In this document: positions 1 through 64,000 of the stretch, piece by piece
How positions within the stretch are numbered: the first letter of the stretch is position 1
Layout: every line of letters starts with the position of its first letter
Source of the DNA: Tilletiopsis washingtonensis
Taxonomy: Eukaryota; Basidiomycota; Exobasidiomycetes; Entylomatales
Reading direction: 5' to 3'
Assembly: GCF_003144115.1 (NCBI RefSeq)
Contig: NW_020312006.1
Coordinates: forward strand, 395,269 to 459,268
DNA: 64,000 bases
Notes under the pieces: generated by a model
What the model was told of the DNA's origin: nothing
Databases searched by the model: none
What the model saw: only the letters and a program-made list of their open reading frames with translations
Position numbers and translations under genes: made by a program

Positions 1-1
1 G

Positions 2-1165
2 CGTCCGCTAAACCTCAACGATGCCGACCTCGAGGCTGGATTGAGTGACTCGCGCCCAGCATCCGAATGGACAGAGATGTCCTACGTGCTGGCGCATCTC
101 GATCTCGCCGAACACGTCCGCGATGCCATCGACGTGCGCAACCTGCACTCGCGACTGCCGAACGGCGCTCCCGGCGAGTTGAGCGCCGCGGCCGTAGAGC
201 AGCTCGACGACGGGCTGCGGCGCTACTTGCAGTTCAAGCTGCCGCGCTTCTTTGCGCTGGGCAGCAACTTCTGCCAGCCGCGCATCGCGGTGCCGCAGCG
301 CTGGATGCTGCACCAGCAGGTCTTCAGCCAGCTTCTGTCGCTGCACCGCTCGTCGATCACTACGGCTGCGGGCCGCTCGACGTGCCTCTCTGTCGCGATG
401 GCCACGCTCGACCTGTTCGCCGAGATCCGCACCATGTGCCCCGTCATCGAGGGCCTCTACGTCAACTCGCAGCACCTCTTCACCGCCGCGCTTATCCTCG
501 TGCTCGACATGCTCCACACGAGCTCGCACGAACGACGCCTGGATGCGCGCCAGAAGGTGGCCAGCGCCATCGAGCACCTCGCAAACTCGCCGCGCTCCGC
601 AGTCATCCTCAGCGTCCTACTAGACGAGGAAGAGGCGCAGCAGCAGCGCCGCGCCAACCGTCAAGAGCCGCCGAACACGCCGCTCGACGTGGCCGCGATC
701 TCCTGGCGCATCTCGCGCACGCTCGACTCCATCCCGTCTACGCCGCCTCACAGTGCGCGCGTGCCCGACGAATGCGCCGCGCCAGCGCTGGCTCCGTCGC
801 TCTCTTCTCTGGGCATCGCCAGGCTCCCGCCCACGCCGTCCGGCCACTCGCTGCCTCCGATGTCGCGCGACATGCCACCGCCCGACAACTTGCGTCTGCC
901 TCTGCCGCGTCCGAGCCCGTCACGCTCGCACTACTCCAGCTCGCCGTCGCCGCGTCTGCCGCACCCTGCCGAGCGCGGCCACTTCTCGTCGCAGCCGCAG
1001 CCGTATCCGCAGGCGCACTCGCACCCGCAGGCCCCGCCCTGCGCGCAGCAGCCGCACGTCTCGTCTCCCCCGCACACCAGCCACGCCGAGGCGTTCGGCG
1101 ACGACGAGGCCGTCTGGGCCTGGATCCTCAATGCGGGCCTGCCGCTCGACGACGTGTCCTACTGA
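2..1165 (+). CDS. Fungal Zn2Cys6-type transcription factor, C-terminal part (5' truncated by window edge)
   Basis: The reading frame is open to the left edge (the codon at 2-4 is already coding), so only the last 387 or so residues are present and any DNA-binding domain lies outside the window. The visible start reads PLNLNDADLEAGLSDSRP, which resembles the 'PxNhxDxDL' stretch in the fungal-specific regulatory (middle homology) domain. It is followed by amphipathic helices typical of that domain. From about residue 230 the protein turns into a Pro/Ser/His-rich low-complexity tail and ends with a short acidic/aromatic stretch (FGDDEAVWAWILNAGL) that could act as an activation motif. No introns are needed across this segment. 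It is convergent with the next regulator, with 215 bp between the stop codons. The family assignment rests on the PLNLND-like stretch and domain order; the target pathway cannot be deduced. Confidence 0.72.
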   Translation, partial: RPLNLNDADLEAGLSDSRPASEWTEMSYVLAHLDLAEHVRDAIDVRNLHSRLPNGAPGELSAAAVEQLDDGLRRYLQFKLPRFFALGSNFCQPRIAVPQRWMLHQQVFSQLLSLHRSSITTAAGRSTCLSVAMATLDLFAEIRTMCPVIEGLYVNSQHLFTAALILVLDMLHTSSHERRLDARQKVASAIEHLANSPRSAVILSVLLDEEEAQQQRRANRQEPPNTPLDVAAISWRISRTLDSIPSTPPHSARVPDECAAPALAPSLSSLGIARLPPTPSGHSLPPMSRDMPPPDNLRLPLPRPSPSRSHYSSSPSPRLPHPAERGHFSSQPQPYPQAHSHPQAPPCAQQPHVSSPPHTSHAEAFGDDEAVWAWILNAGLPLDDVSY

Positions 1166-1380
1166 GGCGTCCACTCTGTCGTCCCACGCACTCTTTCCCT
1201 TTCAGACGCTCCTGCGCGTCCCTGTATTCTTCGCCATCGGTCCTGTTCCACTGCCTGCTCTTAGCTCTCTAATTAGAATGCACGACGTTTCACATTATTC
1301 AGAGCAGGTCCGTCGTCGGACTAATGATACAGGGGGATGCGGGAAGAGCCGCAGATGGAAGGGCGTGATTGAGGGAGCGT

Positions 1381-1408
1381 TCAGAAGGGCTGCTCATGGT
1401 GGGAGTGG

Positions 1409-1443
<35 letters not shown>

Positions 1444-4400
1444 GCGCTGCTGCGCTTCTTGCTGCTGCTGCTCGTGCAGCTTTTGCGCAAAGAGGGCTTC
1501 GAGCGTCTCGAGCTGACCGCCGATGTCGAAGGCGTAGCCAAGCTGCGCGATGCCCTCGAGCACCACACCGACCTCGCGCTGCTTCGCGGCCAGGTCGTAT
1601 GTGCCGAGGTGGTCAACGCTGCTGACCGAGACGTGCGGCGCAGCGTCGCCTTGCTGCTTCTGACCGCCAGAATTGTTCGGGAGCGGAGCGGTGTTGTGCT
1701 GCGGCGACCGGCCGAGGGCGCTTGGAGAGGGGCTGCCGACGGACGGCAGGGCGCAGAGGCCTGCCAGCGCAGCAGGCGAGAGGAAGGTGCGCGGGTCGAC
1801 GTGGTCGCTCGGCGCGTACGGCGTCGCCATGGCATCGAGGTCGCCCCAGGCGTGCTCCTGCGCGGGCGACGGAGGCGCCGGCGGCATCGTGACGACGTAA
1901 GGAGTGCGGATCAGGAACTGCGCCACGGCGCTGAGCTGGCCGAGGATGGTGCCGCCGGTGTGGAAGACACGCCGCGGCAGCAGCACCTCGCAGACGAGCG
2001 CGAGAGAGCGGCAGGAGAGAAGCGTGCGCTCGCGGCTGCGCTGCAAGAGCCGGCTGAGCGTTGCAGCGTGGGCCGCGTCCTCGCTCGTCTCCGCCGAGCC
2101 GGGAAAGGCGGCGTGGAGCGCTGCCAGGTGCGCCGCTTGCACCTGGAAGCGCTCGCCAAGCACGCGGTAGACCGCAAGGTCAAGCATGCACGCGCTGACC
2201 TTGATCGTGGCGATCCACGGCAGCTGAGCGCAGTCGTGTCAGCGCTGCACGCGATAGTGGTGCACGCCAGCAACTCACGTGCTGAAAGGCAGTCAGGTTG
2301 TTCATTGTAGCACGCGCCGCCTCGATGCAGCGGTCGAAGAAGAGGAGCAGACTGTCGATGGAGCGCCAGAGGCTGGAGCACGCCTTCTCCAGGCGCTGCA
2401 TCTCGGGCGTCGTCGGACGCTTGCCGAAGCGGTCTTGCGCGGTCACCAGGGTGGTGGACATGCCAACGGGCATCGGATTGTCGATGTGGTTGCTGAGGAA
2501 GCGAGCGAGCGCACCGAGCTGCACCTTGGCAAGCACTTCGGAAGCATGTCGTCAGCGTCATCCAAGTCATGTTCAGTGCAGTGCGACTCACGGCTGAAGC
2601 TCAAGCCCATCTCGCCGCTCAGCTGCACTCCGCCTGCTGGCGAGGAGGCATTCTGCGCGCTGCGGCCCCCCTTTTGCTTGCCCGCGCCGGCCTGGATGCC
2701 GATCGCACGATCTGCCTCGTATGGCGGCCGCGTGCGTCCGAGCAGCGAGATCAAGGAGGCATATGTCCACGAGACGGTGTACACGCGCCCGTGCTGCATC
2801 TTGTTGATCAGGCCCTCGACGGCTGCTTGGTCCTGCTCGTGCACCTCTTGTGGCTGCTCAAGCCCGAGCGTGATGACATGCCGAGCGGCTGTCTCGGCAA
2901 ACACTACATGGCTGTGTCAGTCCAATCCACGCTGCCCGCGAGAAGGCATGCGACTCACACGGCGTGCTGGCAGGGTCGATCCTGTCGAGGATCTGGGAGA
3001 GAATGAGCAGGCACTGAATGCCCTCGACCGAAGGCTTCCTGCACGCCCTCGAGTCTCAGCAAAGCACGCAACGACCGCAAGGCTAGCGCTCACCGCAAGA
3101 GATCGTGCTTGTGCACCAGAGCCACTGCCTTCGCCAACATCTCGTGGCAGAAAGCGCGGCGTGCGCGGCCCCAGCGCAGGAGCTCCTTGGCTCGTCCGGC
3201 AGTGTACTGCTCAGTGATGCGAGGACCGCCGTTGATCCAATCGCTGTTCTCCTTGCCGCGGTCTTTCCACGCATCTACGCCCACCTCTTCGGCCAGCTGC
3301 GTGGCGGTGGCAGCGAGCTCGCGCGGCACCTGGCCCGGAATGACGGGCGCCACAGGAGGCAGGTTGTTGTCCTTGCGCTTGGTGTTGATGTACTCCTGCG
3401 TGCACACGATGCGCTTGTCCTCACAGCGGCTGCAGCCGAGTCCAGCCGCACGCTCCGTGACGTCGCAGCGCACCCGCCGCAGGCTGATGGCCGCGCAGAT
3501 GCCGTCAGTGATGTGCTCCCACGCCTGGCTACCAGCCGCCACTCACCGGCACGTGTCGCACGCCACTCCCTGCTTCCGCTTTGGCCGCCGGCCGCCGGCG
3601 ACTGGTGCGCTGCTGGACTGCGTGCCCAGAGAGCCGTCGGCACTGGTCGGGGCCAGCGAGTCCGCAGGCCATGCCGCGCTGGCCCATGGCGTCTCGCTGG
3701 AGCCGCTCTTGGGATCAAGAGCTACGCGAGGCAGAGTCTTGTCGTCGGTATCCTGACGCTGGCGAGAGCCACTGCCGAGCACGGCCGAGCTGGATGCCTC
3801 TTGTTCGTCCGACTCGCGGAAGCCCAGCGCCGCAGCGTGCGGGCCGAATGCGATCGGCATGTCCGTGTAGTGGGCCGCCCACGCATGCATGACGGCAATG
3901 AGCACCTGCGACGTGCCTGGCGTCGCCAGCGTGCTCTCATTGGTGGACGCCCACGTACGCATGCGCAGGCCGGGCGCAGCAAGTGGTGCCGAAGGGATGC
4001 CCTCGTCGCGGTTGCCGCCGTTGCTCATGATGCTCATGATGCGCGGGTTGCCGCGCGCAAAGTTGTAGCGCGAGGAGAAGTGCGCAAAGTCGACGATGGG
4101 CAGCTGGATGTGCGCCGTGGCGAAGAAGCAGGTGAGGAGACGGAGCGAGATGGAGCCGGCCATGACGCGCGATGCGAGACGTGCATCGCCTCGGTCGCCC
4201 GAAGCCACCTCCGGTTGTGCGAGCGACAACAGCGCCTCGCCCTCCGCATCGCCTGGCATGCTGCCATGCAGCATTCTGCTCACGCGTCAGCAATGCGGAA
4301 GCAATCTGAATTTCGAACCGCACTGACCTTGCTTGCTCGATGCGCTTGCCTGTCCGGCTCGGGCGTGGGTACCGGCGTGATGGCGGCGCGTGGTTCTTGC

Positions 4401-5604
4401 CACCTGCACAACGCGGGCTGTCAGACGCTGGATTCGTCGTTCTGTCGCGAGTACGCTCACATGTCAGGCCCTTCTCGGTGCAGCGCGAACACTTGACGCC
4501 TTCTGCTGAGCGTCCGTCGGGGCTAGGTGGCAGGCCGCTGCTCACACGCCGCTCGAGCAAGTCGCATCTCAGGTGCTGAGATGGCAGCATGGTCAGTTTG
4601 CCGCCAATTCTGAGCATGGACGCTCTGCTCACCTTCGCTCTGCATGCATCGCAAGTCTGCTCAGGCGAGCTCAGCCTAGGCGCCGGCATCTCAATGAAGG
4701 CAACGTCACTTACCACGCCTTGCCGCCGCTGCACCTTGGCCCGCCCGTCTGAGCTCTGCCCATCAGCAGCTCCATCTTCGCCATCCTCCATATCATCATC
4801 GCTCCCGTCATCCTCGTCGCCGCTGGCGCTGATGCTTCTGCGGAGGCTCTCGCTCGATTCTTCCCGCTCTTTCCGCTTGCCGCCAAAGAAGGAGTGTGCG
4901 TGCGTGTGGTCCATCGAGGGCGCCACGGGCTGGGCCGGGTGCATGAAGGATGCATCGCCGCTGTGCGGCAGCAACGTGCCATCCTGTGCGGCCTGCTGCC
5001 ACAGCGTATCGAAATCAGGATAGCTGCCATGCGCAAAGACGGGATGCTGCCCGTGAGCAGCGGCGGCGGCAGCGGCGGCCGCTGCAGAGTCGGCGTGGTT
5101 CGCAATGACGTTCTGCGCAGAGGCAGGCATGGCTGGCGTGTCGCAGAGCGGCGGAGGCATCGGCGGCACGCCGCTGCGTGCGCCAGAGAAGTCATCGAAG
5201 TGCGTGGCCCACTCGGCTGCAGTGCCCGGGTTGGGCGAGTCGAGACCCCAGATCCACGCAGCCGCACTGCTGCCGTCGTGTGCGCCCGGCGGCACGCTGA
5301 TGGCTGCGGCGATGGCATGTGCTGAGTGCGAGTCATTCGCAGCGTGGTCGTGGGACAGCAGAGAGGCCAGCGCATCGGTATGCGGCGAGTGCGCGCCGAT
5401 GCCTGCCGGCGTGCGGCCGGAGTGCGCAGCGGCGCCGCTCGAGGGCAGCGGTGAGCGCGGCTGGTAGCTCGACGCCGCCGAGGCACCGCCGGTGCTCTCA
5501 GGCGTCGTGTGCAGCGTGGCCAGATGGGCATCGGCCTGGCTGCTGCCCGAGCCTGAGGCTGAGGCCGCGGCGGAGTGGTCGGCCATGAGGCCGTGCCGCT
5601 GCAT
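1381..5604 (-). CDS. Transcription factor with two Zn2Cys6 clusters and a split fungal regulatory domain
   Basis: Eleven-exon model (high to low): 5604-4714, 4656-4633, 4575-4548, 4505-4461, 4403-4328, 4275-3547, 3483-3094, 3038-2959, 2903-2592, 2535-2279, 2223-1381; 1224 aa. The first cluster, at residues 299-325, is CDACRAKHLRCDLLER...CSRCTEKGLTC (C-x2-C-x6-C-x10-C-x2-C-x6-C). It is followed by a KRIEQAR segment and the first half of a fungal_trans-like domain (FFATAHIQLPIVDF, then SQVLIAVMHAWAAHY). A second cluster, at residues 594-620, reads CDTCRLRRVRCDVTERAAGLGCSRCEDKRIVC with the same spacing, after a basic KRKQG lead-in. The second half of the regulatory domain follows (RKPSVEGIQCLLILSQILD). 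The N-terminal 297 residues are Ser/Ala/His-rich with an acidic patch; the C-terminus is poly-Gln. The start could be ATG 5604 or ATG 5586. Its function is presumably nuclear DNA binding; targets are unknown. Confidence 0.83.
1408..1476. repeat. CTG/CAG trinucleotide repeat encoding poly-Gln
   Basis: An interrupted CTG run on the + strand is read as CAG on the - strand. It encodes an interrupted Gln tract with a run of eleven near the C-terminus of the dual zinc-cluster regulator, just before HHSHHEQPF and the stop codon. Length polymorphism between strains is likely. Confidence 0.9.
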
Positions 5605-7446
5605 GGCGCGGCTGCTGCTGGCGCGCGTGCGCCTCCTCGTAGCGCTGCTCGAGCGACACTCTGCGGCCGGTGTGGCACACGCAGTGGGCCACAGGTAGGA
5701 GAGATGGAAGCGAGACGCGCCGCAGCCGGTGTGAGGAAGAGCGGCTGCGCTGTGTGGTACGGCGGTGTGGTGGGTGGTCGTCAGGAAGCAAGATGAGAAG
5801 GAGGAGGAGCGGAGTAAAGGCGCGCAAGGCGCGCAAGGCGCACAGGCCCCAGACAGCGCTGCACCCCGCGCGGCATCTCTGCGGTCTGCCGCTGCTGCTC
5901 CGCTGCGCCCTCTGCACGCTCTGAGAGGCTGCTCTTGCTCCGCCGTGCATCTGCTGCGTGCTGCGCTGCAGCTGCCGCTGCGTCTGCATGCTGCCCGCGC
6001 CAGCCTTGGCGAGCTCTGGCGCCGAGGGCAGCTGCGACACCCTCTCACGCAGCACGGCCGCGTGGCTTCTCAGCATGAACACGTTGCGATCGGGCATGAG
6101 TGACGACGAGCACGACGTCGTCCAGCCTGGCTCTCACGCAGCGTGAGTGGAGCAAGGGCTCTGCGGAGTGAGTCGAGGAGGCGGCACGGCCGGCGTCCGC
6201 GGCGCGTCGGCCCGAGGCGCCGGACGGGCGGAGGAGCGCTGCATCTGGCGCAGCGGCGTGCCGCCTTCTAGACGGCGGTGCAGCGGCGAGAGACTCGACT
6301 CAGCACAGGCTGGGCTCGCACACAGCCTCGTCTCGCCACAGCGGCTCGCTCTGCCGGGTGCAGGAGAGAAGTAGGCGCCTAGTGCAGCCACGCCGACGGC
6401 ATGCGGCAGCGAGCGCATCGGCGTGCGGGGGACCACGCCAAGGGCCGGCTCGGGACACGGGAGTCTACATGCTAGTGCGTGTGCCGGTGTCGTGCTGCCG
6501 CATCCTCTCCAGATCCGCTGCTCAGAAACAGCCGCTCGACGACAACGTGCAGCTGCAAGAGACGGCTGCCTGAAAGCGCTGAGATGCAAGGTGAGATCGA
6601 GCTGCACGCCATGCCGCGGATGTGCAGCTCGCAGCGCCCGGGGCGAAGATGGGGTCCGTCGGGCGGTGCAACGAGGTCAAGTGCAGCCGCGGGAGCTCCA
6701 CGCCTCGCGCGTTGAAAGAGGCTGCCTTGCAACGCAGCTCGCTGCCTGCTATGGTACAGCTGCAATCAACGATCTGGCCGCTGACGTTGCTGAAAGGACA
6801 ACGGCATGCTGATGCTCAGATTGAGAGAAGGAAGCCTAAGGGTGTCTGCATCTGTGAGCGCTTCGCCTGGCAGCGGCCGCGTCTCCCTCGGCGCAGACGT
6901 GAAAGCATGCGCGAGGCGGCAGCTGCTGGGGTGCTTCGCGTCGCGAGCTCGCTCGTGCGCCGCTTGCCCATCAGCGCGTGCGTCCTGCCCCGTCCGACCG
7001 GCCCATGATCCTGCTCAGGGTTGCACCGCTGCTGCACCATGACCAACCTGTGGATCTAGACTGGCGTCAGCGAGATATTCCGGACGGCGCCGTTCATGCT
7101 GATGCTCGTGCTGTCTTGATTGGCCTCGACCGCCTCCAGCGGCAACTTGGCGCAGCAGACGCAGGGCGAGCCTTCGTCCCCCTCATGTCTTCCGGTCCTG
7201 CTAAGGCCGAGACTGCTGTCAGATGACCACCCCGACGCCGTCCTAGCTGCCCTGAACATCTTCCCACGCCAGCGCTCGCAGCCGCTGCAGGGCGCCAGCG
7301 TGGGTGTGAGCGACGCCGGCGAAGGCGCTGCGTCTGCTGTCCTTGGGCAAGAGCGCAGCTCGGTCCGCCTCCTCCACCCGCCACATCCCGCGGCTTATGT
7401 TAGCTCTCTCACACCACGACCGCCACCCTCTCCCGCACTCCTCAGC
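5605..7446. other. Divergent intergenic region between the dual zinc-cluster regulator and COQ7
   Basis: 1.84 kb without a gene I can defend. It must carry the 5' regions of both flanking genes. On the - strand at about 5,890-6,097 there is a protein-like segment starting MPDRNVFMLRSHAAVLRER that could be an unassigned 5' exon, uORF or small gene; I could not connect it to a neighbour in frame. The rest is GC-rich and shows no repeat, tRNA or other RNA gene that I recognise. Confidence 0.5.
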
Positions 7447-8317
7447 ATGGCCTCTCGTTCACTCCTCACACGCGGCGCCGCCGCCACCCGGCAGCAGCTC
7501 GGCCGCAGCAGCATCGCCGGACCGTCGCGCGTGCGTCTCTCTTCCACCGTCGCCTCGTTGGCATACACGCGCGACACGGCTGGCGAGAGCGGCGCCGCCG
7601 AGCCGCCGGCTGCGACGGCCAGCACGCCGCAGCTCTCGCCGCACGACCGCGAGCTGCTGACTCGCATGCTGCGCGTCGACCATGCGGGCGAGGTGGCGGC
7701 CAACACGATCTACGAGGCACAGGCGCGCGTCTTTGGGCGCATGGGCGATCCCAAGACGGAGAAGCTGATGCTGGAGATGTGGGAGACGGAGAAGAAGCAC
7801 CTGGCCGTCGTGCGGCAGCTGCTGCAGCAACATCGCGTCTCGCCCAGCAAGCTCATGCCGCTGTGGAGCGCTGCCGGTAGCCTGCTCGGCGGCGTCACGG
7901 CGCTGCTGGGCAAGGAGGCGGCGATGGCGTGTACAGAGGCAGTGGAGACGGTCATCGGCGAGCACTATGACGAGTGAGTAAAGGCCGAAGGCTGCAGCTG
8001 CTCGGCTGGCTGCAAGGCGCGCACAGGCAAGGTGCTGACACCTCTTCTCCAGCCAACTAGTGCATCTGCGCACTCTGACGGAGACGCCGGCGGCCTCAGC
8101 CTCGGCCGCGACGCAGACCACAGCGTCCGGCGAGCCGGCGCTGCACCCGTCGCTGCCGCTGCTGGCCGACGTGATCACCGAGTTCCGCGACGACGAGCTC
8201 GAGCATCTCGACACGGCCGTCGAGCACGACGCGCAGATGGCGCCGGCGCATGCTCTGCTCTCTGCTGTCGTCGGCTGGGGCTGTCGTGGCGCCATCGCCA
8301 TCGCTGGACGTGTCTGA
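7447..8317 (+). CDS. COQ7: 5-demethoxyubiquinone hydroxylase, mitochondrial
   Basis: Two exons, 7447-7973 and 8053-8317 (79-nt intron GTGAGT...CAG), 263 aa. COQ7/CAT5 is the matrix-side inner-membrane di-iron monooxygenase that hydroxylates demethoxyubiquinone in the penultimate step of coenzyme Q synthesis. The ferritin-like ligand motifs are visible: [11 protein letters not shown] (Glu82), ETEKKH (Glu115/His118), [16 protein letters not shown] (Glu164 region) and [16 protein letters not shown] near the C-terminus. The helix containing [14 protein letters not shown] is the membrane-associated one. The first 40 residues are Arg/Ser/Ala-rich without acidic residues, as expected of a mitochondrial presequence, which supports the ATG at 7447. 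Length fits fungal orthologues. It is convergent with the following membrane-protein gene. Confidence 0.95.
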
Positions 8318-8771
8318 TGGCAACGCATCTATTTATCAACCTCACTCTTGCGTGCAGCGGGCTGGTCAAGCGTCGATGTATGCAGGGAGCGCAGCGCAGA
8401 GGCACTTGACTCGAGAGAGGGAGGGAAGCCTGCGTACAGGCGGACGAGCGTGATGTGAGAGACGGATGGATCTGGATATGTCATGACGGCAGCCAAAAGG
8501 AAGAACATGCCTGTGTGTGGTGCGACGCCGGCGAGCAGGTGGGCCGCCGGAGACGACGAGGAAAAGTGCAAGTGGACAGAGGGCGCTATAGCTAGGCTCG
8601 GCGCGCAAGAGGAGAGATGACCTGAGCGCAGAGGGACCTTGATAGCAGAGGGCGTGGCGACGCAGCGGAACGAGCGTCGACGGAATCGAGAAAGAGTGAA
8701 GGTGCGGCGAGCTGTATGTATGGGAGTCGGGAACGAGAATGCTGGGGCCGTGACGCGCTGGATCGTGAGCC
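8318..8771. other. Convergent 3' region
   Basis: 454 bp between the COQ7 stop and the stop of the oppositely oriented membrane-protein gene. It would hold both 3' UTRs. I see no ORF with protein character and no RNA gene. Confidence 0.6.
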
Positions 8772-11069
8772 TCATGGTGCTGGAGCACGCGTGTTGCCGG
8801 CCCATCCGCCGTACGATGGCGGCAGCTGTGGAGGCGTCTGTCAGTTTGTGCGTGCAGCGGTGCAGCAGAATCTAGACTCACCTCCTCGACGGCATCTTCG
8901 GCCGGCTGAGCAGGCGTCATCGGTCCGGCATCGCTGTGCTGGATGTAGCGCGACGACGAGCCCACAGCCGCATCGTCGCCAGGCAGCGCGCCCTTGACCG
9001 GCAGCGGCGGAGCGTCGCCAGCCGGCTCAGCGTTGCGCGCCGACAGGCGGTAGGCGCTGCCTGCCGCGACGCTGCCGGGTCCGTGGCTGGTGGCGCTCAT
9101 GAAGTCGGCGCCCGCCTCGCTGCCGTGCATGGTGCTAGTGCCCTGCCAGCCAGAGCGGCCGCCATCGGAGAGCGCGGTGCCCGGCGAGGGAGGGTAGCGC
9201 ATGCCGGCAGCTGATACGCCCGAGATGGAGGCACCGCGGCCAGACTGGCCCGAGAAGCTGCCGGGGCGCATCGGCGTGCGCAGCGGCTCGTCGCGGTACG
9301 CAGCCGCAAGGTCCGGAGACGATCCGGCCGCTGCAGGGTCATACGTGAACGGCGTGGGTGCGTAGGACTGGCTGACGCCGCCGCTGTTGCGGCCGCGACG
9401 TGCAGCAAGCGCCGCAGACGAGCCAGGTCCGTCCTCATCGCCATCGAGGTCGATGAACTGCGGCTGCTCCTTGCGCGCCTCGTCACGCTTCGCACGCTGC
9501 CGTCGCCGGTAGATCAGGAAGGCGACGAGCGCGGCCACGATGACTGCCACAGCAATGACGGCGCCGATGATACCGCCGACGAGACCGCCTGTGCTGCGGG
9601 TTAGCGAGAGGAGCATCACTCAGCCGCGCTGCAGCTCACCGTTCGTTCCGCCGCCTCCGCCTCCACTGTTGCCGCTGCCCGACGTGCTGCCGGGCGTGCC
9701 AGCAGAGGAGGAAGAGCTGCCGCCGAACATGGCATTGGCCTGGTCCTGCGTGAGCGCGCCCGCCTCGTTGCGGAACGAGGCGCTGAGCGAGCCAACAGGA
9801 ATGGCGCGTTCGATGGAGTTGGCCACCGTGCGGCCGATGCAGCTCGTCGAGTTGGAGCGCACCGTCGCCACGGGGCTCGAGCCGCCGCTGCCGCTGCCCG
9901 TGGCGTCGCCGAGCATCGTGATGAAGGACGTGCCCTCGGTGAAGGGGACGGTGAGGTTGTGGATGAAGTAGCTGATGTTCTGCGTCGATGCATCGGGCAC
10001 CTGCAGGAACGGTGTGAGCATCCGTCTCAGAAACCTCTCGCTGAGCCACGCACCGTGATCGAGATTGGCACGCCATTGAAGGGCGCCATCGTGATCGTGA
10101 ACGGGCGTGTGCCGCGCAGGCTGCCAACCGGGTAATACTGCGACGCAGACATCAGCACGTGCCTCTGTGCGAGCCATCATCTCGACCACTCACGCGGACA
10201 GGCGTGCATGAGGCACGCTCGCCGAGAGCGCCACTGCCCGTGTTGTCTGCCGCCCAGCTGAAGGCGGTGGTGACGCCGTAAGGCGCGCAGCCCGTGTTGC
10301 TCGCTGGTTGGCCGAGATTCAGCCTCTGGGCGGGACTGTGCCGCGACGTGTCTACTCACACTCGCGCGTGTCGGGCACCAGCAGCTGGGACGTGTTGCCC
10401 GCGCCAAGAGCATCGGCCACTGACACCACGAAGCCGCTCGAGAACGAGCCGGCTGGTGGCTGCAGGCGGGCAAAGGGATGAGCAAGCGCTACGCCGCAGC
10501 CGCGCACAGACCACTCACCGGCACGTCCCACTGGAATGTCAGTTCCGAGGCGCCGCTCTGGTAGCTCGAGTCGATGTTGTACGTTTGAGCTGCAGGCTGC
10601 TGTCAGCACAGGCTGCAGACCACCGCCGATGGACCGTCCACCTCGAGCGCTGATCTGCGCTACCCCGCGCTGCTTCGCTACTCAATCCGCCATGCCGCAC
10701 GTGCCGTCGAGCAGCGCACGCTCGCGCTGATCGTCGACACCTCACTTTCCGCATAGAGCAACTCATGCACGCTTGAAGTGACGAGCTGAGCCGCACGCGC
10801 AGGGCAATGCCGATTCCGCAGCACAGCACGACGCGACTCCGGCCCATCCGCACCCTCATTGCAGGTCCAGCAACGCGCCTGGCCACCAGCGACTCACCAG
10901 CAAAGCCGTTGGCCATCACCGCAACTGTGAACGGGTACTGGCGCGAGCTCTCGACGGGCCAGGTGATGTTGAGCGGACGGCACTGCGACGGCCAGCTGGT
11001 GGTGAAGCTGAGCGCCTGGGCGGTGCTGGCCGCCACAGGCACGAGCGCCAGGAGCGAGTGCAGCCTCAT
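8772..11069 (-). CDS. Secreted single-pass membrane protein with two beta-rich extracellular repeats
   Basis: Eight exons: 11069-10898, 10589-10519, 10459-10360, 10303-10194, 10137-10054, 10000-9640, 9588-8882, 8825-8772; 552 aa. A signal peptide (MRLHSLLALVPVAASTAQA) precedes two similar extracellular modules. The first contains PLNITWPVESSRQYPFTV...FQWDVP...VSVADALGAGNTSQ and the second GTRPFTITMAPFNGVPISIT...FITMLGDATGSGSGGSSPV...SC. A Ser/Gly linker leads to one transmembrane helix at residues 301-325 (GGLVGGIIGAVIAVAVIVA), a stop-transfer YRRRQRAKR, and a disordered cytosolic tail ending LPPSYGGWAGNTRAPAP. I know this architecture as a widespread basidiomycete surface-protein family without an assigned function; a wall-sensor or adhesion role is possible but unproven. 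The second intron boundary is the least certain, because a micro-exon near 10,760 is possible. Confidence 0.8.
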
Positions 11070-13535
11070 CGTGAGAACGAAGCTGGGCGAGGAGCGAGTG
11101 CGGATGCGGCGTCTAGGTCGAGAGGACAGAGCCTCTTGTATCGCTCGAGAACAAGCAGAGCGCTCGCGCGGTGGAGTAGCGCGTGTGCGGCACGGCGATC
11201 AGGCACGCACGGGCGGCAGGTGCAGTGATCGACGCAGGCGGATATTGACCAGCGCAGGCGCTCAATGAGAGGCTTGGCACGCAACGGCGTCTATGCAGCG
11301 CTCGGGTAGCCACGATCGGCGCCGAGGGGCAGCGCTGCTGAGGCGACTCTGCTCGAGCGAGAGGCGGCCGGATGATCTAGCAGGACGCGCGCGGCGGTGC
11401 GGCGCTGCCGTGCAGAGGCGGTGCGGCAGAGAAGAGGGGTGCGGCGTCGGAGAACGGACGACGAGGCGCGGCAGGCTCGGGTATGTGCCGGTGTCGTGGG
11501 GTGAAGGGGGGTGATGGGGGTGCAAGACGAAGGGTGTGCCGGGCGAGCGTGTGACCGCAAGGTGACCCGATGCAGGAGCAGAGCGCAAGAGGCAAGCCGC
11601 CGTTTCTCTGACGCGGTGCGGCGGCGGCGCGCGGCCGTGTGCATCTCGCCGGCGTCCATCACGCTTTGCTGCGCTGCGGCACCACGGCAGCGAGGAGAGC
11701 ACGCCGCCGCCGCGGGTGCGTGCTCGGCGCGGCAGCCGCGGCACCCCGGCGCTGAGGAGAGCGAGAAGCGCACACACAGCGCTCCTGCCGCTCCTCCGCT
11801 GCGGCCGCGGCCCGAGCAAGCGCAGGGCGCCTTTCCGCCCTCGTGCGTCGTCCTGCCGCCGCGAGGGATAAGGCCCCGCCTCCGGCCCACGAGGCGGCTC
11901 TTGTGCTCGACGAAGGCAGCCGCTGCGCCCAACGAACGTCGGCAGGCATGCCTTCTCTGCACAGCATGCAGGCTGCGCATGCTGCATGGCGGCCTCCCTC
12001 CCGTGCCGCCGCTTCATGCCTTCGGGACCGCACCCATTAGAAGTGCGAGAGGGGTGCTGCCGCTCGAGGGTCAGGAGGAGCAGAGGCCAGAGGGGCACTA
12101 AGACTCCGCGGGCCGGCCCGAGATCCAGGCCGTGCGCTGAGTGGTGCGATGGCGGGCAGCGGCAGACACTCCCGCCTGCGCTCGTTGGGCAGCGGAGCGC
12201 AACGTCGTGCAAGCAACACCTTCGCGCTAACGGCATGCTGGCGCTGGAGCGGTCTGCGACGGCCGGCTGCCTGCGTGACAGCGCAGCATAGGCATCAGCG
12301 CCGCCGCACCGCCGCCGCGCGTCTGGGGTCCCCGTGCACCTCGCGATGTCACAAGGTGAGCTCGAGCCTCCGCTGCGAGGCATCGAGCAGTGGCTCATGA
12401 GAAGATTACCGAGGTCACTCGAGGTGGAGGCGAGGAACCTCTTGGTCGGGCACGCTTACGGCTCCTCGCCTCTCGGCCGCTGCTCCTCAGCCCGAGCCAG
12501 GGAGCGACCACCACCTTGCAAAGTCCCTCGCGCGACAGCGGCGTCTCTGTGGCTGCTGTCAGGGCGGAGCCAACGTCGAGCAAAAGGCACCTGACTCAGC
12601 GCTTGCAGCAGGAGATGAGGGCGTGGCGTCACACGCGCTCGCCGAGCGGGTCGTGCCAAGCCTTGGGGTCCGGCGAGCGGGGCTAGCCAGGGGATCGTGC
12701 CGTACGGCTGGCTGCCGTTGCTGCGGCGCTCCGCCTCCTCCCGCAGCGGCCTTGTTGCGCGCATGATGGACGGCGAGATGCTCTGCTGATGCTGAGATGC
12801 TCTGCCTGCGGCCCCGCAGCTCTCTTCACGCGCGCAGAGGCTCGGTCAGACCGCCATGCCGAGGCGTCATGCGACGCGGGAACACGCGCTATTTGGCTGC
12901 TGAGGTGGGAGCAGCAGGACAGCAAGCGCAACCTCATCTTGCGAAGCGAGATTGCGCCCCACAGCCGGGGCGCTTTTCTTGCCTTCGCCACAGCCGCCAG
13001 GGCGCCGCGGGGGGGGGGGGGGGGCTGCGCTCTCGTCTGGCATCGGGGAGTGGAGCGCTCAATGGTGCGCACCGTGCTGGTCCCACGAGATCAGCCCACT
13101 CTCGCCGAAGCCTGGCCGCATGGGCTGTGAGAGCTTGGACGCCAATTCTGCGTACTCTGCCTCAACAGTACGAGCGCCAAGTGCGACCCTAGGGTTGCAG
13201 GAGAGCATGAGGCGAGCCAATGAGACGTTGCGCCCACACCCGCAGGCCCGGAACGCGCCAGGGCAGCATCGCCACTTCACGTCGCAGCTCGCCGCGAGAC
13301 GGTCATCTGTCAACAGGCACGGCTCAGTCGTGGGATAGCATCGAGACATCGAGCTTGTGTAGGCGCATAAGGAGACTCTGACAGGAAGGAGCGGTGAAGG
13401 AGTCGGGAGACCGGTGACACGGAGCGAGGGAGAACGAGACGTCGTGGCACATGATCAAGCGAGGCAAAGCTCGCATAGAGACGGCAGGCTGGGTATCGGG
13501 AGAGCAGCAGCGTGTGACAAGCACGGCGAGGGCGC
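11070..13535. other. Long GC-rich intergenic region without a recognised gene
   Basis: 2.47 kb upstream of the membrane-protein gene and downstream of the RING ligase, both on the - strand. Several long open frames exist on both strands, but their translations are Arg/Ala/Pro/Cys-rich with no conserved motif, as expected by chance at this GC content. It includes a 16-nt G run. No tRNA or rRNA was recognised. Confidence 0.5.
13009..13024. repeat. Poly-G tract (16 nt)
   Basis: Sixteen consecutive G on the + strand in the intergenic region upstream of the membrane-protein gene. Its length may be unreliable in a sequence assembly. Confidence 0.85.
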
Positions 13536-16093
13536 TCAGGTGCTTGTCTGCGCCATCGTCTTCTCGTCTGCGGCCGAAAGATGAAGCATGGAGGTAAAGG
13601 CTACAAGAGAGCAACGTCAGCAGAGAGCGCACAGCATCAATCCTCCGCCGAGCACTCACCTCGTCGGCAAGCCGGGCAGTTGTACTTGCGTCTAGGCGTG
13701 CGGCCACGTCGCCGCTCCGTCTCGCGCATCGCCTTGACGCTCTCGCGCAGCTGCACGGCGCACTCGAGGCACAGTGAGTGCGTGCACGGCAGCAGCAGCG
13801 TCGTGGGCGGCGCCGAGAGGCAGATGAGGCACTCTGAGCCATTCGTGCCGTCGAGATCGACCATCGGCATGGGCGCAGCCTCGCCGTCTCCATCTTCGCC
13901 CTCGCCCTCGACGGGCGCGGGCTTGACGGCCGGCGGCCGCGTGGACAGGCCGTACAGCTCTTGCAGCTGGAAGCGGTGGGGGCCGATCTGCAAGGCGGGT
14001 CAGCTCCGAGTGGATGATGTGCTGGCATGCGACGCCGCTCACCTCGGCCTCCTGTCCCTCAACCTGCACAGTCCAGACGCGCTCGACGGCCGGCGTAGCC
14101 TCGGCCTCGGCAGCGGCAGCATCCGCACGTGGCCGCGCGGGCAGCGATGTGAGACGCAGATACGTCGTCTGCAGGTTCGGCTCGCGCAGAGGCCGGCCTT
14201 CGTCGCCTGAGTCAGCCTTGGGCACCGTGTCACAGCCCGGAACAGCAACTCACCGTCCTCGTCAAGTGCCTCCACCACAACAGCGAGCTTGAGCGTCTCG
14301 CGCTCGAGCTTCTCCCGCGCCAGACGCGCCTCCTTCGTCTCTTCGCCAGTAGGCTCGACAGCGGCAGGCGTGGCCGGGGCAGCGCTTGCGTCGGTGGCGC
14401 CAGGCAGGTTGAAGGGGTTCGCGGCCGGCGCCGCAGCCGGCGTCGGAGGAACGCCGAGCTGGCGCTGCACGTTCAGGCCAGGCGTCTCGGCGGGCATCTC
14501 CTGCAGGTTCTCCTCGTCCTCCTCCTCGCCATCAACAGCACCGGCACTGCGCTTGGCAGCCTTCGGCGGCGCGTAGTACTGCAGGTGCAGCGCGAGGGCG
14601 GCGCGCATCGGCTCGCCGAAGCCGCGACGCAGCCGAGCAGAGTGCACCGGCCAGCCCAGGACGTGCGGCGGCGGGCCACGCTGCGCCAGGTAGCCTGCAC
14701 CACCGGCAGAGGTCGCACTCGCCTCGCTGTTCTCGTTCCACGAGCCATGCTTGCGGCTGGCGCGCAGGAAGAGCTGCACGCTCGCAGCAGGCGCTGCGCA
14801 GTCGTACTCGAAGTACAGCGTGTGGCTGGACGGCGGGAGAGGCCCGGCTGCGCCGTGCGGCAGCTGCAGGCCAGCGTGGCCTCCCGGCGCGCCCTGCATG
14901 AGAGAGATGTTGCCGAGCGAAGGAGCGTGCCGCAGACTGCCAAGCGCGTCCTCGCCGACCACGGGGGTGAGCGGCTCCGGCATGAAGGGCTGAGCCGCGA
15001 TCGGCGAGGCCGGTGCAGCAGACGTGCCAGCCACGGGCTCGAGCCCGAGCTTGACAGTGTTACGCTTGAGGTTCACGTAGCTCTGCAGCGTTGAGCAGAT
15101 GGCCGGCGGCGCACCCGAGGCAGTGCTCGAGGGCGCGCCGTTCGTGGTCTCGCCTGGGTGCACCTCGAGCGCACCGCCGTCGATGCTGCGCTCGATCCAC
15201 TTGCGCAGCGTGTCAATCTCGATGCCCTCGGCCATGGCCACCACGTCGTCGACACCCTCGGCGCGAGCCGATGCGGGTGCCGCCGAGCCGTCGAGGGGAT
15301 GCGGCATGCTGCCGAGCGGCAGGCTCGTCACGCTCTCGCCGCCATCCAGAGGCAGACTGAGCTGGCTGCCGATGCCGCTGAGGCTGGCGCCGCGCGCGCG
15401 GCCACGACTGCCCAGGCGCGCCTTGCGGGCTGTGGCGTTCGCCACGGCTGTCGAGTCTGTGCTGGCCAGCTCCTCCTCGCCCGTCGCGGGTGCAGCCGGA
15501 GCGGCGCCGGCGACAGGAGCACTCGCAGCAGCCGCAGATGCAGAAGGTGCAGCACCGGAGCTGACACTGCCGCTGCTGAAGTACACGGCAAGATTGGGGC
15601 CAAAGAGCGAGCTGGCCTCCTCGCGCTCGCGGCGCGTCGGTCCGCGCGGCGCCTGCGGGGTGCCGCCACGCAGGCCGGCGAGGTACGCGGCGTTGCGGTT
15701 TGTCGGCGGATACGTGGGCGGGTAGAAGGTGTGATTGATGGGCATGCCGTGGGCACGCTGCAGCGCTGCCAGCTCAGCAGCGGCAACGGCGCGTGCCTCG
15801 ATGTCGGCCTGCGTCGTGTTGCGCGTCGTCTCGCGGTCCTGCCCACGCAGCGTCGCCAGGCGCTGGCTCAGCGCAGAGCGGGCACTGCCTTCGCGCGCGT
15901 GCTGCGGCACTGGCTGCTCGTCGCCCTGCTCGGCATCCTGGGCGCGCGGACGGCGCTGCGAAGGCATGAGCGCCGCGAGCCGGCCGCCGATGCGCTGCGA
16001 GAGCGGCGGCGGCGACTGTTGCTGCGCGAGCTCGACGTCGGCATTGGCCTGCGACGGCCCGGCGAGAGGCGGAGCAGCGACAGTGCTAGACAT
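13536..16093 (-). CDS. RING-type E3 ubiquitin ligase, mahogunin (MGRN1/LOG2) family
   Basis: Four exons: 16093-14254, 14206-14043, 13987-13660, 13600-13536; 798 aa. The C-terminal C3HC4 RING has ligands C721, C724, C736, H738, C741, C744, C772 and C775 (CLICLSAPPTTLLLPCTHS ... NCPACRR). It is followed by AFTSMLHLSA, which matches the 'CRxxhxxLLxh' ending of MGRN1-type RINGs and fixes the short last exon. Upstream are the family's YVNLKRNTVKL strand and a FEYDCAAPAASVQLF beta segment of the mahogunin substrate-binding domain. The N-terminal half is long and disordered, with QRIGGRLAALMPSQRRP and a PPTYPPTNRN motif. Family members ubiquitinate cargo in endosomal and ER trafficking. Specific substrates cannot be read from sequence. 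The ATG at 16093 is the first in frame; upstream in-frame codons are GTG only. Confidence 0.88.
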
Positions 16094-18224
16094 GCCGGCG
16101 AGGGGTCTGGGTGTGGTGGAGGAGAGAGCGAGTGGCGGTGACGGCAGCGTTCGCACGCAGCGGCCCGGCCGATGCGGGGAGCGCGAGATGGGCTGACGCC
16201 GGCGTGGCCGTGCCGTGCGGTACAGGTCACCGGCTCCGGACGCCGGCGGCGCCCGCCTGTCGTCGCGCTTTCGCCGCCGTCGCGCTCGCAGGCCGTCTCA
16301 CCCGGCTCGACGAGCCCTGATCCGTGAGAACAGCACCTGCTCGAGGGCTGCAAATTCACCTCCATACGACCCCAGACGCAGCTCGCGGAGAAGCTGCTCC
16401 GCGTCCGCGATCGGCGGCATGTCGGAGGCGTGCGACGCGAAGGGGGTGGCAGCAGCACGCGGCGGCAGAGGAGGCGCGCCGCCAAGCGCTGCCGCCTGCG
16501 TGCCTGTCCCCTCGCAGCGAGGCGCCGCCACGCGGACTTGGCGTGGCTGCGCTCTTGCTTGCGCTCAGCTCGAGACAGCAGCATGGAGACGTCGCATCCG
16601 GCACTCGCTCGACACAGCACAGGAACATCCGTCTGCGAGGATGGAGGAGCAGCAGACAGCATGCGATGTCGCATCGCTGCGGCAGCTCAGCGTCGGAGGC
16701 CGCGATCGAGAAGGAGCGACGTGCCGAGTGCCGCGAGCCGCGGCCGTCGCCGGGTGCCGTCGGTGCCGCCGGCGTGCTGTTGCGGCACCCGGTGCCGCAC
16801 GGCCGCACTACGGCGACAACGTCAAATAGCGCGACGCGAGGCCAACTCGCCGGCAGCGCGATGTCCATGCCCTGGGCCCGTGTCTGGCCCGCGCGCCGTG
16901 CCTGAGCGCTGACATGTGCGGTGACACGAGCCTTGCCGCCGCACGGCGAGAAGGAGGTGCCAGCCGCGGCACGACGGAGGCGGCTGCGAGCGCAGCATTC
17001 AGCGATGCAGCCGCGGAGCTGACAAGGCGCAGAGATGGAGGAGGCACGCGGGCTGCGCGCATGCGGGCGCCTGATGATTTGAGGGTGGGCGCCGACACAT
17101 CAAAATGAGCGGAGCTTGAAGCCGCTGGAGCAGGGTCGAGGATCGGCACCGCTGCCGGCGCGCCGCAAGCAGGCCGCCGCAGGTAGCCGCGGCCTCTTCA
17201 CGGAGCCGGAGGAGCCCTTCCGCCTCGAGTGTGCTTGGCTGCACGCCTGATCGTGCCGTGCGCAAATCGAGGCCGGCCAGAAAGACTTTTCTCCTCCAAG
17301 ACACCGCACCGCTGCGTGCGAGCCGCTGGCGGTGGCGCCGACCGCTGCGGCGAGCAGTCGCTCAGGGTGCAGGGCGAGCGAGGAGGCGCGGATGGCGTCG
17401 CGTGAGCAGGGCGGCGACGGCGGCCGAAGGCTGCTGCTGCACGCTGCACGCGCCTGCCGCCCGCCGCTTGGCGTCCTGCGCGGCTGGGCCAGAAGACTGC
17501 TCCTGCGCCCGCAGGGTGCTCGACTTGCCCTGCGCGCGAGCTCTGAGGCACGACAGCTGCACTGCGCCGGCACTCAGTTTCGTGCGCCGCACGCTTTTTC
17601 TGCTCGCGGTGCGGAGACTGGCGCAGCGCCCGGCCGGGCATATCGGGGCGCTCGGAATGCTCTCTCGCTGCGCCCGATGGCGCGGCGTGCAGCACCCCTC
17701 GCCCTCCTCGCTTGCGCCCTGCCGGAGGCTTTGCTGCGCGCTGCATGGGCTGGGCGGCTGTGAGACGCTGCAGCAGCACCTGAGCACGAGGGCGATGGTG
17801 CGTCAATTTGAAAGGAGGGCAGCCTCCCGCGGCGCGGCGGGAAAGAGAGCCGCTGAGAGCCGCGAGAGGAGAGACGAGTGCTGCTGCGGTGCGCGGTCGA
17901 GTCGCCGCAGCGGCGGCGCGCAGCAGCTCCATCATCGCCCGCCGGCGTATTGCGCAACGGCCGGCCGGCAGCGGCTGCCGCGGCGGCCGATGGGGCTGAC
18001 TGACACCTGGTGCCTCGGCGGCTGTTGCTGCCTGCAGCTGTGTGTTGCTGCTCGATGTTGCGGCCCTCGAGACCCGGAATCCGGCCATCAGCGATGCGCT
18101 GCTGCTCCTGCTTCCCCTCCACGTCTCCCACCTCGCAACGCACACCTTCTCACACGCACCCGGACATCTCACCTTGCAGCTGCAGTCGCGCCCTCCCTTC
18201 TCGCCCGCTGCTCCTCTCCTCGTC
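16094..18224. other. Divergent intergenic region, RING ligase / hydrolase-like gene
   Basis: 2.13 kb with no supported gene. A - strand segment at about 16,300-16,420 reads MPPIADAEQLLRELRLGSYG and has protein-like composition followed by a plausible donor (GTGAAT), so an unplaced 5' exon or uORF of the RING ligase is possible. The remainder is Ala/Arg-coding noise in all frames. A pyrimidine-rich stretch directly precedes the ATG at 18225. Confidence 0.45.
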
Positions 18225-19772
18225 ATGCGGCTCGCTCTGCCGCTGGCGCTCTTCGCGCTCGCCGTGCCGGCACTCGCCGGGCCCTCGGCGCCGCCCGCTG
18301 TGCGCCAGATGCTGGTGCCTCGGTCGCGCTCGCAGCGCCTCGCCGTCCGCGACGCAAGCACAGACATGAGCAAGCTGGGCCCGGAGAACACCGAAGGCGA
18401 GGTGAGTGCTGTCCTGACGACGAAGACGGGCACCGAGCGATGGAACGTGCCCTGAGCGACGCACAGCGCCGTACCGCGTCTGAGAGGGTCAAGCAGGCGG
18501 TCCTGTGGCGCATGCTGACCACGCGCGTGTCTGCAGGCCCATGGCGAGATTCGCGCGCCGTCTGGCTCGCGCTTCACCAGCGTGCCCGTCGGCTCTGGCG
18601 GCGAGGAGATCGCGGCGTACTGGACGCGCAACCCGGCCAACGACACGGCGACGCAGGCCTACATCATGATCCACGGCAAGCTGCGCGACGGCGACGGCTA
18701 CTGGAGCACGATGAACAGCATTCTCGCCTCGGCCGTCAAGGACGACTACCCGGGCGTCGATGAGAATGCCATCGTCATTGCGCCGCAGTTCTTCTCCACG
18801 CTCCTCAACCAGGGCCAGTACGGCGAGAGCGAGCTCGCATGGGACGACACCAACGCCTGGCAGGCGGGCGACCCGGCCAACCACCCGGCCGGCACGACGC
18901 TGACGTCCATCGACGCGCTCGATGCGCTGATCGACGTCTTCGCCGACGCCTCGCGCTACCCGGCCATGCGCAACGTCACCGTCGTCGGGCACGGCGGCGG
19001 CGGCCAGCTCGGCCAGCGCTACGCCTCCGTGGCCAAGCCGCCGCCGTCCAACGTGCATGTGCGCTACATCCACGGCGACCCTTCGTCGTGCGCGTACTTC
19101 ACCGAGGACCGGCCCGTGACGGACATCAGCATCGCCAGCAAGGTGACGTGCCCCACGTACAACGACTGGCGCTACGGCTTCAAGGGCTTCGCCGGCACGT
19201 CCGTCGGGCTCAAGACGCCGCGCGAGTACTTCCAGCAGTACATCAGCCGCGACGTCGTCAGCGTGGTGGGCTACCAAGATACCGACGCCGGCGGCGACCA
19301 GTACTGCATGGCGCTGCTGCAGGGCGGCGAGGCGCGGCGCGACCGCAACCTCTCGTGGTGGAAGTACATCAACATGCTCGCCAAGACCAACGAGGACCTC
19401 ACCGGCTTTCCCGGCAACTTCTCGGCGCTGCCAGACTGGTCCGACCTGAGCGGCGGCATCATCGGCACGCGCCTCGTCGTCATCGAGGATGCCGACCACG
19501 ATGCCGAGGAGGTCTTCTCGAGCGCCGAGGGCCGTGCGGCGCTCTTTGACACCGGCAGCCTGCCCGTCGGCTGGCGGCCATCTGGCTGGCGCCAGCGGCC
19601 GGCTCGCAAGCTCAAGAGCCCCGCGACGGCAACGAACAGCTCCTCGGCGGCTGGAGCGCGCAGCACCACGGCTGGCGCCTCTGGCGGCGCATCGAGCGGC
19701 GCTGCAAAGCTGCCTGCCGTTGGTGTCGCGTCGCTGCTGGCGCTGCCGTTCCTCGGCATGCTGCTGCTCTGA
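18225..19772 (+). CDS. GPI-anchored, secreted alpha/beta-hydrolase-like protein lacking the nucleophile serine
   Basis: Two exons, 18225-18401 and 18537-19772, 470 aa. A clean signal peptide (MRLALPLALFALAVPALA) and a C-terminal Ser/Thr/Ala linker plus hydrophobic tail (VGVASLLALPFLGMLLL) indicate secretion and GPI anchoring to membrane or wall. The core has alpha/beta-hydrolase order: AYIMIHGKLRDG (oxyanion strand), AIVIAPQFF, and TVVGHGGGGQLGQRYA where the nucleophile elbow should be (G210-H211-G212-G213-G214). The position normally occupied by Ser is Gly212. A late RLVVIEDADHDAEEVF stretch resembles the acid/His region. It is therefore either a non-catalytic member (binding, scaffold) or uses another residue. 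Homologues with GHSAGGQ at this site exist in fungi to my knowledge. Cys in DPSSCAYF, KVTCPTY and GDQYCMA may form disulfides. Confidence 0.82.
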
Positions 19773-20596
19773 GCTGGCCTGTTCACCCCTTCTCCCTCTC
19801 TCCTCTATCACGACAACGCTCGCTGGGCCGAGCTACTTTCCCTCTACTCACGACCCACCACATGCTGCACATCTCGTCCCACACGCATACTCATCCACAC
19901 AACCGCATCTTCATCACCTCGCCGCATACCACGTGCCGCTCGAGACCTAGCTCGCCACTCCGGGCACCCCACATCTACCTCATCGCGTCTATTGCCAGAC
20001 GCCTAATCCACACATCAGCCGTGCATCGCCATTGTGTCTTGTCTCTCAGCTGGTGACGACTAAAGCAGAATGCGTGAGCGTTGATTGCGTCACAAGAGCG
20101 GCGAGCGGGTGCGGAACAAGGTGGGTGCAGAGCGGGCGAGGGCGGGCAGTACGGTGCGCAGGGCGTAGCAGATGTTGCGTGCGGGGGCCTACTGCGAGTC
20201 GCCGGCACATGTGCGAGGAATGGGCGATCCTGCGCATGTGCCGCGACTGCAGCCGAGCCCGGTGCGAGGGAACGAACGAGACGGGAAGGGATGACGGGCT
20301 GCTGAATGGTGGGACGAGGCTTGGTTCGGTTCGTGAGTTGGGGTCGAAGGTGATAGATGAAGGCTTGTGCGGACGGCGCAGCACAGCGAAGGACTCTCTT
20401 GCGTCGTTCGCTGGGCCGCTCGGTGCGCTGGAAATGGTGGCCGGAAGCTTGTTAGATGAAGGCGAACATGGTGCGTTGAAATGCATAAGAAGCCGCGGAG
20501 CGTGTGTGGGAACGAGTCGGGACTAGGACTCGTGTCAGCGCGAGGGGGGCAGGATGAGGCGTGCAACTCACTCAGTTCAGTGGGCTTGAGGCAGCT
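19773..20596. other. Convergent 3' intergenic region
   Basis: 824 bp between two convergent stop codons. The first part (19,790-20,000) is C/T-rich with ACAC runs and probably 3' UTR. No RNA gene or repeat was recognised. Confidence 0.5.
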
Positions 20597-23500
20597 TCAG
20601 CGGTCGGCGAAGAAGACGCCGTGGTCGAAACGAGCATTGGCGCGCGACGCCCCGGCGGTGCTGCGGAAGCTCTCCTCGGACGAGTCGCCAAAGGTGATCT
20701 CGTCCGAGGTGATGCATGGCTTGGGCGGCGTCGTCTCACGGTCGCTGAAGGCAATATCGGCGCCGAGCTCGCGGGCATGGAAGGGCGTCCACGGTGAGCC
20801 TGAGTCGGAAGAGAGCGTGGTGCTAGTGCGCGTCGAGCCAGGCGTGTTCAGCGCAGACTCGGGCGCACGGCGGGCTTGCTGAGGGCGCGCTGTGGCCTTG
20901 CTCGTCTCGTTGCGCCGGAGCCCGAAGACGGCGTCGCTGGGAGACGTCGGTGGCGACGAGCGTGTCTGTCCGACGGCGCCGAAGGACTCGCGGTCGAGGC
21001 TGGGCGCACTGCTCGTCGTTGCGTTGGAGCTGCTGCGGTCGCGCAGGCTGACGCCGCTCAGACCGAGGCCGAGACCGTGGACCTCGGCCTCGTCCCAGCG
21101 CGAGGAGCGACGCGAGCTGTTGTCATCCGACGCCTGCTGGCGCCACAGCGACCATGGCGCTGCATGCGTCGAGCCGCTGGTGCTTCGAGGCGTCGAGGCG
21201 GAAGTTGTCGATGCTGCGTGCGCGCCGCGCTGCTCAAACGCGGTTCGCAGCGGGCCGAAGAAGTCGGCGTCGCGGTCGTCGCTGCGAGGCACAGTGGCAG
21301 TCGATGCCGCAGGTTTCCAGATGGATGCAGCGCTGTCGGTTCTCGACGGCTGCGGGGTACCACGCATCGACGCAAAGTCCGGCAGACGGATGGTCGCTGA
21401 AGCCGGCGGCGAGGAGAGGTTGCGGGCAGTGCGACCGTCACCACAGGCGCTGCCGCCTGGCGTCCACGAGCCACGAGCACGGCTTGTTGCATCGGTGAGC
21501 GACTCGGTGCTGTCCACGCGACGCGGCATGTCGGCGCTGTAGTCTGTGCCGCCGAGCATCTGCACGCTGGCTGAGCTGTGTGCACGGCCGCGACGCAGGT
21601 CCTCGGCCCACGACGGCGTGTTGGCGATGGCTTCGCGCAGCACAGAGACGGCCACGTCGCCGGAGCGAGGCGAGGGTCCAGACGCGGCACGGTTGCGCTC
21701 CGGTGTCACGACACTGGAGGCTCCGTTTGAGACACCGACGCGAGCCAGCAGAGGTACACGGCTGCGAGTCACCTCGTCGGTCTTGCTCTCCTCGCTTGGC
21801 TCGTCGCCCGGGCTCATCTGTACGAAGACGAGGTCAGCGTCGCGCTCGAAAGAGGTCAGAGCGGAACGCACGTGGATGAAGCAACAGCGACGCGCGTACG
21901 GGCACTGGCCGGTGCGCCAGAAGGTGCGGCAGATCTCCGTCTTGTACTTGGCGTGGCGCTGGACGGGGCGGAGCTCCTCGTTGCCGTGCGCGAACTGGCA
22001 CTTGCTGCCGTAGCGGCAGTTGCCGCGCTCCTCCCAGCTGCGGCAGAGCTCCGTCTTGTACAGGCCCAGCTTGCCTGTCGAATGGACACATTCAGCAGCG
22101 CAGAGTGCTAGTGCTCAGTCGACTCACAGTTGTTGGGACTCGGTCCGCCGCCGTTGTTGTACTGCTGCTGCGTGCGGATCTGCTCTTTCCACCAGGCCTC
22201 GTCGCCGCCGTCGAATGAAAGAGGCGGAGCGGGACCGCCGGCTGGCCATCCTGCGAGCGGCGAGAGAGGCGGTGCGGGCTGCATGGGCATCGACAGCGGC
22301 GCCGGTCGCCCCGCCTGCTGCAGCGTGTGCAGCTCCTCCTGGAAGTGCTCGAGCTGTGTCTGGGCCGTCTCGGCGTCGAAGTAGCCTTGCTGTAGCGCAA
22401 GCTCTTGCTCCTCGACGGTGCGACGAAGTGCGTCGAGGCGGGCAAGCCGCTCCGATGTGCAGTCTACTTCACCTGGGCTGCTGAAAGGCAGAGCGTGCGG
22501 CGGCAGGCCGCAATGCGAGGCGGCGCCGAACGCGTGACCGTCGCGTCGGAATGACGGCGGCAGAGGCACGCGGCTGCGCCACGATGCATCTGCTCCGGCA
22601 TCGCCGAACGGCAGCGGGAAGCTAGTGCTGCCGAACGGTGGCGGAGCGGGTCCCAGTGCCGATCTGCGAGACGACAGAAGTGACTCGGTGCTCGAGAATG
22701 TCGATGAGCTGCCGGGCGGAGGGTACGGGCTTGGCGGTCCGGCGCCGGCCATCTTGGCGAAGACATCGCTTGCGCGTGTGGGCGGCTGCATCGCAGGCAT
22801 CAAAGGCCCGGCCAAGGTCGGACGAGGCAGTGTCGATGGATGAGGCAGCGGCACAGACGACATGGTCAAAGCGCGAAGGCGTTGACGATCGGCCTGGCCG
22901 CCGGCAGCCGTGGCATGCTCAGCATCCGTGAAGGACGAGCCGGAGTGGCACGATGAGCCGATGGTCTGGCTGAGCTCGGAGATGCCATCGCCGTCGCCAC
23001 GGCTGCCCAGATCGGCGAGCGTCGTCGAGTAGTCAGGTCGCTTGCCGGAGCGCGTGGTTGATGATGAATGCGAGTCGACGAGAGAGGTCAGACGGCCTTC
23101 GAGCGGCGCCAAGTCCTGCGTCGACTCTTGCTGGCGTCGATGCGCGAGGTGGTCTTGCGATTGAAGCGCCGGTCGAGTGGGGTGGCTGCCGTTGCGAAGA
23201 CGCCACGTACCAGGCTTGCGGTCGGAACGTGCTGCCGAAGCATGGTCGACGCGAGGTGATTGCTGCTCCTTGCGCCAGGTGGGCGAGTCGACGCCGCGAC
23301 GAGGCGGTGGAGGAAAGGCTGCGCCGTCGATGCCTGCGCTGCTGCCGTCGTCGGTGCTTGTGCGCTCCCGCTCTGTTTGAGCCTCGCCGACCGGCGAGCG
23401 TCTGCGCTCGAGAGCCTCGATGGAGTCGAGATGCGGCGGCAGCTCGCGCTTGGACACGTCGCCGCTCGACTGCGTCTTGCTTGAGGGCGGCGGGTCGAGG

Positions 23501-23901
23501 CCGCGCTGGCGTTTCAGCCCCGAGCTGCTTGACGATGACGCCGTGGTAGCACTCGCAACTGCAGCAGGCGGCCGCGTAGGTTGAGGCTGCGGCCGAGAAG
23601 CCATCTCCTCCGCCGAGTCCTCGATCGAAGATGCCGAAGCCGAGAGCGACGTACCGAGGTCCAGGCTGCTGATCTCGGCCTGCGGGCTCAGGCGCGGCAC
23701 GAAGGCGGGCGAGTTGAGCGGCGCTGCTGCTGCTGCGTCCGTAGTGAGCGGCCCGAGACCGACAGACGCGGGCGAGGAGCAGTCTGGCTGCGATGCGCCG
23801 GGCGAGTGCGCAGACGACGACGAGGAGCGGACATGCGGCGCGTCCGAGGAGCTGCGTGGAGACTGCATGGCGCCGACGCCGAGCCCCGGGCTGGCCGCCA
23901 T
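20597..23901 (-). CDS. Tandem CCCH zinc-finger mRNA-binding protein (TIS11/tristetraprolin type)
   Basis: Two exons, 23901-22128 and 22074-20597, 1083 aa. Two C-x8-C-x5-C-x3-H fingers lie at residues 602-621 ([20 protein letters not shown]) and 640-659 ([20 protein letters not shown]). Each is preceded by the diagnostic YKTELC / YKTEIC lead-in and they are separated by the usual 18-residue linker. This module binds UAUUUAU-type AU-rich elements in 3' UTRs and recruits mRNA decay factors; the yeast relatives are Cth1/Cth2. The single intron falls just before the first finger. The rest is unusually long and disordered: 590 residues upstream rich in Ser/Pro with a short coiled-coil ([18 protein letters not shown]), and about 420 downstream. 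Expected location is cytoplasm/nucleus shuttling. Targets are unknown. Confidence 0.9.
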
Positions 23902-26787
23902 TGGTGGTGCGGCGCGACCAGTGGCGTGAGCGAGGTGGCTTGAAGAGGCGATGGCGCGCTCCTGAGCGATGCCGGAGCTGGTGGGGCGGCTGAGGTGGAG
24001 GAGTGTGTGCGAGCAGGGCGGCGCGGCGGCGTGCCGGTCGAGAGTGAGCGTGAGGGAGCAAGGCCGGGAGCGAGGGCGATGTGCAGTTGGTGGTGGTGTG
24101 GGCTGGGCGGGACGGAGCGGGTCTATGAGGTGCAGCGGCGAGGAGGAGCAGGAGGAGGGAAAGAGAGGAGCGGGCGCAGAGGTGCTGCCTCATATATGCG
24201 GCTGGCCTGGGGGGCGGCGAGCGCGAGTGTCGGGCGAAGCACCCGCCGCGAGGCGCTACACTCGCCGCCAGCGGGCGCCCAGCGATGGGCACATCGCCGA
24301 TGCAGGCCTGCCGTCTGCTCTGCTCTTCCGAACTGCTCTTCTCTGCGTCTGCTGGCAATGCTGGAGGCGGGCCGCGCTCGGGCGAGGTGCGAGCATGCGT
24401 CCAGGGGGCGGAAGCGTGGTCCTGCATCGCGGCGCTCGGCGCAGCAGCGCACAGCAACAGAGCAGAACAGAGCGAGGTGCAGAGGCAGAGAAGAGCTGCC
24501 TCGTGCGCCCTCTCGCTGCGTGCACCTCTGCAAACGGCGCCAGGCGCAAAGCGATCAAAGTGCCGCAAAGTGCTCCGAGCTTCAGCGCTTGTCATCTCGG
24601 CACGCCCCAGGGCGTCAGCAGGACGCGCTCGCTGTCGGCCTGCCTCTCGCGTCTGCGCCCTGAGACGCCGCAGCCGCTCTATCTCGCGCCGCCGCATGCG
24701 ATGGCGAGCGCACGCCCTCTCCTGCTGCGGTTGCCTGAGAGGCAGCGCACGCGGCACGCAGAGGGAGGGCGCACCATCTCCTCTTTCAGGGGCTTGTGGC
24801 GGCTCGTATGCTCCTGTCTCTGCTCTGCGTGCCTACCACCTCGTCCCTGCGCAGCGAGCTGCGAGACCGTCGGCATCGAGGCGTTGCTGCGCCCCAACGC
24901 AGCGCTGGTTCGTCCCCACGCTCTTGCAGTCCGCGCTACCCGCGGTGCCGAGCCCGAAGGACACTCTTCTGCGCTGGCAGCGCAGTCCAGGCCGCGTCGC
25001 AGCGTGCCTGCAGGAGTCGTCATGCGTGCTGAGGCAGAGTGGTGCCAGGGGGCATTGAGCGCCCTATTTCCGTGCGTAGGCAGCGCCACGTGCTGCTTGA
25101 AGAGGGAGGCCAGGAGGCAGGCCTCACTTGTCGGCTGGGAGAGGCTGCGGCTCGGTCCGAGCGAGACCACTTTGCTCATACAGAGCAAGGCGGATACTCC
25201 GATGCAGATACGTCACGGCTCCGCGCTGCCTCGTGCTGCGAGAGCAGCGCATGGGCGCCGCCGAAGACCGCATACTTGCAAAGGCTCTGCGTGTTGCCCT
25301 TGAGCGCACTTGGGACCGCGCGAGAAGGACGCCCGGTGCAGCCGCATGCCGCACGGTGCGGAGAGAGCTCTCGTCCTTCCTGCTCGCCGTCTTGAGGCCC
25401 GGCGCTTCTTCCGCTCAGCTGATCCTTGTCTCAACACCGCGGATGACGAGCTGTTCAAGCCGCGGTTGTGATCACGGAGGTGCGAGGAGAGGCCGGAACG
25501 GGAAACGGAGAAAGCAAGGCGCCTGGACACCCAGGCTAGAGCGCAGTCTGAGCAGGGGTGCCTCGATGCGGCGCCAAAGCGGCATCAGAGTGGTCTTGGC
25601 GCTGCCCTGTCGACGGATATAGACGGAAAGATGAGACTCATGGCGTACAGGCCTGAAGCAGGGCCGTCCCACGTCTCTTCGCGACGGTGGGTTGCGGGCT
25701 TTGGGCGCGAGTCTGATGCGTGCTGCCCCTGCGATGCATGCGGGTGCTGCGCCTGCGTGCTGTGCACGGCTGGTGATGCATCTGCTGTCCGAGGGTGAAA
25801 GCACGCTTGTTAAGACACCCCTAGCCTCTCGGCCGTAGCGAGCACTCTGCGGCGGAGCTCTTGCGCCCAGCAAGAGGTCCTGCGGCTGGCAGATCTTCTT
25901 CCTCGTCTGCTCAGGGGACGAAGCGCGCACCGAGCATGCAGGCACAGAGCGAGCCCCTCGCGCGGCGGAAGGCCGTGGGCACTCTGAAGCCACAGGGACT
26001 GCGAAATGTGACGTCTGCGGAAGAAAGTGGGTCAGCACTGCCTGCGTGCTCTCTGTAGCCGCTGAAGTCACCGTCCGCCCCCATCGGGCGCGCGCGCGAT
26101 GCGAGCTCGCGCACTCGCCATGACTCGCGGCCGGCCATGAGCTGTGCAGCATGGTAGCCGCGGCAAACAAGCTCGATCTCCTCAAGGCCTCATCCGCCCT
26201 TCCGTCTTGGGCTTGGTGCTGCAAGGTGCCGTCCTCCCGCCGTGCCGGAAACGCGTGTGCCAGCCAGCAGAGCGCGGCGACAGGTGCTGCGTCCGCCCGC
26301 TTGCCGTGTAGAGCTGCAGCTCGTCGGCATCTCTCGCGCTGGTGCTCTACTCAGCTCAGCGCCAATGGCACCTCTCGCCAAGTTGAGCTCGCGACCTCTG
26401 CTGTGCGTGCATCTCGAGCGTCGCCCTGAGGCCCTTGTGTGCTTTGGATGGCAAGAGGCGACATGCAGGCGGCGCGTCTCGTCGTGCGGCGTTCCTCCAA
26501 CGGCCCTCCACCCGCCGCGGCGGCACGTGACGCGCGCTGCCCAAGGATTTTGCCCTCTGGCGGCGGCGCGCGCGGCGCAGGCGGCGGAGCGCGGCCAAAA
26601 AGTGGCCGGCGCTCGGACGAAGGCGAAGGTGAGGCGCAGTCGAGTCGGGGTCTTGTGCACACGACCACCACCCTCGCCACCTCTCTCGACGAGCGCGCTT
26701 GCATCTGCCACAGCCAGCCACGTCCCACGGCAGCTCAGCACTGCTCTCACCTTCCGCGCCTCGTCTGCCCCGCGCCGCGCCGCCGCC
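23902..26787. other. Divergent intergenic region, CCCH protein / NMD3
   Basis: 2.9 kb, the longest ordinary gap in the window. Long frames on both strands translate to Arg/Ala/Cys-rich sequence without motifs. I recognised no tRNA, snoRNA, terminal repeat or transposase. It may hold a long 5' UTR, a non-coding transcript or simply unused sequence. Confidence 0.45.
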
Positions 26788-28777
26788 ATGGAGCTCGCGC
26801 CACACGTGCCGCAGGCCGGCATGGTGCTGTGCGCCGACTGCGGCGTGCCCATCGTGCCGTCGTCTGCGAACCTGTGTCTCTCCTGCCTGCGCAACTCGGT
26901 CGACATCACCGAGGGCATCCCGAAGCAGGCGACGATCAACTTCTGCCGCAACTGCGAGCGCTACCTCAACCCGCCGCAGAGCTGGGTCACCTGCCAGCTC
27001 GAGAGCCGCGAGCTTCTGGCCATCTGCCTCAAGAAGCTCAAGGGCCTCAACAAGGTCCGCCTCATCGACGCCGGCTTTGTGTGGACGGAGCCGCACTCGA
27101 AGCGGCTGCGCGTCAAGCTCACGGTGCAGAAGGAGGTGAGTTCGGCGAAGCGATGCAGTGGCGTCACGCCTGGGTGGGACTGTGGAGCGCAGCAGCGGTC
27201 CGGCCGTCAAGCGCATGGGCGCGCCGGAGCAGAAGCGCTGGGTGATGCATGTGCCTCTGCCGAGCGCCTGCCTGGCCTCCCCTGTGGTGTGGAGGCGTGG
27301 TCGCCAGACTGCCGAGTGGCCAAGCGCATGCTGACCACTCCCTCCTCAGGTGCTGACGTCGACGATCCTGCAACAAATATTCGAGATTGAGTTCATCGTG
27401 CAGTACGGACAGTGCCCCGACTGCACTCGATTGGCGGCGAAGAACACGTGGAAGGCGATGGTGCAGGTGCGGCAGAAGGGTGAGTACACCAGTGGCGGTC
27501 AAGCTGCCACCAGCAGTCACCGCATCTCACACGCCCCTGCAGTGCCGCACAAGCGCACGTTCCTGTACCTCGAGCAGCTCATCCTCAAGCATAACGCACA
27601 CCGCGACACGATCAGCATCCAGGAGAAGAAGGACGGCCTCGACTTCTACTACGTGCAGCGCTCGCACGCCGTCAAGATGTGCGAGTTCCTCGCCTCCGTC
27701 GTGCCCGTGCGGACGCAGTCGTCGAGCGCCGTCGTCTCGATGGACATCCACACGTCGACAGTGAACAACAAATTCAGCTACAGCGTGGAGATTGCGCCGG
27801 TCTGCAAGGACGACCTGGTGTGCCTGCCCAAGTCGCTGGCACGGCAAATGTCGCAGATGCCGCAGCTCGTGCTGTGCCAGCGCATCAACAATGCGCTGCG
27901 CTTCATCGACCCCAACTCGCTGCAGATTGCCGACCTGCCCGCCGACAAGTACTGGCGCGAGCCGTTCGGCACGCTGTGTGCCATTCCCGAGCTCATCGAG
28001 TTCCTCGTGCTCGACATTGAGCCGACGGGCGCCGTGACGGGCAACGGGCGCTGGGTCGCCGCCGACGCGCAGGTCAGCCCGATGAACGCGACCAGCTTCG
28101 GCCAGGCCGACGCCGTGTACCACACGCGCACCCATCTCGGCGCACTGCTGCAGCCGGGCGACACGGTGCTCGGCTACAACTTGCGCAACGCCAACTTCAA
28201 CAACGCCATCTGGGACTCGCTGGACCACGGGCGCACGCCGGACATCGTGCTCGTGCGCAAGAGCTACCCGGACAGCAAGAAGCGGCGGCGCGGCCGCAAC
28301 TGGAAGCTCAAGTCGATCGCCAAGGAGGCGGGCGACGACGTGGAGAAGGAGGGCACGGGCCGCGGCGCCCTCGGCCGCAAGGGCGGCCTCGACGGCAAGA
28401 ACGTCGAGCGCGACTACGAGATGTTCCTGCGCGAGCTGGAGGAGGACGAAGAGATGCGCGCCGGCGTCAATCTCTACCGCGACCCGGCCGCCGAGGCGCG
28501 TGCGCAGCGTCGCCGCGAGGAGAAGGCCCTGGCGCGGGCACGGAAAGCCGCAGGCCTCGATGCCGACGGCAATGTGCCCGGCCAGGACGGCATGGAGGTC
28601 GACGGCGAGGCGGAGCAGCCCGACTTCGACGACGGCCGCACGGACGACGGCTTCACCACCGACGGCGAGTCGGAGTTCGGCGACGACGATATCCCGCGTG
28701 TCCGTCTCGAGGAACTGCTCGACGAGTTCGAGGACAGTGAGTTGCACAGCCTCGTCGTGCCGCCCATGCTACGCTGA
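26788..28777 (+). CDS. NMD3: 60S ribosomal subunit nuclear export adaptor NMD3
   Basis: Three exons: 26788-27135, 27350-27479, 27543-28777; 570 aa. NMD3 binds the late pre-60S particle and carries a leucine-rich export signal for Crm1. The N-terminal zinc-binding CxxC pairs are all present: C15/C18 (CADCG), C30/C33 (CLSC), C53/C56 (CRNC) and C138/C141 (CPDC). The linker reads PPQSWVTCQLESRELLAICL and a KKLKGLNKVRLIDAGFVWTEPHS block follows. The eIF5A-like/SH3 middle region (HKRTFLYLEQLILKHNAHRDT) is highly conserved. The C-terminus is acidic (FDDGRTDDGFTTDGESEFGD) and ends in a leucine-bearing DEFEDSELHSLVVPP consistent with the shuttling signals. Two short introns break the zinc region. Its 3' end converges with MMS19, 194 bp away. 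Confidence 0.96.
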
Positions 28778-28971
28778 CACTGCTGCAGAGATGGCCATCG
28801 AGGACTAGTCACGCACGATCGTCGCTCCCACCCGCCGCGCAGTCTCTCATCCTGTACTCTCTTTCTCTGCATGCCACGCTCTCAACGTCACAATGCACGC
28901 TTCCGCCCACACTCGGCAGCCCCGAGCGCAGCGTGAGGTGCTCTAGTTGTTGGTGCATTAGCGGGTCCAGT

Positions 28972-31900
28972 CTATTTTGCGTCGTCGTCGGACTTGAGCG
29001 TCAGCCAGGCGTCGCGCGCCTCGACGGCCTCGAGGCGCACGGCTCGGCGCGGACTGTGGGCCAGGCGCTGCATCAGCATCGCTCCATCGGTCGAGCGTGG
29101 TGCAGACTCACTCATCGATGCCGACGCCTGGAGCGGCGAGGCCGCGCTGAACGCGCACGCGGTGCGGGTGCAGCACCGCGTACGTGACGGAGCGCGCGAG
29201 GGACGCGAGGCATCGCAGCGCTGCGATGCGAGTGTCCTAGGGCGTAGCAGTCAGCATCAAGGAGGCAGATGACTCTGCATGATGGCAGACTCACCGCCGG
29301 ACTGTGCTCTGAAGGCGTGGCAACCGAGAGGAGCCGCTCGATGAGCGTGCTCACGTGGCTCTCGACCAGGTCGAGCGGCATGTTCTCGCGCTTTGGCGCG
29401 CCCTCAGGCACGCTGCCGGCGAGGATGGCGTCGCTGCGCTCCTTCTTGCCCACAGCCGCCGCCAGCGCCACGGTCTGAGCGGCACTGGCGCGTGCGCCGG
29501 CGTCGGGCAGGTCGAGGGCACGCAGAAGCAGAGGGAAGAGATCGCTGAGCCGTTCGCGCGTCGTCTGTCGTGGCATGCTCGGCAGCAGCGCGGCGAGTGC
29601 GATGAGGTAGACGCCCTGCACGGCCGCAGCCGGTGCCCCAGGAGCGGGCTGCGCCTCGCGGTAGCCGGCGATGATCTTGGGCAGGACGAAGGAGTAAAAG
29701 CGCTGCCGGTGCAGCAGCCGCACCACCGCGCCATTCTCTTTGGACAGAACCCCATCGTCGGTGCGAGCGATCAGACCAAGGCCGCGGGCGGCGTCGCGCG
29801 CCAGGTCGGGCGTGTCGAAGAGCGAGAGGATGCGCAGAAGCATGCCCTCGGCAGCCGCGCTGGTGCGCGTCATCAAAGCCTTTGCGATCCAGCACCAGAT
29901 GCGCAGAGCAATGCGACGCCGCTGGGGATCAGCCGAGGCCTGCTCGATGCACGAATGCCAAAAGTCGTCGAGCAGTGCCGCAGCCTCGGGCTGCAACGGC
30001 TCGGCGATCGACTTGTTGAAGACAGCGGCCAGAGCCGCACAGCCAGCGGTCTCTTCCGCCCGGCTCGCGGCCGCCAGCGTCCAAGGCAGCAGCTCGCGCG
30101 CCCACTGCACAGCATCGCCGCCGCGCGGCGGCGGCACTGACTTGTGCAGCGCCACGTAGGCCGCCAGAAAGGCGGGCAGCGCAGCGCGGTGCGCCGGCTG
30201 AGCATCGGTAGCCAGTGGCAGGAAGCGCACCTCGCTGGAGGCGAGGCCCGGGCCAAGAGAGAGCGGCCCTTGCTGGCCGGCCTCGATAAGAGGATAGAGC
30301 CAAGCGACAAGCGACTGCTGCTTTGCGGGCTCGAGCATGCGTACCAGCGTCGTCACGGCGCTGCCCACGTCTGCCACGACGCGCGGATCAGCGGCCACCG
30401 GCACAGCCGCAGCGCCGGCACTGCTGCGCACAGCGGCGGCGAAGACGAGAGAGAGGAGTCGCGGCGGCAGCGAGACGGCATAGCGCGGCAGGTCGGTGTG
30501 TCGCTCCGAGGCCTTGTCCTCCAGCAGTGTCTGCAGCGTGACGAGCAAGCCACGCACGTAGCCAACGTTTGCTTCACGCTCGGCCGGCGCCGAGTAGTCT
30601 GCCGCGCAGGCGAGATCCAGCTTGGTGACAACGCGCACCACGAGCGTGTCGAAGAGGTTCGGCTGCGCACAGAGACGTGCCAGTGCACTGAGTGCACGAC
30701 GCAGGCGGCTGCGCTCGGCCTCTTGTAGCGCTGCGTCGCCACTGCTGCTCATGCGGTCGGGCAGTGCTGCGAAGAGCAGCGGAAGCGTCGTCGCCTCGAG
30801 GATGTGCGAGTGGCGCAGCGAGAGCTCGCGCAGGCCGTCCAGTGCCGGACCTCGCACCTCGTCGCCGTGCGCCGCAAGCAGCAGCTCGTTGACGCCCTCG
30901 GTGAGGTAGTCGATCTCGCGCGCCTCGAGGAAGCCAGGAATTCGCGCGAGGGCCAGGAAGGCGTGCAGTGCCGGCAGGCGGTACTGCGTCGAGCGCAGGC
31001 CGTTTGCAAGAGCGCCGACGAGGTCATCACGAAACGGCTCGAGCGGCCGCGAGTCAATCTCGTAGCTGCGCGCCGGCGCTGGGGAGGCCTTGGGCGCCGC
31101 CGTGCTGCCTTCTGCCGATACAGGCGTGGGCGTGACGGCGCTTGTGCTCGAAGAAGCAGTGCCGAAGCCGACGGCCTTGGCGGCAGGCTGAGATGGAGCC
31201 GCAGCGCCCCACGTCTCGCGGCCCTCGTACGCATCGCGCAGCGCGCGCAGGAGCGTGCCGATGTGCTCCAGGATGGGCGCACGCACGCTCACGTCGTCGG
31301 CATTCTTCCAGTAGGTGAGCATCTGCTCCAGCATGCCGTACAGCGCCAGGTAGGCGGTACTGGGCGCCGCGCGCACGAGGCAGGCCAGGATGGTCGCGGC
31401 ATGCGGCGCGAGCACCTTGGCTGGCTCCTCCAGCACGTCGAGACAGTCTGCCACTATCCGCGGCGCCAGGCCCTCTGGTGGCTCGACGCCGAGATACAAC
31501 ACGCGCATGAAGGAGACGAGCGTTCGCTGCGACGCCAGAGAGGTTGCGTCGTCTGTGGCGTGCATGATCTGCGTGCACATGTCAGCAAGCTCGACCCACG
31601 CGTGTGGTCAAGAGGGGCACACTAACCTCGATCTTCAGGCCCTCCCACAAGCGACTCTCGTTGGCCAGGGCAGCCTCGCGGCCGAACACCGGCAGTGCCT
31701 CCTCGAGCACGGCAAGCGTCTCGAGCTTGGCGTTGCCGCCTGCCGCCGCCAGCTTCTCGAGCAGCAGCGGCATGGCGTGTGGCGCCAGCACGGGCGAGGC
31801 GACCAGGCAGCGGCGCAGCGCCAGGGTCAGCTGCTCGGTGGAGATGCCGTACGGATCGTCTGGCGGCGGCCGGAACGTGATGGGGAAGTAGCAGTACGTG

Positions 31901-32862
31901 GCGTCGAAGAAGGCCTGTCGCGTCCAGAGCATCTCAGCATGCATGTGGCAGCGTCCTGATCGACGTGTGCAAGACACTCACCTCGCCGAGCTCCCGGCTC
32001 ATCTCAAACTCGCGCAGCAGCACCCAGTCAGTGGCGAAGCAGTAGAGCAGGTTGCGCGGGTCCTTTTCGCCCTCGACGAGCTTGAGATAGCCGCGCAGAA
32101 ACGTCTCGCCCAGGCTGGCCTTGAGCGAGTTGCGATGCCGCGCCACGAGCACGTCGACGAGGCGGTAGATGAGGTAGCGCATTGCCTGTGGATACAGCGA
32201 GGGCGTGACATGGGCAAAGAGGCTAGACGCGGCAGGCACGTCAGCAGCTGCGGAAGGCCGGCCAGTGCTGCTGCGGCCTCGCAGCAGCACACGTTCTGTA
32301 CGCACCTCTCGGCCACGTCCTTCGCCGCCTCTGCGCCGAACACATCGAGCGCCGCCAGCCGGGCCAGCGCCTCGAGCGTCGCCGCCAGCGGCTCGGCACC
32401 GACGGGGATGCGGCGGTGGCGGAAGCTGGGCGCACTGCCGGCGACGGGCGGCGCAGCGGCGTTGTGGGCGCGCGCGAGCGAGTCGGCAATGAGCACGGCG
32501 TCCTCGAGCTTGCCGGCGAAGAAGCCGGCGAGCGTCAGACTGGCCTGCCGCTCGAAGAGCTGCGGCACGCCGGCGCTGCCGCCGGCACTGCCCTCGGCGG
32601 GGGCGGACTGCGCCGGTGCGAGCTCCGTGACGACGAGCGCGAGGAGACGCAATGCGCGGCCGCGGCGCGCCTCGTCGTCGTCGGTGAGGGCGTCGCCGAG
32701 CATGCGGATGAGCTGCAGCAGCGAGAGGCGGCGCGCCTCGAGCTGTGCACGCAGCTGCGGCGGCAGCGGCGCCGCGGCATCGTCGGCGAGAAAGGCGCGG
32801 ATCGCCTGCGTCGCAACGGACGACGGCGAGAGCGGCGGCGGTGGCGACGCCTCGGCGGCCAT
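28972..32862 (-). CDS. MMS19: MMS19, cytosolic Fe-S protein assembly (CIA) targeting factor, HEAT repeats
   Basis: Six exons: 32862-32306, 32222-31982, 31932-31627, 31568-29295, 29236-29112, 29053-28972; 1194 aa. MMS19 is the HEAT-repeat scaffold that delivers Fe-S clusters to DNA repair and replication enzymes such as XPD. Diagnostic pieces are VEGEKDPRNLLYCFATDWVL, then YCYFPITFRPPPDDPYGI in the N-terminal MMS19 domain, and the C-terminal RIAALRCLASLARSVTYAVL...HPHRVRVQRGLAAPGVG...DDPRRAVRLEAVEARDAW block. That block is split over the last two exons and only becomes continuous with the proposed splicing. The middle is a run of Ala/Leu-rich helical repeats. Length is close to yeast and human proteins. 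Two introns use less common sites (GTTAGT donor; acceptors TGAG and CTAG). Confidence 0.93.
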
Positions 32863-33269
32863 GCTGACGGATGCGAAAGGGCGCAGCAAGAGGAGATGGC
32901 GGACGGGAAGACGGCGAGACGCGAGAGCAAGATCTGCTCTGCCGCCGCCGCTCGGCCTCAGCACCCGCTCCGCCCGCCGCGCGGCGCGCGCGGCGCGCCC
33001 GATGCGTCACCGTCACGCGACCCCGTGCTGCCCTCTCTCCCTGTGATGATCACTGGCCGCTGCTCTGTTCCGCACCACCACCTCCGCCCTCAACTTTCGC
33101 CCTTTCCCGAACGCAAACTCCACACCGCCTCTACCGCGGCTCTCGCTCCGTACTTCGCTGCAGACGCCGCGCAAGCGCCCACCGCAGCGCTTCTGCAAGC
33201 TGTCAGCAGAGCGGCGCAAGTCTGACACGCAGCTGCGGCGGTGCTCCTGACTTTGTCCGCCCCAGCGCC
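32863..33269. promoter_or_regulatory. Divergent promoter region MMS19 / FunK1-like kinase
   Basis: 407 bp between the two start codons, so both promoters and 5' UTRs must lie here. The kinase frame stays open upstream of its chosen ATG, into MMS19 coding sequence, so the boundary on that side depends on the start call. No specific factor site is claimed. Confidence 0.5.
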
Positions 33270-36237
33270 ATGGCGCTGCGTGCTCGCTTCGCCGGCTTCA
33301 TCCGTCCCACGACGGAGAACTGGCACAGCGGCCATGCTGACCCACGGCTCCATCACTGCGGCGCCGACGCGCACCGCAAGACGACACTGCACTCTCGCCG
33401 CGAGTTTGTCGGCGTCGGCGAGGACGCTATCTCGTTTGAGACACAGCCAAGTGTCGGAGATGAGCCGACGGATTCAAGCCTCGTCGATGCTCACTCGACG
33501 AGCTCTTCTTGCGACAGCAGCCGCAGCGACAAGGACGAGATCGATAGTAGATCCGATCGGTACCTGCCGCACTACATCGACATTGAGCTGGCAGGCGGCG
33601 CTGCCGCTACCGAAAGAAGCAGAGAGATTGTTCGCGACCTGAAGGAGGAGCCGGCGTATGCTGCGTTCCACAGCTTGATACAAGAGCTTGATGCGCCTGG
33701 CTACACGGCCGAGTTCGGCGCCGAGGCCGGGGAGCGCAGAGTCGAAAGCATGGACTGCGGCGATGACGCGGATGGTCAGCCGAGGGCAAGGCGAGACACG
33801 GACACGCACGACGACAGAAGGCTGCGCGATGCCTTTGCTGCTCTTGCGAATCTTGTCGCCGCGCATGTGCGGGACCCGCAAGCCTCCCCGCCGGCGCCAA
33901 CGTTTGCGTCCCGCTCGGAGCCTCGCATCTGGTACACGGTGGGTCGTGCTCACAAGGTAGAGAGCCAGAGACGTTCGCTGATCGTGCTCGCGCAGGAGTC
34001 TGTAGATCGCTGCAAGCCCAACATCTGCGTCCAGTACGAGGGCGGCGGCGACGCCTTCTCCCAGGTCGTAGCCGTTGGAGAGGTCAAGGCTGCAACAAGA
34101 GAAGACGAGAGGGACAGCCTCTTGACCAAGCTATGTCGCTACGCAGTGAGTCGTGCCGCATGATCAGCTTTAGCCACCTACCTCACAGCGTGCTGACTGC
34201 CCGTGACAGGCGGCACTCGTCGGCAGACGTCCCTTCGTCACTGTCTGTCATGGCTTCACGCTCTGCGGCTCGGTACTGCGTCTGTGGCGTTTAGATGCGC
34301 AGTCGAATGCGTGCACCATGGCCGTGGATCTGTGCGGCGGCGACGAGCATCTGCAGAGATTCGTCGCCCTTGTCGCCTTCCTCACGGGCGAAGATGCGCT
34401 GCGGCGCTGGTCTCCGGCGGAGAGCGACAGGTTTCGCCTGTGCAACGTGCGTGGAGAGGAGGAAGAGTTCGTCTGGGCGCAGGCGCCGCAGCAGCTCAAC
34501 AGGAACTTCGAGCTCTTCGGCACACGCATGTGCTGTTGGGGCGGCAAGGCATACAAACTCGGCGAGCGAGATTCCATCGACGTCGTGCTCAAGCTCTCGT
34601 GGATACCGCCGCATCTGGTCGATCACGAGGGCGTCGTCCTAGAGCATCTGAAGGCGCAGCAGGTCCAAGACGTGCCGCATCTGCTCGGCCGCCTGCTTCT
34701 CGAGCCCGACCTCACCGACATTGCGTCAAACGGCGCGGCCTTTGAGCTCGAAGCCTCGTACGAAGGAGCCGCTCACGAGAGATCCGGTCTCTTCGTCCCC
34801 GAAATGATGCGCTGGTCACGCCGCGGCATGGCCCTCTCCGCATTCGCTGTGCGCAGCCCGATCGGCTACAGTATCGACGAAGCCTCGCCTTCGGTGGCGC
34901 TGGACTTGCTGCGCATGTTTCGCGGCCTCGGCAAGATGCTTCGCCGCGTCGCTGAAGCCGGTGTGCGTTACCGCGATCTAAACACCGGCAACGTCCTCCT
35001 GCCACCCGTCGATGCGGATCCGGCTGCGCCTGCGGTGCTGCTCATCGACTTTGGCAACGCGCGCATAGGCGACACTCCCCGCGGCAACTTGCCTGCCGAT
35101 GGCGCTGCCGCGTCGTCCAATGCCGGTATTACTGCGCCACTGATCGTGCGTCTCAGCGCCGATGACGCGCGCAGCATCAACGAGTACTTCGTTCCGCGGA
35201 AGACAATCATGGTGAGCTAGACTGCCGGCCGTCCTCTGGTTTGGCTGCAGCTGAGCCAATGTCTCGTCACACAGGGCGCAACGGCCGTCCAGGATGTGGA
35301 GCGAAAGTTCGCAGAGCGTGAGCTGGCTCGTGCTGCAGCTAGCCAGGGGGAAACATCCTCGAAGAAGCAGGGGCTGTTGCGCAATGCCGAGACCGACTTT
35401 GATCGCGCTATGGAGAAGCTCGAAGCGCTTCAGCACCGCCCTATCGACGACCTAGAGTCTGCTACGTGGTGCTTTCTCTGGCAAGTCAGTCGGCGTCGCG
35501 ACGGCGTGCGCATGTACCGCATGTTTTCTGACTTCCATGCGCAGAGTGCAGAGTGCGGCACCAACGACCTCGAGGGCCTGCACGACCTGAAGCACGACGA
35601 TTTCAAGGCCAAGTGGCTGACGTACGGCAACACGACCGCACGCAGTGAGGTGCGTTTCGCTGCGCCGTTGCCTTGTCGGCGCTTCCTGACACGTCACTCA
35701 CAGGTCGTCGAACGATTCGGTCTGCAGAGCGACGCTTTGAAAGAACTGCTTCAGAGCGATGACGGACTGCCGTACTATCTCTTTCACGACGAGACTCGCG
35801 AACAGAGCACTCCGCCGCGTCGCGACATCCACTCGTCGCCTGGCGCAGCAACCTCGCTCCTGCGGGATCGCGATCGCGACGCATTTGATGAATGGGAGTC
35901 GGCATTCGCGAGGGCGATCGCAACTGAGGAGCAGGCGGTCTCTGTCAGGGCCGCCGCCGCCGCCGCTGCCCCTGGCGCAGATGCCGCTGCCGCTACCGCC
36001 GGAGCTCCCGCTGGCCGTGCCACATCCGCTCCGCTAAAGCAGCGCGACAACACCGCAGCCGAAGCACGAGCGAGAGCGCCGGTGTCGAAGGCGACCAACA
36101 TGGCGCCGCGTGTCGACGGGCAGATCCCTGGCAAGTCCGCCTTTCCCTACCCCAAGCGGCCGCGCGAGCCCGAAAGCGGTGCGATGGCGAACGACACGGT
36201 CCCGCGTTCGCGAGCCTCTGATAGCCGCCAGACGTGA
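33270..36237 (+). CDS. FunK1-like fungal protein kinase
   Basis: Four exons: 33270-34145, 34210-35211, 35275-35649, 35704-36237; 928 aa. The kinase fold is recognisable from VVLKLSW (candidate ATP lysine K420), the catalytic loop VRYRDLNTGNVLL (Y546-R547-D548, Asn downstream) and LIDFGNAR (D572-F573-G574). The N-terminal part (VVAVGEVKAATREDERDSLLTKLCRYAAALVGR ... FVTVCHGFTLCGSVLRLWRLD) is the beta-rich leader typical of the FunK1 family, an expanded basidiomycete group whose substrates are largely unknown. HRD is replaced by YRD and the glycine-rich loop is not obvious, but the Asp of the loop and the DFG are intact. The C-terminal 110 residues are Ala-rich and basic (PKRPREP), possibly a nuclear signal. 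The upstream frame is open, so a longer N-terminus cannot be excluded. Confidence 0.8.
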
Positions 36238-36652
36238 CGTGGCTTCTCTCCTCTGCCTGCATCTCCTCCTACCCGTCCACTCGCACACATGCGGGACCCA
36301 GACTTCTTCTCTTCACATCGACGCGGTCTCACGCAGCACACGTCACGTCTCATCACACCCTATCGGCTTCTCGCTCCCCTTCTGGCACATACACCACGCA
36401 CACAAGCTCCCGACACGTAGATACCCAGCACACGAATACCACCCCGCTTTAATCGCGCGCGGCGCGCCGCGTGGGCTGCAGCCAGGAAGGTCGCACGGCA
36501 TGACATTGTCAGGCGTGTCGATGCTCGCCAGCAGCCGAGGCTGAGCAGGGCAGAAGCCATGCCCCACGCGAGGCCCCAACGGAGGCACAGCCGCGAGCGG
36601 GCGTGTGCGTGTGCGAAGAAGAGCCACCGGCGCCGTCGGGCAGGCCAGGCAC
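36238..36652. other. Convergent 3' region, kinase / TMA46-like gene
   Basis: 415 bp between convergent stop codons; CA-rich stretches near 36,280-36,420. Probably both 3' UTRs. No other feature seen. Confidence 0.5.
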
Positions 36653-38751
36653 CTAGCTGGACACGCTTGCTGTCGCGCCGTTCTTTCGGCGGCCCTCCTC
36701 CTCGCCCTCGTCGCCGTTGATGCTGAGGCCTGCCACGCGCGCACGTGCGTCTTGCATCGGCTCCTTGGCGGCGTGCTGCGATGCGGCGTCGCCGTTGGTG
36801 CTGCCGCCGCGCGCCGTGCCCTCCTCGTCATCGTCGCTCTCGCCGGCGGAGTCTTCGTCGTCAGACTGCCGCTCCTGGTTGTAGTCCTTCATGTAGCCCG
36901 CCAGCTCGAACTGAGGCGCGGGACAGAGCGTGTCAGCACGTGCACCATGCCACCTCCCCCGCCTTGTCTCGCTCTCACCTCTTCGTCGCCGCCGTCGTCG
37001 CCGTCGTCGTAGAAGTCGGGGTTGAGCGTGAACATCTCGCGGCCGCTCAGGCCGGCCATCTTGTTGGCCGCAGCTTGCGTGGCTGTGTGCAGAATGTGAG
37101 CGGCTAAGGAGTCACACTGTGTGAAGCCTGCTGCGCCGGCAACGCACCCTTCTTGTTGGCCATGGCCTCCTCCTCGGCCTCCTTCTTGTCCATCCGCTTG
37201 CGCTTCCACTCCGCGAAGGTCTCGGCCGTGACTGGTGTGAGATTGGAGCCGAGCTTGTGGCGTGCCGTCTCCAGGAACTCCTCGAGCGAGATCTCCAGCG
37301 CCTTTTCTGCCTCCTCGCGCTCGCGCTTCTGCGACTTGAGCACGAAGCCTGGTGGCAGGCTGCGGCGAAGAGGCTCAGCTTCCGCACGCTAGCGCTCATT
37401 GCGCGTCACCACTCACCGATGCTTGTAGAAGCAGTCGTCGCCGCCATTCGGGCACACCCTGACCAGGCGGAGCCGTCAGCATCGCTTGCACGTGCGGCCA
37501 CGCCCGCGCAACTCACCAGAACCAGCCGTACTTGCCCTCCTCGACGGCCTGCAGGAAGAACTTGCACACCTTGTCCGTGGTGGACTTGGTGTTGCCGTGC
37601 TTGGAGAGGACGACGCGGTCGAGCTTCGCCTGGTCCCACTTGTCCATCGTGTCTGCCGACAGCGCGCGATCAGCGAGTGCATCGCAGGCTAGCGCTCGCT
37701 CGCTGCTCACCCGTCTTCTTGTCCTCCTCGCCGCCCTCGCCTTCTCGCATGTCGGTGTAGAGATCTGCATCGCGCAATCAGCACGCCGCAAAGCGCAGCG
37801 TCTGCCACATTGCCCACGCACCCTTCTTCTCGACCTTGCGCGAGGCGTCGTTGGTGTGTGCAAACTTGCAGCGCGCGGCGCTTTTCTCGCACTTGCCGGC
37901 CTTCCAGAACTCGCAGGTGATCGTCTTTGGATCTGAGGGTACGGGGTCAGACGGGCGCAGTGGCACAGAGCCAGATGAGGGCCAACGAGACGGGCCAGAT
38001 GCGTGGCCCAGCTATGCCGCCGTCGGCTAGGCTGCCTATTGACCGTCTCTGGCGCTACCGGTGCCGCGACATCGTCCAGCCCACTGATCGCACGCGCCAC
38101 TCACCGACGCCAAACGGCACTTTTGGCTGGATGATCAGCACGTCCTCCATGTCCTTCTTGCGCTGCTTTTCCGCCTCGAGCTTGGCCTTCTTCTCCTCCT
38201 CGCGCTTCTTGGCCGCCAGCATCTCGGCGGGCGTCTTGCCCGCCTGGCTCTGCTGCTGCTGGATGATTTTGACCTGCTGCTGCGCCTTGGCTCCCTTCTT
38301 GTTCTTCATGCCGAAGGTCTGGAAGGATGCGCCGCGTCAGCATGCGCCCGGACGCCGGACTAGTCTGGATATGCGGCTTGCAGGTCGAGCTACAAGTCGG
38401 ATCCCGATGAGAGCGCGCTGCGACGAGAGCGCGCTGGAGGTCTCCGCCTCGCTTGTGCTGCAAGCGCAGCGCAGCGAAAGCAAAGACGCAGCTGCCCGCT
38501 CTTCGTGCTGCGCCGGCAGTCATCGCGCGTCTCGCGCCGTTCCGGCCAAGTCGGCAGACCTTTGTGGCAGCATGCGGCAGCGACTGAACGAGGAGCTGAA
38601 GGGCGGGGCTTTCGCAAGAGCTCCTACAGCGTCCCCATGCGCCGGCCAGCCATGCCCGCCTGCGGTGCTCGCGACCCCTCGCCGCACGCACCTTATCCTC
38701 GACGACCTTCTTCGGCGCATTCTGCTTCTTGTCTGCCTTTTTCGGCGGCAT
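36653..38751 (-). CDS. TMA46: Ribosome-associated CCCH protein, TMA46/ZC3H15 (DRG-family regulator) homologue
   Basis: Nine exons: 38751-38692, 38318-38105, 37932-37822, 37764-37711, 37652-37517, 37458-37417, 37359-37148, 37082-36979, 36910-36653; 396 aa. The protein starts [15 protein letters not shown], continues with [15 protein letters not shown] (the family's 'TFGLKNKKG' signature), a Lys/Glu-rich helix and [15 protein letters not shown]. The first finger is C98-x7-C-x6-C-x3-H117 ([20 protein letters not shown]). The second begins [18 protein letters not shown] and ends [20 protein letters not shown]. In yeast and human this protein binds and stabilises the DRG/RBG GTPase on translating ribosomes. 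The acidic tail contains the [14 protein letters not shown] segment. Several exons are very short (42-60 nt) yet all phases agree. Confidence 0.93.
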
Positions 38752-40230
38752 GATCGGCAGGCGAGCGGGAGTGTGGAGAGCGCAGAGGGCGAAGCGTGTG
38801 TGTGTGCCTCAGCGGTGCAGATGGTGCTGTCGACGCTCGGGCGTGCGGCACCTGAGCGAGGCCAGGCTGGCAGTGGCGCTCGGGCAGCTGCAGAGTCGGA
38901 GAGCGCGCACGGGCGAGGTCAGGCGCAGCGAAGAGCGAGCTGTGAGCGAGGAGCGGCGAGCACCGAGCAAGAGGAGTGAGAGAGCCTGCTCGGCGGGGAG
39001 TACGAGGGGGGAGAGGCGGGAGCAGAGGCCGACGCCCAGAGCGAGAGCTGAAGCCGCGCCTTGGGCGGGGCTGTGGAGGCAGCTCGCACGGCAGGAAGCC
39101 TCTGCCGCAGTCGCTCTCGCTGCCGCGCCGCGCTGCAGCTGCCTCGTGTGACCGAAAACGTCAGCCGTCCCTGCGCTGTGGGGCGGCCCGTCGTCGAGCG
39201 TGCGCCCAGGAGCAGCTTGCCGCATGCCGAAAGAGCCTTGGACAGCACCATGCAGCGCAAGAGGAGCTTTGGCGATGACGGCGCGGTATCTCGTCGGCCG
39301 GCCGGCTCTCTGTGCGGTGCGCTGCCACGGTCGGCGCAGAAGCGAGGTGGCAGACCAGCCGCTCGCCGCCCGCACCCCCATCCGCTGCCTTCTCTGCGGC
39401 CGTGTGTCGTTATTCCTGTGCACTAGCGGCTGCGTCGAGCTTGCCGCCGGTGCTCTGCGAGAAGGAGGCAGCTCATGGTCGAGCCCTGGGGGCTGAGGGC
39501 TGCTCTCACGCCTGCCGCGCTTGCCGCGGCACCACTCCCGTCACGATCGAGCTCGAGAGGGACGCGCGCGCGATCTTCCGGCGCCGGCGCGTCGCGCTCT
39601 GGAGACGCGCCATCGGCAGGCAGTCGCTCGCGCAGAGGTCGCGCCGTGCGCCGCCCACACCCCACGCTCATCTCCACAAGCGGCCCAGTCGATGGCGGGA
39701 AAGCGGAGAGGCAGCGATGGAGGCGCCGTGCTGCAGTGCGGATTCTGCCTGGCGCCAGAGGCAGCCGCAGTGGTGCAACAGCGACGGTCAGCGACGGAAG
39801 GACGGCCCCGGCAGCGGCGCGGTGCCGCGATGAGAAGGAGCTCGAGCGGCACGCGCGGAGCGGCCACGGCGCGGCTCCGCGCCTGCCTTGCTGCGTGAGT
39901 TCGTGCTGTGCTGCGCTGCTGCTGCTCCGCCGCGGCCGCGCATCGCGTCGTGCCCACGTCGTCGCGCGCCGTGCGCTGCGCTCGTCTGCCTCCCGCCACC
40001 ACCGCGTCTCTCATCAAGCCCACAAGCCGCCGCTCGCACCCGTCGGTCGTGCGCATCAAGTCCGCGCGCCCCTCTCGCAGCCTGTCTGCTCGTCGTCTGC
40101 AGTGCACCCTGGCGCACGCCTCTCGGCTGGCAACTCCACCTTCCAGCGCCTCGTCTGGTGCCTTCTCGTCCCTTCGCGTGTCAGGAACAGCCACGCGCGG
40201 CCGTGCCACTGCGCACACTCATCAGACGCA
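38752..40230. other. Divergent intergenic region, TMA46-like / PWWP gene
   Basis: 1.48 kb with no supported gene. Frames in all directions are Arg/Ala/Ser-rich without motifs. The 200 bp before the PWWP start are C/T-rich. Confidence 0.5.
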
Positions 40231-42746
40231 ATGGCAAAGTCAAAGGCCGGCTCGTCGGCTTCGCGCGCCGCAGCGGCGGCGGCGGATGAGAGCGGACACT
40301 CCTTGTGCGTATCTCTCGCTCGTGTGGCTTGGGTGGAGCAGGCGGCACGGAATGCAGGGCCGGTCGTGGTGTCGGTGACGGCACGGCTACTGCGGAGCGC
40401 GACATGGGCGCTGTCGGCCGCTGTGAAGGGCTACCTGCAGCGTCGTGGCGGGCGAGCCGTGCGCGATTGGTGGCATACAGGCGCTGCACGACCCTGCACG
40501 GGCCATAGCTGTCTATGCTGCGTAGACACGTGGCGGCGCCGGACCTTCATGCAAGGCAGGCGCTGCATGTCTCTCGCCGTCGGCGAAGCGTATGCTGGGC
40601 GACTGGGCAACGTGTCAGCCGCCGTGCTGTGTGCCAGTCGTCGCTGCGACGCGTCTCGACGATTGCGCGTCACGCCGTGCTCAGCGTGGCTGGCATCGCC
40701 GAGAGTGGACTTGCTGGCCGCTCTGCGCGGCACGCGTCAGGCACGCAGCCCTCGTCGCCGATACCTTTGGACTCGATCGGCGCACTGCATGCCTTGGGCT
40801 CTATGCATCAGCCCTGCGGTGGCTGCACATGGTCTGCGCGGGCAGCCCGCGCATGTGCCGCCTCGCCGCGACCAACACCCTCTCTCTCTCTCGCTACCCA
40901 TAAGCGCTAACACTGCTCCTCCCATGCAGCGGCCCCGGCGACATCGTGATGGCCAAGGTCAAGGGCTACCCGGCGTGGCCTGGTGTGGTGAGTCTGGCAA
41001 CGTGCGATACTTGGCTCGCGTGCAGCGCGCTGCCCGGACAGGCTACTGGCCATCCAGCACGGAGGCGCACCGAGCAACAGGTGGATGCTGTTGCGCGCCG
41101 CAGCCACAGCCGCGCCGCTCAGGCAGATGCGAGCATGGCGGCCGACGAGCTCGGCCTAGCACATGCTGCTGCGCGGCAGAGACCTTCCGCAGCAGTCCAC
41201 GAGCCGTGCTGCCGTTGCACGCGCGTCGCACGTCAAGCCAGCGAGCTCTCGGGCTTGCCCTTCCGCACTCTGTGATTGCCGCTCCGCAAGCTGACACGCA
41301 CGCCGCAAGATCTGCGACGAGAAGAACGTGCCCTCCAAGGTGCGCGCTCAGAAGACGATCAAGAGCGCCTTCACTGTGCGCTTCTTCCCGCATGCCGACT
41401 AGTGCGTTGCCGCTTGCGTTGTATCTGTCTTGCACGTGTCGCTGACGCAGCTGGCGCACGCAGCAACTGGTTCAAGGCACGCGACATGACGCTGCTGACG
41501 CAGCGCGAGATCCGCGCGTACCTCGACGACCCGCATAAGAAGCAGGCAGACCTGCGCCAGGCGTACAAGGTGGCGCTCGACCCGCACGCCTGGGTGCAGG
41601 AGCAGGACGAGATTGTGGCGGCGGCGGAGCGCGCAGCAGAGGATGAGGAGGAGGGCGTGGATGAGCTGGATGGCGAGGAGGCCGACGAGGACGACGTGCG
41701 TCCGGCAAAGGGCGGCAAGCGCAAGCGCGCATCGGAGGAGAAGGGCGGCAAGGTGCGCGAGAGCGCCGACACCAAGGCCAAGAAGAAGAAGAAGCTTGAG
41801 GTGCGTGTGGGCTGGTACGGCGAGCGCGTGCCCCGCGCGCATGTGCTGCGCCTTTGACTGACGTGCGCGCCCGTCGATGCAGGCGGCTGAGCCGAAGAAG
41901 AGCGCCGCCAAGGCCAGCGAGGAGCGCGGCACATCAGCTGCGGCCCGCAAGACAGAAGACGAGGCCGACGGACAGGGTGCGTGCCTCAGCCGCAGCGCCC
42001 AGAGCGCACCTGCGCGCACACGCTGACGCGCACTCTGCGCACAGACCCGGAGATGAAGCGGGTGTACGGCTGGCGCCACGCGCTGCAGCGCGGCTTCCTG
42101 CCCAAGGACGGCAAGATCAAGGAGGAGGTGAGTGGCGCACCCGTCCCCTGCTGTCGCCCACGTCAGGCCCACGAGCTTGCGGCTCACGAATGCGCGCCCT
42201 GGCCAGGACATGCCGACACACGACAAGACGTTCAGTGCCGTCGAGGCGCACAAGAGCATGACGGAGGAGCAGCTCAAGGAGACGAAGATCGGCAAGGTGA
42301 TGAAGCGCATTGCCGGCCTTGCGGACGTTCCGCGCGACGCCGACTTCGACTTCACGGGCCGTGCGGCGGCGCTGTGCAACACGTGGGGCGAGGTCATGGC
42401 TGGCGCTGCGGCGCCCGCCGCCGCTGCGGCGCGTGCCACGTCGGCCAAGCAGGAGGGCAGCAGCAGCAGCAGCAGCAAGCACGACTCGTCGGAGGCTGCT
42501 GCATCAAGCGACGCCAAGGAGGCGCCGAGCCAGGATGCCAGCAAGCCGGCGGCCGCGGCGACGAACGGCTCGGCCGCCGCCCCGTCGTCGTCGTCGGACG
42601 ACGCGCCGGACGCCGCGGCTGCTCCGGCCGACGCGGCGCCGGCGGCAGAGGCCAGCGCCAACAGCGACGCTCCGTCGAGCGAGGCTGCTGCGGCGGCGCC
42701 ATCCAATGGCGATGCCGCGCCGGCCAGCGTCGGACAGGACGACTAA
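40231..42746 (+). CDS. PWWP-domain chromatin protein
   Basis: Seven exons: 40231-40304, 40930-40987, 41310-41401, 41464-41800, 41883-41976, 42045-42127, 42207-42746; 425 aa. After a short Lys/Ser/Ala start the second exon supplies FGPGDIVMAKVKGYPAWPG, the PWWP core with P-A-W-P in place of the name-giving tetrad. The third closes the fold with VRAQKTIKSAFTVRFFPHADYNWFKARDM. PWWP folds bind methylated histone H3 Lys36 and DNA. An acidic/basic linker with KGGKRKRASEEK and KAKKKKK nuclear-localisation-like runs follows. Then comes a helical segment (DPEMKRVYGWRHALQRGF...MTEEQLKETKIGKVMKRIAGL) reminiscent of TFIIS N-terminal/LEDGF integrase-binding-type bundles, and an Ala/Ser-rich disordered tail. 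The first intron is 625 nt, the longest intron of this gene. Likely part of a chromatin-remodelling or acetyltransferase complex; which one is not resolvable. Confidence 0.87.
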
Positions 42747-43242
42747 AGGAGAGAGCCGACAGCAAGGCGCGCGCCTGGGCCGCCGATTCCAGGCGGCGGC
42801 AAGCAGCGCCAACGCGCAGCACTCGCACTCCCTCTCTTCGCTCCAGCCGTGATCCCGTGTACTCGTTCCCTTCCCTTTCCTCGCTCGGTCCCTTCGTTTG
42901 CACGCCTGTTTGCCCTCTTGGCGTCTGTCTCGCCCCCCCCTCTGCCGGTGCAGCCCGAGCGCGCGCACACGCGCGAGACGCTCTGCAAGCCCTGCCCCGC
43001 TCTGCCAGGGCAAGCGGCCCGCCATCAATGCAAATGCATCGTCCTACTCTGCCTCGTGTGTGTGTGGAGCAGGAGCGCGGACCGAGCCCGTCGCGCCTCT
43101 GGTGCTGCGAGTCTCCGCGCGCATGACCACGGTCGGCTTGAGCTGCGCGCTGAAAGATGGCCTGGAGTAGATGACGTGCAGATGGGTGTTGTACAGATGC
43201 AAAGGGAGAGTGACATGCGAGCGGGCAGCATAGCAGAGAGGG
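42747..43242. other. Convergent 3' region, PWWP gene / Beclin
   Basis: 496 bp between convergent stops; a C8 run occurs at about 42,933-42,940. No RNA gene or repeat beyond this. Confidence 0.5.
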
Positions 43243-44822
43243 TCAGGCAGCGGTGCTGCTCTCGTCTCGGCGGCACGCCCATGAGAGGAGCACCTTGAGG
43301 CTGTCGTTCGCAAGCTCGTCAGCCTCACGCTTCGCTCGCCTTGCCGCACACTCACGTCAAAAGCACATGCCGCAGCGCCCGGGTCCACGTCTCGTCCGAG
43401 CCGAATTGCAATCGGATCGACGCCTCGCCGATGCGATCTTTGTTGATGCTGCGAGAGATCAGTGCGTTGTCAGTGAGCCGCCCTTCGCCCTCAAGCGCGC
43501 ATCCCCGACCACGCACGCATGAGGCAATCGCAGCTCGGCATCGCGCGCACACGCCCACGCAGCAAGCTGGCGCAGACACTCGAGGAACGCCACCATGCCA
43601 TGGTCGAAGCGGCGACTCTGCAGTAGTCGACCTATCTGCCAATCGCCCGAGCCGTAGCTGAGGCATGATGCGTGAGCAATGGTGCAAGTGCGAGTGGCGG
43701 CGTGTGAAGCAAAGAGACGCACAGCTCATACACCGCCTTGTCGCCCGCGAGCTTCTCGATTGTGCTGAACGAGCCTTTTGGGCAGAGGCGATAGCTGTGC
43801 CGGCCTCTTCATCAGCGCATTGCTAGACGCTCACAGCGCAGGACTCACTCTTCAAAGACGACGCCGCATTTGCGAGCGAGCGTGTCAAGCAACAAGCAAG
43901 CCTGTCCCCATGCCGCGTTGATCTCCCGCCACTCTGTCGGCGCTGCACTGCCCGGCAGGCGGCCGAGGCGAAGGCCGTTGATGGTTGCAAAGCCGCCGTC
44001 GTGACCGATACTGAAGGCGTCGTTATACACGTTTGTCTGCTGCAGACGCGCCAGCTGTGCCGCGTCGTGAGCTGCTGCTGTTTGAAGAGCATCACGCTGG
44101 CTGGAGAGCTTGGCGAGTGAAAGAGACAGCTCGGAGTACTGCGCCCAGAATCTAGGACGACACTCAGTCACTTGCACACTTGAGTGCCATGCAAGGCGAC
44201 GCACCGTTGCTCGTCCCCCTCCAGCTCCCGCTCTTCCTGCTCTAGCGCTCGCAGCTCGGCCTCGACGTCCAGACGGTCGCGCTCAGCCTCGCGCAGCCCC
44301 TGCGTCACCAGCTCGGCTTCATCCTCCAGCTGTTCAAGACAGAGTGTCAGCTCATCCATCACGCTTCGTTGGAAGCGCGTGTGCCTGCGTCGCACGTGCA
44401 CAGGCCCGGCAGCTCGACTAATGTCCGACTCCTCTCGTCAATTCGCGACTCACCTGCCTGATCTCGTCGTGCAGATGCTCATCTCCCGGCTCGGCGCGCT
44501 TCACCTCGGCCTGCCAAGCCGCCAGCGCATCACGCTCCGCGCGCAGCTGTTCGCTCTCGGCCGCCGTGAGTTTGAGAGCGGCGTCGGTGCACTCCTTGCA
44601 GAGGGGATGGCGCAGCGCCGGAGCGGCGAGGAGGCGCTGCAGCGCGGCAGTGTGCGCCAGTGGCCGTGAGAGGGGCGCTGGTGCCGCTGTGGCATTGCGC
44701 GATGCACCAGCGGCGGGAGCGAGCAGCGCGCGGGCGCCGCTGGAGAGCTGCCCCGAGGGCGAGGAGGTGGAGGCGGGCAGCGCCAGGGGCTGCTGGCAGC
44801 GCTGGCACGGGAGCGTGGGCAT
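43243..44822 (-). CDS. ATG6: Beclin-1 / Atg6 (Vps30), PI3-kinase complex subunit
   Basis: Seven exons: 44822-44454, 44329-44205, 44151-43849, 43794-43723, 43657-43517, 43448-43356, 43300-43243; 386 aa. Atg6/Vps30 is the core subunit of the Vps34 lipid-kinase complexes for autophagosome formation and endosomal sorting. The N-terminus has CQRCQQPLAL; the centre is a coiled coil (LEDEAELVTQGLREAERDRL...EQEERELEGDEQRFWAQYSE). The evolutionarily conserved domain follows: QLARLQQTNVYNDAFSIGHD, FATINGLRLGRLP, EINAAWGQACLLLDTLA, the YRLCPKGSFSTIEKL strand and FDHGMVAFLECLRQLAAW. It ends IRLQFGSDETWTRAL...LKVLLSWA. It is shorter than most orthologues because the N-terminal region is reduced. All introns are phase-consistent. 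The 5' side faces the CpG-poor island. Confidence 0.94.
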
Positions 44823-45030
44823 CGAGGGCCACGCACGCCGCAGCGGCAGAACACAGCTGCGGAAGCTGGCGGAAGCGGGCGCAGGGGTAGCGCGGGAGGC
44901 ACGGCGGCCGAATGGGCGAGGACTGAAGAGTGATGGTGGAGCGAGGCAAAGACGGACGCACGCGCGCCTGCGCGCGCGCCACCTGCAGTGCACGAGCCAC
45001 CTGCACAGTATGTGTGTACTGGTACCTGCG
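44823..45030. other. Short upstream region of ATG6
   Basis: About 200 bp of ordinary high-GC sequence between the Beclin start codon and the beginning of the CpG-poor island; must contain the ATG6 promoter unless that extends into the island. Confidence 0.5.
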
Positions 45031-45032
45031 CA

Positions 45033-45053
45033 GGCAAATGCTGGGCAAACTAA
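45033..45053 (+). repeat. Left copy of a boundary direct repeat of the island
   Basis: Sequence ggcaaatgctgggcaaacta(a), sharing the terminal 11-mer gggcaaactaa and the leading ggcaaa with 49,713-49,732 in the same orientation. It sits where composition changes from high GC to the CpG-poor island. Confidence 0.5.
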
Positions 45054-45631
45054 TTGAGAATAGCTTGCTGTCTATTTGCTGAGATCCTGTGTGGCTGCCT
45101 GCCAGACTCCTATGGCCTTCCTCCTGGGCCTTGCCCACGTGACTGACAGGTACTCAGGTGCTGCCTGATGATGGACTTGACATCCATGTTGGCACCACCA
45201 CTGCACCATAGGCCTTGGAGGCGGGCAGAGGGTTGTCAGAGTTGGCATTGCGCAGAGTCTGGGGCCTGTCTTGCGTCTTGTCTGCGTGATTGGCAATGGC
45301 GCTTGGCGCGCCCTGCGCCATGCAGCTGCCCTGTGTGCGCTTGTCTTGCAACAGCTTTTTGGTGATGTCAGAGAAGGCAATTTGTGCCTCCTTGTTGCTG
45401 CTGTGCAGGGCAATGCGCTGCTCCTCAAGGCAGTTGACAACAAGAGGGGCGCAGTGCTGTGCGTGCCAGACCATTGCGCCCTGGCCCTTCTCCTGCTTTG
45501 CCTTTGCCTTGAGTGTCTTGTGTTTGGCACGCAGGGCAAGCAGGCGCGCCTGCGGCACAAGCAGATGTGCGCGGGGAGCGGCAATGGCGCAGCGTGCAAG
45601 CCGTGGCATTGCAGACAATCCGCAAGGACCG

Positions 45632-45692
45632 CGCATGCAAAGGAGCAAGACAAGCAGCAAGACAAGCGGGGTTTGCAGGAGCAAGACAAGCG
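45632..45692 (+). repeat. Short tandem repeat, unit like gcaagacaagcrg
   Basis: Three imperfect copies of (g)agcaagacaagc(a/g)g in a row inside the CpG-poor island. Confidence 0.65.
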
Positions 45693-45779
45693 GGCTGCGC
45701 CGCTGCTGCTGCTGCGCTGAGGCAGTGCAAGAGCGCTGCTGCTGCTGCTGCTGCAATGTCAAGGTGCAGCAGTGAGGAT

Positions 45780-46030
45780 GCTGGCTGTGGCGCAAGGTGC
45801 AGTGCCAAGCAGCGGCTGTCAAGGCGCGCCAAGCAGCAGCTGTTGGGATGCGGGGCCAAGGTGCGCCAAGCAGCAGCTGTTGAGATGCGGCGCCAAGGTG
45901 CGGCTGTCAAGGTGCGGCTGTTGAGGTGCAGCGCCAAGCAGTGGCTGTGGCGCAGCAGCAGCGGCTGTTGAGGTGCAGCGGCAGCAGCTGTCAAGGTGCG
46001 GCGCCAAGTAGCAGCCGTGGCGCAGCTTGC
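45780..46030. repeat. Imperfect tandem/nested repeat array
   Basis: Repeated variants of ccaagcagcagctgtt, gaggtgcagcgccaag and ggtgcggctgtcaaggtgc, alternating over about 250 bp with point differences. Because of this, the - strand keeps a spurious long open frame. Typical of degenerate minisatellite DNA. Confidence 0.75.
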
Positions 46031-46081
46031 TGCATCTGGCTGCAAGGTGCTGCGCTTGCTGCTGTCATTGTTGCTCAAGCA

Positions 46082-46142
46082 CCAAGTGCAGGTTCCTTTT
46101 GCCTGCTGGAGGCCCAAGTGCCAAGTGCAGGTTCCTCTTGCT
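46082..46142 (+). repeat. Duplicated ~20-bp motif ccaagtgcaggttcctyttg
   Basis: Two near-identical copies about 40 bp apart inside the island; the only difference within the motif is t versus c. Confidence 0.7.
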
Positions 46143-49100
46143 GCATCAATGGCTGTTGCTGCAGCCGCTCCTGTGAGTAGCTGCCATTATCATCCCTGCC
46201 ACCATCTTGCTGCCGTCTCACAAGGACAGCTCTGAGGCAGTGCTGCAGCACATGAGAGGCATTGCACCGTCACACTGCAAACAAGACGCTTCAGCCTATG
46301 CCTGTGCTCCTCTGCAAGGAGACTGACTGCGCCTCACCCGTCAGCCCCTTGTCTGTGCGCTCTCAAGCCTTGGTCTTGCGCTTGGTGCCAGATGTGGAGG
46401 CCTTGTTGTCCACCTTTTTGGCGCTGGTGCTGGGTGCGGGCAGGACCTTGCCCAAGGCCGTGCGGCTGCCCTCAATCTTCTTGAGCTCCTTGGCTGTGCG
46501 CTTGGTGCGCTTTGTGGGCAGGGCCTGCGCATGGCAGGCAATGACAAGCATGTGGCATGCATGGCAATGCAAAGAGCAAGCAGGAGGAGATGCAGAGGGC
46601 TTGAGCCATGTGCCGCTTGCTCTCCCTACCTGCCTTGCTGTAGACTTGTTCCAATTGGCTCTCTGACAATCAGGATTGATGGCCCCTCTGGCTTGTGCTG
46701 TGCCTTAACAGCAGCAGTCTACTTAGCTGGGGTCTTGCACCTGGGTCCAGCGTATGCTACTCCAAAGCCATTGTCCTTAAGAGCTGCCAGTGCATGCAGA
46801 GTGCAGGCAGACAGTGTCAGCCAAGAAGGTGAAGCTGCAGCACTGACAGCAACTCAAGACTCTAACACTCAGTCTCACTCCCAGCAAGGAGAGAGCAAAA
46901 GACAAGGGTGCTGGGTGGTGGTGGACAGGCAGACAATGAGCAGATTGGCCAGGACGGCGTACTTGTCCTTGTCCTCAACTTTCTTGAGGCCACCAGCAGG
47001 CTTGCCGAGGAGAGCAATTGTTTGTTGAGTAAGGCAAGCTCTGCATCTGGCCATTTGAGCAGGAAGATCATGGGCATGCCACCTTGTGTGTGCACCACCT
47101 CTTGCATCAGGCTATGTGCACGCTGGATGTTGCTTGGCACCAAGCGCAGGATGCCATAAACCTCATGTGCAAGGTAGAAGAAGACAGCACCCTTCAAAGG
47201 TTTGTGGAGGTGCATGTGTAGCACAGAGTTGCGCGGCATTGCAGCATCAGCTGCAGCAGAAGATTGTACAAGCAGCAGCAGAAGTGGAGCAAGCAGCAGA
47301 GGAAATGACCAGAAGACACAGACAAGCAGCAAGTGCTGCTTGCAATTTTGCTGCACTTGATGCTTGGCTGCAGCTGGGTGAAGGGCATGCCAGAGGAGAT
47401 GACTGGTGGCAAGCGGGACATGTTTGGCTCTGCTGCGGCAGATGTTGACAAGCAGACAGATGCTGCTTTGTTCCTGGACTTTGATGACTGTGAGGCGGTC
47501 TTTGATGACAATGAGAGAGTTGAAGTGAGCAACAAGAATGTTGTTGGCGGTGATGGCGGTAGGATAGAGCACAAATGGTTCAAGGGCAACAAGTAAGTCA
47601 ACTTTGCAGGTGTAGAGCAGACCTGCCCAGTAGCAGTCAAGAAAACTTTGCTGCTGACTGCAAGATTATCCATGGCTGTGTGCAGCAGATGGCGCTATAT
47701 GCTGCTTGACGTATTGCTAGTCTCTGTATCAGAGAGCTCAGCCAGGCTGAGTGGTCTTGTGCAATGTGCCAGGGTGAGTGGCCTTGTGCAATTGTACAGT
47801 CATGCCCTTGCATCTAGGCACAACAGACTTCACTCTCTCATGTGCTCAGGATCCCATGCTCATCAAGCCTGCAACCCAACCACCACCATCCAGCTCTACA
47901 CTCCTTGGAAACGCTCCTTCTTTGGCCAGCACATGTTAAAGTACCCAAATCTGCATCTCTACATTGTTTTGCATTGCTCTACAGCCCTCTGCTCTGCTGT
48001 CAAGCATGGTAGAGCCAAAATGGCACACAAGGAAGCGCACCCAGGAGGAAGGGAGGATGGAAGAGGTCAGGGAGCACATAAAGGGCCATGAAGAAGAGCA
48101 CCTGTACGTTCAGAACAAGGGGAACAATAGGCAGAACATCATGGTTGTCATCAGGAAGGAGGGCAGTAGTGAGGAGATGCTGCTGCAGCGGTTCCACATC
48201 TGTGTCAAGGAGCAGAAGAAGAAGGCCCATTACTACCAAGAGAGAGCAGCCCTGAAGGAGAATCCGGCATGGACCAAGCAGCACATGTTGGAAGGGATGC
48301 ATCTGGGGGTCTAGTATAACTTTGGGGGGTGCTGGGATGGACAAGAGAGCACATGCACAACAGGGTGCGGCAGATGAGATGCACACATGGGTCAGAGAGC
48401 TTTTTGAGGCACAAAAGGGGCCCTGGCAGAAGCTCTTGGCAGAGGACTTCTTGGCAAGGGTGGAAGCGCGCGCAGAACACTTCCAATAGCTTCAGAGCCT
48501 CCTCCTTTCAGGCGCACAAATCTCATCCACCCTTGGTACGCCATGGCTGCTATTGTGGGGGGCTTAGATGACACCACAATGGAGACAACAACAACCTGTC
48601 CATCCTCATCAATTTTTGGGCCAAAGCCTGCCTCAAGCTCAAAAGAAAATCATCTGTCCCTTGCATGTTGTCTTTCTTTGCTTCAACCTCAATTATTGCC
48701 TACTGGAGACCTCAAGCAGCAATGCAGTAGCAAGATGGGCAATCTTCCTCTCTGCGCGCAAGGCCATTGTCAACAAGAAGGTCTTCCCCTCAATGCACAT
48801 GAGGCACTGCACCAAGGAGCATAAGGAGAAGGGGGGTGTCCCCAAATGCAGCAAGCGCCAGAGGATCCAGTCTGTGAAGCTTCCCTAAATTACATTCCTG
48901 CACTCTCTTCTCCTTGTGTGTGTGGATGTTGGGAGCTGCGTGGAGGTACAGGAGAGCCTGGCAGGAGACTGTACTCAGCAGACCTGTCCCTTGCTTGGCA
49001 CTGAGTGCCAAGGCAGTCAGACAGGCAGTACTACCTTGGGGACATGCAGCAGCAGCAGCCAGTGTTATCTAAGTCAGGTATGCAAAGCTCTGGTACACTT

Positions 49101-49667
49101 CTGCCTCAAGAAATTCAAGCAGGCATCAGGCCTATGCCCCCCTCTTGGCGCAAGCAGTCCTCCTGGCGCTTGGCAGAGGAGCTCCCCAAGTGGCTGCTCA
49201 ATGACATGGTGCAGGGATCCCCAGACAGGTAGAAGGTGTGCTCCTTCAGCTGCAGAGAGGTGTGTGGTATCATACGCTCTGAACCACATGCAGCTCCTGC
49301 AGTGGCAAGCTTGTCTGCACCAGCTGCACTTGCACTGCCTTTGCCCACACCTCTGCGCGCTACAAGCACATGTTCCTTGCTGCACAGGCACTGGTCATGG
49401 GCCTTGAGCTTAAGGCTGTCCCGCAAGGCGTTGTCATGCAACAATGTGCAGTCAGAGACCCCACCTGCCTCAAGCGCAAAGACCTGCTGAACTAGATTGA
49501 GCGCACAGATGCTTTGCGCCCGGAGATGATGTGGAACCAAGACAGGCGTGGCAATGAAATGAGTTTGTAAATTCTCTATGTAGAGCAAGTGGGGAGAGAG
49601 GGGGGCCTGCTGCGCAGCAGACAGACTGGACTTCAGTCTGCCAGGCAACAACTTGCTGGCAATGCTG

Positions 49668-49679
49668 CCCCCCCCCCCC
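49668..49679 (+). repeat. Poly-C tract (12 nt) near the right edge of the island
   Basis: Twelve C, followed 30-50 bp later by aaaattttt and ggggcaaagggggg runs; this cluster of homopolymers marks the right border of the CpG-poor island. Confidence 0.8.
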
Positions 49680-49712
49680 TGGCCACTTGGTGTGCGCACA
49701 CAAAATTTTTGG

Positions 49713-49732
49713 GGCAAAGGGGGGCAAACTAA
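49713..49732 (+). repeat. Right copy of a boundary direct repeat of the island
   Basis: ggcaaaggggggcaaactaa, same orientation as 45,033-45,053. High-GC sequence resumes immediately to the right. Confidence 0.5.
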
Positions 49733-49740
49733 CGTCTTCC

Positions 49741-50022
49741 CACAGTGGCGTGCGCATGGCCTGGCCCAGCTGCCTGCTTGCAGCCTTCGCTTTGCCTGCT
49801 TTCACCGCGCGCGCGGCCGCGTCTGCCTTTGCACGCTGACTTGGACGGCGCCGCCTTCTCAAGCAGTTCCTGCCGCGTCTCTGTGCCAGGACACACACCT
49901 CATCTCCTCTTGGGTGCATTGCATGGATGGGTGTGAGTTGAGAATAATGCGGTGATGGGATGTGGCAAGTGATTGTGTGACGCGGCGAGAGGGGAGAGAA
50001 GCTGCTAGGGGCCCACATGGCC
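49741..50022. other. 3' region of the transportin gene
   Basis: 282 bp of high-GC sequence between the island and the transportin stop; probably its 3' UTR. Confidence 0.5.
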
Positions 50023-53000
50023 TCACGAGCGGTCGACATCAAAGAGGCCCGCATCGCGGTCCACGCGTGCCCGCTCGCGAGCCTTGCGCGAGGCGCCGTA
50101 GAGCGCCTGCAGTGCCGGCCGCACGGGCTGCTGGTTCGCCACGGCGCTGATCGGGGCAGGGCATGATGAGCATGTGGTGGAGCATGCGTGCCTGACTCGG
50201 GGCGCAGCACTCACGTAGTGAACGACTCGACGAAGCGCTCGCGCTCCTGCAGCGACACACTCGACGTCGGCAGGTGCGCCGCCGTCGCCGCCACGCCCGC
50301 GGCCGTCTCGCTGGGAAAGGCAACGGCCAGGTGCCGCATGGCCGCCATGGCCGGATACATGACGTCGGGCGAGAAGGCGCCGGTGAGGCCCTGCAGCAGC
50401 AGTGCCACGAGCTGCATCACCTGCTCCGGCACCACCTGTCGGATGATGGCCGCGCAGCGCGCCGCCTCCTCCGATGGCGGCGTGCTGCGTACGCCGCCGT
50501 ACGGCTCCAGAGCCACGCCGCGCTGCCCCTCGAGCACGGGCAGGCTGAGCGACTCGCTGCTGAGCACCTCGTTGAGGAACTCCAACGCCCCCTCGACCAC
50601 CCGCTGGTCGAGCAACGTCAGCGCCGTCATGGCCACGCGCAATGCATGCGGAAAGACGGGCGAGAGGACGATTAGCGCCGTCGAGCGCGCCGTGACGTGT
50701 GCGCATGCGTTGACGTAGTCGTCGATGGCTGCGTAGAGTGTCAGCCCGCGCGCATGAGCCTGCCGCTACCTGTGCCGCACTCACTGTCGCTCATCTCCGC
50801 AGCCGGCGTCACCTCGAGCTGCTCGAGCGTCTTTGCACTGACGCGCTCGAATGCAGCCAGCATGGCAGCCTGCAGCTGGGCATCGGCGTGCGGGCCGTAC
50901 GCATCGATGCACTTGCCGACGATCCAGATGTAGCACGAGTGTCCCGACGTGGCAAAGGCGTCGCTCAGCCGGCTCAGCATCGCCGGCACGACTGGCCGTG
51001 CGGCATCGCCAAAGAAGGCCATGCCGCGGCGCAGCAGATGACATGTCCGCTCAGCCACGACGACGGAGCTGCCGCGCGTCTCGATGATGCGGTCGAGCAG
51101 CGCATACACATCGACGCATGTCTTTGCGCACGCCTCTGGCAGCGGCTCCTCCTCAAGATTGCGTCCCCGGCCCAGCGCATGCAGGAAGACCTGCAGCTGC
51201 TCCATCTTGCTCGTGGCCTTGCCGATCGCCTCGCTGCTGCTCTCCGTTGACGCCGCAAAGGCCTGCAGTGCCTGCAGCAGTGGCTGCAGGAAGTGCAGCG
51301 CCGTGCTTGTCCGCTCGTCGGCACCTTGGATGCCAGCAACGACGAGTGCGATGGCCTCGGTAACCTGCATGAGGTCCGAGTTGGGCAACGCCTCGCCGCT
51401 CACGCTGTGGAAGAAGTCGTAGAGCTGCGGCAGGTACGGCAGCAGCAGATGCGCGCAGTCCTGGCACAGGTAGTTGAGCGCCTGTGCCGCTGCGGCGCCC
51501 GTGTCCTCGATGTGTGCGCCTTGCAGACCGCTGGAGATGTAGCTGAGCACGGGCGGTATCCGCTCCGGATGCGCCGCCACCCATTCCGTATACCGGCACA
51601 CGACGAGCAGGCCGGCGTACTTGACCTTGGGGTGCTCCGGCAGCGCAGAGACAATGTCCATGATACGTGGCGTCACGTCGTTGTCCTGCATGTCCGCCAC
51701 ACGTCCCATGGCGCGCATCGAGAAGAGCGGCACCTCGATGTCCTGCCACTTTGGCCCGGCGCCCGAGGCACCCGCAGCCGATGCCTGCGCCAGCAGCTCC
51801 TCAATCATCTGCAGCGAGCGCGTGAGGCACTCGCGTGCACCGAGCACTTGGCAGCAGTCCTTGAGTGTGTCGCCGAGATTATGCCGCAGCTCGCGCTGGT
51901 CCGCCACGTCGCTTGCCGAAGCCGTGTCGACGTCGTCGGACCAGCGCAGCAGCCGGATGACGATGCTGAGGATGCGCTCGAACACGTCCAGGAACGGCTG
52001 GATGCTCGGATCGGCACGCGCCTTGCCCAGCCCGCTGGCCAGCATCCACCAGAAGCGGAAGGTGATCTGCACGATCTCAATCTCGGCGTACGCGGCGCAC
52101 GAGGCGATGGCCTCGACGATGGGGAAGAACTGCTCCCGGTGCCGCAGGATGAGCTGGTGATACGTCTCGCCGGCGGCGACGAACAGCCGGCAGAGGCCGC
52201 GGACCTTGTCGTCGTCGCCGTCCTCGATGGCCTTTGCCAGGTCGGCCCGCAGCGGCAGCAGGCGCGGCACGATGAGCTCAATGGCGCCCATGTTGTCGTG
52301 CACCTCCTGCGTCTCGTTGATGACGTCGCAGAGCACGTCGATGGCCACGTCGAAGAGCTCGTCGGACTGCAGCGCCTCGAACGAGAGCTGGAAGAGCGGC
52401 GTCGCGATCAGCGTCGAGGTCTGGATCTCGCCGGCGCGCAGCCAGCTGCGCAGGCACTCGAACACGGCGCTCTGTATTTGCGAGGTGATGCCTGGGCGCG
52501 CTGAGCGTCAGCAAGCGCAGCGAGTCTCTTTCAACGAACGTGCTGCACACACACCTTGTGCCTGAATGTACATCGCGAGGATGCGCAGAACCTCGTCGGC
52601 ATGCGCAGAGAGGAGAGAGCTGGCCCGCTCCTTGTATCGGTCGTTCTGTGGAGGGACTGGGGTGAGACACCTCTTCGCGCAGTGATTGCTCCCTGCGCGC
52701 CACTGCCTCGGCACCTCGCATACCCCAGCTCTGCTTTCGTCAGCACTCACATCGATGGGAATGCGGTGGTTCGTCGTGATCTCCTCCGGCAGTGCCGTGA
52801 GGAACTCGAGCAGCAGCGCCACGCTGCTCGGGTCGTTGCCGAAGCGCTCGATCATGGCTGGCACGACGCGGTCGCCCCACTCTGGATCGCTGCCCGGCTC
52901 GAGCTGCAGTGCCAGCGCCGCGAGCGTGAGGCAGAGCTGCGTGCGAATCACCCGCGGGCCCTCGAGATAGGCTGCCAGCGCAGTGAGGAGCGTGGAGCGC

Positions 53001-53396
53001 AGGGCCAGACGCGAGGCTGGCGGCACTTGCTCCAGGTCGAATGTGGTCTGTAAGGCGTGAGACGTGAGCAAAGTGGCGCAGATCCGCTCGCCGGGCAACG
53101 CACTTTTGTGCGGAACGTCTGTGCAGCAAAGAGACGCGGCTCGACGGGCAGGTCCTGCGCGAGGAGCAGGCTGTTGGCCGTCTCCCATGCCTCGGGCTGT
53201 TCGCAAGCAGTGGTGAGCATGGCGGCACGCGGCTGGGTGGCCAGAGGCACGCTGCAGCGGCGCCACGCACCTGCGACTGGAACGTCTGCAGCCATGCGTT
53301 GGCCTGCTCCTTTGCCGCACGCTCGGGGTTCTTGTACAGGGCGTCGAGCGCGCCGAGCACGCCGGCGATGGCGGGCGAGGGCGCGGCGGACGCCAT
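50023..53396 (-). CDS. MTR10: Transportin-3 / Mtr10-type importin-beta karyopherin
   Basis: Seven exons: 53396-53271, 53196-53104, 53047-52751, 52645-52555, 52491-50785, 50728-50215, 50146-50023; 983 aa. Mtr10/TNPO3 imports SR-type and hnRNP-like mRNA-binding proteins into the nucleus and releases them on Ran-GTP. The N-terminus reads [29 protein letters not shown] and [29 protein letters not shown], the importin-beta N-terminal domain of this subfamily (helix 1 and the 'FAAQTLRxK' signature). The rest is a HEAT solenoid with [28 protein letters not shown] and [20 protein letters not shown], all in family order. It ends with a short basic tail ([16 protein letters not shown]). The start ATG gives a standard length. 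It is divergently transcribed from RPD3. Confidence 0.94.
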
Positions 53397-53735
53397 GGCG
53401 CGGGCGGCGAGTGCGGCGGGCGTGGAGGTGCGAGCGGAGCAGTGCAGCGCTGCACGGACAGAGGGGTGCGGTGGTGTGAGGGGGCTGGTGTGGAGCTGCA
53501 GCAAGCGCTCGGCAGCAGCGCGGCTGGCCGGAAGATGCTGCTCGAGCTGGCGCCTCGGCGGCGGTGGAGCATGGGCCTGGCTGGGCGGGCGTGTCACGTG
53601 CGCCACCCCCGCAGCGCACGTCCCGAAGCGGCCTGCCGCTGCTCCACCTCGTGCTTGCTTCGCGCTCGCCATCCGCCTCGCTGCCTCTCCCCTCCCCTTT
53701 CCCGTCGCGCTTCCAGCGTCAGCCGTTGCGCCGCC
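53397..53735. promoter_or_regulatory. Compact bidirectional promoter, MTR10 / RPD3
   Basis: Only 339 bp separate the two start codons, so the 5' UTRs and both core promoters must lie here. The RPD3-proximal 100 bp are C/T-rich on the + strand, as is common at fungal transcription start sites. No defined factor-binding site is claimed. Confidence 0.6.
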
Positions 53736-56645
53736 ATGGCGACCTTCCTGCCCTCCAACCATGGCGCCTCGCAGGGGCCGCTCATGACGCCGCTGGCCTC
53801 GGCCTCGGCCTCGGCGCCCGCCCGCGTCTGCTACTTCTTCGACTCGGACATTGGCAACTACCACTACGGGCCCGGGCACCCCATGAAGCCGACGCGCATC
53901 CGCATGTGCCACTCGCTCGTGATGCAGTACGGCCTGTACAAGAAGATGGAGATCTTTGTGAGTGGCGCGTGCAGGCAAGAGGCGTGCGAGAGGGAGGCAG
54001 AGGGCTGGCAGTGCTGCACAGGCAGGCAGCCGCAGCACGGCTGACGACGGCGCGCCACCACAGAGAGCCAAGCCGGCGACGAAGCGCGAGATGTCGCAGT
54101 TCCACACCGACGAGTACGTCGAGTTCCTCAACCGCGTCACGCCCGACAATGTGGACCACTTTGTGCGCGAGCAGGCCAAGTGTGAGTGGGCAGAGCTGAG
54201 TGGGCATAGGCGAGGATCTGTGAGGCAGGAGGGATGCTGGACGGATGGAACAGCCAGGAGAGCAAGCTCCCCCGCCAACAGATGCTTGTCTGCACAGCTA
54301 GGACGCTGCTGTGTCGTCTGCCGTGCTGCTCTCCCGGCAGGGGCATTGCAGCAGCGTCCGATCTTCTGTCGTTGGGCGGTAGCTCGCTCTCCGCGAAGCG
54401 AGTGCATGAGCTCTGTCTATCTCCTCATCCCTTCTCCACTCGATTCTCGTCGCGCGCACAGCATCTGACACTTCGCGCCTGCAGTCAACGTCGGCGACGA
54501 CTGCCCCGTGTTCGACGGCCTCTTCGAGTACTGCAGCATCTCAGCCGGCGGCTCGATGGGTGCGTCTGCGCCTCGATGCCGCTCCAAATGCCAGAGGGAG
54601 TGCTGATGCGGCTTCGCTGCGTGTGCCACAGAGGGAGCAGCACGGCTCTCGCGCGACAAGTGCGACATTGCAGTGAACTGGGCGGGCGGCCTGCACCACG
54701 CCAAGAAGGGCGAGGCGAGCGGCTTCTGCTACATCAACGGTGAGCGGCATTTGCAGCTGATGCCTTGACGCACTCGTCCTGCGATCGCACTGCGCATCTC
54801 CCTCCCTCCTGTCTGGCTCCGCGTGCGCGATCTCACTGACGCACTGCCCGCTCTCAAGACATCGTGCTCGGCATCCTCGAGCTGCTGCGGTATCACCCGC
54901 GCGTGCTCTACATCGACATTGACGTGCACCACGGCGACGGCGTCGAGGAGGCCTTCTTCACGACAGACCGCGTGATGACGTGCTCGTTCCACAAGTACGG
55001 CGAGTTCTTCCCCGGCACTGGCGAGCTGCGAGTGCGTACCGACACCCTTCTGCTTGAGACAATGAGGCGCGAGCAAGGCTGATGGTCCCGCTGCCTGACA
55101 GGACATCGGCATTGGCGCAGGCCGCAACTACAGCGTCAACTTTCCCCTGCGCGACGGCATCACAGACGAGAGCTACAAGAGCGTCTTCGAGCCGGTAAGC
55201 AGCCCGCCGGTCCTGCGACTCGCGGATCGTTGCTGACCCGCAAGCGCTCGCAGGTGATCAGCCAGATCATGGAGCACTACGCGCCGTCGGCCGTCGTGCT
55301 GCAGTGCGGCTCCGACTCGCTGGCGGGCGACAAGCTGGGCTGCTTCAACCTGTCGATGCGCGGTACGTGTGCCGCACGCACGCTGCTCTCCGAGCCATTG
55401 CTGACGCTGACCTCTCACAGGGCACGCCAACTGCGTCGAGTTCGTCAAGAGCTTCAATCTGCCGCTGCTGCTGCTGGGCGGCGGCGGCTACACCATGCGC
55501 AACGTCTCGCGCGCGTGGGCATACGAGACGGGCCTGGCGGCCGGCCAGGAGCTGAGTGCCCGTGAGTGTGGTGCTTGCCCCCTCCCTGCGACAACCGGGA
55601 GGCTGACTGGTGCGCCTCAGAGGTGCCCGTGAACGAGTACTACGAGTACTTTGGGCCCGACTACCGGCTCGACGTGCGGCCGAACAACATGCAGGACCTC
55701 AACACGCCGGCCTATCTCGAGAAGATCAAGACGCAAGTGTTTGAGAATCTGCGGCACACAGCCCACGTGCCGTCTGTGCAAGGGCACGAGATTCCACGAC
55801 TGGCGCACGACGAGGAGATGGAGGAGGAAGATGCGCTGCGGGAAGAGGCGCTGGATGCCGACATCCGTGCGATTCGCGATGGCAGGAGTCGAGACAAGCA
55901 CGTGCAGAAGCGAGGCGAGCTGTCGGACTCGGAAGATGAGGGAGAAGGAGGAAGGAGAGATCGTAGGAATCACCGCAAGGTCGGCATCCGCAGTCCGATG
56001 AGGGAGAATGGCGTCATGCGAGATGCCAGTCCGACGCCTGTGCCGACAAGCGACGTGCAGATGGCGGCCTCCGAGGCATCAGCGGCCGGACCACAGGCGG
56101 CCGCGCCATCAACGGCATCGCCGGGCGCACGGCAGGTCGACGGGCAACTACCAACACCGTCGGCACCGGCAGCAGCAGCGGCGCCACTCGCTACGGATGA
56201 TGTCAAGGCGGAGCACGAGGCGCCACAAGACGCAGCATCGACATCGGCGGCGCTGGCTGAGGCAGCAACATCCGAAGCGAAGCCCGCGCAAGGCGCATCC
56301 GAGAGCGCAGCACCTGCCGAGGCGGCACCTCCATCCGAGCCAGCTGCAGCAGCATCGACGGAAGCATCTGCAGCGCCTGCTGCCGTTCCAGTACCGGCGT
56401 CATCAGCGCCGCATGATGGCACAGCAGCGGAGCCGACAGCTGCGCCGCCAGTTGTCGAAGCGGCAGCAAGCACAGGGACAGACGACGTGGAGATGCGTGC
56501 TGCTTCTCCCGAGCCCGCAGCGACATCTGCAGGCGCACCAGCAGAGGCCGCCCCTGCATTGCCAGCACCAGCTGCTCCAGCGGCGCAGACCGAGCAGCCG
56601 GCCACGACGAGCGAAGCGGCACAGGGAGACGAGTCGATGAGCTGA
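53736..56645 (+). CDS. RPD3: Class I histone deacetylase RPD3/HDAC1
   Basis: Nine exons: 53736-53957, 54064-54181, 54485-54559, 54632-54739, 54859-55031, 55102-55194, 55254-55362, 55421-55561, 55621-56645; 687 aa. Removes acetyl groups from histone lysines as the catalytic subunit of Sin3-type corepressors. All active-site residues are present: His160-His161 ([18 protein letters not shown]), zinc ligands Asp196, His198 and Asp284 ([31 protein letters not shown]) and the [14 protein letters not shown] tyrosine. The N-terminus [20 protein letters not shown] and the [19 protein letters not shown] segment are standard. The catalytic domain ends near residue 430. A further 250 or so residues are acidic then Ala/Pro/Ser-rich and disordered, longer than in most orthologues. 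The nine-exon structure uses one AAG acceptor before exon 5. Confidence 0.96.
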
Positions 56646-56975
56646 GCGCGCCTGCAAATCGTCGAGCGGTGGTAGTGTGAAGGGCGCTGCCTAGCTGCTT
56701 CTGTCTGCCCCTCCTAGAGTGTGCTGTGTTTGGGCTGTTTGTAATGTTACTCTGCCTCCTTGCTTGAGCGGAAGGAGGATGTGCTCCAAGACGCGCGATC
56801 TCAAACGCTCGAGGCGGGTCCGTGCCACGGCCTGGCCCTTGAGCTTGGCGCGGCGACTTCGAGCAGCAAGCCACACGACACGCGCGAGGCGCGTGCAGCG
56901 CACCTTGGCTTCCCTCCACATCCTCTCCAGCGAATGCAAGTCCGCGTCCAGGCGCCAGCGCCAGCGCTCTCTCGC
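56646..56975. other. Intergenic region, RPD3 to DHHC gene
   Basis: 330 bp between tandem genes, holding the RPD3 3' UTR and the promoter of the palmitoyltransferase. The latter's start codon is not certain, so this gap could be shorter. Confidence 0.5.
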
Positions 56976-58861
56976 ATGGGTCCTCCAAGCTCAAGCTCGA
57001 GCGTCGCTCCGGCAGCAGAGGCAGAGGTGCGCCGACGAAGCAGTGCGGCCATGACGCCAGCCACGGGACCCGGCGTAGGGCCCGGCGCAGAGGCGGCTGC
57101 GAGCACGTCCTCCAGCCCGCCGCAGGTGCCACGGCCGCGCCGCTTGCGCATCAACGGCGTCGTGGGCAAGGTGGTGCCGTGCATCCTGTGCGTCGGGCTG
57201 CGCTCTGACAACTTGCTGCGAGGAGGCTGATGCGCTGCGCTCTCGCACAGGCTGGCCTATGTCTCGTACGTGGTCTGGCGCAGCGTGCAGCAGCGCCACG
57301 CGCTGACCATGCATCGTTCAGCGCATCATACCGCCTCGTCGTGTACGACTTTTCCTGTCAGTCTTTCAGCTTGACCGCACAGCTCTGGGTGCTCACTGTC
57401 TCTATTGTTCAGATTTGCATCTCTTCAAGACGCGGCACTCGCCGCTGCGCATGGCACTCCATCTCGTGCCCTCGCACCTTCTCTTCCTCTACTCTCTGCG
57501 CGCCTACCTCCAGATCTACCTTGCGCATTGCCGCAGCGCACCCCGTCCTTCTCGCTCCGCGCGTCTTCTCGCTGCCGTGCCAGGCCTCGCATGGCTCAGA
57601 GGCACGCACCTGCCCGAGCCGCCGCGCGAGCCACCCGGAGGCGAAGAGTGGAGACGGCACTTGACGGAGGTCACGCGTGAGGGAGAGCTGGTGCGCTGCT
57701 ATCGCGACAAGTGTGGCGGAAGATGGAAGGCGCCTCGGTGAGCTGTGCCAATGGCTGTATCGATTCGCTTCGCTGATCAGCTCGTTGCGCCCAGGACTCG
57801 ACACTGTGGTGATTGCCGCACGTGTCGCCCAGGGCTGGACCATCATTGCCCTTGGGTGCGTCTTGCTGCACATCCGCTCGGCCACTCACTGACGCTGCCC
57901 GCGCAGTTCGACGCAGATGTCTCGCTGCTCTCCACGCTCTTTCCGTTCCTTTCCTTCCTCACTCTCGTCCCAGTGCTCTTCAGCTGGGCCTATCTGCCCC
58001 TCCTTCCCCTCGCCTGGAGGCATGCGCGCGCAATAGCCTCCTTTGCGAGCGCATCGCAGGTGCTGCGAGAGAAGTGGTGGAGTCGCAGACGCAGCTGGAT
58101 CGGCGGCCCGATTTGGAGATGGGCTGTCGGATGGATGTGGGGTGAGTCCGAGGCCCTGTTGATTTGGCGAAGACGTGCTGACGCGATTGCAGCTGCGAGG
58201 ATATACCCGGCGGGACGTGAAGAGATCGACTCGCTGTCGAGCGCTCTTGCTCAGCCAGGCGCTCGACTGCCGCTGCTGTTCATAGGCGGCGCAGGCATGG
58301 TCTCCATCGCCCTCGGTCTGTCCCCAATGTGCATGCACCATCAGCGGACTGCTGTGCTCACGCCCTCAGCTCCGACAGCGCTGCTGGCCTCCACGCTCCT
58401 TGCGCTGGGCCGAGGCGAAACGAGCATCGATGTCGCGCGGCGCAAGGCCGTGCATCGACAGGCAGCTGCCGCAGCGACCACGAGCGATGCACTGCTGCAA
58501 ACGCAGCGCATCGAGGCAGTGTCGCACTTCTGGGTGCCGTTCCCCGACGATGGACGCTCGGCGGGCACAGGCGAGACGGGAGTGGTCCTTCCGACGCTGC
58601 CGCATGAACGGCCATACGATCTCGGCTCGAGGCGCGACAATGTCCGCACGGCTCTCGGGTGCGTCAATGGGCTGTCTCAAGGGGGAGAGGGGGAAAAGGG
58701 CCACAGCTGACGTTTTAACTTCGACCAGCTGGAACCGATTCCATCCGCCGTCCAGGCTGGCGATTGCGTGGCCGCTCAACGCGCGCGTCGAGCAGCGGCT
58801 GCGCGAGGAGGCGGCGCGCCGACGGCAGGAGACGCGCGCTGCTGCAGACGCAGGACGCTGA
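56976..58861 (+). CDS. DHHC-type protein S-palmitoyltransferase, atypical after the DHHC motif
   Basis: Seven exons: 56976-57187, 57251-57342, 57413-57737, 57795-57855, 57907-58141, 58193-58658, 58729-58861; 507 aa. The cysteine-rich domain reads VRCYRDKCGGRWKAPRTRH, then CGDCRTCRPG and LDHHCPW (DHHC at residues 225-228, Cys228 being the acyl carrier). Transmembrane segments precede it (VGKVVPCILLAYVSYVVW; ALHLVPSHLLFLYSLRAYL) and follow it (LSTLFPFLSFLTLVPVLFSW; LPLLFIGGAGMVSIALGLSP). The usual 'NxCVG' after DHHCxW is absent (FDADVS instead). The end, NVRTALGWNRFHPPSRLA, resembles the 'NhxxhhGxxxxxWhhP' tail of the family. Exon 1 start is uncertain (ATG 56976, 56934 or 57050), as is the donor of exon 2. 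The 51-nt intron at 58142 is also open in frame, so it may be retained. Substrates unknown. Confidence 0.8.
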
Positions 58862-59079
58862 TGCAGCAGGGAGCGAGGAAGGTAGAATGAGCAAGAGACG
58901 TGAAGACGAAGGCTCTATCTTGTTGACTAGGACGGATCGTGCGTGAGGGGCGTATGGAAGTGAGGCAGGGCAGGGGGGCAAGGGAGAGGCACTGGACAAA
59001 CGTGCCCTGTCTATAGAGAAAGAGGGGGGAAAGAGGAGGCGAGGCAAGGAGCCACGCATCACTGCGCAAGTGCACGGAG
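58862..59079. other. Convergent 3' region
   Basis: 218 bp between the DHHC and hydrolase stop codons; G-rich on the + strand, no feature recognised. Confidence 0.5.
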
Positions 59080-62000
59080 CTAATTCGTCACCTCGTCGTC
59101 TGGATCGGGCGTCGCAAGCCACTCGAGGATCTGATCCATGAAGGGCCCATTGGCCATGAGCGTTTCGCCGTGCGCGGCGCCTTTGGCAAGCACGATGTTG
59201 CCGCCGTCTTCGAGGTCTCGCATGCCGTGCGAGCGCAGATAGCGCCGATTGGCGGCGGCGTTGAGGACGGCGTCGTGCTCGGAGAGATAGACCTGCGAGG
59301 CGGAGGAGTGAGTCAGCGGGGAAAGAAGAGGGGGGGGGGTGAGACGGACCCGGACGTGGTGCGCTGACTTGAGGTTGGGACCGAGCTCGGAGGGCCAGAG
59401 GATGTTGGAGGTCCAATCGACTGCGGGGGCGCAGGCGGGGGGAGGGATGAGCCCCATGTATCACCAGCGAAAGTGATCCGCGTGAGGGCAGACACGCAAA
59501 ACAAACGCACAGTGTCGATGCAGAGCATGTGCGGTGCCCAGTTCGCGCCCGACAAAGTAGCGCATCAGCGCTTGCACGGGCGACTTGGGCTTGCCGTAGA
59601 GGAAGTTGCTGGGTAGGACAGAGTTGAGCAGAGAGGGGAGGGGGGGGGCGGCGAGAGAGGGACTTACTCGATGACGTGAGGGACCCAGAGCTGGAAGCAG
59701 ACTGGACGCAGAGTGCGAAAGGTGTCAGCCTCTGGAAGCGCGCACAGGGGGAGACTGTGCCACGAGACAGTGTGTGTACGCACCCGGATCGACGATGCAG
59801 CATCTGCGCACCAGCTCTCCGAGACTTTTGATGAGCCACGAGCCGACGATGGTGCCCATGGAGTGGCTGACGATGGTGATGCCCACGCGGTGCCAGCCTT
59901 CGTGCTGGATGATGCCGCGCAGCGTCTCGACCATCTCGTGGTGTCCCACGGGCGCAAGAAACTGCTTGTGAAACAGCGCCTGGCTGGTGTGCGGGAACAG
60001 CGGCACGAGGATGGGATGCGTCGAGGCCACGGGAGAGGAGGTGAGACGATAGAGAAAGTTGGCGTATTGCGCTAGACCGATACTTGAGAGGCCAAGTGAG
60101 CGAGGGGATAGCATGAGTGGGGCACCGGGGGCGAGGGCGAACGTACCCGAGACCGTGCAAAAAGACGATGGGCCGATAGCGCGAATCGCCGCTCTCGGCT
60201 TTGGCTCGACTCCAGCCCTTGGGGCGCCAGATGAGATACTCCACTCTGCCCTCGCGTTCATGCTTGAAGCCGCGCCGTACGGCGCCCATGAGTGCCAGGC
60301 GGGAGAGGGCGTTGGTGGCGAGGTAGCTAAGGGAACATGCGAGACGGGGGGATCAGGGTTCAGTTCTCAACCCTGCTGGCAGAAGCGCAGGAAGGAGGGG
60401 GGAAAACAGGAGACTCACGAAGCCAAGGGTCGGCCATCAACTCTCACGCGATCCATCGTCAAGCGCATGCTCTTCAACTTGGGTGCACTCTTCAAGCCCT
60501 CCTCATCCGTGCCCACGTCTGCTCCCCAGTGCGGCGCTCGTTTGGGGAACGCACACCCTTGTCTCGCCTCTACGAGTTCGCGGCAGTACAGGATGAGGTC
60601 CAGTCTGGACTCGGAGACGGGGTCCCATTCACCCGGCAGACTCGTCGTTGTCGATGTCGATGCGGCTGTCGTTTCATCCCGCGCGCGAGCGGCCAGTTGC
60701 GCCTTGTTGCGCCGCGCCGAACTGTCGCTTCCCGGCGCCGGCGAAGGAGCGAATGCGCGTGCAGGCGGCGGCATGGGACTGCCACTGCGAGCAATCGGCT
60801 CGGCGTCGCGCCACACTGCCAGTCCGCCGGCGCTCGTGGGCGCAGAGAGCGGCACGCCGGCGGAAGAAGGCGCAGAAGAAGAGGAGGCTTCGGCCTCGAT
60901 TACCTCGAGATCCACACCGAATAAGGCCCAGGAAAGCCACCGCTCGGCATCGCGCGCAGTGATGTGCGAACGCGGAGCTTGGAACCAGAGCGCGAACTCC
61001 TGGAGATGGGCAGAGCACAAAGGAGAATGAGCTATGCGGCGACACCTCCTGATGGAGAGCACACGAATGTAAAACGCTGCTACTCGCTCTGTGTCTCTGA
61101 GCTGTCCAGCCCGTTCGTTCGCCTTACTTTACGTGCCTGGCCCTCCCCCCTTCCTTCCTCCGATTCTGCCTCCCCGCCCCCCCGCCCCCTCTCGAACCCA
61201 CCTTCCCCCCCCTCCCCCCCTCTCCCTTCTCACGCTCGAAAACTCACATCACGAAACCTCCTAGCGCGCACATCCTCCTCCTCCAACGGCTGATCAAACA
61301 CAAAGCTCGGCAGCACGCTTGCTGCTCTTAGTCTTGCGTGCTGCTTGAGAAAGTGCGGCCGTTTCGGCGGCTGCAGCTGCTGTGAAGTGCCTGCCGCCGT
61401 ACCCGCAGCCGAGGAGGAGGAGGAAGCAGCGACAGGCGCCAGACGCTGCCGCAGTTGCATGTTGCTGCCCGTCGAGCCCGTCGAAGAGGCAGTGGTAGGA
61501 GTGACCACGCTGCCATTGCCGCTGTTGTTGCTGTCGGCTTCGGGCGCGCAGACATGGCCGTCATCATCGTATGGCGCAAAGTCATTCATGCCCGTCTCGA
61601 GTGCGCGAATCAGCACTGCGCGTGCAGTCCATGAGCAAAGCTGTTACCAGACGAAGAGGGCGCAGAGGGGGGAAGAGGACATGGACACACTCACCTCCGC
61701 GCAGAAACCTCCTTCCATACACGGGCGGCGGCCCGGGCTGCTGCACCTGCCGCACCAGATACGCATGGTAGAGGCTAAACGCCGCCTCGAGGGCGCAGTA
61801 GGCTGCGAGGCCTGCGTGCAGTGGCTTTGGCAGAGGCAGAGGCGCGCCGCGAAAGAAGGTGAGGAAGAGGTAGAGCCAGGAGAGAGGAGTGATGCACCAG
61901 ACGCCGTGGATTACTAAGTAGACTGAGAGACGTGAGAGATGTAGCATGGAGGAGGCGGCTGTCATGGCCGCGCGAGTGGGGCCCGCGGCGCCGGAGCGCA

Positions 62001-62196
62001 GGGCGTGAGCGAGGAGAGAGGTGGGTGAGAGCGCCCCGGGGGCGGGGGCCGCGCACAAGGCGGACGGCAGGCAGGCGTAGCTGCGCGTGAGATGCGGCAG
62101 AGAGCAGCGATGGTAAGTGTGAGATGAGGGCGGCGGTGATGGTGGTAGGGAAACAAAGCGCCGAAGTGACAGAGTCAGAGTGGAGGGCGCGGCCAT
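59080..62196 (-). CDS. Membrane-associated alpha/beta hydrolase (putative lipase/esterase)
   Basis: Nine exons: 62196-61695, 61615-61248, 60999-60419, 60326-60147, 60082-59784, 59701-59668, 59608-59511, 59420-59350, 59292-59080; 781 aa. The N-terminus has hydrophobic helices (LVIHGVWCITPLSWLYLFLTFF; LHAGLAAYCALEAAFSLYHAYL), then a disordered Ser/Thr/Gln stretch, and a conserved EFALWFQAPRSHITARDAERWLSWALFG region. The catalytic domain reads YRPIVFLHGLGIGLAQYANFLY, the nucleophile elbow VSHSMGTIVG (Ser618), CFQLWVPHVIDNFLYGKP, SEHDAVLN (candidate Asp718) and KGAAHGETL (candidate His752). The triad is therefore plausible and complete. I do not assign a substrate; a membrane-lipid or sterol-ester role would fit the topology. 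One donor is non-consensus (GTCCGT at 59,349); the 34-nt exon and the start ATG are moderately certain. Confidence 0.84.
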
Positions 62197-62750
62197 CGGC
62201 GGGCGCGGCACAGCAACACCGAAATGCACATCTCCGCGCGCGCGCCGGCGCCGGCACGTCTGAGCCGGGGGCCCTCACTTCGCATTTGTGGACACTCTGC
62301 ATCCTCTCACTCTCCTTCGTCTCCACTTTCAGACCTGCTCGCTTTTTGCTCCTCGGCACTACTACTGATCGCCTCTCTCTCTCTCTCTCTCTCTCAAAGC
62401 GCACCGACGACGGGCGTGACGAGTTCATGCCTCACGGCGCGCGCCGCTCCCGAGCGCTGCCTGGTGACGCAAGCACAGCTTTCTTGCCGAGCTTTCTTGA
62501 CCACAACACAGCGAACCTGCCGACGGAGCGTATTCAAAACAGAGGTGAGTCGCATGAGCATCCCGTAAGTCGTGTGCACACGCTCACTTGCCGTGGCATC
62601 ATCACGCAACGACACAGCAGACACAGGCACAGTGGGAAACGCATCTTCGCAATTTGAACAGCCAAGACGAATCAAACGGCAAAAGTACAAACGCCACGCC
62701 CTCTTTGCGCCGCAACGTCAAGCGTCGAGCGTCGAGCGTCGCGCAGCGTC
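62197..62750. other. Intergenic region, NDUFA12-like 3' end to hydrolase start
   Basis: 554 bp between tandem - strand genes. It contains a CT dinucleotide tract at about 62,373-62,395. No gene seen. Confidence 0.5.
62372..62395. repeat. CT/GA dinucleotide microsatellite
   Basis: About eleven CT units on the + strand upstream of the hydrolase start (GA on the transcribed strand). Confidence 0.9.
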
Positions 62751-63184
62751 TTATTGACGAGCAGCCACCTTTGGCTCCCATGCGTTCTGTGCGCGCGAAA
62801 AGCGCGAGGCGGAGAGTTAGCGTCAGGGTCTTGTGCGCGGCTCCCGAAGATGTGTGTGTGGGGGGGGGGGCTTTGGCGCCCGAGAGAGGATCTAGAAGGC
62901 AAGAAAGTGTACACTCACTATCTTGGGCCGCGTAGTGTTGTACGTGCGAAACGCGGCGCGCGTGCCCGTCGTCGACTCGCTTGGCGGCTGTTGTGTTGAT
63001 CGAGATCGAGCGTAGAGGGGGAGAGAGAGAGAGAGAGAGGTGGGTCAGTTTCGATGTTTCGCATGTGTCGAGCGGGGCGGCAAAGGTCCCTCCTGCTGCA
63101 CCGCACTCTGCCGAGCCGAAAAAGAAGTAGACCTCGAAGCTTTGCCTCTGCACCAGCGCAGCGCGAAAGCACGCCCCCTCCCCC

Positions 63185-63225
<41 letters not shown>

Positions 63226-63234
63226 TTTGTGCCC

Positions 63235-63282
<48 letters not shown>

Positions 63283-63849
63283 GGCTGTCCTTTCGAAACG
63301 CTCGAGGGGGGCACAGCTAGCTAACGCCTGAAAGCGATGCAGTCCCGCATGGCCACGACTCTGTCCCCCCTCCCTTTTCCTTGCCCCGCTCGAGAGAGAG
63401 AGATAGAGAGAGCAAAAAAAGCCCACGCTCTCTCTCTCTCTCGCTCTCCTGAACCCGGCATGGGAAAGACAAACACCCCTTCGCACATGCATGCTGCTGC
63501 TGCGCGCGCACAACCCCCCTCGATGCGAGGGCTGCACTGCCCTTCTTGCCTATCGTCCGTCGCCCAAGTGCAGGGACGCCCACGCGTTCCTTCTCTCCCT
63601 TATGCGCCTGCCTTGCCCTCCCCCCCTCCCCTCCTCCCATCAACATCCTTCCCCTCACTCACCGCCTCCCACGTCTGTCTAGCGTTCAGCACCACCTCGT
63701 CGTTCGTAGGCGGCGCCGTCTTAGTATGGTGCAGCCAGGCATGCCACACGGGCTCAATCTGCGAGACATGCACGTCGTGCTGTGCAAAGTCGACCCAGCG
63801 ATGCCGGCCGGGCACTTCGGTGTGGTCTTCGTAGTACTTGTTGCCGTTG
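62751..63849 (-). CDS. Mitochondrial complex I subunit NDUFA12-like (N-terminus beyond the window)
   Basis: Three 3' exons are visible: 63849-63663, 62987-62919, 62751-62786 (last, with TAA). NDUFA12 (B17.2) is an accessory subunit of NADH:ubiquinone oxidoreductase at the matrix arm; NDUFAF2 is its assembly-factor paralogue. Exon translations join to NGNKYYEDHTEVPGRHRWVD, SQIEPVWHAWLHHTKTAPPT, then TTGTRAAFRTYNTTRPKI and NAWEPKVAARQ, matching the family order 'GNKYYED..GRHRWV...PPEWHxWLH...PP...Y.TTRPK..W.P'. The C-terminal two exons could only be found by phase and motif because a 675-nt intron full of homopolymers separates them. Upstream exon(s) lie beyond 63,850. A GGACGAACGA|GTGTCG string at 63,968-63,977 could be the preceding exon end (GTND), but it abuts a GA repeat and is unproven. 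Confidence 0.82.
63019..63040. repeat. GA/CT dinucleotide microsatellite in the NDUFA12-like intron
   Basis: About ten GA units on the + strand, i.e. a CT-rich tract on the transcribed strand 30-50 nt before the acceptor at 62,988, where it could serve as polypyrimidine tract. Confidence 0.85.
63186..63280. repeat. Inverted homopolymer pair: C40, 11-nt spacer, G44
   Basis: Forty C at 63,186-63,225, the spacer tttgtgccccc at 63,226-63,236, then forty-four G at 63,237-63,280. The two arms are perfectly complementary. It lies inside the 675-nt intron of the NDUFA12-like gene. Could form a hairpin, G-quadruplexes or an i-motif; could also be partly an assembly artefact. Confidence 0.85.
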
Positions 63850-63975
63850 CTGCCAAGCAGGGAGGGTGAGTAAGGTGATGAGGAGGCACGAGAAAGAGAA
63901 AGCGACGCCATGTAGGCCGCATTGGGCATTGGCGCACTCGTCAAGGCAAGCGCACAGCCCGCGACACTCGTTCGT

Positions 63976-64000
63976 CCCTCTCTCTCTCTCTCTCTCTCTC
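63976..64000. repeat. TC/GA dinucleotide microsatellite at the window end
   Basis: TC repeats run to the last base, so the full length is unknown. Confidence 0.9.

Follow-up and report, generated by a model that had tools for sequence, protein, structure and literature searches.

The window analysed here, a 64,000-nucleotide stretch of the Tilletiopsis washingtonensis genome, carries on its minus strand a single gene (5604-1381) that places two Zn2Cys6 zinc clusters on one predicted polypeptide. The coding span runs from the ATG taken here as the probable start at 5604, the other candidate being the in-frame 5586, to a stop codon at 1383-1381. Its ten exons (5604-4714, 4656-4633, 4575-4461, 4403-4328, 4275-3547, 3483-3094, 3038-2959, 2903-2592, 2535-2279 and 2223-1381) encode 1238 amino acids with one terminal stop and no internal ones, and their boundaries were compared by tblastn with two related proteins, P0001 and P0002. 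The nine introns retained in the model measure 52-63 nt and have GT..AG ends, each carries a CTRA[CTG] branch-like motif 15-25 nt from its 3' end, and their GC content is 0.54-0.67, the exons having 0.54-0.69. A comparison of P0002 with the window's own genome (an 18.7-Mb assembly in 32 contigs) gave eight exon-wise matches (E <= 1) at 49-62% identity, all within the double-cluster gene. An earlier note on this DNA had proposed one polypeptide with two clusters, and the proposal is borne out by the ten uninterrupted exons, by two stretches that match the zinc-cluster profile PF00172 and by relatives that carry both clusters.

Cluster 1 (residues 299-344, C-x2-C-x6-C-x24-C-x2-C-x6-C; 4402..4653, minus strand) is split by introns at 4632-4576 and 4460-4404. 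Within the loop between its third and fourth cysteines lie 42 nt (4506..4547, minus strand) that the earlier note had spliced out as intron 3 and that are coding in the corrected model. Their peptide (DLLERRVSSGLPPSPDGRSAEGVKC in the window) is also present in two Ceraceosorus relatives (DLLERRVNHGLSPNPENGNMNGVKC in P0001), and tblastn alignments with P0001 and P0002 run unbroken across the segment, the same alignments opening a 19-residue gap at each of introns 1, 2 and 4 (the last in the P0002 alignment). Moreover, the CTRA[CTG] branch-like motif is absent from these 42 nt, and their GC content of 0.71 exceeds that of all nine accepted introns. Because relatives keep the peptide, the alignments read through, the branch-like motif is absent and the composition differs from that of the introns, intron 3 was rejected and the Cys3-Cys4 loop is 24 residues long, as read from the window's sequence and from relatives whose gene models are likewise predictions. 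The equal x10 spacing previously given for both clusters was a product of removing this coding segment, cluster 1 having x24 and cluster 2 having x10. The residue spans then assigned, 299-325 and 594-620, also fail within the earlier model itself, where the counted lengths give 299-330 and 594-625; in the corrected model the clusters occupy residues 299-344 and 608-639.

Loops between the third and fourth cysteines of Zn2Cys6 clusters usually measure up to about 12 residues. Among the 51 relatives with all six cysteines of cluster 1, the corresponding loop ranges from 12 to 68 residues. Scored alone, cluster 1 of the window protein has all six cysteines and reaches 14.9 bits against PF00172 (cut-off 21), and its best match among solved structures, AlcR, is insignificant (E 0.27). 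A long loop is also found elsewhere in this genome, where another cluster, L025, has one of 21 residues in a six-frame translation.

Cluster 2 (residues 608-639, CDTCRLRRVRC-x10-CSRCEDKRIVC; 3402..3560, minus strand) is split by an intron at 3546-3484. It shows the C-x2-C-x6-C-x10-C-x2-C-x6-C pattern and a score above the family cut-off: the whole protein reaches 31.7 bits against PF00172 (E 1.6e-7, cut-off 21), with residues 606-642 as the best of its two matching stretches. The usual spacing is given as C-x2-C-x6-C-x5-9-C-x2-C-x6-8-C in the part of PMC5082525 used here. Among solved structures AlcR is again the best match (E 0.0093), in an alignment that spans the AlcR RRRQN arm, and LEU3, PPR1 and PUT3 match weakly.

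This second cluster sits between the two parts of a regulatory domain that resembles Fungal_trans (PF04082). Exon 5 (3547..4275, minus strand) encodes the first part of the split domain and a linker, continuing in an unbroken frame into the start of cluster 2; exon 6 (3094..3483, minus strand) supplies the rest of the cluster, another linker and the point at which the domain resumes (WGRARRAFC...); and exons 7-10 (1381..3038, minus strand) encode the remaining helical regulatory domain, its fold taken from a model of P0002, and a glutamine-rich C-terminus. Upon excision of the insert in silico, PF04082 matches across the junction in three of four proteins searched (from nine so prepared), the window's own match lying under the cut-off. 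The HMM check called for by the earlier note was positive for PF00172. For PF04082 it gave no match in the intact window protein at E <= 10 and, once the insert had been taken out, a score of 12.3 bits against a cut-off of 23. In the relatives, PF04082 scores 23.3-35.3 bits in P0014, P0026, P0038, P0039 and P0035 (five of the seven listed) and 14.6 bits in P0036, below the same cut-off; it finds no match in four other relatives or in P0005, and matches at E <= 10 in 4 of the 23 members of A1. Additionally, AlphaFold2 models of two relatives suggest a likeness to Cep3, and none of the Foldseek matches obtained with the relatives' models is significant. In the P0002 model a 17-residue helix (H327-343) follows cluster 2. 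The two linkers that join the cluster to the regulatory domain are poorly conserved and of low confidence, and probably flexible. The position between the domain halves, as the earlier note had it, is upheld by this placement and by the matches across the junction; its description of the cluster as standing there instead of at the N-terminus holds in part, as cluster 2 does lie inside the domain, but cluster 1 occupies the usual place and cluster 2 is additional.

The arrangement is shared by a family. A protein search with residues 285-860 of a model of the earlier reading's type, in which 7993 candidates were scored, found at least 68 proteins at E <= 1e-3, and a profile search added at least one further relative, giving 69 relatives in all (alignment A3). 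The matches listed include 30 named rows from 17 genera, and the closest named relatives among them are Ceraceosorus bombacis (59%) and C. guamensis (58%), both Exobasidiomycetes of the Ustilaginomycotina. A taxonomy look-up places Ceraceosorus, Violaceomyces and Malassezia in the Ustilaginomycotina, and we take the remaining genera to belong there as well; the family is thus seen here only in Ustilaginomycotina among the matches listed, partly on this assumed placement. The profile search just mentioned, made with A2 to reach beyond the subphylum, gave at least 53 rows, of which 52 were known and one was the new relative. A further query, the cluster 2 region of P0008 (65 residues), drew 45 matches at E <= 10 from 52 candidates, none of them new. 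Members from Malassezia and Tilletia escaped this second search, so it does not reach far; as both searches require exact words in common and similar length, a distant source of cluster 2 could have been missed.

Both clusters are maintained in this family to an extent that, judging by the aligned sequences, exceeds chance. All six cysteines of cluster 2 are present in 69 of 69 rows of A3, with a loop of 10 residues in 51 and 11 in 18, and all six of cluster 1 in 51 of 69. Of the 18 models without a full cluster 1, 17 begin inside or after it, judging by their first residues (in P0034, P0045, P0048 and P0063 the alignment sets stray initial residues further upstream), and the other, P0058, has the first three cysteines only; all 18 are probably truncated or misassembled. 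Furthermore, 23 of the 31 invariant columns lie in cluster 2 and its immediate flanks. At the two positions that we take to match the lysines with which Gal4 contacts DNA, all 69 rows have R-R in cluster 2. In the 52 rows that have the first three cysteines of cluster 1, the first of these positions is K in 40 rows, Q in 11 and H in one, and the second is H in 49. A basic arm with QG precedes each cluster: R, Q, G and V stand at -6, -4, -3 and -2 before cluster 2 in all 69 rows, and before cluster 1, 48 of the 52 rows have R at -6, 39 have Q at -4 and 47 have G at -3. The window protein itself shows the family signature, [RP]-x-[KR]-R-[KR]-Q-G-V-[AG] before a cluster placed between the parts of the regulatory domain. 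With the layout common to relatives, an accident of a single genome was rejected, and the two-cluster protein is one of a family in which 51 of the 69 relatives have both full clusters.

How the two clusters arose is less clear-cut. The earlier note had suggested internal duplication, and we compared clusters 1 and 2 with the 19 others legible in one frame among the genome's 28 PF00172 places (the remaining nine, and one spurious second pattern of L002, were omitted). Scored with BLOSUM62 over their conserved halves, clusters 1 and 2 are mutual best matches among the 21, with a score of 37; the next-best partner scores 30 in the case of cluster 1 and 33 in that of cluster 2. Together they rank fifth of the 210 pairs. 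The dipeptide GV before the residue preceding the first cysteine occurs in none of the 19 other clusters. The intron sites differ, lying after CDACRAK in cluster 1 and within the codon after CDTC in cluster 2. Duplication is therefore plausible from the mutual match and the shared basic QG arm, and falls short of proof because the domain is too short and the introns lie at different places.

Exon 2 (4633..4656, minus strand) is a 24-nt microexon that codes for TCDACRAK, including the first two cysteines of cluster 1. As both of its ends are in phase 0, skipping it would keep the frame and yield a protein with cluster 2 as its sole complete cluster. Each of introns 1, 2 and 4 is 57 nt long and stop-free in the reading frame, such that retaining it would not cut the protein short. 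Stop-free introns and an in-frame microexon can arise by coincidence in a GC-rich genome; skipping of exon 2 as a splice switch for cluster 1 is possible on the gene model.

Zinc-cluster regulators typically have one cluster ahead of one regulatory domain and often work as dimers. For the present protein we consider it somewhat likely that it is a Zn2Cys6 and Fungal_trans transcription factor in which cluster 2 would be the main DNA reader and cluster 1 a second reader on the same chain. The invariant R-R and the near-invariant basic arm point to cluster 2 as the principal reader, and cluster 1, where K-H predominates and the loop is long and variable, may read with weaker or different specificity. 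Since both clusters lie on one chain and each arm resembles that of AlcR, a monomeric binder, a single molecule might engage a two-part site with no need for a classical coiled-coil dimer. The earlier note had put forward that such a protein could bind two half-sites as a monomer or alternate between sites. The regulatory domain may in turn govern the presentation of cluster 2, as a change in the domain could expose or hide a cluster attached by two probably flexible linkers.

The main rival, which we regard as on the unlikely side but deserving weight, holds that only cluster 2 reads DNA, leaving cluster 1 as a relic or as a zinc-bound protein-contact surface that serves structure. The mean majority fraction by halves, 0.83/0.72 in cluster 1 (over the 52 rows with its first three cysteines) against 0.97/0.85 in cluster 2, fits this reading, as do the 12-68-residue loop of cluster 1, the K-H that mostly takes the place of two basic recognition residues and its low PF00172 score in the window protein; yet 51 relatives retain all six of its cysteines (P0058, the only other model that includes its start, has just the first three), and the stretch that follows it (SRRYPRPSRTGKRIEQA) is strongly conserved, with a mean majority fraction of 0.90. 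An ordinary homodimer, in which one cluster type per chain reads paired triplets and the other type serves different promoters, would agree with the helix that follows cluster 2 in the P0002 model and with Rss1, an Ustilago regulator of the same broad class that homodimerises in yeast two-hybrid assays according to the sections of PMC5082525 drawn on here; we hold it to be unlikely. Quite improbable is a reversal of roles, with cluster 2 as a zinc-stabilised sensor or interaction module and cluster 1 as the reader found in ordinary family members: the placing of cluster 2 within the regulatory domain would suit this idea, as would the ordinary position of cluster 1 ahead of it, but cluster 2 has the canonical C-x2-C-x6-C, the R-R and the basic arm, and cluster 1 is the atypical one. 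Finally, an artefact in which the gene model fuses two neighbouring genes, conceivable for a gene model predicted from sequence, is scarcely credible and was rejected, given that exon 5 forms one open frame and aligns at ~50-60% identity with relatives whose single protein has both clusters, as is the case in 51 of 69.

Several known systems bear comparison with this architecture. AlcR has one cluster, and monomer binding of the AlcR type uses the arm before the cluster. The Aspergillus nidulans protein (PDB 1f4s, 1f5e, 2alc, 3alc) shares with cluster 2 a basic RRRQN-type arm and has a longer Cys3-Cys4 loop, the overall similarity being weak. For Cep3, we know of no cluster inserted in the domain. 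This subunit of the CBF3 kinetochore complex (PDB 2veq, 2quq, 6gyp) shows ~10% identity and serves at the kinetochore. Members of the Gal4/Pdr1/Leu3 class (PF00172 with PF04082) likewise combine a zinc cluster with a helical middle homology region, and the spacing of cluster 2 is canonical for them; unlike them, the present protein has two clusters, the second inside the regulatory domain and the first with its long Cys3-Cys4 loop. That AlcR binds DNA as a monomer is cited in PMC5559640.

More than one DNA-binding domain per polypeptide is likewise a feature of the dual-specificity fungal factors (Shelest 2017, PMC5415576), for which the rows of Table 3 consulted list pairs of different domain types, e.g. 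a zinc cluster with C2H2, and contain no class of zinc cluster with zinc cluster. Two Zn2Cys6 domains in one protein are mentioned in excerpts on PoZCP55 of Pleurotus ostreatus (PMC7295025), on CCG_02279 and CCM_00582 (PMC6471507) and, in one line, on an Alternaria factor (PMC10305253). PoZCP55 differs in having three septin domains and both clusters C-terminal, and CCG_02279 in being grouped with proteins that lack a fungal-specific transcription factor domain and in its loops of 5-6 residues; the same excerpts describe no insertion of a cluster in the regulatory domain. Rss1 (UMAG_05966) of Ustilago maydis is, like the present protein, a zinc-cluster regulator of a smut with a Fungal_trans region, but it has 866 amino acids and one N-terminal cluster as described in part of PMC5082525, and orthology was not adopted on that described architecture. 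In the open-licence literature we recognised no paper on the double-cluster family and found none for the locus tags of six relatives. The family is real and conserved on the evidence of its aligned members, and apparently undescribed.

Building on a chain in which cluster 2 is the main reader and cluster 1 the second, a more far-reaching picture can be drawn, which we offer tentatively and hold to be rather doubtful as a whole. A ligand-sensing domain would have its main DNA-reading cluster built in, making sensing and reading mechanically one unit; the tethered second cluster would let a single molecule read a two-part site; splicing of the 24-nt microexon would turn the second reader off; and the layout would predate the divergence of Malassezia, smuts and Exobasidium-like fungi.

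Zinc-cluster regulators make up one of the most numerous groups of transcription factors in fungi, and the family bears on whether one chain can do the work of a dimer. With its most conserved part inside the regulatory domain, it offers a test case for the coupling of regulatory state to DNA reading. As its members are named hypothetical or uncharacterised proteins across smuts, Tilletia, Exobasidium relatives and Malassezia, a function common to the subphylum may be hidden in this family.

A second zinc-cluster gene seems to head toward the double Zn2Cys6 transcription factor gene, which lies on the minus strand. It would comprise a plus-strand open frame within window positions 1-1165, together with a match to the Zn2Cys6 family PF00172 (27.9 bits) at G000:C9:393708, outside the window and upstream of the frame. 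The stop codon of the frame (1163-1165) lies ~215 nt from that of the transcription factor gene, and a Pfam search of the part within the window (1-1165, plus strand) returned no family at E ≤ 0.1. Also on the plus strand is a COQ7 gene for ubiquinone biosynthesis (window 7447-8317; PF03232, E 8e-42 for the first exon), apparently with a single short intron.

Within the transcription factor gene, introns 1, 2 and 4 are each 57 nt long and free of in-frame stops, and therefore a 710-codon open frame spanning all three appears in the ORF listing. Two of the cluster 1 cysteines are carried by a 24-nt microexon with phase-0 ends (window 4656-4633, minus strand).

Elsewhere in the same genome, locus L025 (G000:C16:569081) encodes a zinc cluster with a Cys3-Cys4 loop of 21 residues in six-frame translation, a length that may include an unspliced intron. 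In the structure model of the related Malassezia protein P0057, a helix is predicted in part of the cluster 1 loop (residues 79-93, where the 10-residue mean pLDDT is 81-86). In the Microstroma relative P0036, cluster 1 reads CSECQKHALVC from residue 344, with most basic residues gone and the cysteines retained, which makes this protein a natural experiment on whether DNA reading by cluster 1 persists.
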